A stretch of DNA of 64,000 nucleotides from Psococerastis gibbosa. Taxonomy: Eukaryota; Arthropoda; Insecta; Psocodea; Psocidae. A model generated the notes under the pieces. The model was given only the letters and a program-made list of their open reading frames with translations, searched no databases and was not told where the DNA came from. The position numbers and the translations under genes were made by a program. Location of the stretch: contig OZ020485.1 in assembly GCA_963971405.1 (NCBI GenBank), positions 39,801,469 through 39,865,468 of the forward strand, read 5' to 3'. Positions 1-64,000 of the stretch are shown one piece after another (position 1 is the first letter of the stretch; each line of letters opens with the position of its first letter).

Positions 1-60
1 TTTTTTAATTTCCATTTAAAAGGATGCTGACAGTAGATATCAGTTAGTTTTTATTTATTT

Positions 61-246
61 TTGAATTTACCACAGATAGTGTACAGATTTGCTCTATATA
101 TGTTGGTTGTGGATGACTGCTGTAATACATAGTATTACAAGGAAATGCAATGTTGTGTGGAGATACAATGACATACAATTGTAAAATTGTAACATACTGT
201 ATACCTCTGTAAATTATTTTATTGTACATACAATTTGGGTTGATTT
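61..246. repeat. Diverged direct repeat, copy 1
   Basis: This block reappears at 761-945 in the same orientation. Both copies run from AATTTACCACAG through GTTGTGGATGACT and GTAAAATTGTA to AAATTATTTTATTG. Identity looks like roughly three quarters by eye, with small indels. It may be the body of an older dispersed element, or one side of a local duplication with SINE-C (505-690) between the copies. No coding potential is visible. Confidence 0.7.
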
Positions 247-504
247 AAGATGAGAGATTAATCGCATGAATTTGGATTTGTAGATACTCATTAGTGGGAC
301 GATTGTCATTAATGAAATTACCAGTTGCCGTTTCCCACTATGACTTATATCTGGTAGATTTAATTGGAAATTCCAGGTTTTGTAGTGTCAGATGCAGTGA
401 TACGGTAAGGTATTATCGTAGGTATTAAATTAATCTTAAGAAGAAGCTGAGCGTAGATATTAGCAACCCCTGGACCAGACTTGGTTAAGTCATACTTTCG
501 CCTA

Positions 505-690
505 TTACACTACGCTAATGGTAAGCTTGCACAGCTTGTCTCGCTTGTAGCCGGTGTAGTTTGACACCGAGGACGTATACCAGTTTGCCAATGGCACAAA
601 ATTCTTATGGAAACAATATATATAATATCTAAAATTCATGGGGTCGTTGGCATTGGACATGAGCCACTAAAAGTAGGCCTAGGTTCATAA
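505..690 (+). mobile_element. SINE-C copy (GTAGCCGGTGTAG family)
   Basis: Conserved blocks are GTAGCCGGTGTAGTTTGACA, CAGTTTGCCAATGG and GGGGTCGTTGGCATTGGACA. The same order of blocks recurs at 22690-22850, 36661-36790 and 55258-55352 on this strand, and at 2503-2566, 2791-2891 and 55438-55612 on the other. It is a short dispersed retroposon-like family. I see no convincing A or B box, so calling it a SINE is inference from length and dispersal. Confidence 0.6.
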
Positions 691-760
691 AAACGTAATT
701 CAGGGCATTAATAAAAAAAAAACTGGATCACACCAAAATCATCTAATTTTTGTTTTTTAC

Positions 761-945
761 ATTTAATTTACCACAGGCGCTACACAGATTTGGTCTATAC
801 TTAAGTTGTGGATGACTACTTTATTATACGTAGTATTACAAGCAAATAAAATGTTGCGTGGGGACACAATGACATCAATTTGTAAAATTGTAGAATAGGT
901 AACTCTGTAAATTATTTTATTGCATGTAAAATTTGGTTTAATTTG
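761..945. repeat. Diverged direct repeat, copy 2
   Basis: Partner of 61-246, same orientation. Its right end lies a few bases before the hAT-like MITE at 958-1226, whose left TSD overlaps its border. Confidence 0.7.
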
Positions 946-957
946 AATGCTTACTCG

Positions 958-1226
958 TAGGCGCAGATCTACGGGGGGGGGGGGGGGGCTATGGGGAATT
1001 AGGGTCCTCAAAATCCGCGTAAAACCCCACTATTTCAGTCCTATTTTTCAGAAATTTTCTCCCGGGGAGACCCCCGGTTCGATTGTATTAATTACCTACA
1101 ATATAGAATCCTTATTGCTCTGAAAATGCGTAAAGTAAAACCCCAATATTTCAGCCATATTTTTCAAAACAAAAATCGAAATTTAATCTTAGCCCCCTCC
1201 TTGGCATCATTCTAGATCCGCGCCTG
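958..1226. mobile_element. hAT-like MITE, 269 bp, TSD CTTACTCG
   Basis: The left end reads TAGGCGCAGATCTACGGG and the right end, reverse complemented, CAGGCGCGGATCTAG, so the terminal inverted repeats pair over about 14 bases. An exact 8-bp direct repeat CTTACTCG flanks it (950-957 and 1227-1234), as expected of hAT transposition. A run of more than 12 G follows the left end and a C-rich block precedes the right. The interior shares GCGTAAAACCC with the element at 25570-25874. It is too short to encode a transposase. Confidence 0.8.
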
Positions 1227-1559
1227 CTTACTCGTATAGTTTTAGTGATTATTCAACCGATAGGCAAACAGAATTTTTCCAAAATATCAAACTCTTGGAA
1301 GATTTATAAGACCAACTTTATTAAAGTATATATTTTGTGCCTGGGAACTGTCAAAATCCTGAGCCACAGTAGGATAGCAAACAAAGGAACTTGGCTGGTG
1401 CTTTTGGAAGATGTTTCATTGCAGGGGCGGAATGAGGATCGGACCCCTGCAGCGTTTTGTTGTTCCGTGGACACCTTCTCATATGGGGCAGGCTGGGGGC
1501 CCAACGACCCAACCAAATGTTGGAGGCTGATTGGCACTATAACATGTATATTGTATGTA

Positions 1560-1849
1560 GTAGTAGTAGTAGTAGTGTTCGTCGGGTTAATAACGACTTA
1601 GGCCTCATATTTGGGCCCATATAGCGACCCCGACTTAACTATCCTACGCCAGCCCATAGGACAGTGGACCTCCTGATTATAGTGGATTCCGAACCACTTG
1701 GGAAACACAGTGAAGTCACACGATTAGTTCGGAGGTGACCAGGACAAGTCCTACCATGTTTCCCTACCGGCACTGTGCACACGACCAAGTTATCTGCAGC
1801 TTTGAACCTGCTCTGGTCCGCTGGATTCAACTTGGTATGGCGGCCAGTT
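1560..1849 (-). mobile_element. SINE-T copy 1, (ACT)n tail, 13-bp TSD
   Basis: Read on the minus strand it begins with the family 5' end (GGCCGCCATACCAAGTTGAA), carries the conserved body (GGTCGTGTGCACAGTGCCGG, GTTTCCCAAGTGGTTCGG) and ends in (ACT)n, seen here as TAG repeats at 1558-1577. The exact 13-bp duplication TATATTGTATGTA at 1547-1559 and 1850-1862 marks target-primed retroposition. This copy has about 30 extra bases before the shared tail compared with 39349-39582. A 63-codon open frame on the minus strand is shared with the other copies, but stop placement differs and I do not take it as coding. Confidence 0.82.
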
Positions 1850-1862
1850 TATATTGTATGTA

Positions 1863-2400
1863 AGTATTGACATAATATGTGAGAGCAGTACCGGATGAAG
1901 CCAAAGGAAATTCTTGTTTTGATTCTTGGTTTGATGTAGGTTCTCAAGTTTAAGGTATTAAATACAACAAAACTGCACTGTGTGAGAGTCAATGTTCCTC
2001 AGCCAAGGACATTGCGTATTTCTCCCTCGTCGTTATCCTTTGCATCACGACGAAGCAGGGTGATTTTCCATGGGACTGGGGAATCGGATACAGGCTGGAG
2101 GGCGTCACGAGCGCGTCAAGGCCTGGCCGAGCCGCGTATTGAGGGACACTCCTTGTCAGGCGCAGCTATATAGTCTACCTATACCTATCCACCTCACGCC
2201 GTTTTATATAGTGTCGATTAATTAAAGTTCCCAGGGGTTTCGAACTTGTTCATCTTCGTTCCTGCAGGTCGTGCGCACCATTGACGGGAACCCATTACCA
2301 TTCTGCTCGCTCTTCTCCCATTTTATTGAAGTTTCTTGTTGGTAGTTAGGCGTGGCTTAAGAAGCGAATCTCATTTATTTTATTGCGGAGTGTTCTTTTT
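1863..2400. other. GC-richer block without recognised gene
   Basis: About 1980-2300 is richer in G, C and CpG than its surroundings and shows none of the repeat families found elsewhere. It is followed at 2406 by an ATG in a good context (ACGATGGCGGCG). A promoter or first exon is possible, but the frame soon runs into SINE-C and SINE-B sequence, so this is only a hint. Confidence 0.25.
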
Positions 2401-2502
2401 TAACGATGGCGGCGTTGTGTGACTTTCAAAATGAACTGAATTCGCAATCAGCAATGGTTTTGGGGTTAGCGTTTGTTATTAATATTGATGGGATTTTTAT
2501 GG

Positions 2503-2566
2503 ACTTGTATAGCATGGCCCATCGTTTTTCGAACATTATTAGTATTTCTAGCCATTGGCAAACTAG
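2503..2566 (-). mobile_element. SINE-C fragment
   Basis: On the minus strand it carries the GCCAATGG and AATGTTCGAAA blocks of the family in the usual order. It is truncated at both ends and lies directly before a SINE-B copy. Confidence 0.5.
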
Positions 2567-2594
2567 TAGATCACGTCATGATGTCAATGTTCGA

Positions 2595-2760
2595 TGGCCA
2601 GGTGGTAACGTGCTTGCACTTGTGCGAGTCTACACGCCATGCCATCGGAGACGTGTCGTACTCATCACGGGTAATAACCTACAGAGGCGACTGAAAAGGT
2701 CAATCGGATACATTTATTAAATTGTTTGTATGCGATTAATCTTTTAAAAAAAAAATAAAA
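2595..2760 (+). mobile_element. SINE-B copy 1
   Basis: Begins with a tRNA-like A-box region (GGCCAGGTGGTAACGTGCTT), then TGTGCGAGTCTACACGCCAT, the GAGACGTGTCGTA block and the tail GGCGACTGAAAAGGTCAATC, ending in an A-rich tract. It is nearly full length. The A-box resemblance suggests tRNA ancestry. A canonical B box is not preserved; ATCGGAGACG is the nearest match. Confidence 0.75.
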
Positions 2761-2790
2761 AAATAAAAAAATGAAAACACAGCGACTACA

Positions 2791-2891
2791 TGGCCCAATG
2801 AACCTTGCCGTGCCAATGATCCCATCGGATTTCGAACATTACTGGTATTTCTAGCCATTGGCAAACTGTCTTGATGCCAACCCACACCGAC
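2791..2891 (-). mobile_element. SINE-C fragment with internal deletion
   Basis: Reverse complement of the family blocks GTTTGCCAATGGC and CATTGGCACGGCAAGG. It follows directly on the A-rich tail of SINE-B copy 1. Confidence 0.55.
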
Positions 2892-3057
2892 TAAAAGTGC
2901 CTATTGACACGCTCCGATATATACCATACCAGGTTACCATAGACATTCCAACTGGTGTTAACTCGACTTAACAAAGTATGGGAACGAGTTATGTTTCTGG
3001 GGTTAAGTTGCGATGTGTCCGCGCCTACTCCATTCGTATTTGAATGTAATATAATTG

Positions 3058-3610
3058 GTTTCGGTGGCTTGGTGGTAGCGTGCTTGTATTTGTGCGAGTC
3101 TCTAAGTACCATACGATCGAAGACACAAGTACTGTTCATTGCTTTCCAATTTATACGTAGTATAAGGAAAGCTTTGTGACGGTCGAAATTTTCGATTCCG
3201 AGATTTTAACGGATTTACACGTTTTAAGGTACCAGGAACCCAAAAAAGTGTTTTTTACGAAATGTCTGTCTGTCTCTCTGTTCGTCGATTTTCGGGCAAA
3301 CTACTCGGTCGATTTTGATGAAATTCGGCATGTAGGTTCAAAAAAATCATACCTCGGGACCATTTTTATTTTATTTTGGGCTAACTCAATTTGGGGGGTT
3401 TTTATTTTCAAAAAACTTCAAAAAAACGTCTAAAAAAATTATTTCCCAAAAACGGCTCCAACGATTTCTTTTAAATTCACATATATTGTAGTTGTTATTA
3501 ATGTTGATAAAATGCGGGGGTCGCTTGCCCCTTAATTTACTTTGTGAGACGACTACTAAAGAGGTCAATGGGATACATTCATTAAATTGTTTGTTTACGA
3601 TAAATATTTT
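3058..3610 (+). mobile_element. SINE-B copy 2, interrupted by HP1
   Basis: The 5' part (TCGGTGGCTTGGTGGTAGCG to about 3137) and the 3' part (from about 3541, GAGACGACTACTAAAGAGG, to the A-rich tail) belong to one SINE. They are separated by about 395 bp of HP1. The junction falls near the GACGTGTCGTAACTC block, which is lost. Confidence 0.72.
3138..3533 (+). mobile_element. HP1 element, 3'-truncated, inside SINE-B
   Basis: It starts with the family hairpin (ATTGCTTTCCAATTTATACG, then GTATAAGGAAAGC) and runs through the CTGTCTGTC region and the TCGCTTGCCCCTT block, where it stops. The full copies at 13157 and 44959 continue another 450 bp or so. It has therefore lost its right half, either at insertion or later. 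Confidence 0.72.
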
Positions 3611-3914
3611 ATTAAAAATAAATAGATAAATTCTAATAGTAATAAAATAATAATAATATTAACAGTTCGAAATGACGAACTACCCCATAAAATATTGCAC
3701 CTATTTTGGTTCTATTACATTAATATTCCTCATTTCTATTGTATTACCATTACAAATGGCGTATTCATTATTTCAATCAATTTCAAACATTATTGTAGGC
3801 TGGTTGGTTCATTTGCAATTAAGAGCTATGCATAAATTCTGAATAAACGAGAATGTTTGAATGATTGATGTATTCTACGTTATTACACAGTAAAGTGTAA
3901 CGTAGGGATCGCTT

Positions 3915-4143
3915 CAGTAGTCTAAATAAATAAATAAATAAGGGCTTTTTTTGTTCTATTACTAAGCCAACCTAGCGGAGTAAGGGCTATAAAGCCCTCT
4001 CTTACACTCAACTAGAAAGGCCCGGGACCGCCTGCTTTACATGCCCTCAGAAGCATGGCCAGAAAATGTAGGAAGTGTAGGACTCGATCCAACAACCTTT
4101 TGGGTGAAAGTCAGAGTCCGTACCACTACTCTACATGTCCTGA
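3915..4143 (-). mobile_element. SINE-A copy 1, near full length
   Basis: On the minus strand it opens with AGGACATGTAGAGTAGTGGT (A-box-like), then a B-box-like GGATCGAGTCC, the body block GGCATGTAAAGCAGGCGG, and CCGCTAGGTTGGCTTAGTAA, ending in a TTTA-rich tail. The order is that of a tRNA-derived SINE. Confidence 0.82.
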
Positions 4144-5270
4144 CCAAAACATTGTCAAACATTGGATGAACTTCAGGGTTGCCAATCGACGCTAAAGTTT
4201 TATGAGTTTCACCCGGGTTCAACCCGGTTCAGGTAGATAGAGTCTCATTGGCACCCCTATAGCTTAATTCCACCTGAATATCATAGAGAAGGAACGGGAA
4301 CAATCATACCATATTTTTCAGACTTCTATCCGGGGCAGAATGAAAACAGGTAATTTATCCTGTGCAATTTTTTTTTAAATGGAAACGCCATTTCGTCTAG
4401 TGTAAATTTTTTAGGGAAAATGTAACTTTTTTATGTATAGAGGTTATTGTGGTTATTTCCTGCTATGCTAAACGTATACACAAAAACAAAACAGAAACAA
4501 AAATGAACAATGAAAAATACAACTCAACCTAAGGTATCTCAACCTACATATAGGCTACTGACTAATTTTTAAAAATCAGAATTCACCATATGCCAAGTAT
4601 GCGCTTTAAAAGTTTTAAGAGATACATAGAAAAAAAGGTAACTGCCGAACATTTTTAGTCAATTCACAAAATCGGTTAGTCCGCAAGGCTTTCTTATTTT
4701 CTTTATTATTATTATTATATTTACTCAATCGACCTCACAAAAAGAATAACATAAAACCTAATAGATGTTGATCCACCCACATGAATACATCCCTACTTCG
4801 GAAGCAAAAAAACACATCTAAAAAATGGTCGATTTTGACTTTTGACACTAAAATATTATTTTAAAAAACATCTATTTTGCGTTAATATAGTGTGTACACT
4901 TTCCGCAAGAGGGCAGTTGTATCGTTTTCTATTAGGCGGGAACCGTCAGGTAGCCTTATTCATTATTAAAAAAACTTTAACTTCAATTTCAGTAAATTGA
5001 TAGATTTAAAGTTGTGTCCTTTTTCTTCCAAAGTAGCGTTATACTGTAAAATGGAAAAACCCCGGCAATGATGTAGATTCAAATAACCATAAAACGATCC
5101 TATCATTATGATAGCAACAACCAACAAAAGTACGCAAACTAATAATTACGCCTTCGTAAGACTCTTACTCTGAGGCGAACTGTTCTCATAAAAAATGTCA
5201 GACAACACAGCGCCTAGTTATATAGTAAATGCAGATAAAATGTTTTTCCCTTGACTGCATAATTTGGCGG
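4144..5270. other. Unassigned AT-rich stretch
   Basis: I see no coding frame of note, no family seen elsewhere in the window and no tandem array. Old, decayed repeats cannot be excluded. Confidence 0.4.
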
Positions 5271-5340
5271 GGCTAATACGAGGACCATAGTAGGCAAAGA
5301 GCGCCAAATCGCGCCCAGTTCACCGACTTCTCTCTCAGCC

Positions 5341-5610
5341 ATGGTTGGTTATATGCCATCTCCAGCTCCAGCTCGCTTCAGCCTCGAGCGCACATCATTT
5401 CCAGTCGGTTTTCATTTCAAGTCGGCTACCGTTCTTATTTATTCGCCGCGGGCGGTAGCAAAAATGACGATGGGCGTTTCAGGGCTAGTAATGTTTTCAA
5501 GGAGAATTTTCGACAAGGTCTGTTCTCAGGCAAACGGATGGCCATGCGTAGACAGCATTGAAATATGCCTGCAGGGTTGCGCACAGAATTTTACAGATAA
5601 TTTGTATTAA
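5341..5610 (+). other. Candidate ORF, 89 codons, unrecognised
   Basis: The frame starts at AGCCATGG, a good eukaryotic initiation context, within a locally GC-richer block (about 5270-5580) that contains CpGs. The predicted product has no domain, signal peptide or repeat I recognise. It could be a first exon, an isolated small ORF or chance. Splice signals were not assessed reliably. Confidence 0.15.
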
Positions 5611-5717
5611 TATAACGCCTTGAAGGATTTATAATTGTAATACATTTATTAGACGGGCAACTAACACAATGCTTGTCTAGTTGTTTCCACTCGTACTGAG
5701 TACGGGGAAGGGGAAGC

Positions 5718-5880
5718 ACGACCGTAGCCAGAATTTTTTCGGTGCGGGGGGGGGGGGGGGTTCATTTGACGTCACCGGAGGTGAGGTAACCTCAATATAC
5801 AGTATATAAAACTACATTCTATCTAGTGTACGCTGAAAATATTTCAGGGGGGGGGTCCGGACCCCCCTTGGCGACGGCTT
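5718..5880. mobile_element. hAT-like MITE relic with G-run and C-run
   Basis: The left end resembles the CAAGGCCGTAGCCAG termini of the family (here CACGACCGTAGCCAG) and the right end, reverse complemented, is CAAGCCGTCGCCAAGG. A G-run follows the left end, and GGGGTCCGGACCCC precedes the right. No clear TSD remains. Confidence 0.5.
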
Positions 5881-7440
5881 GTACTCTCGATGTACGGGAG
5901 AAGAAACCACACAGGGTTGTCAGATTGTGAAAAGTCACTTCCACCCCTTGGCCTCCAGGCGCTTCAATTGTTGTTGTATGGCAACAAACGTTATTAAATT
6001 CTCATGAGTGTAATAAGAATGTCCTGAGCGATGATTTGCATATTCTGAAAATATATACGTGTACTGTGCTGTTTTGGAATCAGCCTCACAAAAATAAAAA
6101 ATTCAAATTTAGTCAAAAGAATTTTCATTCGTAAAAACAGAGGTCTGTTAAAGCAATCAATGTAAAACACAGAAATGGGAAACGCAGAAGGAAACGCTGA
6201 AAGCTGAAAAATTGAAAGAGACTGATGTCGTCCTTTGAGGAATTTTCAAAACGAATTGCCTTCCAAGCCTCTGAAGAGCTCTATCGCGAGCAAGAATTAG
6301 ATAAAGGTAAAGTTCGAAGGGCTTACAGTTCTGGCAAAGAAAATTCGAAGAAAGCCACAAACCCGCTGCTATCAATCTAAGTCCTCTGGGAGACTCAGGA
6401 AAAGGTGTTTTACTCCGAGAAGAAAAAAAAATGTTTACGGGTGAATTTAGAGCTGGCAAGTGAAACTTTTACATTGGAGTGTTTTAAAAATTTAACTTAC
6501 TTTTAAATCACTAAAGGCTATTGCCATTTATACCTTACAAATTAACAATATCGATGGCGTAACGCACAGTAAGTAGGTTACGCTATGCACAGGTGGCAAA
6601 AAAATGAAAAATGAAAAACATTAATTTCTATTGGAAAAGTAATTTTAAATTTAATTACAAAGCTTTATTGCACACGAAAAAGTAAAGTATTTCATAAGCG
6701 TTTTATATTGTTATTGTATTATTGCCATGTATTATATATATTAAGTTATATTTCGGACAGAAACAATCAGCGTTATCTTTTTAGTCTTTAGTCTGAAATA
6801 TACAGGTAGAAAGCGAAAAACCCTTACCTGTATGTATTACCATATAACAGAAGTGGATTGCAAAATATATTGTTTTTTCATCTTACCCTAAGAGCGATAA
6901 CTGTAAACTTATTTCTCAGCAGTAGAAACAATAGAAAATAGTTTCGCACTGTGTGTATAGGTAAGGGCTCAGTGTAGTGTTTAAATTATGTGTGGAAAGT
7001 TAAAACAGAACGGCTGTACGTACACATTCCTGGGTTCACTGTAAGTTAAAGCGTGCAAACGGAAAGGATTGAATAGTTTTCCTGGAGTTACGTTTTTGCT
7101 TCAACTACAAAGTAAATTTTTTGCTACAGCTCTGAGTCGAGTTTTCTACTACTTGATTCTGTTGTTTTCAAATATTTCCTAAGCAAAAAAAAAACGGGGA
7201 CTTGAAAGATTGTGCAACTTTCTGGATGGATGTGGAAGTTTGCTTCAGTAACAGTTGTTATTTATATACTCTTTCAAAACATCAAATAATCAAGTCAAAC
7301 CTGGATAAGGTGAGCAATTGGAGGAAATGCTAATGCAGTGCCGCATACATCGTGAGTTCGACTACCGCACTGTCTAGAATTTTCTTGATTCCCAATTTTA
7401 CGATAATATAATAAAACTAATAATGCGTGCTGCATAATCT
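5881..7440. other. Unassigned stretch
   Basis: A 100-codon minus-strand frame at 6157-6459 is the only notable ORF, and I recognise nothing in it. The rest is AT-rich and holds no family found elsewhere here. Confidence 0.35.
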
Positions 7441-7444
7441 CAAT

Positions 7445-7570
7445 TCCTATTCTTCTTCTTCTTAAGCCTTGTAGCCTTTGGTCGATTGTGTCTCCCTCTG
7501 CTTGCTATTTGTTCGTTAAGGTCTTTTCTTTGAAGAGCTAGATACTTGTGAGTTTCAGTTTGCACATTTT
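7445..7570 (-). pseudogene. Possible LINE ORF C-terminal scrap
   Basis: The minus strand is open and reads YLALQRKDLNEQIASRGRHN, then RPKATRLKKKKN, ending in an (AAG)n-rich stretch. Basic C-termini followed by simple-repeat tails are usual for LINE ORF2, but no diagnostic motif is present. Confidence 0.3.
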
Positions 7571-7747
7571 CTTAGAAATAGGAGTTGAAATGTCTGGGGG
7601 CCTCATTTGGGGTCCAAGGGGTGAATTGCCCCCCCCCCCCTCCCCCGCGATAAAAAATAAATACGATATTGACCCTGTCTAACGAGGAAATCGTTACATT
7701 ATTGATTTTAAACAAGATATACCAAAGGCTTTTCCCATTATGTTTCA

Positions 7748-7960
7748 TAGGATATGAATTTTCTATCGTGTCATTGATTTACACGGTGAACTAAGCTATT
7801 GAATGTTAAACTATGTGAAAATTCAATATTTCTCCTGCCCGTGTAATGTGAGCCATTTTCCTCCATCATTAAACTACTGGGGATATGAATTTTCTATCGT
7901 GTCAATGATTTATATATATTAAACTAGGCTATTGAATGTTAGACTACATATGAAAATACA
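7748..7960 (+). repeat. Local duplication, about 83 bp twice
   Basis: GATATGAATTTTCTATCGTG and GCTATTGAATGTTA appear at about 7750-7810 and again at 7880-7942, in the same order and orientation. Confidence 0.65.
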
Positions 7961-7962
7961 AT

Positions 7963-8336
7963 CATGGCGATTTGGGATTATTACAATACTGGGGTTTATT
8001 CAATTGTTTTAAACAAATGTGTGCAAAATTCGAGGGAAATTCAAATTGATAAATTAATATTTTTGGTGCGTTTTCAATATTTTCTCCCTTAGATGTAGAC
8101 ACATTAATTAAAATTCTTATTATATTTCAAAATCTACCTGTGCATTAATTAATGTTTATTAGTATTTCCTTCAACTATAAAACAATGCCACCATTCTCTT
8201 GTATTCTAATAATTTATTAATTTGAATTTACCGCGCATATTTTAAAACCGTCACGTAATACCTAACTACTGCGGTATTGAAAAAAACCCGGTATTATATT
8301 TAAACTCCGGTATTATAAAAATCCCAAATCGCCATG
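7963..8336. mobile_element. TIR element, 374 bp, arms CATGGCGATTTGGGATT
   Basis: The left end is CATGGCGATTTGGGATTATT, and the right end reverse complemented reads CATGGCGATTTGGGATTTTT. Pairing continues through the AATACYGGRGTTT region for roughly 40 bases. No coding capacity is visible, so this is a MITE. I could not fix a TSD or superfamily. Confidence 0.65.
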
Positions 8337-8960
8337 AACGGGCTGCAGAGCGTTAAAACATAAAAGTACACCATGGATATTTATTACTTACGTTGTCAAA
8401 ACTTAAAATTCATCTTGTTGGCAACAGTGGCCCAGTATAGAGAGAATAGACGTATTATCCAGCTAAAACCTTCTTCAACTACATTTGGAACGCTTTCAAG
8501 TTTAAGAAGGCGATGGAGACGAGTTGCTAATAAATCTGTTTTTTCCCCTCTAACGACCAGGTTCAACTCTAAGACCTGTTGTTCATCTGTCAGTCTTTTT
8601 TGTCCGCGGCTTCAGCTCACCTCATCAGAGGCATGGGACGCCACGAACTCTTCTACTTTGCTATGTTTTTATCCACATCTTGTTAGCCTGCTATCCTTAA
8701 AGTTTTCCATATCCGTGACTTTTAAATTAGAGATATTCATCTCGGACATTATATTTTGTATTTCATGAGCTCATGTTTACTATTACAGGTATTATTATAA
8801 TGAATATGCCTTTAATGCCCCTACATTACGCATAAACGTAAATTGTATTCCTTCAATCTATACATTTTTTGTATCCACAAAGTGGGTATGTATAAACGTA
8901 CGTTCAAAAATGTTAAGCCAATTCACATTGCTGTATGTGACTGCTTGAATGTTCTCTTCT
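8337..8960. other. Unassigned stretch with 131-codon ORF
   Basis: The plus-strand frame 8373-8768 is long for this window, but its product (basic, serine-rich middle) matches nothing I know. The opposite strand is broken by stops. I do not call a gene. Confidence 0.2.
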
Positions 8961-9180
8961 TCTCCTTCGAATGCCTCTTCTATCGAAGATTGGCGATTAT
9001 CATGGCAATTGCAAACACGTAGACACCGTCCCAGACTTGCCTCCACACCCTCCGCTTATGCCATTGCTTGATCGGGGACTGCTTATTCGTTATATTTACA
9101 GTTAGCCACCAGATCCGGTGGCCTTTTCGCTATCCGCCACTTTCGACCCCTTTCTATTTGACCATCTTCATATTTTTGCA
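8940..9180 (-). mobile_element. Retroposon E copy with LINE-type 3' tail
   Basis: On the minus strand the body (GGTGGCTAACTGTAAATATA, then GAATAAGCAGTCCCCGATCA) matches 45860-46045. It is followed by the 3' tail ATTGCCATGATAATCGCCAA and TCTTCGATAGAAGAGGCATT with a GAA-rich end. That tail also terminates the elements at 29352, 41157 and 44785. Sharing a tail with unrelated bodies suggests mobilisation by one LINE machinery. Confidence 0.65.
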
Positions 9181-9662
9181 GATACAGAACTACTTGTATA
9201 ATTTTTTAAAAAGACTCGGTCTTCACTTGTTTACAAAGTATTTTGAAATCTCTGCGTTAACAGTTAACAGACTTTATTCTAATACAGAGCGCGCAGCACC
9301 AATCACCTCCTCTGCACCATACGATATAGCCAATCGTAATTTGAGGCAAGTATACAATATTACACAAACTTACAAAAGAAATGAATTATAGACCGCTAAC
9401 AGCAGTGGACCCAAAAACTTTCATGACGGGATAACGTTTTAAAAGGGATTATTTTTTGCTCTCAAAATTCTGGTAGGTGTTCAGGTATGGGTGCCGGTGT
9501 TGCAATGTCCCCGATGAGGCTCATTTGTGACGTCATTTTGTAGATGGCAGCACCAGTTGCACTGATATCAAAGCGTTGATTTTTCCATAAGCCTCAATAC
9601 TATTTTAAAATTATTTTATTTATGTATTATTTTAAAGTGATTTTTTTTCTAAAAATCATGGA

Positions 9663-9665
<3 letters not shown>

Positions 9666-9699
<34 letters not shown>
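9666..9699. repeat. (TA)n microsatellite
   Basis: About 17 uninterrupted TA units. Confidence 0.95.
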
Positions 9700-9700
<1 letters not shown>

Positions 9701-9949
9701 TATATATATTAAATTATATGCAGCGAAATAAGGTCCAGGCATAGTAAAAATATTATAAAACATATTAAAAGAATTAATTAGATTCTAAGAGCTTAGCTTT
9801 CACATGCAAATGGCGGCCATTTTGAATAATATGGATATCGATTTGTCGTCAGCGAACCTAGTGACCAAAACTGTCCCTACAGAACCTCATTGCTCACATC
9901 CCCAATACCGTTTCTTAATAATTTTTCTTTATAATATTTTCCGGTTACG

Positions 9950-10135
9950 TTACGTTAAGGTGGCTCCATCGGCCCGTGAGGACCTCTCGCCTGTCGCACC
10001 AAGCCCCTCTAAAGCGCGCGATTCTCCGCCAACTCCCTCCATGTCTCGAAGTGGATGCTGCAGGCTCTCAGATCCTCGAAGGGCTGGTCCGACCATCTCT
10101 TCCTAGGTCGCCCAGGTGCATCATCCATTTTTCAG
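9950..10135 (-). pseudogene. LINE ORF2 C-terminal fragment
   Basis: The minus strand encodes DAPGRPRKRWSDQPFEDLRA followed by CSIHFETWRELAENRAL and a stop, then out-of-frame-like LVRQERSSRADGAT. The GRPRKRW and WRELAENR motifs are hallmarks of the region after the reverse transcriptase domain in many animal LINEs. Only the tail is present. The in-frame TAG replaces what is usually tryptophan, so it is not functional. Confidence 0.72.
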
Positions 10136-10499
10136 ATTATCCGAACTTTCTCTCGTGGCGCATACGACCTTCAGGCACATGTAATTGCTTGGGGTCATTG
10201 GCAGTACCCGGGGCTTATCAACCGACGTATAATCAAGTTGAAGACCGTAACGCGTTGCTATTATTTTCTATGACGTTTGCTTCTCATATAATGCGCCACA
10301 AATCACTGTCATCAAAAATAGGTAATGTTTACAGGCCGCGCATGTTAAAATGTCTCTTATTCCCTTTTAAAATTAGGGCAGTTCATTCCATGCGACTAAA
10401 GTTGTGTATTCATATTGATTTGGCATTTCTATCCAATCTATTGGCAAAGGTTAATGGCAATGGTGTAAATAAATAATAATAAATTTCATTTTCATTTTT

Positions 10500-10665
10500 T
10501 ATTAAAAAAGGTTAATCGCATACAAACAATTCAATGAATGTATCCGATTGACCTCGTCAGTCGCCTCACTAAGTTACCTAATAGGTACTTGTGTCGAGTT
10601 ACGAGTCCGATCGCATGTCGTGTAGAGACTCGCACAAGTACAAGCACGCTACCACCTGGCCATAG
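10500..10665 (-). mobile_element. SINE-B copy 3
   Basis: Near full length on the minus strand: CCAGGTGGTAGCGTGCTTGT, then GAGTCTCTACACGACATGCG, ending GTTTGTATGCGATTAACC plus an A/T tail. Confidence 0.78.
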
Positions 10666-10671
10666 AACTCG

Positions 10672-10912
10672 TTAAATAAATATATAAATAAATAAAATAT
10701 GTAAATAAATAAATAAGGACTTCTTTTGTTCTCTTACTAAGCCAGCCTAGCGGAGTTAAGGCTATAAAGCCCTGTCTTACACTCAACTAAAAAGGCCCGG
10801 GACCGCCTGCTTTACATGCCCTCCGAAGCATGGCCAGACAATGTAGGTAATGTGGGACTCAAACCAACAACCTTTCGGATGAAAGTCCGTACCACTAATC
10901 TACATGTCCTGT
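10672..10912 (-). mobile_element. SINE-A copy 2
   Basis: Full set of blocks on the minus strand, including GGTTTGAGTCC (B box) and GGCATGTAAAGCAGGCGG, with AAAT repeats at the tail end. It lies head to tail with SINE-B copy 3 in the same orientation. Confidence 0.8.
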
Positions 10913-12276
10913 AATATGTTCTTATCCAGACTAAGCCAACAGTCCTTCTCAGGACTTAGCCTGATGATGGGAGTAGCGCCCCTTCCCGAAACATCACCCC
11001 TTCCCCTGACAATGGGCTCCGCCCTAATTGTTGATGACTATGAGGTCTATACTGACTATTAACACAGCAGGCAATTTATGCCAGCAGCAAACCCTTCGTT
11101 AAAAATTTCTATCCAACAAATTGTAAATTTATAACAAACCAAAACAAACAAAGCAATTGTGAAGTACCCAACACAGATAGCTTTCCACTTTTCATGATTT
11201 TGAAATGAAGAAATGTTTTTGTTTCTTACTTTAGACCATGTACAGTGTATCGTACATTTCTGCTGCCCCTAAAAATTATTAAGAAATAATCAAACACTCC
11301 TACAGTCCGTTCAGGAATAAAATCCAACACCAAAGGAAATATCGGTCGTAGATCTATGAAAAATATCTTGTCACTTAGAAGAAATATTCCTATACATACG
11401 TGTGGCCATCATTATCACCAATTGGCCACAATTTTGGAATTCTGTCCATCTGATATCAGTTTCCGTTATTTTTTACAGATAAATTTCCAAAACTGTTGTC
11501 AATTGTTTTTTTTTTTTTGAAGACCACATTATTTATATCAAAATGTAAAGGAACATTTCTTCTAAGCTATGAGACATTAGCTCTATGTTAGATATTTTCT
11601 GCAAAATTTGATTTCTTTGACATTTCTCATGGTATCCGATAAGGCAGACATTAATTTTGGCAATTTTTTTAGGACCTACGGCCTTGATTACACACTCAAA
11701 ATAGTTATTGGACCCAATGTTTATGCGATCGAAGAAATATTTGGAATTTGAAGTATACGATTTGAGTCTGACGTATTTTAATTTCCGCATTTTCCCAAAT
11801 ATTTATTGGATTCAATATCGGAACAACATTCGCGTGTGTAATAGTGGGGGGGGGGGATACTCTAAATTTTTTCAATTAAAATCTACAGCAGTATAATTTC
11901 ATACTGTGCTGCTAACAGCCTAGGAAGCGCAATTATTATTCTCCTTAAAAAAAAAGGCTAAATATCTTATTTCCGTGGAAGAGTGTTCCAAAAGAAGTTC
12001 ATGCCTATAAAAACGTCTGACCCAAAATACCTATAATAACTCCCGCACGAAGAAGAAGCGCAAGGGGAGTTTTCTATCAGGTAAACTCCAACGGGATTAC
12101 ATAATTAATGGGACCTATATGGAAGGCTCAGAGGTTCAGATGTTCCATTCCAATGGAGGGGTTGTAAATAATATGCCTGTTAAGGTTTTCACTTTTCCAG
12201 AATTACCGAAACGTTGTTTCTTTCACGTCTGTTGGCGCATCACGGTAGGGAGGTTTCATTCCAGTTTATTTTAGCT
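10913..12276. other. Unassigned stretch
   Basis: No recognisable family and no ORF worth a call. A G-run at about 11846-11853 sits alone without terminal repeats that I can find. Confidence 0.35.
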
Positions 12277-12350
12277 GTCCAATTTATACGTAGTATAAGG
12301 AAAGTTTTGCGATGGTCAAATTTTTTAATAATTAGGGACCTATTGTAATA
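12277..12350 (+). mobile_element. HP1 5' fragment next to SINE-B
   Basis: CCAATTTATACGTAGTATAA and GGAAAGTTTTGCGATGGTC are the first part of HP1; the rest is missing. A SINE-B 3' half starts about 65 bp downstream. The pairing resembles 3058-3610, but the breakpoints differ. Confidence 0.65.
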
Positions 12351-12412
12351 GGCATTGAAAATTTCAGGTATTTCAATTTCTAATTACTTTATATTATATT
12401 AACGAAATCGTA

Positions 12413-12512
12413 GTGACCTGTCGTAACTCAACACAGGTATTACCTACGGCTACAAAGGCGACTGAAGAGGTTATTCGGATACATTCATTGAATTGTTTGT
12501 ATACGATAATCT
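12413..12512 (+). mobile_element. SINE-B copy 4, 5'-truncated
   Basis: Only the 3' half remains: CTGTCGTAACTCAACACAGG, AAAGGCGACTGAAGAGG, then TTGTTTGTATACGATAATC. Confidence 0.72.
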
Positions 12513-12514
12513 TA

Positions 12515-12540
12515 AATAATAATAATAATAATAATAATAA
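12515..12540. repeat. (AAT)n microsatellite
   Basis: About nine units at the tail of SINE-B copy 4, a usual place for microsatellite birth. Confidence 0.9.
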
Positions 12541-13043
12541 CATTAATGAATCATTCTTGTAAATCTCTATATATAAAAATTAATCAAATAATTACAAATT
12601 AACACAGCAGAAGTTCTGTCAACTACAGAGGTTTGAGTTACTACAATGAAATGATCAGGGCCGAATACCATGAAAATATTACCTCGTCTATTATTAAAAA
12701 CTATATTTTAAGTCTACTCACAGGTTAATAGATTAACTAATATAATAAAGTAAATTTTGCGGTGATACCAACGGCCTTTTTGGCACCGGTTTGTAATGTG
12801 TAATTTGTAAGGTTTCTTTGAAAAAAGAAAAAAAAATCCCTATTTCCCTTGGTCACGCCATCACGCGTGAACGGCTTTACCAATATCACTATTTTTTGTT
12901 GTTGTGTTTGTTATTGTCAGGAGAAGGTTCTTATGACAGGAAAAAAATTAAAAAATTGCGTGGAAAATTAGAAAATTAGCAAATTCTGGAAATTGAAGTC
13001 GATAATCGTTGGGTTGCTCTGTTGGAGACTTCCATGACCACAA

Positions 13044-13101
13044 GCTAAGTGCAGGGGACTGTTCTAGAGGGGTCACGAGTTGTGGAGTGCCGCTGTGCCG
13101 G
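13044..13101 (+). repeat. Left member of a repeat pair flanking HP1
   Basis: TAAGTGCAGGGGACTGTT and GTTGTGGAGTGCCGCTGTGC followed by CGGTACCT recur at 14031-14085 in the same orientation, just beyond the other end of the HP1 copy. Confidence 0.75.
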
Positions 13102-13156
13102 TACCTGACTTGCCCCTTATGAATGGGGGTTGTGTGCAACGCCCGATTTTCATATT

Positions 13157-14006
13157 ATTGCTTTCCAATTTATACGTAGTATAAGGAAAGCTTTGTGATG
13201 GTCGAAATTTTCGATTCCGAGATTTCAACGGATTTACACGTTTTGAGGTCCCAGGAACCCAAAAAAGTGGTTTTTACAAAATGTCTGTCTGTCGGTCTGT
13301 CTGTCTGTTCGTCGATTTCCGGGCAAACTACTCAGTGGATTTGAGTGAAATTTGGCATGTAGGTTCACAAAAATCATACCTCGGAACCATTTTTTTTTTT
13401 AGGGCTAACTCAATTTGGGGGGGTGTTATTTTCAAAAAACGTCTAAAAAAATTATTTCTCAAAAACGGCTCCAACAATTTCTTTTAAATTCTCGTAGATT
13501 GTAGTCGTTATTAATGTTGACAAAATGCGGGGGGTCGCTTGCCCCTTGATAGTTTGCTTCTGGGGGTAAAAAAATAAAAATAACTAAATTTTAATGAAAA
13601 AATGACTAAAAAATGCGAAACCTTTCTATCGATGATTTCTACCTTCAAGCATGTTTTAGGTGTTAAATTGAGTAACGAAACCGGATAGGTTGCTTTCCCA
13701 AAAAAATATTTGGTTTTGCCCAAAAAATTATTTTTTGAAAAAAATGATAGAAAATTCGCGCTCAAATGCATTGCATGCCCTGCCATTATTGCTGTGTGGT
13801 AATTAATGTGTTTGTTTGACCTATCGAGAATTTACCAATTTACCTCACTTCCAGTGACGTCAGGTGGACAACCGCCCCCCCCCCCCCCCCGAGATATCGG
13901 AAATTTAACCATAGGAAAAATATTTGCCATAAAATTACTAATTTTCTCTATCTAATAATTTTGATAAATTGGAAAGCATGTTCGAGTGAACTCGGACCGG
14001 TTCTTT
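13157..14006 (+). mobile_element. HP1 element, full-length copy, 850 bp
   Basis: It opens with a hairpin (GCTTTCC...TATACGTAGTATA...GGAAAGC) and closes with AAATTGGAAAGCATG, an inverted copy of the first 15 bases (13159-13173 against 13964-13978), then GTTCGAGTGAACTCGGAC, itself a short hairpin, and CGGTTCTTT. The CTGTCTGT run and a weakly conserved frame (CLFVDFRANYSVDLSEIWHV) also occur at 3280 and 45120, but the frames are short. No transposase is visible and no TSD could be fixed. Superfamily unknown. Confidence 0.75.
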
Positions 14007-14030
14007 TGTTAGGTATATGCTTCGTTAAGC

Positions 14031-14085
14031 TAAGTGCAGGGGACTGTTGTGGAGTTGTGGAGTGCCGCTGTGCCGGTACCTCCTT
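14031..14085 (+). repeat. Right member of a repeat pair flanking HP1
   Basis: Partner of 13044-13101. The copy here lacks the CTAGAGGGGTCAC insert seen in the left one. Confidence 0.75.
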
Positions 14086-14830
14086 GGTTTGGGTTCAACA
14101 ACTAAATAGGGGAGTACGACCATTGTCATGTGTCATGCGAGCCCCGAAGAGGCGACCTGCGTAATGCCCAATGCGAGGCCCCGAATGCGCAAGGGAGGCG
14201 GCCCCGCCTCCCAAGCCCCGCTTGTAAATAAATAAAATCCAGTAGTAGGAGCATTAGATAGGCTATATTATATACAACGGCATTCAATGTTTTTACTTTG
14301 TCGTGCTTAATTCTCAAAATCTAATTAAACACAAGGCAACATGGCAACATATGGTAACTTTGCCAATGTTGAAAACCCTATGGCTGTAAAAATAGTCAAG
14401 GAATCGGGAATAGTTACGTATGTACGTACAGCAGATACCTGAGTTTGGTACCTAGGCACCGTATCCGCACGTCCCAGCTGATTGTCTCCCAAATTATCCA
14501 GGTATCCATAGTGAACCAAGGTTACCTACAACTCTTTGGATTGCCGGAGTTACGGTGGAACATTCTCTACACATATTTTAGGGTATTATACAAAACTGTA
14601 CTACGTCTATACAGTAATACCTGTTTGAGATTTTTAATGATGAAGCACCTGTGCCCCTTGTGGACGATGGTTTTTCTGCATAACAATAGTGGCAGGGGTA
14701 GAGCATGTAGTAAGGGAATAAAACAAACAAAGGCAATGAATTCGCCATCTCTATTATTGTCTGTGACAATGCAGGTACAAAAGACACAAAATGCGATGGC
14801 CCACCCCTAATAGTAGGTTTCCATACAATG

Positions 14831-14893
14831 AGGTTAGCGCACAGTGTGGGTAGTACACAGTGTTGGTAGCGCACAGTGTTGGTAGCGCACAGT
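14831..14893. repeat. 17-bp tandem repeat, about four units
   Basis: Unit GGTAGCGCACAGTGTT with small changes, repeated head to tail. Looser AGCGCAC motifs continue to about 14950. Confidence 0.85.
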
Positions 14894-15092
14894 AAAGCGC
14901 AGATTTCGGTTAGTGCACTAATTTCCCTAGCGCACGTTTGGTTAGCGCACAAGGTGAATATATGCTATGTAATTAATAGTCAAGAGGAAAAAGTACAAAA
15001 GACATTGATAAAAGGACTTATAACATTCAGCATGATGACGAACAATCGTGCAATGCTTAGAATATCTTTCCTTTGTGCATACTTGACTAGAT

Positions 15093-15211
15093 GATGAAAC
15101 AGGTAGAATCCGGTCTGATGGGCCGTGGTCAATCTGAAAGCGTACTTATGAACACTTCATCGTCATCTTTCAGAGCCCATCAGCCATTCAGCCCTGATTC
15201 TGCACTTCCAT
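15093..15211. repeat. Imperfect inverted repeat, about 118 bp
   Basis: GATGATGAAACAGGTAGAAT and CTGATGGGC near the left are matched in reverse complement by GATGATGGAAGTGCAGAAT and CTGATGGGC at the right. Part of the left arm (CTGAAAGCGTACTT) recurs at about 54586-54600. A fold-back element relic is the simplest reading. Confidence 0.5.
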
Positions 15212-15711
15212 CATCTCAAATCAAATCAAATCAAAATGTATTTAATTCTATCTAAAAAAATACAAGATACAAATGAACAATTCCCAACCCCAAATGTTCC
15301 TAAGAATGTGCTTGGGGAGGGAACATACCATGCTTGACTCAATTATTAAATTCAATAACAATAGTCCAGTATGTTCGTCGTCTGGAAGCTTTTGTACATT
15401 AAAAACGAAAGACCATACATCGTTGCATTGTATTTTATTGGACTTAAATATTTTATTATTAGGTAACAACGTACATGACATGCTGTTCATCAATTCATGC
15501 ACATATTTTTGTGTGTTTGTGTTTTCTGCATGGGGCGACCGCTTCAGGACTCGCACTTGGCTTAACGTATTGTACTAAGAAACCCAATATTTTTCGCCTA
15601 ATTATAAAAAAATTATGTCTCGAAGGAGAACCCAAATCCCACTGTTTTCAGTTTAAAATGTAATTTTTTGTTGAAAAGTTGAGTTTTATTCAATTTGTGG
15701 ATCCGCCATTG

Positions 15712-15849
15712 CAAGGGGGGGTGGTCCAAGGGGTCCGGACCCCCTCCGAAATAGAAGGGCTGTACACTGAATAGAATGAACTTTCATTAATAAAATACGT
15801 AAAAAAAGTTTTGTACCCCGTCCGAAACAAAAACCTGGGCACGGCCTTG
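15712..15849. mobile_element. hAT-like MITE, 138 bp, TSD CGCCATTG
   Basis: The ends are CAAGG and CCTTG; the right end, reverse complemented, is CAAGGCCGTGCCCAGG, which matches 52005-52159. An exact 8-bp TSD lies at 15704-15711 and 15850-15857. The left terminal repeat has lost about ten bases. The TSD sequence itself, GGATCCGCCATTG, looks like the right end of an older hAT element (compare 36273-36285), so this is an insertion next to or in an earlier terminus. Confidence 0.85.
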
Positions 15850-15856
15850 CGCCATT

Positions 15857-16342
15857 GCATACTAACCTACTTACTTGATTTGTAATTTAACAATTTATAT
15901 GACCCCCCCCCCCCCGAAAAAAATGTGTGACTACGGCCTTGAAAAGGGGCCCCAAATGTATAATATTAAATAAATGCATTGCTGGCCCTAAGACATTTTA
16001 AAGCAGCAGTAACTACATAGCATACTAACCTACTTACTTGATTTGTAATTTAACAATTTATAGGAACCGGTACGGGGCCCTATTTTCAATCTTTCCAAAG
16101 GGGCAAGGCCGTACCCAGAGGGGGGTCCAGGAGGTTCTGACCCCTCCCGAAATATTTGCAATGTACACTAGTTACAATGGAGTTTTAAGTATATTAAGTT
16201 TACCTCACCTCCGATGGTTAGATGGACCCCCCCCCCTCACGCGAAAAAAAAATTCTGACTACGGCCTTGAATAGGGGCCCCAAATGTATAATATTAAATA
16301 AATTCATTGCTGGCCCTAAGACATTTTAAAGCAGCAGTAAGA
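15857..16342 (+). repeat. Tandem duplication around a hAT MITE
   Basis: The left block GCATACTAACCTACTTACTT occurs at 15857 and 16020. The right block (ACTACGGCCTTG, CCCCAAATGTATAATATTAA, ACATTTTAAAGCAGCAGTAA) occurs at 15931-16012 and 16257-16340. The first unit has lost most of the MITE, keeping only a C-run and the right end. The second keeps the whole MITE (16104-16269). Confidence 0.85.
16104..16269. mobile_element. hAT-like MITE, 166 bp
   Basis: CAAGGCCGTACCCAG at the left and, reverse complemented, CAAGGCCGTAGTCAGAATT at the right. Flanking octamers CAAAGGGG and AATAGGGG agree at six of eight positions, consistent with an aged TSD. Confidence 0.75.
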
Positions 16343-17650
16343 GGCAAAATTGTTATGACTAAATGTTAGCATCCTACTTATGATTTGTTGTGCGATTTTT
16401 TCTCACGTACCTACTAGTCACGCTTATTTAAAATCAGTGCATAGCTCGCTAATCCTATCTCAATGGAAGAAGATTGACTAAGACGTAATGAATACGATGA
16501 ATGCCAATTATCAGCAATAACGGAAACCCCCCAGGGGTCACTTATCCACAAGCTTGTATAATTTTGAGTCATGATATGATTGAGATCCCAATTATTTATT
16601 AAAATGCGAATCTTTACAATGGAGATTGAGCATGTAACAATCGACTTAAAACCGTATTCTCGACTTTATAATTGAATTAGCTCATTAACATCATACGAGT
16701 ACATTAACAATATGTACTCCTTCTTAATCACATACAGTATGGATATTAACTTAACTTAACGATGCCAAAGTAGTTATTACATTGGTCCATTATTACATGG
16801 TTGCATTAATCGGTCGAATAAATGTTTTTAACATAATTTATGCATCTTGCCAAGGGCGCGGAATCTTTAACCTTTGAAGGTTTAGTAACAGTCAGATAGT
16901 CATCGGCATAGCTCAATGCTTCTTTTTGGAGTATTTGTGTCAATGTGCACACACTTGCAGGTCTGATAGGAGTTAGCAAGTTTGTGAGGCGGTTGTTGAG
17001 AAGCTGCGCTATGGGCGAATGATACCCGGACTTTGTGACACAGCTTTCTGATCTAAGGGAACAATTTCAGGAAAGGGAACCGGGTTACAATTAGCTGAAA
17101 GCTGTAGTAAAGGTTACCAAACCGACCGGTCTGGACAAAGAAAAAAATTAAATAAAAAACAATCGCGGAATCGTTGATTGCCTGAGCTGTGGATGGCCAT
17201 CTTGTTAGCCCAGGGCTAATGCTAACATGCTTCATGTTTCGTAATTATGTGCGTAATATAATTGACTATACTGGTTCAGCACTAGCGAATTATTCCAGCA
17301 GCGCAGACAGCACATTTTATCTTGCTCTACTGTATAGGTACAGTAGCAACGACAGAAAATTGATTTTACCCTAAAATAATTAAAACCATTAAACCAATCG
17401 ACCATTTTACGATGGGAGCGAGGGGAACGGTGGAAAACCGATACTTATGTACATGTGGAAGGTGGAAAACTCTGAAAAGTGAGTCACTAGGGAAATTTCT
17501 CTAGCTGAAGTAATCGCTTCAATGTAAAGTATGGGTCAGCTATTAACTTAAAAAGCCGTAAGCTAACATGTCAGCTTGGTGAGTTTCTACAGGACCTTCT
17601 TTTAGATTAGGTCTTCTTTTAGCAACAGTGTATTTTTAATGATATTTTCA
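16343..17650. other. Unassigned stretch
   Basis: No family seen elsewhere in the window, no tandem array and only short overlapping frames on both strands (for example 17053-17235). Confidence 0.35.
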
Positions 17651-17654
17651 ATAG

Positions 17655-17815
17655 TAACGTAAGTCCTACACTTCCTAGATTTTCTGGCCATGCTTCGGAG
17701 GGCATGTAAAGCAGGAGGCCCGGGTCTTCCTAGTTGAGTGTAAGAGAGGGCTTTATAGCCCTAACTCCACTAGGTTGGCTTAGTAATAGAACAAAAAAAA
17801 GCCCATATTTATTTA
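17655..17815 (+). mobile_element. SINE-A copy 3, 5'-truncated
   Basis: Starts inside the family just after the B box (AGTCCTACACTTCCTAG) and runs to the tail (GGTTGGCTTAGTAATAGAAC, then an A/T-rich end). The polymerase III promoter part is absent. Confidence 0.8.
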
Positions 17816-17897
17816 AACTTTCGTTAACTTAAATTTTGCTGCATTTCTCGATTACACACTCGAATATTGTTTCAACATTCCCCTTTATCCTCTTCCC

Positions 17898-18240
17898 TCA
17901 TAGTGCCACGTGCGCAGCGTGAGGAAGTCGCCCCAGACCCATTTCTTGTACTTGCCTTCTTGCCGTCTTGAGCTCGGCCATTATTTTTCCTCTTGCTACG
18001 GTGAGTTGTTCAGTTCTTTCCTCGAGAGTTGTCCTCGGTCTGCCGCTGGGTCTTCTCCCTTGTGACCTTGCTTCCGCCAACCTCCTGGTGGTTCTATTAT
18101 CGTCCATTCTGTGGTCGTGGCCAAACCATTGCAGTTGCTTGTTCTCCATTCTTCTCTCTATAGAATCCACTTGGAGGTCTTGTCTGATGCGGTAATTTCG
18201 GATTCGCTCTCACCTTGTTCCGCCAGCAATCCAATATTCA
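17898..18240 (-). pseudogene. LINE ORF2 C-terminal fragment
   Basis: The minus strand reads ERIRNYRIRQDLQVDSIERR, then MENKQLQWFGHDHRMDDNRT and EARSQGRRPSGRPRTTLEER. RIR..IRQ, LQWFGH..RM and GRRPSGRPRT are typical of the segment after the reverse transcriptase domain in RTE- or Jockey-like LINEs. A TGA interrupts it upstream of ERIRN and the catalytic domain is missing. It is 5'-truncated and dead; exact clade not assigned. Confidence 0.82.
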
Positions 18241-18289
18241 ATCCAATAAGTATGGGCTAAAGAAAAATTTGAAAGTGTAATACCTTTAG

Positions 18290-18347
18290 TGTCTTCGGTG
18301 GCAAGGTGGTAGCGTGCTTGTACTTATGCGAGTCTCTACACACCTAA
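18290..18347 (+). mobile_element. SINE-B copy 5, 5' part only
   Basis: TTCGGTGGCAAGGTGGTAGC through GAGTCTCTACACACC, then unrelated sequence. Confidence 0.7.
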
Positions 18348-19895
18348 ATTCAGATTCAAATCGTATATTTCAACATAAACATTTCTTCGATCAAATAAAT
18401 ATTGGGTTGAATAAATATTCGAGTGTGTAATCAGGGCCAATGTTTTAAGTAACTGGCACATACAATACAGTTGAAAGGTACCCATACGAGTCTGCAAACC
18501 TGGCTTAAGTGATGAAATTCCTCAAAGTAGAAGCTACAATAATTTCCTGATGGACAAAGTTTCTGGACCTTTGCAAATGGAAGACAATCATAAGCTGAAA
18601 TCTGTGTAAGCAGTTTTGTTGGCGGAGGAAGGCAAGAGAGCAGGGCTATGAATGGGGGAAGATTTCTCATAATCTCTGTGCAGCTCCATTGTAGTCAGCA
18701 CTATCGCGACTTCCTTTGCTCACAATTACCCATCGCTGCTGCCCTTTCAATGAGCAGGCTTTTAACATTGAAGCAAACTCTAATAAAGTCAGAGGGTGAA
18801 TTACCCCCTAAGATATTTTCTCCCGTAGAGCGACCTGTCTTTATTTTCATGCAGATGCTTTCATTCTTACATCTAATGAGACTCTTTATACTGTATGAGT
18901 TTTCAACAATTTAATTCTTTAGGGACACCCCATGCTGTGCCTTTCGTCCTGTTGTGTGGGGTGTATAAACTTGATAATGGGGTAAGTCTTTAATATCGCC
19001 ATCGCATGTTTAGCTTATCGAGTAGGAGGGTTATTTCCGCAATTCATTGTGAATATGCTGAAGTGCCCCTATTGTGGGCTTCGCGTACCCCCAGTCGGTC
19101 GGCTACCCTCCCGGTCGTATTCTTTTTCACTGCAGCGACAGATATCGCTCATATTTTACGGATTCGTTAAGGAAACGTGTATATGCTATTTATTTTGTTT
19201 GAGTCGTAAATGTCACCCTTGCCGCTGGAGAATATAATGTTTCTGACACCCTAAGGGTGAGTTCTTCACGTGTTAATAAATTTGAGCACAGCTGAACCAA
19301 AATATTTACTGCAGCAATTTAGGAATCAACACCAGGTTTACAACACAGGACTTGGCTAAATGTTTGCATACTTACGGTGTATACAATATTTAAACACAGC
19401 AACGAAGGATACATATTGTACGATACAATATTATGGTAGAATGTAAGCAATATGATGGTTCGGTGTATTGCGCATTTAAGAATTTGGGCCACTATTTTTC
19501 TGAGTGGGTGTAGTAAGGTGTAGTATATATACAAGGTCTCTGTATATATGCTGTTCAAAGGGTCCCAAGACTTGTGTCAGCTCAACACACTAAATAGTCC
19601 AAATTCTTTCTTTCTTTTCCATATCCAGTATTCCCTGGACAAGGAGCATATATTACAAAACCCCAATAACTTACAGAATAATACATCCCGCATCCCCAAG
19701 CTAGCGCTTATTTGGGACAAAAGACTCATACAGTGCTGTTAATCAATAATAATAATAATAATCTCTATTGTATTTCTACTGTATAGTATCTATACAGCAA
19801 GTTCAGTTTTTCCAAGAGCAATAGTACAATATATTCAAGGAAGAATTTTTGCTTCAGTTTTTCACCATTCTGATAGCTGAATCTTCGAATAGCAT
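18348..19895. other. Unassigned stretch
   Basis: Several 60-90 codon frames on both strands (18431-18670 minus, 18648-18914 plus, 19319-19558 minus) overlap or abut and none is recognisable. No TE family from this window appears. Confidence 0.3.
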
Positions 19896-19901
19896 ACTTA
19901 A

Positions 19902-20505
19902 GCCGGGATTACACTAAATATTGCAAAAAAATTGTTGTCAGGGAACAATTATTGTCGCCAATATGCAATACAATACAATACAATATATATTTTCTTTAAA
20001 TTATACAATACATGTAAAGTATAAGATAAAATCGTCAGAGTATCGCCAAAATCAGGTAGTTCTGTCAATGTCATTGTGCTAGTGCCTCAGTGACAGTGTA
20101 GAAAGCTTTCTCTATAAGAGATGGTTTCTAAGCAAGTTAGGGAAGTTAGAAGCAGTTCAATCGGGAGTTTTCTAAGGTAGGCGAAACCTTGTATGGGGTA
20201 CAAATGTCACCACCATCAATAAAATTTGTAAATTTTAACAAATAAATATCATCAACTTTTTTGGCCATGTCGGCGGTCCGATTTAAGCGCGGCCTTAGCC
20301 CCCACAACATTGTCACCAGACGTCAACAAATGTTTTGCCTACATCTTTTGATCTTTAACGAATTCGAGCAGGAAATTTCGGTAACTTATTTCAATATGTC
20401 GGCCACAAAAGTCGCTAACATTTTTTTGCTAGTTTTCTATCATGTCGTCAACTTTTCTTGGCAACATGTTGTCGACATGTAGGCTGTCTTGTGTGAATCC
20501 GGCTT
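19902..20505. mobile_element. Possible TIR element, about 600 bp
   Basis: The left side reads TTAAGCCGGGATTACACTA and the right side, reverse complemented, TAAAGCCGGATTCACAC, with GTTGTC/GACAAC motifs inside both ends. The arms are short and imperfect and no TSD is clear. Confidence 0.4.
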
Positions 20506-20871
20506 TACTGTACATTAGAACATAATTTATAACAAACATGCTAGTATTGTGACTCTCATTGTGCCTAGCGAACCGATCAGGATATTATAATAAGGATCAA
20601 CCTGAGAACCCTCGTTAACGTTAGATGGATCGGGATTTTCATTTTCCACACGGAAATTTTTTATTTTTTTGTCTCTATCGTTTTATTCTCTGTCAATAGT
20701 TATCCTTAAAGGTCAAAAAATCCAAACAATGACAAAAAAAGCTGTAGGTAGAGTAATATATTTGATGCTTAGCCGTTACATCCAAAATGTGTAATCACAG
20801 AAATGCAAAAACTATCTTTGGTGGGAATGTCCCATCTCTCCTACATTGAACTCTAATTATAGAACTTAGTC

Positions 20872-21333
20872 TACAACTGCGACGTATTTAGTGTTTCCTT
20901 TGACTTTGTCGTACTTTGGCAGGGCTTCGGAATTGACCCGAGATCCAGACCACAGTCCTTCTGTATTTCTGATTTTTGTAATTCTCAAGAGTGCGTCCAT
21001 GCGAGCCTGTGCGCTGATAATGATAGTTGCACGGTCAAGTTACACGGCATATTCTTTTACATCGGAACTGGGGCCATTGTCGTGTTCAGTATTACCAGTA
21101 AATTTTATATTATTCATCCCAGGCAGTGAGGAGGAAAGATGGTAGATTGAGAATGTAGGTGTTACGAAAGAAGAATGGGTCCGTTTCGGGCGACGGATCT
21201 TACTGTGAGCGAAGGTCGGACCATCGTCGACGAAGACGGCATCAATCATGCTGCGATGACTAGCTCTCTGACCAGCGTTATTGTCTTGCACAGTCTTCAG
21301 TGGAGGTACCCGTGTACAGTGGAATTGCTGCAT
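20872..21333 (-). other. Long minus-strand frame with one stop
   Basis: Read on the minus strand the frame runs from about 21333 to 20872 with a single in-frame TAA (after SSDVKEYAV), over 150 codons. Beyond the stop it continues LDRATIIISAQARMDALLRI and TEGLWSGSRVNSEALPKYDK. That is unusually open for AT-rich DNA. I recognise no domain. It may be a decayed exon or retroelement ORF. Confidence 0.25.
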
Positions 21334-21639
21334 GACTTGAGAACTCTCTAATTCATGCTTGTTAGCAGACTTGTATCAAGGCTCGACATAAAAAGAACCA
21401 TTTCGCATAAGTTCTCATGAGATATCATCCTCTACCTAAAGTTATTTACCGAAATCACTAATACTATAGTTATAGAATGAGGAAAGGAAATCACGCGCAG
21501 AAATGACACCAAAGACTAATACGACCAAGCTTTCAGTTGATATAAATAAAATATAGATAAATAAATAACGTTTTGGTATATTAGACAATTTTAAGTGTGA
21601 TGAAGTTCCACGAAGTCACTTTGGAGAATCTCACTATGA

Positions 21640-21685
21640 TTACTAAGCGAGCCTAGGGAAGTTAAATAAATAAATAAATAAATAT
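21640..21685 (-). mobile_element. SINE-A relic, tail end
   Basis: Only TACTAAGCGAGCCTAGGGAA and the (AAAT)n tail remain. Confidence 0.45.
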
Positions 21686-21749
21686 TCTGTGTGGTACCAA
21701 TGTATATGTATTACATTTAAAATTATTTATTTGTTTATTTTTATTTTTT

Positions 21750-21900
21750 TTTAAGGTGCGGGACTCTTTCGAGTATTTGCGCCGGTCGGTGTGTAGGTGT
21801 GTGTGTGTGTGTGTGCGCGGAAGTCATGATATATACATATCAAGACTGGAGTCATGCCCCACCTATAGACTGTAGACAAAATTCTAAAATTATTATTTTA
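21750..21900. repeat. Module pair D, arrangement 1
   Basis: Module 1 (GTGCGGGACTCTTTCGAGTA, GCGCCGGTCGG, then (TG)n and GGAAGTCATG) is followed by module 2 (GACTGGAGTCATGCCCCACC, then TAGACTGTAGACAAAA). At 52725-52860 the same modules occur with module 1 inverted and on the other side. Confidence 0.75.
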
Positions 21901-21949
21901 TACACTAATTGGAAGTACAAGACTTCAAGGTTAACTGTGTATTCATAAA

Positions 21950-22165
21950 TAAACAAATAAATATTGACTTTTTTGCTCTATTAGTAAGTCAACCCAGCGG
22001 AGTTAGGGCTATAAAGCCCTCTCTTACACTCAAATTGGAAGGCGCAAGGCCCCCTGCTTTACATGCTCTCTACAAGCATGGCCAGAAAATGTAGTAAGGG
22101 TGGGACTCGAACCAAACACCTTTCGGGTGAAAGTCGGAGTCCCTACCACGACTCTACATGTCCTT
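21950..22165 (-). mobile_element. SINE-A copy 4
   Basis: Complete set of blocks on the minus strand: GTAGAGTCGTGGTAGGG (A-box region), GGTTCGAGTCC (B box, canonical), GGCCATGCTTGTAGAGAGCA and the tail. Confidence 0.82.
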
Positions 22166-22427
22166 GCTTGAGATAACGTCTGTAAGGCGGATACAAAGCA
22201 AATACGCTAGGTATACTTGTATACTTCTTAATTTTGGGGCCGCATAGACCACTTTTGAAGTCAGCGGGTGAAAATAATATTATAGCTTATAGCCACTATC
22301 TACAATGTAACAGACAAAAGGAGTACCTATATACATTGTATATACAGTACATAATTATGTATATGTATATTGTATATATTGCATATATACTGTATATAAC
22401 TTAAGTAGAAGAGTTAATCTCCTCATT

Positions 22428-22576
22428 ATAACCGAAAGTAGAGGATCTAAAAAAAATCTGGACTTGGCGGGATTCGAATCCACGATCTATGCTGCGACGA
22501 TGCCCCGGCAAGGCATAGGACGGGGGTTCGAATCCCGCCAAGTCCTGATTTTTCTAGAACATCTACTTTCGGTTAT
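22428..22576. mobile_element. Fold-back element with two tRNA-like B boxes
   Basis: Arms of about 52 bases (22428-22480 and 22525-22576) pair in inverted orientation: ATAACCGAAAGTAGAGGATC against, reverse complemented, ATAACCGAAAGTAGATGTTC, and GGACTTGGCGGGATTCGAA on both. Each arm end contains TTCGAATCCCGCCAAGTCC, the T-arm and acceptor 3' side of a tRNA, so polymerase III B boxes face each other on opposite strands. The 45-bp loop is unique. No full cloverleaf can be drawn, so it is not a tRNA gene. Confidence 0.72.
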
Positions 22577-22689
22577 ACGAATGAAGGATGGAAATCTCTT
22601 TGCATAAACACCCCAGGGGACCGTTTTGTATATTATATTGTGTGTGTGACTCGTATATGTACTTGCTTGAGTCATGCTTTAGCCTGCTT

Positions 22690-22850
22690 CATTACGTGAA
22701 TGGTAAGCTTGTCTCAGCTGGTCCATTATTGCTTGTAGCCGGTGTAGGTTGACATCGAGAACGTATACAATGCAAATAATGTCCGAAATCCATGCGGTCC
22801 TTGGCATTGGACAGGGGACCTATGGGCCACTATAAATAGGCCGAGGGCCA
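22690..22850 (+). mobile_element. SINE-C copy
   Basis: GTAAGCTTGTCTCAGC, GCTTGTAGCCGGTGTAGG and GGTCCTTGGCATTGGACA occur in family order. The CAGTTTGCCAATGG block is missing. Confidence 0.65.
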
Positions 22851-24000
22851 TAAAAAAATTCATAAAAAAATTACAATTACATAGAATGCTGTATTGTTCT
22901 TCATCTAGATATCTTACATACTGTAGGCTGTGCTAGGTAGGTACCGTAGATATACCTAAGAGTTCCCATGAACTCTGAGCTAAATTATTCCAAGGTTCTT
23001 CAGGCAAAGCTTACTGGAAATAAGATGCCGTGTTCTGATTACGGTCCTAGCAATCATTATCCCTCATTGCGCTCATATTATTGTCTTAATGTAGTGTAGA
23101 AGATGAGGTCTAGCTACGGCACTGGGTGGCATTATGTTGGGAGCCTGCCCGCCTACACGACCAGGCTGATTGCACTGTACCTTTACACCATTGACATTTT
23201 TCAACGTACCTTTTTTCAAACCACTGATTTCTTAATGATTGTTCACCGGTGACTGTGAATGATGGAGCAGGGCCGCAGCCAGGCCTCTCAGCTCATCCTT
23301 CACTTTTAAATTTCTTATCTTGATGCTTGGCTTTGATAAATAGACCTTATTCTTCACTTGGCTCTTCAATAAAGGCACCCTTTCAGGTATATACCTTCTG
23401 GTCAAATAAAGGGAGCCCGTTTCAAGGGAACAACATGTGACCATAAGAAGCAATATTTATTTCCGACCTGGATGGTCATTATTGGTGTAATTATTGTCCC
23501 CATTCGCTGCTAAAATTTACCTTAAGCCGTTGGGCTTAACCCTTTAGTTAATTGGTCAATGATTGATAGTTGACTATGAATGGGGCAGCTGGCCATAGAA
23601 ATCTGGTAAATAAATTATAAGGACATTTTTGGTGGGGCAGGGAATTTTTTGGTTACTTAGCTGGAAAAAAACCGTGTGCCATACCGTCCATATATACATG
23701 TTCCTGAACGTTTTTGCGTTCAAAAAAATTCGAAATGAATTTATTGACGAAACGGTTGGGGGTACAAAATTAAGAAAGGTTAAATCATAGTTTAAAGCAC
23801 CTAAAAGGAGAATTCATGTTACATACCTGAAATTGAAATGGGTCATCCACCGGGTACCTACCATTTAGAGATACCTATTGAAAGTATTAAAAAAAGTCTT
23901 GTAATTCAATACCGTTAACCGTATGACATCAGACAGATAATAAATATTGCGCGTTCTCTGCTTTCTACTTTAATATCCCATGCCACCAAATAAATCTTAA
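22851..24000. other. Unassigned stretch
   Basis: No recognised element. A 73-codon minus frame at 23232-23453 has no identifiable domain. Confidence 0.35.
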
Positions 24001-24001
24001 C

Positions 24002-24250
24002 TAACATTACCAAATGACCTGATAAAGCAGGTAAAACCTATCGAAGCTGAGGGAAAAATAAGACAAGGACGGCCCAGGCTTACGGTAGAAGCGAAAGTAC
24101 GCCAAGACCTCAGGATTGTAGGAGCAACTGCAGCCGAAGCACAGAACCGCAAGGAGTGGAAGGACCCTGCCGTATCGCTGACCCCACCTAAGGATAAAAT
24201 CGAGGATAAAGTAAAAGTAAGTAACATTGTGCTTGTAGACAACAAAACAT
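24002..24250 (+). pseudogene. LINE ORF2 C-terminal fragment, open frame
   Basis: The plus strand is open and reads NDLIKQVKPIEAEGKIRQGR, then PRLTVEAKVRQDLRIVGATA and AEAQNRKEWKDPAVSLTPPK. GRPRLTxExKVRQDL and EAQNRKEW are typical LINE ORF2 C-terminal motifs. A second copy lies at 33485-33665. Both begin at AAATGACCTGATAAAG and end at AAAGTAAGTAA, so a short derivative with fixed ends is possible. No reverse transcriptase domain is present. Confidence 0.8.
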
Positions 24251-24287
24251 ACGACTTGGAACTTACTCTGTAAAATTGTCAAGGACG

Positions 24288-24794
24288 TTAGCCGTTAATG
24301 GAACCAGCCAAAGCGCGCCAGTTTACAAAACACGTAACACAAAAAAAACACACCCAAAAATTCATTTTCCCTACACAAAACCTACAATCTCCATGGAAAA
24401 CTCCCCGCTGTTCCAAAAGTCCTACGTGCCGATAAAATCGAGAAATTAATAAGCTGCACACAAGCCATAATAGTTTCCATAACAAAATTAATGTAACGCT
24501 CCAGCCTTGTCGTGCTTTACATGTAAATAACCTTCTTCTCGTTGTATCTGCAGCCAGAACTGACTTTCCCGTAACTTCGTGCTGTAACTTAGATAGCAGC
24601 CTCCTCCAACCATGCATTTGCCACGAGAGAACTCCCTGGCCGATCGTGATTTCAAGGTCAAGACCGTGAACTCGCTCGGAGACTTTGAAAAAAACCAAAG
24701 AAGTCTTCCATGTTTGAATACAATGGTGAATGGCTACCAGTTGATTTCTTAGGGTGCCATCGAAAATCAGCTTAGGTTGTTTTATATTCTGCAA
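24288..24794 (-). other. Longest ORF in the window, 168 codons, unrecognised
   Basis: The product has hydrophobic stretches near residues 110-120 and 145-160 and scattered cysteines, but I recognise no family. It follows the LINE fragment at 24002 immediately, in a GC-richer patch. The opposite strand also has sizeable open pieces, which argues for composition rather than selection. Confidence 0.18.
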
Positions 24795-25109
24795 CCGTCG
24801 GCCGTTGGGGTACCCTTGTCAAGTGCGATGGCACCAGCAGGCGGGTCTGCGTCCAGTTTCTTCGCTTCCTCGTGGTTACTCGCGCTAATTTGTACAATAT
24901 TCAAGCATCTCCTCGTCAAGATGGTAGTTGTTTTGAATTAGTTAATGCGCTGCCGAAAGCTTTGTGATTGAGGTTGAACTGTTGAAATGTATAATGGAAG
25001 ATGTTAGCTACTGTAGATACGGTTTACGTAACGGATGAATTCGTTCAGAATTTTTGTTTTTGAAATGTTATTTATTCATATAAATTGTAGCTTAGTAGAC
25101 CCCCGTGTA

Positions 25110-25265
25110 GAGACTTCGGTGGCAAAGTGGCAGCGTGCTTGTACTTGTGCGAGTCGCTTCACACCTTGCGATCGGAGACGCGTCGTAACTCGACTTACTT
25201 GTGTTACTTAGTGAGGCGATTGAAGAGGTTAATCAGATATTTTTCTTTAAAAAAAAAATAATAAT
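25110..25265 (+). mobile_element. SINE-B copy 6, full length
   Basis: TTCGGTGGCAAAGTGGCAGC, GATCGGAGACGCGTCGTAAC and AGTGAGGCGATTGAAGAGG, ending in a long A tract. Confidence 0.82.
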
Positions 25266-25569
25266 AATAATAACAGCCCAAAATCTATCAACGCGTAGCA
25301 TAGCGCTCCCGGGGCATAATTGGTGTACTTTAACAACATACTTTGGAGAGTGACTATATTGGTTTAGGATCCCAATAAGGACGACATGGCGCTACGCCTG
25401 TGGGGTTGGCCATTTGTCATTAAATGTGGATAGGAGCGCCATACTCCCGCTGCAGGTCTTCTTTGGAGAACTCAACCAATGAAGTCAATATAACATTTCA
25501 GCTAGGATAACGTTTTTTACCTCTAGTTCGCTCATAAAATACTTGTAATAATCTGCACTGTAGGTAGGT

Positions 25570-25874
25570 CAGGGGCGTAAAGTTGGGGGGGGGGGGGGGG
25601 TCACGGTCCAATTTGCCCACTCACAGCTCCTTTTTTTTTGGGGGGGGGCCTTTTAAGACGTGGTTCATACTTCATGTTCCCCTTTGCAGCAATATAAATA
25701 CAGGCATTCCTTTTTTAGCTTTGTAAAATCTGCAGCTATAGTTTACTACTATTCAAATGCGTAAAACCCTACTATTTTACTCTTATATTTTCAAGTTTTC
25801 CTTATCCTGTCTGATGACGTCATAAGGTCTACTTAGTTTTGCCCCCGCCATCATTCTAAAACTTTACATCTCTG
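25570..25874. mobile_element. hAT-like MITE, 305 bp, TSD AGGTAGGT
   Basis: Starts CAGGGGCGTAAAGTT and ends, reverse complemented, CAGAGATGTAAAGTTTTAGA. An exact TSD lies at 25562-25569 and 25875-25882. It has G-runs near the left end and after position 25637. The interior GCGTAAAACCC links it to 958-1226. Confidence 0.85.
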
Positions 25875-26415
25875 AGGTAGGTACCAACAGAATTACCTGC
25901 ACTGTAGCCACGATTGCTGACGAGGCGCCAAAAGCCCATAAAAACCCATCCTTTAAACTTGCCTAAATACATGCCTTTAGTTTAGGTATTGCTCTATATT
26001 GCATTGTTACCCCCTCTATTCCTTCTTTTGGATGAGGGAACTTTGATGTTGGAGACTCGAGGGAAAGGGGGGGGGGGGACTGCATCTTGTCATGGAATTC
26101 AAGTCCCCTACATTTTCCTAAAGTTGCTTCGTACGGAAATAATTTATCCAAACTGTTGGTATGTTTCAAAGTGAGGTAAAATATTGAGGGTTTGCTTTTG
26201 ACGCTGTAAAATTACATAACCTGATTTATGACAATATTTAAATAACTAAACAATTTAGGGAGCTAATAATTACGAATGGAGCAACAGATTAACGGAAAAT
26301 TATGAATAATAACGAATTAAGAATCTTAATCTAAAGTTGGGAAAAAATGTTAACTGCACACGGCTGTTCTTCAACCCCCCAATGGACGTGACCGTACTCA
26401 AAGTCGTTATGAAGG

Positions 26416-26612
26416 CAAGGGCGGACGGATTTTACTTCCAATTTAGGGGGGGGGGGGGGTCAGCGGGCAGATTCAATGCATTATAACATAAAAAAACATT
26501 ATTATTTTTAATTCCCACTGTAAACCCATATTATCTAGTGTAAGTTCATTTAACTTTTTTTTTTTGGGGGGGGGAGTCCGGAACCCCTGACCCCTCCTAA
26601 AATCCGCCCTTG
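26416..26612. mobile_element. hAT-like MITE, 197 bp, TSD TATGAAGG
   Basis: CAAGGGCGGACGGATTTT at the left and, reverse complemented, CAAGGGCGGATTTTAGGAG at the right, with exact TSDs at 26408-26415 and 26613-26620. The interior (CCCACTGTAAACCCATATTA, TCTAGTGTAAGTTCATTTAA) is the reverse complement of that at 34721-34904, so the two are the same family in opposite orientation. Confidence 0.88.
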
Positions 26613-26620
26613 TATGAAGG

Positions 26621-29350
26621 CACAGTGGTGCTCCACTTCAAGCCAAAACTCGCTGTTTGTAACTCACATTGAAATTTCTTGTGAAGTTATTAGAAATACT
26701 GTACTGTTTATTTTTTTCTATTTGCCTGACACTAGGAGAGTTTTATTATACTATAAATAAAAGTAACTGAAATGGATTGTTGAATTATCGTATGTATGGC
26801 AGCCTTATATTTCCTTCCTTATATGGGAATGCAGTCCCATTGATAAACAATACAATTTTTAAATCTTTAAATTGTGGAGTCACTCTAACCTTTGTACATA
26901 AAGATTTTATACGGAAACACTCAAAATTATCCATAAATTCCCCCTTCACCATTTGCCTGAATGGGACTGCAGTAAATACGTAATCTTTAAATAGAGGAAA
27001 GTTAAGACTGAAAGATGGTAAGGTGAATCTGACTGTAGAATGATATGACGATAATGATATGAAATACTAATTATTTCATTATAAGTGAACGAAAAATAAA
27101 TAGACTATGCTGTGACTTAGCATTAAAATGTTTATCATAAACCCCAAAATGCTCGATTTCACACTAACAAAAAGTTAAGCAAATAATGATATATTGCCAA
27201 TTTTTAATTTCTATAAACACCTCTATCTCATAATTAAAAACTAATTCATTTTCCAATATCCACCTGCATTTATTATTGTGTTCTAGTTCAAATCATGAAG
27301 ATAAATTTAATTGCGAAATAACTCGGAACTGAAAATCAGTAGAGTTGCTTGCATTTCAATGAAAATGATACAATATCTCTGTATAGGTATTCACATGAAA
27401 TAATGAGTTGCAACAACAATTTGGAAAATAGAGGCTGGCTAGATAAGCCAGGATACTGCACTAATGATGGAACCAATGATACGTGGGGAAACTTGAATGC
27501 AAATCTTGATTGGTTGAGCATTAGTTTTTGTAATTACGCGAGAAGAGTTGGCAATAAACATTGAGATCGTGATTATAGAAAATTCAACTTGGGACGTTCT
27601 AACTGACTCCTCGCATTTCAAAGACAGACCCTTTTCGAAACTTCCTTTCATGGAATAGCACGACTTGACGATTTGTGCATTGAAGTCGGATTAGCTGCGG
27701 TTTGCACAGTCAAATAGAGATGAGTGAAATAAAACCCTAAGCACGCAATTAGCACACATGAATAGGGGATTGATATGCTTTGAATTTAAATGAAATGAAA
27801 AGAAATGAAATGAAAACGAAATTATTGACATATCAAAAGGCAAACAGTAAGTCTGTAAAGTCTTGTTTGAATGAAATGATTTGATACACATTCAAATATG
27901 ATACGGTCTCCATGCGTTATGCTTAGGTTGCGTTCCCTCTATTTGGAATATCCGCTAAAAATTTTCATGGTTATTAACAGAATTCTGTTTCAAAAAGATC
28001 TCCATGGAATGGTTTCTAAAGATTTTCTCAATGCAAAAAAAGGCAAATTCAAGTGGCTGAAGGATATTATTGTAGATCTAAATATTCTCTGATTTTAAAC
28101 TGGCCGTTCCATTGTAGTGGTTCCTTTCAATAGAAGCAACATCAAAAACATTTAAAAACAAACACAGAATACCGGGATAACAGTCACTCAGGAGTTCAAG
28201 CTAAAGGAGTTCATCAACTGTGGCGAATTGAGGTTAGTTAAGGCCACATACTAAACATCAAAATTAGGAGATAAAATTCTTCTTGCCATTCAACATTTTT
28301 TCATTGTTCTGCGTTCCATATTTCATGAGAAATTGAAGTTTAAACAGAAAATGTAATATCGGCGACTCCGGTTTGCCCTTAAAAAAAATGTTAAAAGTAT
28401 AATTATCACGCTCAAGCTTCCGCTTATCGAACGATTTTAGAGCACAAAATTTAATTAATAATTAATAATAATAATAAACCATTATATAGAGTAGCCACTT
28501 CAGCTTTCTGGCAAATGAATGAGATCCCTCTGAAGGATGATTTAATTAGGCAAAAAATGGCTAATAGTTAGTCTGTATTTGAAATTAAGTATTTTTTTAT
28601 TTCTTTTTTTATATTCCCTATTTTGTTCAATTCTTTTAGTGAAATAATAAAGTTGTTAAAGTTATATAGTTAAAGATACATAAATATAAAAAAAATATAT
28701 ATTAAAGCTATAATATGTTATTATAATTGTATTGAATAAGTTTAAGGATGCAGAAATATGTTTTCATACTTAAAATTTTGTAATGTATTCCTGTATATAT
28801 ATATTAAATCTTATAATATATAACAATTCTCTCCTAATTTATTAAAGCAAACAAGAGGACAACATAAAAGAAGTCAATCGTCGAGACGGCGTAAGCATTA
28901 AAATGCGATTTATAAATGACTTGCGCTGGCAAAAACTTGCATTCGAGGGTGAAAATGGTCTGCAATTAGATTGCAACAAATCTCTTCAGCGCAGGATAAA
29001 AAGGGGTTGAAAATAGGGGTTGCTTTCAAGGTGTTGATGACGAGGTCTTTTACAAATGAGAAAGTTGTTTTCTCGAGACTCAATCTCATGCTCTAATGGT
29101 TTATTCTAGCAATACTGGGCATATTAACCCTAAAGGCACTATTTTAAATATTAAAGTGTTGACTGAAGTATATTGCGGTATGTTAGATTGGGTTAGGTTA
29201 GGTTAGGTTTTTTTTTATATTTTATATATTTATTTATATTTTTATATTAATATTACTATTAATGACATAAAAATTACTCTACTTTATTTAATTGTATCAT
29301 CCAGCCAGGCGGCCATCCGATTTTTTTTCTCAATACAATATCTTCTCCTT
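26621..29350. other. 2.7 kb with no recognised element
   Basis: This is one of the longest stretches free of the window's repeat families. It is AT-rich, with a small inverted pair TGCAGTCCCATT (26831-26842) and AATGGGACTGCA (26962-26973). No ORF exceeds about 70 codons. It may be genuinely unique sequence. Confidence 0.4.
29191..29209 (+). repeat. Short TTAGG run
   Basis: GGTTAGGTTAGGTTAGGTT, just over three units of the arthropod telomere motif, followed by a T tract. Chance is possible at this length. Confidence 0.6.
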
Positions 29351-29351
29351 T

Positions 29352-29665
29352 TAATGCCTCTTCAATATCGAAGATTGGGGATTATCATGGCAATTTGGAC
29401 CTCGAAGACTTCTTCTTCTTTGCTTTCAATCTAACGATTGGTTTGCAGCAAATCTTTCCACCTCCTTCTCCACTTATCCCTGTCTTGAGCCGTTCTCTTT
29501 AGTTCAAAATAGATTTCGCATCTCATATCTTTCTTGAGGTCTTCGAAGACTGCTGCTCTGAAAAGAGAAGTCGTGCCCAAATCACAACCTCTGGTTTTTC
29601 AACCAGAATGGTCGTCTTCTGCCGGGAGCCTTCTGTCCTCCTATCTTTCCTTGGTTTATTCCATG
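29352..29665 (-). pseudogene. LINE ORF2 3' end and shared tail, interrupted
   Basis: On the minus strand the sequence from 29665 matches the LINE tail at 41157-41430 (ACAGAAGGCTCCCGGCAGAA, TGGTTGAAAAACCAGAGG). After an insertion at 29411-29540 it resumes as GGTCCAAATTGCCATGATAA, then TCTTCGATATTGAAGAGGCA. The frame ends KVQIAMIIxNL in the parent. It is broken and 5'-truncated. Confidence 0.72.
29411..29540 (-). pseudogene. Second LINE ORF2 terminus inserted in the first
   Basis: The minus strand reads DLKKDMRCEIYFELKRTAQD, then RDKWRRRWKDLLQTNR and a stop, followed by a short (AAG)n tail. AQDRDKWRRRW is a common C-terminal motif of animal LINE ORF2. Flanking 11-bp repeats, CCTCGAAGACT at 29400-29410 and CTTCGAAGACT at 29541-29551, form a TSD with one mismatch, showing a 130-bp 5'-truncated retrotransposition. 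Confidence 0.78.
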
Positions 29666-29819
29666 CAGAAGGCGATACTTTTCGCAATGTACGGTAAACA
29701 TATTATATTTGGCAAAATAAACACTTCAGATAGCAATAGGTAAAACAATTGTAAAAAGCTACTGACCTCACACAATATTGTGCAGTGATCAATAAACAGA
29801 ATCTTCTACCAGAGCCCAA

Positions 29820-30035
29820 GTCTGACTAGCATGGGGTATTGTTTCACTTTCACCTGAAAGGTAGTTGGTTCGAGTCCCACACATGGTACATTTTCTGGCC
29901 ATGCTTCGGACGGCATGTAAAGCAGGTGGTCCCGGGTCTTCCTAGTTGTAAGAGTTGTACGAGAGGGTTTTATAGTCCTAACTCCGCTAGGTTGGCTTAG
30001 TAATAGAACAAAAAAGTCAATATTTATTTAATTAT
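29820..30035 (+). mobile_element. SINE-A copy 5, full length
   Basis: Canonical B box GGTTCGAGTCC at 29869-29879, then GGCCATGCTTCGGACGGCAT and GGTTGGCTTAGTAATAGAAC, with a TATTTATTT tail. The A-box region is altered. Confidence 0.82.
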
Positions 30036-30837
30036 TTATTATTGTTCGTATATGGACGACGCCCTCGTAATAGTAAAATTGCATCATAAACTGCCGACTA
30101 ATTTTCTAAATACATGAAAGAGAGAGAGGGAGAGTCATGACTGCGTATGTTTGGGTTCCATTAAATTATACACCCTCATTAAGAAGTAAAACATTTGATC
30201 AAAGAAATAAAAAGAATCTCAATTAAACCACTAATTGCAGCCTGCAATTTGCAAGAAAAATTAGAAAGCGCTCCCAACCTCGTTAAAATGTATCTTAAAA
30301 ATATATGAAAGAAATGTTTAATTAAATACTTCTCTTAAAATTTAAGTTGTAAAGTGTATACAGTATTTCAGCTTTCTTATTTAAAATGCCAACGTAGTCA
30401 ATTAGGGGGATATAACTAGACTCAGAAACCTCGATATAAACGGAAAAATTTTCCGCCGGGTCGACTCAATTCTAATGGGTGCCTTACTAATATAAAACGC
30501 GCCAAAACTGTTGCTTGTCGCTTTCTTTTATTATTGCAGGTTAAGGTTTCTATTGCAATTAATATAAGTGAAATAACTTGGTTTGCTACAATATTTACAG
30601 CACGCTAGCCACTAAGGTAAAGTTTGCACTTTATTCCAATTTTAATGCGATTAATTTGCATTTTTAATTTGAATTCTATATATAAATTGAAATGCAAAGT
30701 CTAAGATATTGTACATATTACCTCAGTAAATGTTCGTAAACAACGCGGTAGTATCCAGGACGTAGGTGGCGCAGTTAAAAAAAATTGGAAGAGTTCTGCT
30801 CTAGTGCAACGTTTTTAATTTTTTTTGTTTATTTTGG
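30036..30837. other. Unassigned AT-rich stretch
   Basis: No repeat family or coding frame recognised. Confidence 0.4.
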
Positions 30838-30840
30838 TTA

Positions 30841-31026
30841 GGCGGCTATTCCACTTGTCAATATTCCGTCATTTGTTGCATCAATAATAATTATTGATGA
30901 TATTTTTGTTTTAAGGAGACTATTATTTAGATACTACACTTATCTATTATAAATTAAGTTATAATAATGGTAGTGACTTATTATTGATGCATAAATGACG
31001 GAATATTGACAAGTGGAATAGCCGCC
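30841..31026. mobile_element. MITE, 186 bp, near-identical 48-bp arms, TTA TSD
   Basis: The left arm begins GGCGGCTATTCCACTTGTCA and continues to CATCAATAATAA. The right arm is its reverse complement with one or two differences. TTA flanks both sides (30838-30840, 31027-31029), the 3-bp TWA duplication of PIF/Harbinger elements. There is no coding capacity. The near-perfect arms suggest recent insertion or strong arm homogeneity. The superfamily is inferred from TSD length only. Confidence 0.85.
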
Positions 31027-31629
31027 TTATTAAATTAATTAAGTATTTCCAATAATTGCTTCTGACGTAATACATTGTATAATGATATTGTACATACAGA
31101 TTTTGCAATTTGAATTTTTTGGGAGTAGGTACTCAACTAGACGTAGTAGATATCTCTATCATGAGGTAATACCATATCCTAGATACGCTACAGTAATATA
31201 ATCGATCAACAAAATTAATTGGAAATGACTTCAAAGTTAGTCATGATCACTTTTGGGAAAGTCTATGGTGGTGGGGGGGGGGGGGGGGCAAACGGTAGAT
31301 GGAATAGATGGGCCGATGTTCATTGATTAAACCTGGGCTGCACCACACGCAGCTTTTCAATATTTCACTTTTTTGTAGCTTTCTACGGTGTGGGGGAGGG
31401 CCTGTGAGAATTTTCCGCATAACAAACAACTTCGTTTCGTGCAATAAGTAGGCCCCCCGGCAAGTCGTGCTTCATACGATAAATACTGGGGGGGGGGAGA
31501 ATGTTTTTATAAATAGGCCTAACCATTAACGAGCCTACTTTTGTTCACATTTTTGTGAGACAGCTATGCAAAATTGTATTTAATTGAAAATAATGTCGAA
31601 ATTTGATAAAAATACCAATAGACTTTAGC

Positions 31630-31910
31630 CGCTGCAACTACATCGAGCCTTCTCCGGAGTTTCCCAAGGCCTTCGACTTAACACCCACCTCTTCTTCGTT
31701 CTTCCCACATATCTTCGGTCTGCTCGAATATTGTTTATCAACTTCTTAGAAACTCTACCATCTAGTTCCTTCCATGACTCATGACTCTTTGATGGCCACC
31801 CCAATGATTTTTCTTTCCTAATTCATGTTCTGCTTTCCTTGTGAGCATTCGAGGCTTTGAACCATATAGGTGATCGCCAACTTAAGGATGGTTCTATAGA
31901 AATTCAGCAG
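31630..31910 (-). pseudogene. LINE ORF2 fragment downstream of the RT domain
   Basis: The minus strand gives YRTILKLAITYMVQSLE in one frame and YGSKPRMLTRKAEHELGK in the next. RTILKxAITYGSK followed by TRKAEHEL is the typical strand after the reverse transcriptase palm and thumb in LINEs. At least one frameshift and several stops break it. Confidence 0.6.
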
Positions 31911-32360
31911 CCCTACTATGCCGTTTACAGATAAAATTAACACCAACGGTCCTACCACACCGCTTAATATTCACTTATACTTGGGGTTAAAAATGTAAAC
32001 AAGACAATTTTGAATAGCACTTTCCATTCTAAAATTATCGTGTTTAAATTTTTAATACTAGGTTAAGCTTTATAAAAATCGTCATACTAGGGCATAGGAA
32101 ATAGGAATAGGATTAAATTATTGTAAATAAACCCCAGTGGTGTGCCACGTGACAGGGTTAAAACAAATTTAACTTATCAGCTATTATTATATTTATATTA
32201 TAATACTATAATTATAATAATTATTATTACGCCTTGATGCCATTGTTTGAAACTGGCTGTACCCATCGTAGCTACGGAAAATGAAATTAATATGAATAGG
32301 GAAAAACATGGCGGCTTTCTTCTAACTCTACTTTCCCAGCTCTGCCTATGATGGTGGGAA

Positions 32361-32594
32361 CAGTGGCGGCGCTACGGGGGTGCCCGAGGGGGCCTGGCCC
32401 CCCCAACAGTTTCTCCGGCCCCTCCGTGGCCCCCCCCCCCCACTTTTCAGATATTTTACATGTTGTTAAATTGGAGAATTATTGAACCGTATACCTACTC
32501 CCATTGAAAAATGTTTCGTTTTTTCATTAGCCCCCCTGGATAGAAGTCATGCCCCCCATGGCCCCCCGCCTTAAAATTTCTAGCGCCGCCACTG
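32361..32594. mobile_element. hAT-like MITE, 234 bp, TSD GGTGGGAA
   Basis: CAGTGGCGGCGCTACGGGGG at the left and, reverse complemented, CAGTGGCGGCGCTAGAAAT at the right, a 14-bp perfect terminal repeat. Exact TSDs lie at 32353-32360 and 32595-32602. G-rich left and C-rich interior. This is the cleanest hAT-type insertion in the window. Confidence 0.92.
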
Positions 32595-33484
32595 GGTGGG
32601 AACCGCCTTAAATATTAAAACCGATCCATTCTCGAATTCCGCTACTCACGCCGACATTCCTCCAACAGATAATATTGTATAGGCCTAAATGTGATGATTT
32701 GCATGCCAAACACGTGTTACGGTACCTCAGAACCACTAAAAAAGTTAATTTACGAGAGAAGACGACACTAAAACTGGCAAAAACATGAAATTAACATGGA
32801 ATAGAGGAAAGGGTGATATGAATACAACTTGCCGCGTCTCTTTATGGCCATTCCTTAATTTGGAAGATTTCAAAATCTAATTCCCAGCAGAAACATCGTC
32901 ACACATCTAACTAACTAGGGTGAGGGGAGCACAAGGGGAGCAAATATGAGAGGGGTTATATATCTGCGCGGGACTTTTCAAAGTTTGGTGGAAGTTTGTC
33001 AAATGAAGTAAGCTTGGGGAGTAAAGTTTCACGTTAGCCTTGCTATCGGTTCAGTGGTGACAGATTTATATTTGATGATACCTCCGCAGCAAATCACTTA
33101 TTGACTACCTTTCCATTTCGCCCTCCTTTTCGCCATTCCTTTTCAGCCAGTTTGGTTTCCCTTCCATATTATCCATCCACTGCCGAACTTTAAGCATACA
33201 ACTATGTTAATTGAATTATACCCTAACATTTTTATTTTTTGACTTACCTAACCACTAACTTACCTTGCGCCAGAGTTAACTGGAATGCCCTTGCTACGGA
33301 TTTTCCCCTAATGTTTTCGTTACAAAGAACCCATTTTCATTTATGGCCCAAACGTGCCGAGTTCCTCAAACCCCAGATCAGACATTGTTTACGGTTCTGA
33401 ATGCATGTATACACAATGGCGATTCAGGTTTCTTCGTTCTTCCGGTCCAATTGTATGGTGCCGGCATTAGAAAGAAGGCAGTCA

Positions 33485-33665
33485 AATGACCTGATAAAGA
33501 GGGTAAAACATATCGAAGCTGAGGGAACAGAAGACGAGGACGGCACAGGCTAGTAGTAGAAGCGAAAGTTCGCCAAGACTTTAGGATTGTAGGAGCAACT
33601 GCACCCGAAGCACAGAATCACAAGGACTGGACCCCACTTAGGGATAAAAGCAAAGAAAAAGTAAG
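33485..33665 (+). pseudogene. LINE ORF2 C-terminal fragment, second copy
   Basis: CAAATGACCTGATAAAGAGG and AAGCGAAAGTTCGCCAAGAC align with 24002-24250. A frameshift after IEAEG and a TAG destroy the frame, and a segment near GAGTGGAAGG is deleted. Confidence 0.75.
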
Positions 33666-34511
33666 TAAGTACGAGGGTACTGTACCACTGTAACAGCGGA
33701 AAGACTGTGGTTTAGCCTGGTGTCCAAGCCTAGGATTCCGAAAAACGTCGTTTTCCGACACCATACATGCAAAACTCGAAACCTGCGCGATTCTCTAAAG
33801 TGTACTTGATGAGATTGAGGAGAAAATCATAACAACTACCAACCTTACTGTCAGTCTCACAGATGGGCCAATTTTGGCCATAACGTATTAAACTAATGGT
33901 TCCTGCAGCCATCTTATCTATTTGTAATTGTGCCCAAAACAGGTAAATATCACCACCAACAACACCAAACTAATTAACAGAGGTCTTCACAATTCCTTAA
34001 TAAATGTCCTTCCTCTACAATTTATTGCAAGATAAAGTTTCAGAATAATTTATTGCTTCCTAAAGTCCGTCAACGCCTGCACGAAGAAAAAACTCCCCTA
34101 CCCCTGGATCCCCCGTGGGAGTTTGTTATTTCTAAGAAAACATTCTTCCAACTTTGTCTTTATTATTTTAATACTGTTACATCATCCCCCTTGGCTGATA
34201 TTTTGTTCACTTTCCAAAATAATATCCTGTTTCATTGAAAAAGTTGCGTTGTTTCTGCATCACCTCATGTTCCCTTTCCTATCACGGCATTTCAGGAAAT
34301 ATTGAGCCATATACTTGAATTCGTTAGAAAACTATACATACTGACATACTGGCGTCTATGGGGAAATCATTCTCAAAATTTCTTAACACTATTTTGACTT
34401 TTTTTGATTTTTATGGGTTCGGGCATTTTTTCAGATACTGACTGGACCACACTGGATGTATGTGTATCATCTTGGAGTCGGGACTAGTCGTACTAGTCAA
34501 CTTCTATTGCT

Positions 34512-34995
34512 TCTGCGAATCTCACTATGACAGCTGGACTGGACTACTGGAGCCCAATCGTCATTTGCAACAGTGCACCCTAGATGCTCAAGTCTGGGGC
34601 GCCAGATCACATGGCACTCAGCGAGAATGTATCATACACTTTCTGTCTCCATCGTACAATAACGGCACAGATTGTCCACTTGCACACCAATCCGGGCGAG
34701 GTGATGTTTGAATTCCTGTGCAAGGGCGGATTTTAGGGGGGGGGGGGGGTCAGGGGTCTGGACCCCCCCCCAATTAAATGAACTTACACTAGATAATATG
34801 GGTTTACAGTGGGAATTAAAAGTAATAATATTTTTTAATGTTATAATCCACTGAATCTGCGCGCTGTCCCCCCCCCCCTTAATTTGAGGCAAAATCCGCC
34901 CTTGTTCCCGTGACTAGTCAGCAGGGATATCACCCAACGTAGCCTATCTGTGTTCTATCCAATTCCAGCAGACTCTTAGCCCTTTTGATTACCGT
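34512..34995 (-). pseudogene. LINE ORF2 C-terminus with zinc-knuckle, split by a MITE
   Basis: The minus strand reads RAKSLLELDRTQIGYVG near 34960, is interrupted by the MITE at 34721-34904, and resumes KHHLARIGVQVDNLCRYCTM, then ETESV, a TGA where tryptophan is expected, and YILAECHVIWRPRLEHLGCT. The CxxC...HxxxxC pattern after an LTGH-type segment is the C-terminal zinc finger of Jockey-, R1- or I-like LINE ORF2. Same family as 53010-53345. Confidence 0.82.
34721..34904. mobile_element. hAT-like MITE, 184 bp, inside a LINE
   Basis: CAAGGGCGGATTTTAGGGGG at the left and, reverse complemented, CAAGGGCGGATTTTGCC at the right. TSDs are TTCCTGTG (34713-34720) and TTCCCGTG (34905-34912), one mismatch. 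It interrupts a LINE whose intact sequence at 53285-53297 shows the empty site. Confidence 0.9.
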
Positions 34996-35012
34996 AAAGT
35001 ATGCCAACGGCC

Positions 35013-35103
35013 AGCAGCATATCAAGTTGAATCCGCGAGAACAGCCTGTTCTAAACTGCAGGAAACTTGGTAGTGTGCAATACCTTGGCAGGGTAACATG
35101 GTG
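35013..35103 (+). mobile_element. SINE-T fragment, diverged
   Basis: GCCAGCAGCATATCAAGTTG opens as in other SINE-T copies. GCAGGAAACTTGGTAGTGTG and GGCAGGGTAACATGGT are weak matches to its body. No tail is seen. Confidence 0.5.
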
Positions 35104-35334
35104 GGGATGAATGTAACATTGGTTGTCGTCTCATTGGGTAGATGAATCTCCCTAAAATTACATCTCGGCCGGAGTATTGGTTGTTTAGTCATAAATTAAA
35201 ACCCATTTCCAACTTTGGTCTTCGATATCTTGAAAAGTTTTCACATTTCAGCAAGAACTTTTTGTTCGTTTATAAACACAAAACCAAGGACATTCCATAG
35301 AAATATAAAGCTCACACCATTCCTTTAAGAAAAA

Positions 35335-35530
35335 ACCTGTATTTCCATATTCAAATAGGCTACTTGACAATTTTTTTAAACTAATTTTATTGCATAAGTA
35401 GATTTATTTTATACTCCTTTAAATTACTTATTTCCTATTGTTATAGTTTACCTTATCGAGTATATTTCATATTTTATGGCTTCAACTGTCAAGTAGCCTA
35501 TTGTTGACTATATATGGAAATGTATTATTT
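35335..35530. mobile_element. Inverted-repeat element, about 195 bp
   Basis: ATAGGCTACTTGACA at 35355-35369 and its exact reverse complement at 35487-35501, with CATTTCCATAT-like sequence further out on both sides. Likely a MITE relic. No TSD was fixed. Confidence 0.55.
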
Positions 35531-35831
35531 TCAGCCAAAAGACCTAATTTTTATCAACATTTTCCATGTAGCACGGGACTTGTCTTTTGGGCCCCCTTAT
35601 ATTTCTCAGGAAATATTGTAATTGAGGTAAATATTTTTTTTTTAATAAATTTGAATTTGAATATATGGTTATCGTTATTACAGCTGAGAAAAACTTGTAA
35701 CTATAATTCGCCACCCTGTATAGTGAGCAAACCAAGAAGCACATTTCATAGGATCAATTAATTAGACGAAATGCCTGTACGTTCAATATGCCCTACGATT
35801 TTACTTAAAACGGCAAGTGGATTGTCTTAGC

Positions 35832-36285
35832 CAAGGGCGGATCCAGCCGAAATTTTAGGGGGGGTCACACAGTTTTTTGTAAGTTTAAAAGGTAATTTTT
35901 TTGTTGAAAACTTCAGTTTTATTCAATTTTTTTTTTAATTTACTGGTATCTTATAAAGTAAAAGTAAATTCGTGTCGGGGTGGTACTACCCGTGGTACAG
36001 GAGTTTTCAGGTTGCATCAACAGCCTCCTGTTTAACCTATCGACAGTCAGGGAAGACTGCCGGGACCGCCGGCTTTACATGCCCTCCGAAGCATGGTAGT
36101 CAGAAGATAAATAATTGTACCACTAGAAAATTTTGGCATTCGGGTGGGACTCGAACCAGTCACCTTCTGGATGATAGTACGAGTCGTTACCTCTACGCCA
36201 TTCTGACTACATCTTATGAATTTACTATGAATTTACTCATTTAGGGGGGTCATGACCCCCTGACCCCCCTTTGGATCCGCCATTG
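35832..36285. mobile_element. hAT-like element carrying a SINE-A variant
   Basis: The left end is CAAGGGCGGATCCAGCC, and the right end reverse complemented is CAATGGCGGATCCAAAGG. GGATTGTCT occurs next to the right end (36286-36294) and at 35819-35827, four bases away from the left end, so the TSD is only approximate. The interior GTTGAAAACTTCAGTTTTAT also occurs at about 15670-15695. Confidence 0.65.
36040..36215 (-). mobile_element. SINE-A variant inside the hAT-like element
   Basis: On the minus strand: GGTTCGAGTCC (B box), then GCTTCGGAGGGCATGTAAAG and CCGGCGGTCCCGG. The 5' part differs from the main family (AGTCAGAATGGCGTAGAGGT), a different tRNA-like head on a similar body. Confidence 0.68.
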
Positions 36286-36660
36286 GGATTGTCTGATTTG
36301 CCCTGACATAAATCGTAAATTTGTAGATATTTGATTTGGACGGAAGAGGAGAGCCCCGGGTAAGGAAGGTTTAGGAAGCTGGACTGCGGTGCTGGGTCGG
36401 ACCGAGCCTGGGAACGGCCTTGTCGGAGAGGCAACAAAAAACGTTGGCTTGCCAGCCGTGAGTCAACTAAACCATTCAGCCCACAATTATGCTGGTACAT
36501 TGTACCTAAACAAGGGAGGTGTCATACTCAAAAAATTCTATGTCTAACTCTGATTCAAGGGCAAGGTGTCGTAGTGATAGATGTGTATAGATGACGCTGG
36601 TCAAAATGTTGTCTTATCAAGAGCTCAGTCCTAAAATATCGCCTGTTTCATTGAGTCAAT

Positions 36661-36790
36661 AGAAAGCTTGTCACAGCTTGTGCATTATCGCTTGTAGCCA
36701 GTGTAGGTTGACATAGAAGACATAAAATACCAGTTTGCCGATGGCCAAAAATTCATGCAGAAACAATACAAATAATTATAATAAAAGTAG
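36661..36790 (+). mobile_element. SINE-C copy
   Basis: AAGCTTGTCACAGCTTGTGC, GTAGCCAGTGTAGGTTGACA and CAGTTTGCCGATGGC. It ends before the GTCGTTGGCATT block. Confidence 0.62.
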
Positions 36791-37224
36791 CTGAATAAAA
36801 TATTAAGAAAAAACACGTATAAAATTTTATTATAATGTGTTCAAGGTATTATCACTTAACCAAGTTTGGGAGCGAGGCTAAAGAATATGCTCTAGAAGGT
36901 AATGACGTCATGTTACTCAGGTGTGTCCTTTTGGTGACAGTACAAAAGAAGATGAGGTTTATTGTTGTTGTTTGTTTTTTCGTAAAGGTTGACAGGATTT
37001 CCTTATTTTCTCTTTAATCTATCAAATCCCTTTTAAAGTAATCTTATCTGGTATACTTCCGCATTGGATTTTACTCTTTTGCTCTAATCTGAGAAATAGC
37101 CTTCCATTCCTTTCTAGTGACGAACAAATCATTTTATTCGGCCACTCACCTGTCTATAAAATGAACTGACACACTCGTATATGAGTTTTTCAATGTTCTC
37201 ACCCGACATCTGAACAGCTAGGTT

Positions 37225-37400
37225 TTTTTTTTTTAAATAAAAAGGATAGTCGCATGCAAACAATTTTATGAATGTATCCGATTGACCTCTTCAGTCGCCT
37301 GTGTAGGTTAGTACCCGTGTTGAGTTAAGACACGTCTCCGAACGCATGGCGTGTAAAGACTCGCACAAGTGTAAGCACGTTACCACCAGGCCATTGAAGT
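37225..37400 (-). mobile_element. SINE-B copy 7
   Basis: Near full length on the minus strand, from TTCAATGGCCTGGTGGTAAC to the AATTGTTTGCATGCGACTAT tail. Confidence 0.78.
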
Positions 37401-37944
37401 CGATATCCATCATGTTCTTTCTTCGATATTACCAAACGATGAACGAATCGTTTTGTACGTTCACTCATCTGTCCATAAAAACACATATGATTTTTTAACA
37501 CTTTTTTATACTTTCACACAACATCTGAACGATCATCGTGTTGTTTCTTCTATAACACCAGCTGAACTGCTGTAAAAAAAAAACCGCAGAGTAGGCGTAA
37601 ACCTCCAAAAGCATTAAACCCAATCTTCTTAAAAAACCGTGACAGTTTGACGGGGACTTGGTTTATTACAGAAGTCTTCCATATTTCCAATAATCACCAC
37701 TGGACGTTTTTCAGTTTCATGAAAAAGCCTTTTTCGAGACGAGTTATGCTTGATTGAGTGCCTACCACCAAGAAAGAAGTTGTTTCGTCACGAGGGTTTA
37801 AATAACTCTACTTCATTACACTTTCTGACTGACAAAATAATAAAAATCTATGATCTTTTGGTCTAACCGCATAAATATGATTGCAGACTCGTAGTTCAGA
37901 ATGTGATCGTTCATTTATTGAAATTGCCACTTTTTTTGTATTTA

Positions 37945-38115
37945 TTCTAAAAAGATTATTCGCATGGAAACAATTCAATGAATGTATCCAAATAAACTCT
38001 TCAGTCGCCTCTGTAGGTAATACCTGTGTTGAGTTACGACAGGTCACCGATCGCATGGTGTGTAGAGAGTAGCACAGGTACGAACAAGCTACCACAATGC
38101 CATCGAAGACCTCAA
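37945..38115 (-). mobile_element. SINE-B copy 8
   Basis: Near full length and about 720 bp from copy 7 in the same orientation. The A-box region is altered (CATTGTGGTAGCTTG). Confidence 0.76.
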
Positions 38116-39230
38116 CCACAATGCGTTTGAACACACTCACTGACTGACAGTATTTACGTTAAGCAAGTACTGTGCACGCCACTGCTAATCAGCGAAATAA
38201 ACTTTGACGATGCCTGTTAGACAACTTTTATCCCTTCAAGGATAGCTGAAACCGCCTTCAAAACTCACCAAGAATTATGTAAGCAGATAAGAGATGAAGC
38301 CCACAGGGGCTTCGTAATATCAGAGAGCCGCCTATTCAGACTTCGCCAGTTAAAAACCCGTTAAACTTCCGAACCATTGCAGCGACCGAACGACGGATTT
38401 TACGCCCGCCTATAACCATAAAACTAACTTGAGTAGGTTCCATAAACAATGGTGTCGATAAAAAACTGATTCTGCTTCTCCAGACAACGGCTCCTGGGTT
38501 CTAAAGGGAACCAATTTTGTCGAATATTCGTACCATATAGCCTGCTCCATCACTTGCTTTCACTGTTGGTAGTTAACAGTTGTCGCAAACGCAGAATTAT
38601 TTATGTGATTGCTTGTCTTTGATTTACCGAAAAGATTTTTTTGGCTTTTATCGTATTGTCCGCCTCAGCAAGATAATTTTCACCCATGATTGAATATAGA
38701 CAATTTTACCTGTTCTACATGTGCACCAGAATTTGTGTAATATTGTGTGATATAATTGTGCAATATAGTTTATCCAGATCGTCTAGATTTTACAATTGTT
38801 GTAGTCTTAGTAATTAGAGCTATTATTAGGCCTACAAGACTTATGTTTGGTTATACTTGAACTCAAATCGAAATCCTGGCTGTAAATTATACCACTCACT
38901 GAAATTTTTTTATCCTACCGACTGCGCCAGTGTTGTAGACTTAGTAATTAGAGCTTTAGGTTTTTATAAAGGTATATTATGGAGGATTAAAGTACACATT
39001 AATAATTAATGCCATGTGTACTTAAAACTGAAAAATAATAATAATAACATACGTAGCCATGTCTTCTGCTGTAGCTTTCCCGCGTGATCCTAAGTAATTC
39101 AAATATATATATATGTATATAATAGATATACCACAACAATGCAATAGAAGTACAAAATATTCCGTAGGCTAGTAATGTATTTTTTAAATCTTTATAAGTA
39201 AATTCAAATACAAAAACACTTCAATGAATT
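38116..39230. other. Unassigned stretch
   Basis: A short local duplication (TTAGTAATTAGAGCT at about 38807 and 38940) is the only structure seen. Confidence 0.35.
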
Positions 39231-39232
39231 CA

Positions 39233-39660
39233 CTGGCTTTGGTAGCAAGGTGGTAGCGTGCTCGTTCTTGTGCGAGCTTCGGAGTCTCTACACACCATGC
39301 GATCGGAGATGTGCCGTAACTCAACCCGGGTACTAACCTACCGAAGCAGCCGGCTGCCTTATCAAGTTGAATCCAGTGGACCAGAGCAGGTTCAAAGATG
39401 CAGATAACTTGGTCGTGTGCACAGTGCCGGTAGGGAAGCATGGTAGGACTTGTCCTGGACACCACCGAACTAATCGTGTGACTTCACTGTGTTTCCCAAG
39501 TGGTTCGGAATCCACTATAATTAGGAGGTCCACTGTCCTATGGGCCCACACCGTGGCCTGGGACTGTGTCCAACCATACTACTACTAACCTACCGAAGCA
39601 ACTGAAGATACATTAATCACATGGTTTGTGTGCAGTAAATCTTATTCCTAAAAAATAAAA
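39233..39660 (+). mobile_element. SINE-B copy 9, split by SINE-T
   Basis: The 5' part 39233-39348 (TGGTAGCAAGGTGGTAGCGT to CTAACCTACCGAAGCA) and the 3' part from 39583 (ACTGAAGATACATTAATCAC, GTTTGTGTGCAGTAAATC, A-rich tail) belong together. The break carries an 18-bp duplication. Confidence 0.82.
39349..39582 (+). mobile_element. SINE-T copy 2, complete, 18-bp TSD
   Basis: 234 bp. The 5' end is GCCGGCTGCCTTATCAAGTT and the 3' end GTGGCCTGGGACTGTGTCC followed by an ACT tail. TACTAACCTACCGAAGCA is repeated exactly at 39331-39348 and 39583-39600. The insertion site is inside SINE-B, so SINE-T moved after that SINE-B copy was in place. Confidence 0.9.
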
Positions 39661-41110
39661 AAATAATAGGAAAGAAAATTAAATAAGATAAGGTGGGAGG
39701 GGGGGGGGTTAAATATCAGCACTTTTCAGGCGAACCCACCTCAAACAAATTTAATTAACCTCTTAGCCAGTAATCTAACTCTTCCACTAGTAATGCCTTT
39801 GTACCTAGGATCGAAATTACACAATAAAAAAAAATAATAATAATAATAATAATAATAATCTTCCATATACAACCACAACAAACACACACACACACACACC
39901 ACTACACCTACATACATATTCACTATATTTTTAAACTTGACACAATTTATGTATTTTAAACTGCATGCATTGTATTATACTAGTATTTAGAATAGTGTAA
40001 AAATTTCCACCCTAAAACGGGCATAGCCCATAGGGAAGTGACAAAAAATGTAAAAATTTTATTTTTTGGAATTATAACAACAGGGTTGATGATCAAGACC
40101 TTATCCCAATCATCATCATCAGGGTGGATGGCTTATCATGCAGCCTTACTACATATCTTCTTCTCGAGTTGCAATTTATGGATTGGTTTGCAGCGAATGT
40201 TGTACTAAATATACTGTATTGTTTTAAACTTTGTATCAATGAATCCCTATTGTAATCTGTTATTTTTGGAGGAAAAAAAATAGTAATAATAATAATAATA
40301 AAAGATCTGCAAATTTGAGTCATTCTCTATGATTGGGGCAAAGCCCCACAAATGCGTTCTTTTCTATTTCAACGGGGCTTTTTCTTTTCTTTTTCTGCAT
40401 TTAAGGGTTTGCCAGTCGGTCAGGATACCAACATCTCATTTTCAATTTTTTTGGAGTTAAGTGATTTGCTAATTAGGGTATAGATTTTTGCTAAGATTTG
40501 TAGATATCATCTTTTGAATTCCAATTGTAAAAATTTATTAATTGAAAACAAGGTCAACTAATCTCATGGTGCAGTCAAAACAATAATCTCACGAAGAATC
40601 AGTCGAAGACGCGTTTTAAATTGTAAAAAATTGAAATACTGTATGTCCAACCAATTGATGAACTTGGGCATTAACTCATCGCTGAGTATGGAAATTATTT
40701 CAAGAGCAGCAAATTTTATTGTATAATAAAACATTGGGATTCAAAAAGTAAACAATCCTTTTTGCTGATTGGCGTAGAAGGGGGTTTAAAACAAAAAAAA
40801 CAAGAATTAAGTTTCAGATCAATTGAATTTATCCTGTAGTGGGAATAACTGTTTATTTGGACTGTAAAGGTTGATTTTTTGAATATAAAAGGGGGAATAA
40901 AAAAGGGGGATCGAAAGAGGAACACAAAATGGGAACAATTCTCTGATGAAACCTTCTAGGCTACATAATATTTTAATAGGTGCAACAATTGTCAAAATTA
41001 CTTATTCAGAAATTTTTCATACTTTTTACCTCTACAATACACAAACTGCTTATGATGTGGGTATACATTGTAGTATTATATGGTATATATTTCGGTCCTT
41101 AGGTGGGTTT
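39661..41110. other. Unassigned stretch with simple repeats
   Basis: Holds an (AAT)n tract at 39835-39858, an (AC)n tract at 39882-39899 and another AAT tract near 40282. Otherwise no family is recognised. Confidence 0.4.
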
Positions 41111-41119
41111 AATACGCCA

Positions 41120-41430
41120 ATAATCAATGGAAGAACCCACTTCCATCTTCTTCCTTAAATGCCTCTTCTATCGAAAATTGGCAATCATCATGGCAATTTG
41201 GACCTTGGAGACTGCTGCTCGGAAAAGGGAAGTCGTGCTTTAGCCAAACCACTGCCTCAGGTTTCTCAACCGGGATATTCTTCTTCTGCCGGGAGCCCTC
41301 TGTCCTTTTATCTTCCCTTGGATCATTACATGCAGAAGACAATAATTTTCATTCAGCATCACTTGGCCAAAGTACCCTAGTTTCCGTTTCTTGACCGTCA
41401 GCAGCAACTCGGTTTCTGTATTTGCCACAG
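41120..41430 (-). pseudogene. LINE ORF2 C-terminal fragment with shared 3' tail
   Basis: The minus strand reads NTETELLLTVKKRKLGYFGQ, then APGRRRISRLRNLRQWFG. Re-phased, it continues through GAGCAGCAGTCTCCAAGG to KVQIAMMIANF at the shared tail (ATTGCCATGATGATTGCC). KKRKLxYFGHVMRN and GRRRISWLxNLRxWFG are typical LINE C-terminal motifs. A GAAGAAG-rich end follows. At least one frameshift is present. Confidence 0.82.
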
Positions 41431-41611
41431 GTCCTCAGCATTAGGGACGCGATCTCTCTAGGACATGTGCAGCATTCTTCTGTATACCCAGCACATTTTA
41501 AATGCACTCATTCTGTTCTTCATGGCTTGCGACAAAGTTCATCTCGCCATACCACAGAACGATTGGGAACACATAACATTTCACCGTTCGTAATTGAATC
41601 TTCTGTTCTAT

Positions 41612-42232
41612 AGCGAGCGACAACCGAAGCCCAGGATTCATATCGATTTTATTAAGTAATTGCCGTCACATCTAGTAGACAAAAATTGCACTGAACATGT
41701 TCATACCATAAAAGATACGTAGGTATATAAGACAAATGTTAAAGTGGTTGAAATTTTAAAGAATTGTAGTGCATGTAATAAACTAGTCTTGTAAACTGCT
41801 TGAACACGTTCCAAAATGCATGTGGGCAGTCACAATAACATTATAGGTTTGGTCATCTTCTAGGAATAATCCGGGTTGTCTTATAAAAATAGTACCACAT
41901 ACGTCAATCGTCAATGAGAAGTATGGAATTGAAGGTTTAGCAGACATTAAAGACATACTAAAAATTCTGCTACCACGTCAAATTCTCATTGCCGATTGAT
42001 GTATATGGAAACCCCGCCATAGCGAGCGACAAGCGATGCCCAGGATTCATATCGATATTAATAATTAAATGACGTCACATCTAGTTGACAAAAATTGCAC
42101 TGAACGTGTTCATACCATAAAAGATACGTAGGTATATAAGACAAATGCTAAAGTGGTTGAAATTTTAAAGAATTGTAGTGCATGTAATAAACTAGTCTTG
42201 TATAAACTGCTTGAACACGTTCCAAAATGACT
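41612..42232 (+). repeat. Recent direct duplication, about 210 bp twice
   Basis: 41612-41821 and 42019-42232 share nearly all bases, from ATAGCGAGCGACAA through CATACCATAAAAGATACGTA to GCTTGAACACGTTCCAAAAT, spaced by about 200 bp of unique sequence. It looks like a local duplication or two copies of one element. Confidence 0.88.
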
Positions 42233-44780
42233 GGCAGGGGTATAAAAATAGTATTTCTCTCTCTCTTTATTCGCTACTAGAGGGATGCTTGAAAAGGTTT
42301 CATTCTTTTCTTATCGACTGTTGTAACTTGTAGGTACTTTCGTGCATCTGATGTACGGAGCACAGGCTGCCAAATGAAAATCTAAAATATCTATTGTATA
42401 CATTAAAAAAAATTCCAACAAGTGAGCATGTTATGAATGAATGATATGAAAAAATAGATGGAAACGAACCCAAGTCTCCATCTTGCCGGTGGTGAAGTCA
42501 ATAGAGGCCATGATGAAGTGTATCTAGCAATATAAACTTCAAATACAATACTTAAGGACTTCACAGTTCACAGAAATAAATGTTGTTTCATCTGTTTGTG
42601 AGGCATAATACTATAGTTTGCACGCTTTTACTGAACTCTCTTCTGATTAAAAAATGCCAAATTTTCTTCTGTTGCCAATATAATCATGTGAACAGTGTTG
42701 AAAAATATTGTAAACACAACATTTAGGATAAATGTTCAGATGAAAACCAATTTCTGATGAGACAAGGAAGAAGACCATACTTCATCTTCAGCAAATCTGC
42801 GCATCTGTGAGGAACATTGGGTTGCTGCTACATATACCATCTTAAACAGTGCAGTCAATTATCAGGTTGTTCTTTGAAACATTAGTAATAATAATTATTA
42901 ATTATTGTTACATTAGTAATTGGTAATAGTCCCAATCGGAAAACACGGAAAACAGGTCGGAAACCAACTATTTCTCAGAGGGAATGAAAGAAAGAAAGAA
43001 AGAACGAAAGAAAATTGTCTTTATTTTCCATGTAGGGGAATTTTGGGCCTTTCGGCCCACTCTTACAATTAAACCAATGAAAGCACCAGAAGTCCTTAAC
43101 TCTTCTGCATAGGCGAGCAACAATGAAGGGAATCACCGAAAAGTGGAGGGAGGCTATAAGCTGTCTCTACAAAAACATTCCCCCCTCCCTAAAGCGGCGG
43201 ATGATACCGTACATGAAAAAATCATCAAAACTATTTGGTAAAGTTAATTCGTACACCATATTGTACTATACTAACCCACATTATGAATAAGATTCCAGAA
43301 ACAAAAACCTTATCTGTGAATGGTGGATGAAAGAAAAGCATGATATGGGTGTTAGACGAGAAGTCACAAACATTCTTTAAGGAGCTTTTCAGTAAAGTCA
43401 CAAGCTATACGAGTAAATAATACTTACCCCCGGAAAGCAATCTCAAGATAGAAAATTGTATAAAGGAGAGAGAGCAAGAAGGGGGGATATAAACACCGTC
43501 GTTCATGAATGCATTAGCAGTGAATTGCATATAGCAGCTTTAGTGCCATAAAAGTCCCAGCGCACCTTCCCGGGCCAAGATGTTGTTCTGTACTTAGTCA
43601 TAAAAATGTGGCAGGAAGAAGGTTGGCATGAGATGCGGGGGACGGAAGGCAGCTGAGATTTAGCAGGGCCATGAGTCAACAGGACAATGCTGACTCCAAC
43701 TCGGGCCCCGCGATAAAAGGGACCACCCCTCCTCCGATAAGGGACACAAAGAAACCCATTCCCGACAGTATAATATCGCACCTCTACTCCTCTACATGTT
43801 CAAAACTTGCTTTTCCACTTTCTTCCTTTACAGAGTCCCCCTCGCGCGCCCCCCCCCCCTTTGTACAGTGACACTTTGGTCGTTTTGTTGGACAGCCAGC
43901 ACACTTTAAGATACGAATATATCTTAACTTTGAGTTTCTTCAAGAATGTTTAATGCACACTTTACTTCAACATTTTCTTTCAATGAATGGAACTTGGTAA
44001 ATACAAGGTGTATACATGCGTTAGGGCATAGCTTATATACAGGGTGTTTCAGGCGAACGGCGACAAACATATAGGGCGTATTCCCCGCTCAGTTTTGAGC
44101 AAAAGTAACCCATATAGACTTTATAGTCTTATTGTTCGCCAATTGTATTGTTCCAATAAAGTCGTTATTCACTCATTCATTCATTCATATAATTGTGATA
44201 CCGAAAATGAAGCGATATCGAGCCAGGGGCGGATTTAGGGTAGAATTTGGGAAGTGTGCGCATGAGTTCTGGAGAAATGCGTCCTCCCCAGAAATTAAGC
44301 AGTGGCTTCTAACCGGTGGTCCTCGAGACCCTGGCAAATGGTCCACGAGAATGCGTGTATTGACTTAAGAGTTGCTATTAACAAGAACACTAAGCCGAGA
44401 ATACAACTTGTAAAAAACATGCGGGCCCAAATTTCACATTAATTTAGTCGCACATTAAAATCATACAGTAAGCTAAATACAGTGATATCCTTGTAAGTAC
44501 AACTAACCCTTTGCTAAATAGAAACATTGTTTTCATTCAAAATTGCGTTGCTGTAATCAAACATTCCCTCCCATGATGCGAAGCCACAAAAAACTTCCGC
44601 ATATTTACTGGAACCGGAGCACTGGAGCCCATTGAGGGGATATCCTCATTCATAAGACGTGCTACATGTTTTGTGAGACTGGTTGTGAAGGTATTAGGGG
44701 AAGTACAGCCAAATGATTACCTACACCCAACCTGGGGCTGCGGTTTTTGTTGGGCTTCAAACCTGGTTATCTATACTTCT
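42233..44780. other. Mostly unassigned stretch
   Basis: Holds a (GAAA)n tract at 42985-43013, a short palindrome around GGGCCTTTCGGCCC (43047-43060), a TTCA run near 44171-44188 and an isolated hAT-like left end CAGGGGCGGATTTAGGG at 44225. No gene is recognised. The 92-codon minus frame at 43503-43781 has no known domain. Confidence 0.35.
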
Positions 44781-44784
44781 TGAA

Positions 44785-44958
44785 ATGCCTTTTCAATCGA
44801 AGATTTACGATCATCATGGCAATCGTAGTCATGATGTTACTACTAGGGAATTGTAATGCAGTGGTTTCCTGTTGTCTTCTGCATCCTTATGCCGTTGGCT
44901 CTTCATTGCGTTGCTCCGCCTCCGCTCCGACAGGAGAGTGCCCTAGTAGTGGTTGCTT
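44785..44958 (-). mobile_element. Retroposon with the shared GCCATGAT 3' tail
   Basis: On the minus strand the body (GGGCACTCTCCTGTCGGAGC, GAAGAGCCAACGGCATAAGG, GGAAACCACTGCATTACAAT) ends in ATTGCCATGATGATCGTAAA, then TCTTCGATTGAAAAGGCATT. The tail matches 8940, 29352 and 41157, while the body does not. It abuts the HP1 copy at 44959 exactly. Confidence 0.65.
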
Positions 44959-45846
44959 ATTGCTTTCCAATTTATACGTAGTATAAGGAAAGCTATGTGA
45001 TGGTCGAAATTTTCGATTCCGATATTTCAATGGATTTACACGTTTTGAGGTCCCAGGAACCCAAAAAAGTGGTTTTTACGAAATGTCTGTCTGTCACTCT
45101 GTCTGTATGTATGTCTGTTTGTTCATCGATTTCCGGGCAAAATACTCAGCTAATTTTGATGAAATTTTGCATATAAGTTCACAAAAATCATACCTCGAAA
45201 TAACTTTTTTTAATTTGGGTCTAACTCAATTGGGGGGGGGGGGAGGGTTATTCTCATAAAACTAAAAAAAAACGTCTAAATAATTATTTCACAGAAACGG
45301 CTCCAACGATTTCTTATTTATTTTAAATTCACATTGTATATTGTAGTCGTTATTAATGTTAACAAAATGCGGGGAGTCGCTTGCGCCTTGATAGTTTGCT
45401 TCTGGGGGTAAAAAAATTAAAATAACTCAATTTTCATGAGAAATGACTAAAAAATCATTTTTCTGCGAAACCTTTCTATCGATGACTTCTACCTTCAGGT
45501 ATGTTTTAGGTGTTTAATAGGGTAACAAAAACGGACAGGTTGTATTCCCAAAAAAATATTTGCTCCTGTGAAAAAAATTATTTTTTGAGAAATTATGGAA
45601 AATTCACGCTCCAAAACATTACGTGCCATGTGTCATTGTAACTACTGTTACAATGTATTGGTCTGTTCGTTCCAGAATAAGCAATTAAGTTTTAAGGGGT
45701 TTTTAATATATTGAGGTGGACCCCCGCCCCCCCCCCCCCTCGAGGGATCTGAAATTTAACAATAGGGAAATTATTTCCTATGAAAATACACATCTACTAA
45801 TTTACAAATTGGAAAGCATGTTCGAGTAAACTCGGACCGGTTCTTT
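44959..45846 (+). mobile_element. HP1 element, full-length copy, 888 bp
   Basis: Same ends as 13157-14006: ATTGCTTTCCAATTTATACG at the start, AAATTGGAAAGCATG then GTTCGAGTAAACTCGGACC and GGTTCTTT at the close. Internal order matches throughout, including CTTGATAGTTTGCTTCTGGG and TTTCTATCGATGACTTCTAC. The small hairpin GTTCGAGT..ACTCGGAC is conserved. Confidence 0.8.
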
Positions 45847-45859
45847 AGTAGCGGCGGCT

Positions 45860-46045
45860 ATTTGTCCCATCACATAGTCATCATCGGGCTACTGGGGCTT
45901 TTTCTAGACATGCCTGCACCACCAGACTTGCCACCAAACCCTCCGATTATGCCGCTGTTTGGTCGGGGCCTGCTTATTTGTTATATTCGCAGCTAGCCAC
46001 CATATCTAATGGCCTTTTCGGTATACGCCACCTGCGACCCCGCTA
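45860..46045 (-). mobile_element. Retroposon E copy, without tail
   Basis: On the minus strand GTGGCTAGCTGCGAATATAA and CAAATAAGCAGGCCCCGACC align with 9010-9180. The GCCATGAT tail is absent. It is interrupted near its 5' side by the MITE at 46057. Confidence 0.62.
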
Positions 46046-46056
46046 ATAGCCTACAG

Positions 46057-46228
46057 CAGGGACGGTTTCAGAAAAAGTTTTCGGGGGGGCGGTGACCTGA
46101 AAAATATCGCGTTTCCCTTACTTGAGTAACAATTTCTCTTCATTTCCTCCAAAAGTCCATTCTATCTAGTATAAAGTTATTTTTCTCGGGGGGGGGGGGG
46201 CGACCGCCCCCCCAAGGATCCGTCCCTG
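46057..46228. mobile_element. hAT-like MITE, 172 bp, TSD GCCTACAG
   Basis: CAGGGACGGTTTCAG at the left and, reverse complemented, CAGGGACGGATCCTTGGG at the right. Exact TSDs lie at 46049-46056 and 46229-46236. The interior CCAAAAGTCCATTCTATCTA also occurs at 51696-51715. Confidence 0.9.
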
Positions 46229-46432
46229 GCCTACAGCTGAGTCCTATAAATTATTATACAATAGTATCAGGCTGTAATAATACAATGGTTATTATAATCT
46301 TCTACCCATGTGCGGGTTCTGTGTCTGGCTAAAAAAAATAAGGTTAAGTATACGGTACATGTCAAATAAAATATAAATGAAAAAAATATAGAACATTTTG
46401 AAAAAATGAAATTATTGTTCTTATACAATATT

Positions 46433-46512
46433 TTTTTTTCTTTTTATTTATTTATTTTTTATTTTTATTTTTTTTTCTCGCTTCTCGGCCTTATGGCTAA
46501 GATCAAAGTGTT
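46433..46512. mobile_element. 80-bp T-rich + U2 insert with 12-bp TSD
   Basis: Within the first unit the sequence TTATACAATATT occurs directly before (46421-46432) and after (46513-46524) a block of T-rich DNA followed by the U2 fragment. Units without the insert have a single TTATACAATATT, so this is an insertion with target duplication. Read on the minus strand it is antisense U2 followed by an A-rich tail. Confidence 0.78.
46478..46511 (+). pseudogene. U2 snRNA 5' fragment, nucleotides ~2-35 (copy 1)
   Basis: TCGCTTCTCGGCCTTATGGC followed by TAAGATCAAAGTGT matches the first 35 nucleotides of arthropod U2 snRNA as I know it, apparently without mismatch. The branch-site pairing region is cut off (GTAGTA is replaced by GTTTTA), and the Sm site and stem-loops III-IV are absent, so it cannot act in splicing. 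Confidence 0.9.
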
Positions 46513-46839
46513 TTATACAATATTATTATTATTGCATAATGTGCGGTTTCTGTGTCAGGCTAAAAAAAATAAGGTTAAGTATACGGTACAATTCAAATAA
46601 AATAGAAATGAAAAAAAAATAGAACATTTTGAAAAAATGAAATTATTGTTCATATGCAATATTATTAATATTGTATAATGTGCGGTTTCTGTGTCTGGCT
46701 AAAAAAAATAAGGTTAAGTATACGGTACATGTCAAATAAAATATAAATGAAAAAAAAATAGAACATTTTGAAAAAATGAAATTATTGTTCTTACACAATT
46801 TTTTATTTTTTTATTTTTTTATTTTTTATTTTTTTTTTC

Positions 46840-46873
46840 TCGCTTCTCGGCCTTATGGCTAAGATCAAAGTGT
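46840..46873 (+). pseudogene. U2 snRNA 5' fragment (copy 2)
   Basis: Identical to 46478-46511, with the same T-rich block before it and TTATACAATATT after it. The left target copy is diverged (TTACACAATT). Identity of insert and position shows it arose by duplication of a two-unit segment. Confidence 0.9.
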
Positions 46874-47327
46874 TTTATACAATATTATTAATATTGTATA
46901 ATGTGCGGTTTCTGTGTCTGGCTAAAAAAAATAAGGTTAAGTATACGGTACATGTCAAATAAAATATAAATGAAAAAAAATAGAACATTTTGATAAAATG
47001 AAACTATTGTTCTTACACAATATAATTATTATTGTCTAATGTGCGGTTTCTGTGTCATTCTAAAAAAATAAGGTTAAGTATACGGTACATTTCAAATAAA
47101 ATATAAATGAAAAAAATAGAAATTTTGAAAAAATGAAATTATTGTTCTTATACAATATAATTATTATTGTCTAATGTGCGGTTTCTGTGTCAGGCTAAAA
47201 AAATAAGGTTAAGTATACGGTACATTTCAAATAAAATATAAATGGAAAAAAATAGAACATTTTGAAAAAATGAAATTATTGTTCTTATACAATATTATTA
47301 TTATTGTATAATAATAATAATAATAAA

Positions 47328-47515
47328 TAAATAACGTTTAATATGCCAACAGCAGATTAATCAGATCCACAACGAAGGCATAATTTACATTTTCACATCA
47401 AAATTTACAACTTATAATTATTGATTTTATTAAAGCGTTAAGCAATTGTCAGATTCATATAACCCCGTAAACAAATTTTAAAAAGAGGTAGGTAGGCTGG
47501 AAAAGGGTTCTAGAT
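47328..47515 (-). mobile_element. Fragment of the 63247-63785 element
   Basis: CGTTTAATATGCCAACAGCA, CAACGAAGGCAT, CCCCGTAAACAAATT and GAGGTAGGTAGGCTGGAAAA align with the reverse complement of about 63335-63510. The terminal repeats are missing. Confidence 0.7.
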
Positions 47516-48334
47516 CACCATATCCGTTGGCAAGGACGGAATGTAAAATACTTATCTAGTCCATTTTGGCAAAGCAAAACTAATGTACACCATGAGACCC
47601 ATGCCTCTAATGACATCACAACAGGCAATGTAAGTTCAACTAACCCTTTGCTAAATGATACATCGGGAGCATGAAGAAAAGTAGATAGATGCACAGTAGG
47701 TCAACAATATTGTTGAAAGCTTGGGGCCAATTAATTAGTGATAGCAATCTGAGGGTTGTAAAAAAGAAACCGACCCTCAGATTGGTTTCAAATTTCACAT
47801 TCTTGATCAGTGTGCCATGTGTTTCACGGGATGCCGTACACCCTTCCTATTGTAATTTGTTTTCAAATTCTTTTCTCTCTCTCCCTCACCCACGGTTCGT
47901 GTCATCATGGATGTATGTCACTATCTTGTAAACCCAACCGTAAGGATTCTACTATTCTACTATATACTGTAGTACTACAGATAACCGGAAACTAATTCAA
48001 TCACACAATAATATTATTGTTATTATTATTATTAATGGCTTTTAAACTAAAATGCTACATCGCTTTACTTAATCTTAAAAATATTTTACTTTAATTTTTA
48101 ATTTTAAATAGTAGGTACGTAATTGATTTGAAATTAAAACTATAGATTCTTTGCTAACACAGACGTGAAACAGACAACATGTTGCATAATCTACAGCATT
48201 AACTGTGCCCCAATAAGTTTTTTAACTTCGGGGGCCCACTAAAAAAAAGTAAAAAAGGGGGCCCACATGATTTTTATATTAAGTTATAGTATTATGTGGG
48301 TGTATTAATAGCGATTTATAAATATATTCCTTCA
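47516..48334. other. Unassigned stretch
   Basis: No repeat family recognised apart from a short AT-rich simple tract near 48008-48035. Confidence 0.35.
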
Positions 48335-49797
48335 CTGCAGTTAAAGTGGAGTGCCGTAAGCTACATACCTCGGAATCCAGGGACAGACCATGAATATTTA
48401 TAAAAACTTTGAAAATGTTTTGTTAGTAGTATATAGAAAAATATTTAAACCTTTTTTTTTGCCCTCTTTCAATTTTCAATTACAGGGTGTGGCAGCATAA
48501 CTTGATTTTTTGTAATGCGCGCCATTCGGTCGGTTTATGTCGTAGCGGAGTGTTAGTGGTCTCGTTCGAGAGGCGGGACTATACACTTTTGACATAGGCC
48601 TACATAGTTTCGAAGATCAAAACATTTAGATCACGTCGCCCATTCTCGATACATTGAGTATTAGTGGAGCGCCGTAACGCAAAACAATGGAAAAGCCGCG
48701 GAATTCAGGGACAGTCCATGAATATTTATAAAAACTTTGAAAATGTTTTGTTAGTAGTATATAGAAAAATATTTAAACCTTTTTTTTCTTTTTGCCCGCT
48801 TTCAATTTTCAATTGCAGGGTGTGGCAGCATAACTTGATTTTTTGTAATGCGCGCCATTTGGTCGGTTTATGTCGTAGCGGAGTGTTAGTGGTCTCGTTC
48901 GAGAGGCGGGACTTATACACTTTTGTCATAGGCCTACATAGTTTCGATGATCAAAACATTTAGATCATGTCCCCCATTCTCGATACATTGAGTATTAGTG
49001 GAGCGCCGTAACGCAAAACAATGGAAAAGCCGCGGAATTCAGGGACAGTCCATGAATATTTATAAAAACTTCGAAAATGTGTTTTTAATACTATATAGGT
49101 ATAGATGAATGTTAAAAAAAATTTGGCCCTCTCTCAATTTTTACCTACAGGGTGTGGCAGCGTAAATTCCTGTTTTGAAATGCGCCCCATTCGGTCGGTT
49201 TATGTCGTAACGGAGTGTTAGTGGTCTCGTTCGAGAGGCGGGACTATAAAGTTCTGTCTTACACAGTTTTGAAGATCAAAACATTAAGATCACGTCTTCC
49301 CATCTCGATACTTTGAGTATTAGTGGAGCGCCGTGAGTAAAAAAAAACATTGTAACCCTGTAGTTTTACATTGAGAGGGGGCAAAAGGTTTTTATAAATA
49401 TTCATGTACTGTCCCTGAATTCCGAGGTTTTTCTATTTTTTGTGTTACGGCGCTCCACTGATACTCAATGTATCGAGAATGGGGGACGTGATCTAAGTGT
49501 TTTGATCTTCGAAACTATGTAGGCCTATGACAAAAGTGTATAGTCCCGCCTCTCGAATGAGACACACAAACACTCCGCACTACGACATCAACCGACCGAA
49601 TGGCGCGCATTATTACATAAAAGGAGGTTATACTGCCACACCTTGTAGTTAAAAATTAAGAGCGGGCAATTTTTTTTTAAACATTTTTCGATATACTATT
49701 AACAACACATTTTCAAAATTTTTATAAATATTTATGGACTGTCCCTGGATTCCGAGATTTAACAATTTTTTTGTCTAATTGCACTCCGCTATTAAAG
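48335..49797. repeat. Inverted array: three ~330-bp units facing one inverted unit
   Basis: CATGAATATTTATAAAAACT marks units at 48389, 48717 and 49051 (spacings 328 and 334). Each contains AGGGTGTGGCAGC, CGGTCGGTTTATGTCGTA, GTTAGTGGTCTCGTTCGAGA and GGCGGGACT. From about 49370 to 49797 the same blocks run in reverse complement. The outer ends mirror each other (GGAGTGC then TCGGAATCCAGGGACAG). GTAGCGGAGTGTTAGTGG and CGTTCGAGAGG look faintly like polymerase III A and B boxes but are only about 25 bp apart. No coding frame. Confidence 0.88.
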
Positions 49798-50257
49798 AAA
49801 TATAGACAAGTAGGTACGGTATCCTATGTAGCCAAAAGCTCTCCACTATCATGTCAACTGTATGGTAAACTTTCAAAGAAGAAATAACAACTTTCACAGG
49901 GAAACATCAGTTATTATGGTAACGGCCAATGGTAATGTTTATTCCGATGTCTTTCTATATGCAGTTACCAAAGTTTGATATTGAAGAATGCAAAAGTTCG
50001 ATAGAAATTTTTGAGACGCCACGTAGGTACTGGAAATAAGATTTGAAAACTGTTATAAGACTTCTGTTATGCTTTGTATGTAACTCAAACTAAATCAAAT
50101 ATTAAAATTGCAGTTATACTTGAATGGGTTTAACTTATATACGTGTCTTTATCATATTTAAGTGCCATTATGTCTGTAGCTGGTGAACTTGAATTTACCG
50201 TAAAGGGAAACTTCTTACTAGGCACCATAAATAATTAGGCATGCGATGGACCCAGTA

Positions 50258-50497
50258 GTAGTATGGTTTGACACAGTCCCAGGCCACGGTGTGGGCCCAT
50301 AGGACTCCAGTGGACCTCCTGATTATAGTGGATTCCGAACCACTTGGGAAACACAGTGAAGTCACACGACTAGGTTTGAGGTGACCAGGACAAGTCCTAC
50401 CATGTTTCCCTACCGGCACTGTGCACACGACCAATTTATCTGCAGCTTTGAACCTGCTCTGGTCCGCTAGATTCAACTTGGTATGGCGGCCGGCTAC
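50258..50497 (-). mobile_element. SINE-T copy 3, 8-bp TSD
   Basis: Minus strand: GCCGGCCGCCATACCAAGTT at the 5' end and GTGGCCTGGGACTGTGTC with a short ACT tail at the 3' end. ACCCAGTA is found at 50250-50257 and 50498-50505. Confidence 0.82.
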
Positions 50498-50505
50498 ACC
50501 CAGTA

Positions 50506-51480
50506 AAGTAAGTGTTATCAATTTAATTTCTCGTAATTTTTAAGTGAATTAACGATCAATTTAAAAATTCTATTAGGCCTATTGCAAAATTGATTGAAGT
50601 TTCTTTCCAAAATCATTGAGTCTTCAAGAATAAAAGAAGTCCATATATTGCCTTTATAGTTAGAGTATCTCACAGCGAGCAGCAAAATGTTCGTGAAAAA
50701 CGACTTATCAACGTGCGCGTCAGCGCGCGAGCCAAGTTCCTACACACCCCCGACATCATATAATTTATTTGTTAAAAAATATAATTTTTTCGCACTATAA
50801 CTATTAAGGCACAGATTTATTATTATATATTTATTAAAATATATAATTATTTTTATATTAATATATTTATTAAAATATTTAGTAAAAAAAATGATGCCCT
50901 ACTTTTTACGAAATTAATTATTTGTTGGTCAGATGGTCTGATTAAAAATTCATATAAAATACAATCTATCTCAAAACTAAGAATAATTACCCGACTGAAT
51001 TACTATTGTTAGACTTCACGCCTATAGCAATAGCTCAACCTAATATATTATACATATATCATTGTCTAAAATAATACAAAACAGTGGAATGGTGAGTGGA
51101 TCAACAACCCCCCTCCGCCCCCGCAGGATTATATAACCGCGCTTACAACAGCAAATAAACTTTATTGACGAAGCGTTCATGGACCGGTAAACTTGCGAAT
51201 TGAGAAGGAGTGTTATTGGTTATTGCGCAAAGTTGTAACCAAAGCCAAAAGGAGCCTCAGCAATCCCAGCTGAGTAATATTGAGGGGAGTCATTAAAGCC
51301 TTCCAATATCGATATATCCCACGGGGTCTCTAACTCCCGGGTTTACATTTCAATGGGGGGTGAAACGAGGATGAGGGCCGGAAATGAGCCGGCTCCAAAA
51401 AAAATTACAATACGCCACGCTCCTTCAGAATGTTTAGATTTTTTATAATTATTTACTATTTGTCATTTTTGATAATATGA
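50506..51480. other. Unassigned AT-rich stretch
   Basis: Contains a small CG-rich palindrome (CGTGCGCGTCAGCGCGCG at 50713-50730) in otherwise AT-rich DNA. No gene seen. Confidence 0.35.
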
Positions 51481-51481
51481 G

Positions 51482-51765
51482 TAAGGCCGTAACCAGGCCC
51501 GTACCCAAGGGGGGGGGGGCAAGGGGGCCATAGCCCCCCCTAAATTTGATAAAAAATAATAAACAATGTAAGAATTTTAGCTTATTCGAACCCACGATCT
51601 ACGCCTAACCGGGGCGCAGTCTTAACCGCTGGACCAAAACTCTGAAAAATATCGCGATTCTTTTACTTGAGTAAGAAATAATGCTTTTAATTTCCTCCAA
51701 AAGTCCATTCTATCTAGCATAAAGCTATTTCTCTCGGGGGGAGGTGAGGGGCGGCCGCCCAAGTA
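51482..51765. mobile_element. Composite hAT-like MITE with tRNA-like segment
   Basis: The left end TAAGGCCGTAACCAGG is followed by a second similar motif, GGCCCGTACCCAAGG, suggesting two nested termini. The right half (CCAAAAGTCCATTCTATCTA) equals the interior of 46057-46228. Between them lies a tRNA-like segment. Confidence 0.5.
51577..51640 (-). other. tRNA-derived fragment (A and B box-like)
   Basis: The minus strand reads GGTCCAGCGGTTAAGACTGC (D-arm and A-box-like), then GGCGTAGATCGTGGGTTCGA (T-arm and B-box start). The acceptor stem cannot be formed, so this is a SINE head or tRNA relic rather than a gene. Confidence 0.55.
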
Positions 51766-52004
51766 ACATAGCCTATATACGTTGTGGGTACCCTGCAAAT
51801 GGGGAGGGTTTTGATAAAATAATACAAACTAGTGGGGTTTTTCGCAATTTGATTGTTGATATCTAGCAGTAAAGCATAGGTTTTACCTTTAATGATTCAT
51901 AAAACTGCAAAAAGTGGGCGTCTACTAAAAAATTTTTAATTACATGTTTTGTAAAAATAAAATAACAGTGGGATTTTTGCATTTTGATTTTTTATAGCAG
52001 AAAG

Positions 52005-52159
52005 CATGGCCGTGCCCAGGGGGGCGACCCCCCCCCCCAAATAAATTTTTGTATGTTAATCTGTATGGCTTGAAGAATTTATCCATTAATTCATTAATAA
52101 ATTACGTAAATGTTTTTTTGGACCCCCCCCCCAAAAATGAAAACCTGGGCACGGCCTTG
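52005..52159. mobile_element. hAT-like MITE, 155 bp, TSD GCAGAAAG
   Basis: CATGGCCGTGCCCAGG at the left and, reverse complemented, CAAGGCCGTGCCCAGG at the right (15 of 16). Exact TSDs lie at 51997-52004 and 52160-52167. Same family as 15712-15849. Confidence 0.9.
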
Positions 52160-52289
52160 GCAGAAAGGTTTCAATTCAGATCACTTCATATAAACTGCAA
52201 ATAGGAATCTCAGTGCCTTTACTAATTGATAAAATATAGGAAAGCATGGGTAAGTTGACTCGTACCAGATCGTTTATAAATAATAAAAA

Positions 52290-52600
52290 ATAATAATTAA
52301 TATTGGCTTTTGTTCTATTACTAAGCCAACCTAGCGGAAGTAGGGCTATAAGCCCTCTCTTACACTCAACTAGGAAAGCCCGGGACCGCCAGCTTGACAT
52401 GCCCTCCAAAGCATGGGCAGAAAATGTAGGAAGTGTGGAGTTAGGGCTATAAGCCCTCTCTTACAATCAACTAGGAAAACCCGGGACCACCAGCTTTACA
52501 TGCCCTCCGAAGCATGGCCAGAAAATGTAACAAGTGTGGGAATCGAACCAACAACCTAGCGGGTGAAAGTCAGAGTCTACCACTACTCTACATGTCCCCA
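52290..52600 (-). mobile_element. SINE-A copy with 101-bp internal duplication
   Basis: The body block (TAGGGCTATAAGCCCTCTCT through GGCAGAAAATGTA) appears twice, at about 52341 and 52442, followed by a single tRNA-like head (GGTTCGATTCC B box, minus strand). A tandem duplication inside the SINE, or a SINE inserted next to a truncated one, would give this. Confidence 0.78.
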
Positions 52601-52724
52601 TGTCCATGTTTATGTTTCAGACGATTCTGCAAAAGAGATGGCCGATCACTGGACTGTGTCGACGGCATCGAGAGCTTCGACATTTTGTATACGGTACTGT
52701 ATTAAACAGTACATGATTATACAT

Positions 52725-52860
52725 ATACAAGACCGGAGTCATGCCCCACCTGTAGACTGTAGACAAAACCATTCTAAAACACCCATGACTTCCACACACA
52801 CACACACACACACACCGACCGGCGCAAAAACTCGAAAGAGTCCCGCGCCTTTAAAAAAAA
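52725..52860. repeat. Module pair D, arrangement 2
   Basis: GACCGGAGTCATGCCCCACC and TAGACTGTAGACAAAA lie in the same orientation as at 21841-21900. The neighbouring module (CATGACTTCC, (CA)n, CCGACCGGCGCAAA, CTCGAAAGAGTCCCGCGCC) is inverted relative to 21750-21830. Confidence 0.75.
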
Positions 52861-53009
52861 AAAAAAAAAAAAAAGTACATGATTTTGAAACACAGCAACT
52901 TATAGGTGTAATTATTATAAGAACTCATTAAAAAAAACGTTACAAAATTAGAATCAAATGTCTTTACTATAAGAAGATTGCATTAAAGTTAAATTATACG
53001 CAACAGTAG

Positions 53010-53345
53010 TAGTAGGATTTAGTAGTCGGGACCCAGGCCACAATTTGAATCCATAGGTCCCCCAGTCGCACTATAGTCGAGCCCCACTGCTTCTGCGAAT
53101 CTCGCCATGGCGGCATGGCCCCGGGTCGTCAGTAGCAATATAGTGCACTCCAGATGTTCGAGTCTTGGGCGCCAGATTATATGGCACTCGACGATTATGT
53201 GCCATCCACTTTCGACCTCCATCGCACAATGTCGGAAAATATTATTGTCCACTTGCACGCCAATCCGGGCGAGGTGATGCCTGAAATTCCCGTGACCAGT
53301 GAGCAGGGATATCACCTGTATGTATGCAACATAGGCTAAGAACGT
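53010..53345 (-). pseudogene. LINE ORF2 C-terminus and 3' end with ACT tail
   Basis: The minus strand reads LLTGHGNFRHHLARIGVQVD, NNIFRHCAMEVESGWHIIVE, then CHIIWRPRLEHLECTI, and ends GPMDSNCGLGPDY. This is the C-terminal zinc-knuckle region of a Jockey-, R1- or I-like ORF2. The first cysteine of the knuckle is phenylalanine here (it is cysteine at 34660). The frame is open for 111 codons. The 3' end GTGGCCTGGGTCCCG plus ACTACT repeats is shared with SINE-T. Confidence 0.85.
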
Positions 53346-53929
53346 AATATTCACCAGATAGAGTGCGAAACCAAAGTTGAAGCCTCAGTCCCTCTCTTTA
53401 AAAATTTTCGAGCAAAAGTTATCGCTCCAAGATTCATAAAGAAATTGCTTGCTTAGTAAAAAGAAGGTGGCCCTGCTCTTATATTCTGTCAAAGTGTCCG
53501 TACCATCAACAACGAAGCTTCAAATAAAAGTAAACTTAAGACGTTGAGCTGTGCTGGGGCTGGTATCGATTGACTTGTGGGAGATGTTTTTGGAGCTCAA
53601 GAGGTAAAACGAAGAAATGAAGAGTGACGCTCTGGGTTTTGGAAGATTCTCTTTCAGCAGCGAGAAATGAGTATTGGAAAGCAATTTAACGGATATTTCG
53701 GCTCATTGGTTGACAAGTCAGCTGTAATCAGCACATTCCCAGATAGTAATGGACTGGGAAATCCAGAGGCCCATCCAAGCTGCTGAATATTAAGATTGCG
53801 CATGACAAACGACTGGTTTGCTTATTAGGGGTATACACAGCGTTGGTAGAAAAGGGAAAAAAGGAAAATGGGAAAATAGAGAAATAACTCAGTGTGAGGA
53901 TACCTCCATAGAAATAAAGAAATATAAAT

Positions 53930-54012
53930 AAATAAGGACGTTTTATTGTTTCTATTAATAAGCCAACCTAGCGGAGTTAATAAAGCCCTCTCTTACACTC
54001 AACTAGGAAGGA
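53930..54012 (-). mobile_element. SINE-A fragment, tail half
   Basis: AATAAGCCAACCTAGCGGAG and CTCTCTTACACTCAACTAGG only; the promoter half is absent. Confidence 0.72.
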
Positions 54013-55255
54013 AATAGAAATAGAAAAACCTAACCTAATTTACCTCAAAAGTTTCTTTGCCTTTTGCTATTAACTTATGAACATCTGCTGTAGTCTACCC
54101 ACTTGTCACATGTTTCCTTTTGTTGTTGTGTAAAATTCAAAAGCAAAACAACAACAATTATATGGCCGTTTTCGATTCCCCAAGTGCAGTTCTCCATCCT
54201 AGTAGTTGGTTGTAGTGGGAATATTAGAGAAACACGTTTCCTTATGGCATTATTTTTCTACGTAGAAAAACTTGAGTTCAATTTGTCTATTTTCCCTCAG
54301 TTTCCTGCTTTCCCTTAGGGTAAACCTAACACAGTGATCAGTGAATGCCCCTGTTGCTGATGTCTTTAATGATTTGGCTTATGAACCGGTGAAGACGCAG
54401 ACCCCATCACATAATCCAACAAGATCTTACTACTAAAATTTAGAAGGATGAGAGATAATAAGGAAATATGTAATAACAGTTGAAGCTCGTTCCCGTACTT
54501 GGTTAAGTCGAGTTAACGCTTGTTGCACAACATGAAAGGCAAGTTTGATGAAGCCGTAAAATCAGGGATGAGAGACCGTGGTTGTTCTGAAAGCGTACTT
54601 TCAAAATGCAAACAAAAGAATTTTTGAATAGCACTGCATTCTAAAAATATTTTGTTTACATTTTTAACCCCAGTTTTAATTTAACTCGGTACCTCGTCCT
54701 GTGGCTTTATGTAGGTGGAAGCCGTAAATTTATTTTTGGGCAGCAGACGAAACATAAGCTGGCAGTCTTGTCCTGCATTTACATCCGGCTTCTAGGTGAT
54801 TTCTTATTTTGGTAAGGGGTAGACCACAAAAGTATGGAATTTATTACAAGCACTGTACTTTATAGTTAACAGTATATAAGTTAGTAACACGCAAGTATGG
54901 GCGTTAAATGTAGGCATTGAAACCGACGATAAAAATGTAACGTTCTGACGGTACATAAATCAGAGAGCTGTATCCAAAATCGCTTAGTCATCGTGGGTTA
55001 AACATTAGACCCAAATCGTATTCCATTCCCACCTTTACTTGCCTAGGGAACCGGGTTCTTTATTCTAAAATCAAATCGCTATGAAGTTTTGTTGGTCTTA
55101 TGGTCTATGAAGTTTGAACATTTGTGCTTTGTATCTGATGTTTCACTTGCTAGAGGCACCCGTGATCTGTACTGTTCTTATATTATGCCATACTTGTGTA
55201 ATCTACTATAATAGGTTCGACAACTTCGTAGTTAAAAATTTCACGCAGAGCTCCA
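54013..55255. other. Unassigned stretch
   Basis: Apart from CTGAAAGCGTACTT near 54587, shared with 15136, nothing is recognised. Confidence 0.35.
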
Positions 55256-55257
55256 GG

Positions 55258-55352
55258 GATACCAGTTTGCCAATGGTCAAAAATTCACACGGAGACAATA
55301 AAAATAATGTCCGAAATCCATGGGGTCGTTGGCATTGGACAAACCTACGTGT
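55258..55352 (+). mobile_element. SINE-C copy, 3' part
   Basis: CCAGTTTGCCAATGGTCAAA to GGGGTCGTTGGCATTGGACA. Forms an inverted pair with the next copy. Confidence 0.68.
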
Positions 55353-55437
55353 ACACTGCTAGGGCATGGTAACTAGTAGGAAATATATATATATATATAT
55401 TGTAATTTTTTAAAGACTTTTTATAGACCTACACCTA

Positions 55438-55612
55438 TTTGTAGTGGCCCATAGGTCGCTTGCCCCATGCCAACGACTCCATATGGATTTCGGACATTAT
55501 TTGTATTGTTTCAGTATGCATTTTTGGCTATTGGTAAATTGGTATACGTTCTCGATGTCAACCTACACCGGCTACAGGCGATAATGGACAAACTGGTACA
55601 AGCATTGACGCT
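55438..55612 (-). mobile_element. SINE-C copy, nearly complete
   Basis: On the minus strand: GTAGCCGGTGTAGGTTGACA, CGAGAACGTATACCAATTTA, GGAGTCGTTGGCATGGGGCA. It is separated from the previous copy by about 85 bp, so the two could fold back. Confidence 0.72.
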
Positions 55613-55775
55613 ATGAAAATGCGAATGCATGGCTTAACCATGTACAGATAAACGAGTCTACTAAGTATATATATAAATATATTACTAGGATTACCGGGCT
55701 TTTATTAGGTGATAAATGTTTTTTCATGTTTCAATTTTTTTCTCAGTAATTAATATTTATTTTCGCTGGTACAGT

Positions 55776-55799
55776 CATCAATCAATCAATCAATCAATC
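55776..55799. repeat. (AATC)n microsatellite
   Basis: About six ATCA units. Confidence 0.9.
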
Positions 55800-56041
55800 G
55801 TGTATTGTCATTTTATCTGCATCCATGGAATCCATGGACGCAGTTCGACCTCGTCATAAGGCGAACTAGTCGACAAAATAAATAAGTCACAAAATATAAA
55901 ATATAAAGAAAACAACATTGGTGAGGCTCTCAACTGGAACTAGGATTGCCACCTATACGATATTATATCGTTCTACGATATATCTTACCGACGCACGATA
56001 TTTTAATTATTGTAGAGTCACCTAGCCTTAGACGAGGCGTC

Positions 56042-56418
56042 AGCGCCGGACGAAGGGTAAAGCGACTAAAGCGACGTTGAAAGGGGCGCCAAAACGGGCG
56101 AAAATATCGACATAAAGAATACCACAATCACAAACAATTAAAAATAAATTTTTTTTGAAGAAAATTAAAAAACTTTCATAAGTACTGCAATAAAAATGAA
56201 GTTTGAATTATTGCCGCGAAAACAATTTATTAATTACCACAGAGTTCGAGGCTAAAATTTGTAGTATTCAGTATTCTAATGACACGTCTTTAGTGTGCCA
56301 AAACCGAACTACATTTTTATTCCATAAGCCAAGTATAGGAGATTTCCTCGGGGGGGGGGGGGGGGAACGCTGAAATGACATCTCGCTTTACCTTGAAAAC
56401 TCGCTCCGTCCGCCCCTG
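56042..56418. mobile_element. hAT-like element relic
   Basis: CAGCGCCGGACGAAGGG at the left and, reverse complemented, CAGGGGCGGACGGAGCGAG at the right. A G-run of about 16 occurs near the right end. No convincing TSD. Confidence 0.55.
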
Positions 56419-56606
56419 AGCCGAGCGGAGCCACACAGAAGTCTTCAGCATATATGTTTGTCTTCGGAGCCAAGGCTACCCGACCCTTGTTCTAGACCAG
56501 GGGTTGTGAAAGTGTGGGTCGCGGCGTGGTCTCGTCTGTCTGTTATACACGATAGAAGTGAATTGAATGACAAGTTTTTTTCAATTAAGTCATATATTTT
56601 TTACAG

Positions 56607-56726
56607 ATTGGCGGGAACCAAAGATATATAATAGAAATTGGCGGGAACCAAAGATATATAATAGAAATTGGAGGGAATCAAAGATATTTAATAGAAATTG
56701 GCGGGAACCAACGATATTAAATAGAA
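56607..56726. repeat. 30-bp tandem repeat, four units
   Basis: Unit ATTGGCGGGAACCAAAGATA plus TATAATAGAA. The first two units are identical; the third and fourth have a few substitutions and a deletion. Confidence 0.92.
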
Positions 56727-56994
56727 TTGATCGCTAGACCAATGCCCCCTCCCCCTTGCTCCTATTCCTGCGTACGCCCATGGACTGTAAGGCTATTTTT
56801 TAGGAAGGAAATCGAAGTAAAACTTGCAATGTAGAATTTAGTGGGTTGCGACGAAAAAAGTTTGAGAACCTCTGTTCTTGACTATTCCTATTATTCCATG
56901 GATATGTTTCGGGGATGACAGCAGAAAATAAATTATAAGGGACAATACATTACAATTAGTAGAACTCTGAGCTATCCGCCCCAAAAATAGGAAA

Positions 56995-57030
56995 TAATGT
57001 TCGAGCAAACTCGGACCGTTCATTTCATAT
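56995..57030 (+). mobile_element. Solo HP1 3' terminus
   Basis: AATGTTCGAGCAAACTCGGA followed by CCGTTCATTTC matches the last bases of HP1 without the rest. Confidence 0.5.
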
Positions 57031-57479
57031 AATAATGCCATGATGGGGGCAAAATTGGCTCCAACAAATGGGTAGGTCAGAAAGCGGCGAAATAATGATA
57101 CATTCTCTGGGTTAATTTGGACCGGATATGGCGCCTAGTCTTGAATTGTCCCTTTCGTCGTAATTAGTAGCAAGTGCTGTCGAGAAATGGGTTCGACGAA
57201 TCAGTGGGAGGAAGTCTCACGGTGCCGTCGCAGCCCCTGCTATGTCACGACATTGTTTCAGTTCCGTTCGTCCGTCCCGTCGTATTTTGGATGCATTCAT
57301 GGTAAAGTGAGTATTTCGCTCATGTGGAACCGACCTCCTAACCGTGCCGGACGTAATTTTTTACCTACATTGAAGGAATGCTAATTTATTTGGTAATTTA
57401 TGGTCCGATAGATGGAATAATTTTCTAGTGCACTGTCTACTGAACTAGATTTATTTAAATGTGTACGGGATTCTTAACG

Positions 57480-58325
57480 ATTTACTAACATTGGATATAA
57501 AATAGAAAATACTCTATTTTCATGAAAAAATACTAAAACGTTTCTCTATCGATGTTTTCTTACTTGAGGTAGGCTATGTTTTAGGTTTTATGAGACATGA
57601 GTAACAAAACCGAACAGGTTGCTTTCCCAGACCAAACTTTCGTTTTGAACAAAAAATAATTTTTTTACAGGACATGCTCCATAGAAAATTTGCACTCCAA
57701 AATTTGTTGTTTTTATTGACTTTTTCTTTTTTACTTTATTTAACAAAGCAAGTTATTAAAGATTAGGCTCATGTTAAGTTGTAGAAGACATGCATCATAT
57801 AATAGGAAATATTAAATTTTTCGAACCATAGTTCATTCATAAAAACCATTGAGGACTAAAATTTCATGTAAAATATATATAGTTTCTGGAGCAACTACAA
57901 AACCGAAAAGTAAAAACACCCAATTATACGATGCACCAAAGTAGTCTTCTACAACATAAATGTGGCAGATTTTTATAACTTGCTGAGTTAATGAAAAAAA
58001 GAAGTGAAAAGTATGTAATCTTGGGGTGCCAATTCTCTACATAAGACTTAGCAAATTCTCTGAAGAAATTATCGATAATTCACGCTCCAAAACATAGCGT
58101 ATCATACCTGCCCCTATTACTGTGTTGTATAGTAATATATTGATCTGCCCATTCATGATTATGAAATCGTCCCATAGACTTAATTCAGTGATTTGGGATA
58201 GGGAAACACGACATTTACACCTAAACCGAAATTTAACCCTAGGACAATTATTTACCAAGGACCTATTGCAGTACCCTAATTGATAAACAGGATATTATGT
58301 ACCGGTTTACTCGTACCGATTCCTA
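57480..58325 (+). mobile_element. HP1 element, diverged 3' two-thirds
   Basis: CTCTATCGATGTTTTCTTAC, TATGTTTTAGG and CCGAACAGGTTGCTTTCCCA align with 13620-13700. TTCACGCTCCAAAACATAG resumes at 58079 after the nested element, and the end is GGTTTACTCGTACCGATTCC. The 5' hairpin part is missing. This is an older copy than 13157 or 44959. Confidence 0.7.
57669..58050. mobile_element. TIR element nested in HP1, about 380 bp
   Basis: The left arm is GGACATGCTCCATAGAAAAT with TTGCACTCCAA. The right arm, reverse complemented, is AGTCTTATGTAGAGAATTGG with CACCCCAA. The interior (TTAAAGATTAGGCTCATGTT, AAGTTGTAGAAGAC; ACTACAAAACCGAAAAGTAA) occurs inverted in the element at 63247-63785. Confidence 0.68.
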
Positions 58326-58611
58326 TAATTTAATTTAATTTGCAATGCTTTGCTTCACTAGATGAGCCCTCACATGGATTTATTGTCATTCCAAATGCAC
58401 TGATTCAGTTATTTAGATGGAGAATGATAAGAAACTTAGTTTTGTGTTTCCACTGGCAGTTGCTGTTGGGCAATGATTGCGATGACTGGGGGCAGGTGCA
58501 GAGGATAAACAGCTTCGGGTACATGACTCCACCATTACCCTACTATTGCTTGATTTATAGGGTTTAATTAGCTGGTGTTTCCAGCAATTTATAGTTTAGG
58601 GTTCGGCGCAT

Positions 58612-59570
58612 AGCTGAGGTAGCTTGCTGGGCAATTCCGGCATGGGCAAGCTGTCAGCTGTTGTATACTTGTGTGTCTGGCATTGATATGAGCATTGCTA
58701 AGCAATTCCTTACACCCGATATGGGCAAGCTGTCAGCTGTTGTCTCAAATATATTTGTGTGTCTAGCATTGATATGAGCATTGCTAAGCAATTCCTTACA
58801 AGTTACACTCGATATGGGCAAGCTGTCAGCTGTTGTCTCAAGTATATTTGTGTGTCTAGCATTGATATGAGCATTGCTAAGCAATTCCTTACAAGTTACA
58901 CTCGATATGGGCAAGCTGTCAGCTGTTGTCTCAAGTATACTTGTGTGTCTAGCATTGATATGAGCATTGCTAAGCAATTCCTTACAAGTTACACTCGATA
59001 TGGGCAAGCTGTCAGCTGTTGTCTCAAATATATTTGTGTGTCTAGCATTGATATGAGCATTGCTAAGCAATTCCTTACAAGTTACACTCGATATGGACAA
59101 GCTGTCAGCTGTTGTCTCAAGTATATTTGTGTGTCTAGCATTGATATGAGCATTGCTAAGCAATTCCTTACAAGTTACACTCGATATGGGCAAGCTGTCA
59201 GCTGTTGTCTCAAGTATATTTGTGTGTCTAGCATTGATATGAGCATTGCTAAGCAATTCCTAACACCCGATATTGTATGTCTACCATTGATATAAGCATG
59301 GCTAGGCAATTTCTAACACTTGGCATGGGCAAGCTGTCAGTTATTGTCTCAAGTATATTTGTCTGTCTAGCAATGAGACAGCATTACTGGGGAATTCCTA
59401 ACACCCGGCATATAGGCAACCTGTCAGCTGTTGTCTCAAGTATATTTGTCTATCTAACCTTGATTTAAGCATTGCTATAGGCAATTTCTAACTCCCAGCA
59501 TGGGCAAACTGTCAGCTGCTGTCTCAATTACATACATACTGTATGTATATTTGTATGTCCTGCATCGATG
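58612..59570 (+). repeat. 93-bp minisatellite with E-box, diverged flanks
   Basis: TCTAGCATTGATATGAGCAT recurs at exactly 93-bp steps (58762, 58855, 58948, 59041, 59134, 59227). Each unit holds CAAGCTGTCAGCTGTTGTCT, with a CAGCTG E-box. Core units are almost identical. Units on both sides (58612-58760 and from 59227 on) are shorter, lack GTTACACTCG, read ACACCCGATATG or ACCCGGCAT, and are increasingly diverged. Because 93 is divisible by three, both strands show long open frames. These are by-products, not genes. Confidence 0.95.
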
Positions 59571-62500
59571 TAAGAAATGATTTAATTTGATCTTAAGACC
59601 ACTCATCCAACGGCGAAGAGAAGAAGAGAATTCTAAATATTTAATAAGTAGAGGGAGGCACTGTTTTTTTTACTAAACTAATCAATTTCTCGTGTTGGAG
59701 CCTCAACAACAACAACAAAATATATGTGAAAGTTGTATTTTGAAAAATATTTACAAAAAGGCCTATGCTTTTATAATAGTCTAGTCGAAAAAATTTGACT
59801 CTGTGGTTAATAAATGGCGGGAATTTATTTTCCATTAAGCCATGAAAATGGGGTGTTTAAAATCAGTATTCTTTATTTCTCGTAAAGGGTGCAAAAAAGT
59901 TAGCTAAGCCCCCCCCCCCCCCGCTAAAGCTGAAATGATGCCACTGCATGGTTATAGATTAGGGTGGCACCCCCCTGTTCCAATGCAAAGCGGTGCCTCC
60001 AGTATTCTTCACGAAAACATTTATAAGGGTAGTGAGCGCGGCCCTTAATTGGGTGCAGGTAGGAGGGATAGGGAGTCAATAATTCAGAGAGGCTGTGAGC
60101 GTTTGCATTTCCTGTGGATATGATTGAGCCACTATCATGCATTACGGTGGGACAATATTCCACAGCGGCAACATTGCATTATTGCCTCATTTCAATAAAC
60201 CATTGGGCAATGTCGCGGTCATTTGCATAATTTATTTTGGGGGAATTCAAATTAGTCCTGTTAAGTTTTCACTTTTGTTCAAAAATATTTTCAAAAGCCT
60301 CAAATTCTGTGATATTTCCAGTGGTATAATGGTAAATGTTTGTATGAGTAGCAAGTTAATGATTATACTTTGTTTGATCACTTGCAGCTGTGTCCAAGCA
60401 GCTGCACCTAAGTGGTTTTGCTAATATCCAATAACACCTGCCCCTCTTACTGTACTTTGGTCATTGGGAATTTAAATAAGCTACGAATACTTAAGTGTGT
60501 ACTTGTAGACAATTACAGTGGTAGCTCGCTATTGGAGGCAAATGAAGCAGTGTCTCACCTAAGAAATACCACAAAAAAAGGCTACTTGCTACAAAAATTC
60601 ACAGAAAGGTACAATAAAGTTGTTGAGGCACCAATGTGCACAATAATGCTAACTGTAACTGTGACTCAAACGTCGGGAATATTATTTTTCAATATTTTGT
60701 TGCACTCATCTCAGTCAGCCGATAAGGTTGCTGTAGATTTTGCTTCTTAACTATAGTCCATTATCAGCCATTCCTCTCACAATCCAGCCAGCTAACAAGA
60801 TTACGCAATTCACAGGTGTCAAGTCTCCTCAAATTTTCTTTTTGTCAGCTGTGCCTTACCAAATTTTATCCGGATGAGCTGCCACTGATGAAATAGCCCA
60901 CGTCAGCACAGTATCTTATAATTTTGAAATTATTTGAGTTGGTGGAATTGAACGGTGATTTTTTTGTTGTTGATAGAAATTGTTTCTATAACGCTTCAAG
61001 CTACAGCCCGATTAAAAAAAAAATCATTAGCTTCCAAGTTGCTTGCTTAAATTTGAAGAAGATTGTAGCTAAGCCTTACACTGCTGAGGATGTATATTTC
61101 CTGAAGCCCTGGATGCAGATTCTTTGGTTCATTCTTGCTGAATGAACATATGGATTTCTAACCGAAATTGGAGGGTAATGTAGAAAAAAACTGAACTTGG
61201 CCACGTTTAACCAATCTTAATTGTATACCAGTGTCATACAGTATATACCATATTATAATAATGCAATATAATATGGGTTTCTGTTCAGAATTGACTGAAA
61301 AACGTAATTTTGGGCAAAATGTGTAACCTGACAGCTTTGGCTGATTTTCTTGTAATAACATTGCCACGCCATACAAGTTTGTTGCAGTTCAACTGAAACT
61401 TCCTGCATAAATACAATACAATGTAGACATATACCGTATGAACAAATATCTACAAGTACTACAGTATACATTTTTTTTTTACTGATTTAGCCTTTAGACT
61501 CAGACTTCAGGGTTTGACTAAAAACATCATACTGTTCGGAATTTCCACCATTTTTCAAGGACCCTAGAATGTTGTTTGAACTAACCTGAAAGAATAAGAC
61601 TCTGAAAGGTGAGAAGGCAAAAGGGTGTGGAAGTGGCGCACCTCTTACCATTCTCAAAACCAGTCTTTATTGTTATTAAAACTCAGGACCATGGTTAATG
61701 TCTCGACTTAATGTTTTAAAGTGGATCCATGAACAACTTGGTTAGACCATCCATTTGCACTACTCCATGTGGTTAAAAGGAATTAGTGTGCAGGGTCTTT
61801 AAAATGAAAATTACTAAGTAGAGACCATAGACAGTAAACTATTTCATTGCCACTGGTCATTAAGGTGCATTCTCACTAACAACAACCCAACTATAGAACA
61901 GTATACATTGCATACGTATTTCAGCTGACCGGGAAGTTGTTAATTTTGTTGCAGACTTTACATGTCAGTGGACAGAGTTCTTCTTCTTCTTTCAATCTTC
62001 CGTCGAAGAAAACAGGACGAATGATAACTTTAAATATAACTTAAGGATTAAATTAAATGTGAAAATATAAGCCACCCTAATTTGGGGTGCTGCAGGGGTG
62101 GCCAATGTAAATGGTCGACTTCCTCTAAATTTTAAAAATTTATTGTGCATAGTACGGTACAATAGTAATAGAGTATAATTTGTAAAGTAGGGGCGCATAC
62201 AAAGTTGTTCGGCCAGTATGCATTTATCCAGATAAAATGAATGGAAAGAATTCGTAAACCACAAGAGCTTTAGTGGGCCACATCGCAGAGGGGACAGCTG
62301 CCCTGGCGGGGTACTTAGGTGGGCCACCTAACCCTGACGCGCACCAGCTGTGACCGAAAACCAACGCAACTTCTGCTATTGCGCATTTCACTGCACATGG
62401 GCGTCCTCTTCTATATTAGTGTCCCATATAACAGATATTGGTTCAGTGCCGGATTAGCCCATAGGCACTTGGGGCACAGGCCCACAGCCAAATAAAGTTT

Positions 62501-62810
62501 TGAAAATTGGGAAGGAAATGAGAGGACAGCGCCTAGAGAATTTATGAGCTTTGGAGGAGTTTGGACTCACGGCCCCCACATATTTTGTGCCCATGGCCCC
62601 CACTGGGGTTAAACCGGTACTGTTTTTGGTTGGACATGGATGGAATATGGATACCCCCCCCCCCCCCTCCCCAAATGAACTGGATCCGTCTCTATGGTTG
62701 AGGCTAATCGGTGCAAGCATGATCCGAACGACTAAAGTGACTAATTGCCATATAGGTGCTGAAAAACTGTATGTTTTAATGTAATAATTTAGAGGATTTT
62801 TTATCCTATG
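59571..62810. other. 3.2 kb with no recognised element
   Basis: One of the least repeat-loaded parts of the window. It holds a C-run at about 59909-59925, ORFs of 95 and 112 codons on the plus strand (60137-60424 and 60412-60750, overlapping in different frames) with no recognised domain, and an isolated hAT-like left end CAGTGCCGGATTAGCC at 62445. A unique or genic region is possible, but I cannot support an exon. Confidence 0.35.
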
Positions 62811-62814
62811 TGCC

Positions 62815-63240
62815 TATTGGGCCAGGAACGTAAGGAGGTTTAGAAGCGGTAGGTCTTTTACATGTAACTGCGAGCTTCCGAAACACTCTTCTTCGTGCGA
62901 TTACATCGCAGTGAAGGAGGATGTGCTCGGGGTCCTCCGTTCCATCATTGCAGAATCTGCATGCTCTAGACTCTCTGACACCTATGTCAGTCAGATGTCC
63001 ATTCTAGTTGCAAAGCCCAGATAGGTATACTGTAAGTGGTATACTGTAGTTGTCTTCCCAAGAGACTCCAGATATTTAACCCCAGGACCAAAGACGCCAA
63101 GGCCTGTTGTTGGTTTTGTACGTCCTACCCTAGAGTCATCAGTAAACCACTTGATTGTGTGACTATTGAGAATTCCTGCTGGTTCGCAGTATTCTTTCTA
63201 ATCTGACGCCATGGTCGGTGCACACCCAAAGCTCGTCTTT
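62815..63240 (-). pseudogene. LINE ORF2 RNase H and zinc-knuckle remnant
   Basis: The minus strand reads IKWFTDDSRVGRTKPTTGLG, VFGPGVKYLESLGKTTTVYH, the start of an RNase H domain (TDDS holds the first catalytic aspartate). After a deletion of the domain's middle it resumes NGHLTDIGVRESRACRFCND, then GTEDPEHILLHCDVIARRRV, the C-terminal CxxC-x8-HxxxxC knuckle. An RNase H domain in a LINE indicates the I, R1, Jockey or related groups. The missing centre and a TAG before NGHL make it inactive. Confidence 0.85.
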
Positions 63241-63245
63241 GGCCT

Positions 63246-63785
63246 CAGTGGCGAATTTAGAGGATATGCTACGTAGAAAATCGGCACCCCCAAATTAAAT
63301 ACTTTTCCTTTTTTATTTCAATAACTCTGGGCCCCTTTTCCAGCCTACCTCTTTTTATAATTTGTTTACGGGGTTTTATGAATTGACAATTTGCTTAGCG
63401 CTTAATTACTTTTAATTTCATTGTTAAATATTTTTATGTTATAAATTGCTGTTGAAAATGTAAATGCCTTCGCTGTTGGATTTTGTTGTTGGCATATTAA
63501 ACGCTTATTTATCATATAATCGGGTACTTTTACTTTTCGGTTTTGTAGTTTTTCCAAAACTCCTAGATTGCGCGAAGTTTTAATCCCAGTGGTATTTATG
63601 AAAATACTATAAGGTACCAAAAGTTAAAAATTTCCTATTATTTTCCTGCAAGAAGTAGTCTTCTACAACTTACATGAGCCAAATCTTTAATAACTAGCTT
63701 TGTTAATTAAACAACAAATAAAAAGTCAACAACAAATTTTGGGGTGCTCATTTTCTACGTAGCATGTCCACTTAATGGAATACTG
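63246..63785. mobile_element. TIR element, about 540 bp
   Basis: The left end is CAGTGGCGAATTTAGAGGAT, then ATGCTACGTAGAAAATCGGC and ACCCCCAAATT. The right end, reverse complemented, is CAGTATTCCATTAAGTGGAC, then ATGCTACGTAGAAAATGAGC and ACCCCAAAATT. The terminal repeat is about 50 bp with a stretch of near-perfect pairing over ATGCTACGTAGAAAAT. A 72-codon minus frame inside (63402-63620) is unrecognised. Related copies: 47328-47515 and 57669-58050. No TSD could be fixed. Confidence 0.78.
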
Positions 63786-64000
63786 CCTAAGTGTATTTTA
63801 ACCTGCCATCATCTTCCAATTTTTTAATGTTGTAAAGGAAGTAAAAAACATATAAAAAACGAGATTGTTTGGATCTGGAACATGGGCTACACTCTATGCA
63901 CTAACGCCGTAATAATAGGCAAGGGTGACTCTGACCAACATTCTGGTATTAAGATAGACAATTGCCTGCAATTACCTTAGAATAGACAGCTCATTCACAT

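What the first reader, a model, noticed from the sequence alone, without database searches (positions are those of the whole stretch)
46300..47325. U2 snRNA head inserted into a tandem repeat and amplified as a higher-order repeat
Two units of a ~138-bp array contain an 80-bp insert with nucleotides ~2-35 of U2 snRNA preceded by a T-rich tract. The insert is flanked by TTATACAATATT, present once in units without it, which is the mark of retroposition. Both inserts occupy the same position and the U2 parts are identical, so the insertion happened once and a two-unit segment was then duplicated. The orientation is odd: relative to its A-rich tail the U2 is antisense, as expected from template switching with inversion (twin priming) rather than a plain U2 retropseudogene. 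U2-headed retroposons (SINEU-type) are known in other animals, so an alternative is capture of such an element.
Basis: partly seen in the sequence, partly recalled or inferred. Interest (0 to 1): 0.85.

Follow-up and report, generated by a model that had tools for sequence, protein, structure and literature searches.

The report
Inverted U2 snRNA fragment in tandem array
A short piece of a splicing RNA was probably copied into a small tandem repeat by a retrotransposon's machinery, back to front relative to its A-rich tail; this is a known kind of accident, and the same genome holds a complete example that shows how it happens.

Summary
Two of six ~138-bp units carry an insert of T-rich tract plus U2 snRNA nt 2-35, identical to the host's own U2 (34/34 in both). 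In unit 1 it lies between exact 12-bp direct repeats; in unit 3 the left repeat is decayed. No other copy of the 138-bp unit was found in the 409-Mb genome, so it is not the body of a U2-headed SINE. But the event is not unique: 8 of 12 independent copies of the U2 5' end stop at nt 33-41, at or just past the 5' hairpin. One (C12:46.68 Mb) is a complete inverted chimera: 13-bp TSD, antisense U2 head, 5'-truncated LINE, (AAT)n tail, TSD. The window insert has the same polarity with only an A-rich tail as partner. Best reading: twin priming, the second nick priming on U2 RNA in trans, as proposed for human U/L1 chimeras. A simple 'two-unit duplication' is not supported, because unit 4 resembles units 1 and 3 more than unit 2. 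New member of a known kind; modest interest, raised by the recurrent U2 stop and the RNase H-bearing partner LINE.

The parts
46309..47313 (.). tandem array of six ~138-bp units (bodies 108-112 bp; insert-free spacers 27-29 bp, AT palindrome-like)
   Evidence: no other copy of the unit found in the genome
46421..46432 (+). left target-site duplication of insert 1, TTATACAATATT
46433..46476 (-). T-rich tract (44 nt, 38 T) = A-rich tail on the - strand, insert 1
46478..46511 (+). U2 snRNA nt 2-35, sense, insert 1
   Evidence: 34/34 to host U2 (full-length copies L009-L013)
46513..46524 (+). right target-site duplication of insert 1
46791..46799 (+). left target-site duplication of insert 2, decayed (TTACACAAT)
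46800..46838 (-). T-rich tract of insert 2 (39 nt, 35 T)
46840..46873 (+). U2 snRNA nt 2-35, sense, insert 2
   Evidence: 34/34
46875..46886 (+). right target-site duplication of insert 2
46652..46678 (.). unit junction without insert (after unit 2)
47013..47039 (.). unit junction without insert (after unit 4)
47148..47174 (.). unit junction without insert (after unit 5)
47285..47313 (.). unit junction without insert (after unit 6)

Best explanation
An inverted U2/retroposon chimera made by twin priming. A LINE machine nicked the + strand at the spacer and began target-primed reverse transcription on the A-rich tail of an RNA, giving the T-rich tract (inferred). The opposite strand, nicked 12 bp away, primed on host U2 snRNA in trans at the unpaired strand just 3' of its 5' hairpin and was extended to the U2 5' end (inferred). 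The two cDNAs were joined and the gaps filled, leaving TSD - T-rich - U2 nt 2-35 - TSD (shown). Later exchange between units of the array copied the insert to a second unit (identity and position shown, route unresolved). I saw nothing that points to a function.
For: Structure and TSD. Same polarity in a complete chimera at C12:46.68 Mb (L033): 13-bp TSD ATGGCTTTGATCC (0 of 200 shuffles), antisense U2 from nt 37 (41 with one mismatch) to nt 4, then a LINE cut inside its RNase H domain (profile positions 99-139 of 141 matched) with (AAT)n tail. One search scored 40 matches of that LINE, L033 included, at 97-100% identity; of the 12 fetched, one is L033 itself, one (L080) lacked the seed used to align, and of the other 10, 9 continue upstream where L033 has U2 and 1 (L078) is itself truncated there. 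A second T-rich + U2 1-36 insert with a 7-bp repeat lies at C3:27.82 Mb (L032). 8 of 12 independent U2 5'-end copies stop at nt 33-41 (P about 3e-8 under uniform ends); nt 3-34 fold as one hairpin and nt 35-39 are mostly unpaired. A U2 copy ending in 21 A at nt 168 (L022) suggests that A-tailed templates are used here, though its 8-bp repeat is weak (10% of shuffles). Precedent: PMC4476161.
Against: No LINE body in the window insert, only the A-rich tail; its partner RNA is unknown and the tail differs from the (AAT)n of the L033 LINE. The TSD of L032 is short (6.5% of shuffles, 14% of random flanks). Flanks show no significant complementarity to U2 beyond the stop (17 of 48 matches against 13.8 expected, P 0.18; without L033 and L025 13 of 36, P 0.24; L025 was entered one or two bases out of register in that test). 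The cleavage site AT/AATA in tail orientation is only loosely LINE-like (by eye).
Confidence: 0.75

Rival explanations
1. Plain tailless U2 retropseudogene: a LINE reverse transcriptase primed inside U2 at nt ~35, and the T-rich tract is filler added at the 5' junction or a later microsatellite expansion.
For: L051 (C1:25.56 Mb) is this without a T tract: U2 2-33/34 with TTGGAAACT abutting (0.5% of near shuffles, 10% over the whole 1.5-kb left flank). PMC5322556 (abstract and the part of section 14 seen) describes U2 among tailless retropseudogenes cut at single-stranded sites. Extra bases at the 5' junction occur in L025 and L028.
Against: The T tract lies inside the TSDs and is tail-like in composition; L033 shows a LINE in the same place and orientation.
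Confidence: 0.17
2. A U2-headed SINE (SINEU-like) that includes the 138-bp unit.
For: U2 heads recur in the genome.
Against: No copy of the unit was found outside the array; by eye no two U2 heads share a downstream body except the local pair at C3:3.865 Mb.
Confidence: 0.02
3. By-product of a U2-gene-targeting LINE (Utopia or Keno), which cuts U2 between nt 38 and 39.
For: The stop cluster (nt 33-41) straddles that cut; the unit holds TGTTCTTAT (U2 nt 42-50) next to the insertion point; L018 resumes at U2 nt 38.
Against: None of the 12 copies is mapped to end exactly at nt 38. All 10 places with U2 nt 39-66 are the 5 full-length copies or 5 pseudogenes already read (L017, L018, L022, L028, L030), none of them an element followed by U2 from nt 39; L018 joins nt ~15 to nt 38 with nothing between, an internal deletion. 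The LINE at L033 lies 3' of the U2 head, not in a U2 gene.
Confidence: 0.04
4. DNA-level capture: filler DNA copied from a U2 locus during repair of a break at the AT palindrome spacer.
For: The insertion point lies next to the centre of the 27-bp spacer, which is a perfect palindrome around one base in one junction and imperfect in others, a plausible break site.
Against: Among the U2 copies read only L032 also has a T-rich block directly upstream, and it differs from the window (one substitution in U2, other flanks); a 12-bp duplication and an A-rich tail fit target-primed reverse transcription better.
Confidence: 0.02

Closest known systems
Inverted U/L1 chimeras attributed to twin priming (Doucet et al. 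2015, PMC4476161; passages, section 6 whole)
   Same: 3'-truncated snRNA in inverse orientation to the retroposon, TSD round both, stop in a single-stranded region for the U5 cases; 7 copies proposed (4 U5, one each of U1, U2, U6)
   Different: Window: partner reduced to an A-rich tail, later copied inside a tandem array. L033: partner LINE carries RNase H and an (AAT)n tail. The host does not look like a mammal (my inference, not tested)
Antisense RNA/LINE-1 chimeras (PMC13174262; passages, section 17)
   Same: antisense RNA segment at the 5' side of the LINE taken as a sign of twin priming
   Different: LINE-1 chimeras in human evolution
Tailless retropseudogenes (Noll et al. 2015, PMC5322556; abstract, section 14 part 1 of 2 and passages)
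   Same: U2 among the sources, stop at defined single-stranded sites
   Different: no T-rich tract between TSD and RNA 5' end; L051 and L030 here fit this class, the window does not
Utopia and Keno, U2-targeting LINEs (PMC4640811; parts 1-2 of 5 read)
   Same: involve U2 near nt 38
   Different: insert into U2 genes; no such disrupted U2 gene among the 10 places
SINEU of crocodilians (Kojima 2015; recalled, paper not seen; one search listed two papers that hold the word, cites SINEs with U1/2 snRNA)
   Same: U2-derived head
   Different: a propagating SINE with a common body; none seen here

Membership tests
Inverted snRNA/LINE chimera (twin priming) | snRNA segment 3'-truncated, 5' end near complete | tested here: met
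   U2 nt 2-35
Inverted snRNA/LINE chimera (twin priming) | snRNA antisense to the retroposon part | tested here: met
   U2 sense lies on the T-rich strand; judged against the tail only in the window, against a LINE reading frame in L033
Inverted snRNA/LINE chimera (twin priming) | one TSD enclosing both parts | tested here: met
   12 bp exact in insert 1, decayed in insert 2; 13 bp in L033
Inverted snRNA/LINE chimera (twin priming) | recognisable LINE (or SVA) sequence as partner | tested here: not met
   only an A-rich tract in the window; met in L033
Inverted snRNA/LINE chimera (twin priming) | LINE endonuclease-like site in tail orientation | tested here: inconclusive
   AT/AATA read by eye; no statistics
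Tailless retropseudogene | TSD directly abutting both RNA ends | tested here: not met
   39-44 nt T-rich tract in between; met in L051
SINEU-type SINE | dispersed copies sharing U2 head plus body | tested here: not met
   all 11 matches of the unit lie in the array
Utopia/Keno insertion | U2 fragment starting at nt 39 beside the element's 3' end | tested here: not met
   0 of 10 places

The most novel reading that the evidence does not exclude
The strand of U2 just past its 5' hairpin (nt 35-41, at the branch-site-recognition sequence) is a preferred second-strand priming site used by more than one LINE of this animal, so that LINE insertions are repeatedly capped with an inverted U2 head. That would tie the choice of trans template to the exposed strand of the U2 particle and show a route by which U2-headed elements could arise.
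Probability: 0.25. Interest if true: 0.6.

Novelty: new member of a known kind. Interest (0 to 1): 0.38.

Why it matters
It extends inverted snRNA/LINE chimeras from L1 to a LINE with an RNase H domain in another host, and shows a sharp, repeated stop in U2 that can be tested biochemically. It also shows how a retroposed fragment can be copied within a small tandem array.

Tried and rejected
U2-headed SINE: rejected, no copy of the unit found outside the array (the tool skips very common words and scores only its best candidates). Utopia/Keno by-product: not supported. Simple dimer duplication: not supported, though later conversion could have hidden one. Priming by complementarity between flank and U2 beyond the stop: no significant signal. 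No convincing TSD for L034, L036 and L025/L031. Dropped before the end count: L055 (chance-level match; the reversed control gave 18 hits at up to 2 mismatches, against 0 in the control), L017 and L018 (5' end missing or internally deleted, not in the pattern lists). L025 and L031 are one local duplication and count once; the two window inserts count once. The uniform-ends model behind the P values is crude. Ten of the 21 longer window frames were scanned with Pfam, none matched.

Not done: naming the host (six COX1 requests found the machine busy); a like survey of U1 (all busy); U5 and U6 were not tried; the Utopia/Keno proteins were not searched. A paper search for snRNA, twin priming, invertebrate and chimera together returned 0 papers, and one for U2 snRNA, SINE, snRNA-derived and retrotransposon together returned 0; these are narrow word searches of one library, and I make no claim from them that nothing is in print.

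Full report
WHAT IS THERE. The array at 46309-47313 has six units. Two junctions, after units 1 and 3, carry an insert; four do not. Insert 1 reads TTATACAATATT, 44-nt T-rich tract, C, U2 nt 2-35, T, TTATACAATATT. Insert 2 is the same with a 39-nt T-rich tract and a decayed left repeat. Rfam's U2 model matches both (34.9 bits, below its gathering score of 46; nothing at gathering). The host's own U2, read from five full-length copies (L009-L013, 181-182 bits), matches 34 of 34 bases in each insert, including two positions where it differs from the vertebrate U2 that I recall.

HOW MUCH IS CHANCE. A 34-base match is not chance. The two T-rich tracts are the only such tracts in the 64 kb. The 12-bp repeat at insert 1 is met in 0.6% of random flanks; insert 2 fails that test (39%) because its left copy is decayed.

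THE REST OF THE GENOME. The window lies in a 409-Mb genome of 68 contigs whose name is withheld. No copy of the 138-bp unit was found outside the array (11 matches, all in it). U2 nt 3-33 with up to 3 mismatches occurs at 17 places, none in the reversed control: 5 full-length copies and 12 others, two of them in the window. (nt 3-21, up to 2 mismatches, 19 places, 18 in its reversed control) adds L049, L051 and L055; I kept L049 and L051, which continue as U2, and dropped L055. Taken together and with duplicates joined, 12 independent copies of the U2 5' end remain. Their last U2 bases are 35 (window), 36 (L032), 37 or 41 (L033), 36 (L034), 33 (L035), 36 (L036), 33-34 (L051), 41 (L025/L031), 59 (L049), 147 (L030), 168 (L022) and 179 (L028). 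Eight of 12 lie in nt 33-41. Uniform ends between nt 21 and 188 would give this with P about 3e-8. In the predicted fold, nt 3-34 form the 5' hairpin and nt 35-39 are mostly unpaired.

THE KEY LOCUS. L033 (C12:46.68 Mb) has a 13-bp direct repeat, antisense U2, about 20 nt of filler, 0.66 kb of LINE 3' end with an open frame for the end of RNase H, (AAT)n and the repeat again. One search scored 40 matches of this LINE (of 57 candidates) at 97-100% identity, L033 included. Of 12 loci fetched, one is L033 itself and one lacked the seed used to align; of the other 10, nine continue upstream with LINE sequence where L033 has U2, and one is truncated at the same point. So U2 sits at the LINE's 5' truncation point, inverted. 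This is the anatomy of the inverted U/L1 chimeras for which twin priming was proposed (PMC4476161, section 6).

READING THE WINDOW. The window insert and L032 have the same order and polarity, with only an A-rich tail in place of the LINE. L051 shows that U2 heads can also insert without any tail, so a tailless insertion with T-rich filler remains possible. I prefer twin priming at 0.75.

SPREAD IN THE ARRAY. Both inserts sit at the same base of the spacer with identical U2 parts, so one insertion is likely. Unit bodies 1, 3 and 4 differ from each other at 2-4 sites. Unit 2 differs from unit 6 at 3 sites (plus 2 gap columns), from unit 3 at 4 and from unit 4 at 6 (plus 1). A clean duplication of units 1-2 would make units 2 and 4 alike, which they are not. 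Unequal exchange or conversion fits; its path cannot be read from six units.

AGAINST. The window has no LINE body; the repeats at L032 and L035 are weak (L035: 2%, 10.5%), and L034 and L036 have none that is convincing; flank complementarity to U2 is not significant; L018 resumes at U2 nt 38, close to the Utopia/Keno cut, though as an internal deletion.

Noticed in passing
L049:1500-1940 (C20:17.21 Mb): A U2 pseudogene (nt 1-59) split by a MITE-like element with inverted ends near GGCGGGGTTTCCACCGACC and an 8-bp duplication CCTTATGG, hAT-like in size (by eye).
   Followed up: partly
L025/L031 (C3:3.865 Mb): A U2 head (nt 2-41) with extra 5' bases, present twice about 177 bp apart with shared flanks: a local duplication.
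   Followed up: no
L033:1553-2241: A young LINE family, 40 matches scored at 97-100% identity, RNase H and zf-RVT-like C-terminus (the latter below Pfam's cut-off), tail GACAT(AAT)n in the copies read.
   Followed up: partly
window 52530-52620: tRNA-like SINE motif (GTAGAGTAGTGGTA and GGTTCGATTCCC) on the - strand; a similar GTAGCGTAGTGGTA stretch lies in L005. ARAGORN called no tRNA. The SINE label is my recall, not a test.
   Followed up: no
window 53019-53384: - strand open frame that looks by eye like a relic of a LINE C-terminus; no Pfam match.
   Followed up: partly
window 48371-49334 and 58663-59265: Two more tandem arrays (334-bp x 2.9; 93-bp x 6.6, the latter with long open frames on both strands).
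   Followed up: no
L028 and L025: U2 copies with partial repeats of the U2 5' end in front of nt 1 (CGCTT-type stutter), as if the reverse transcriptase slipped at the RNA 5' end.
   Followed up: no
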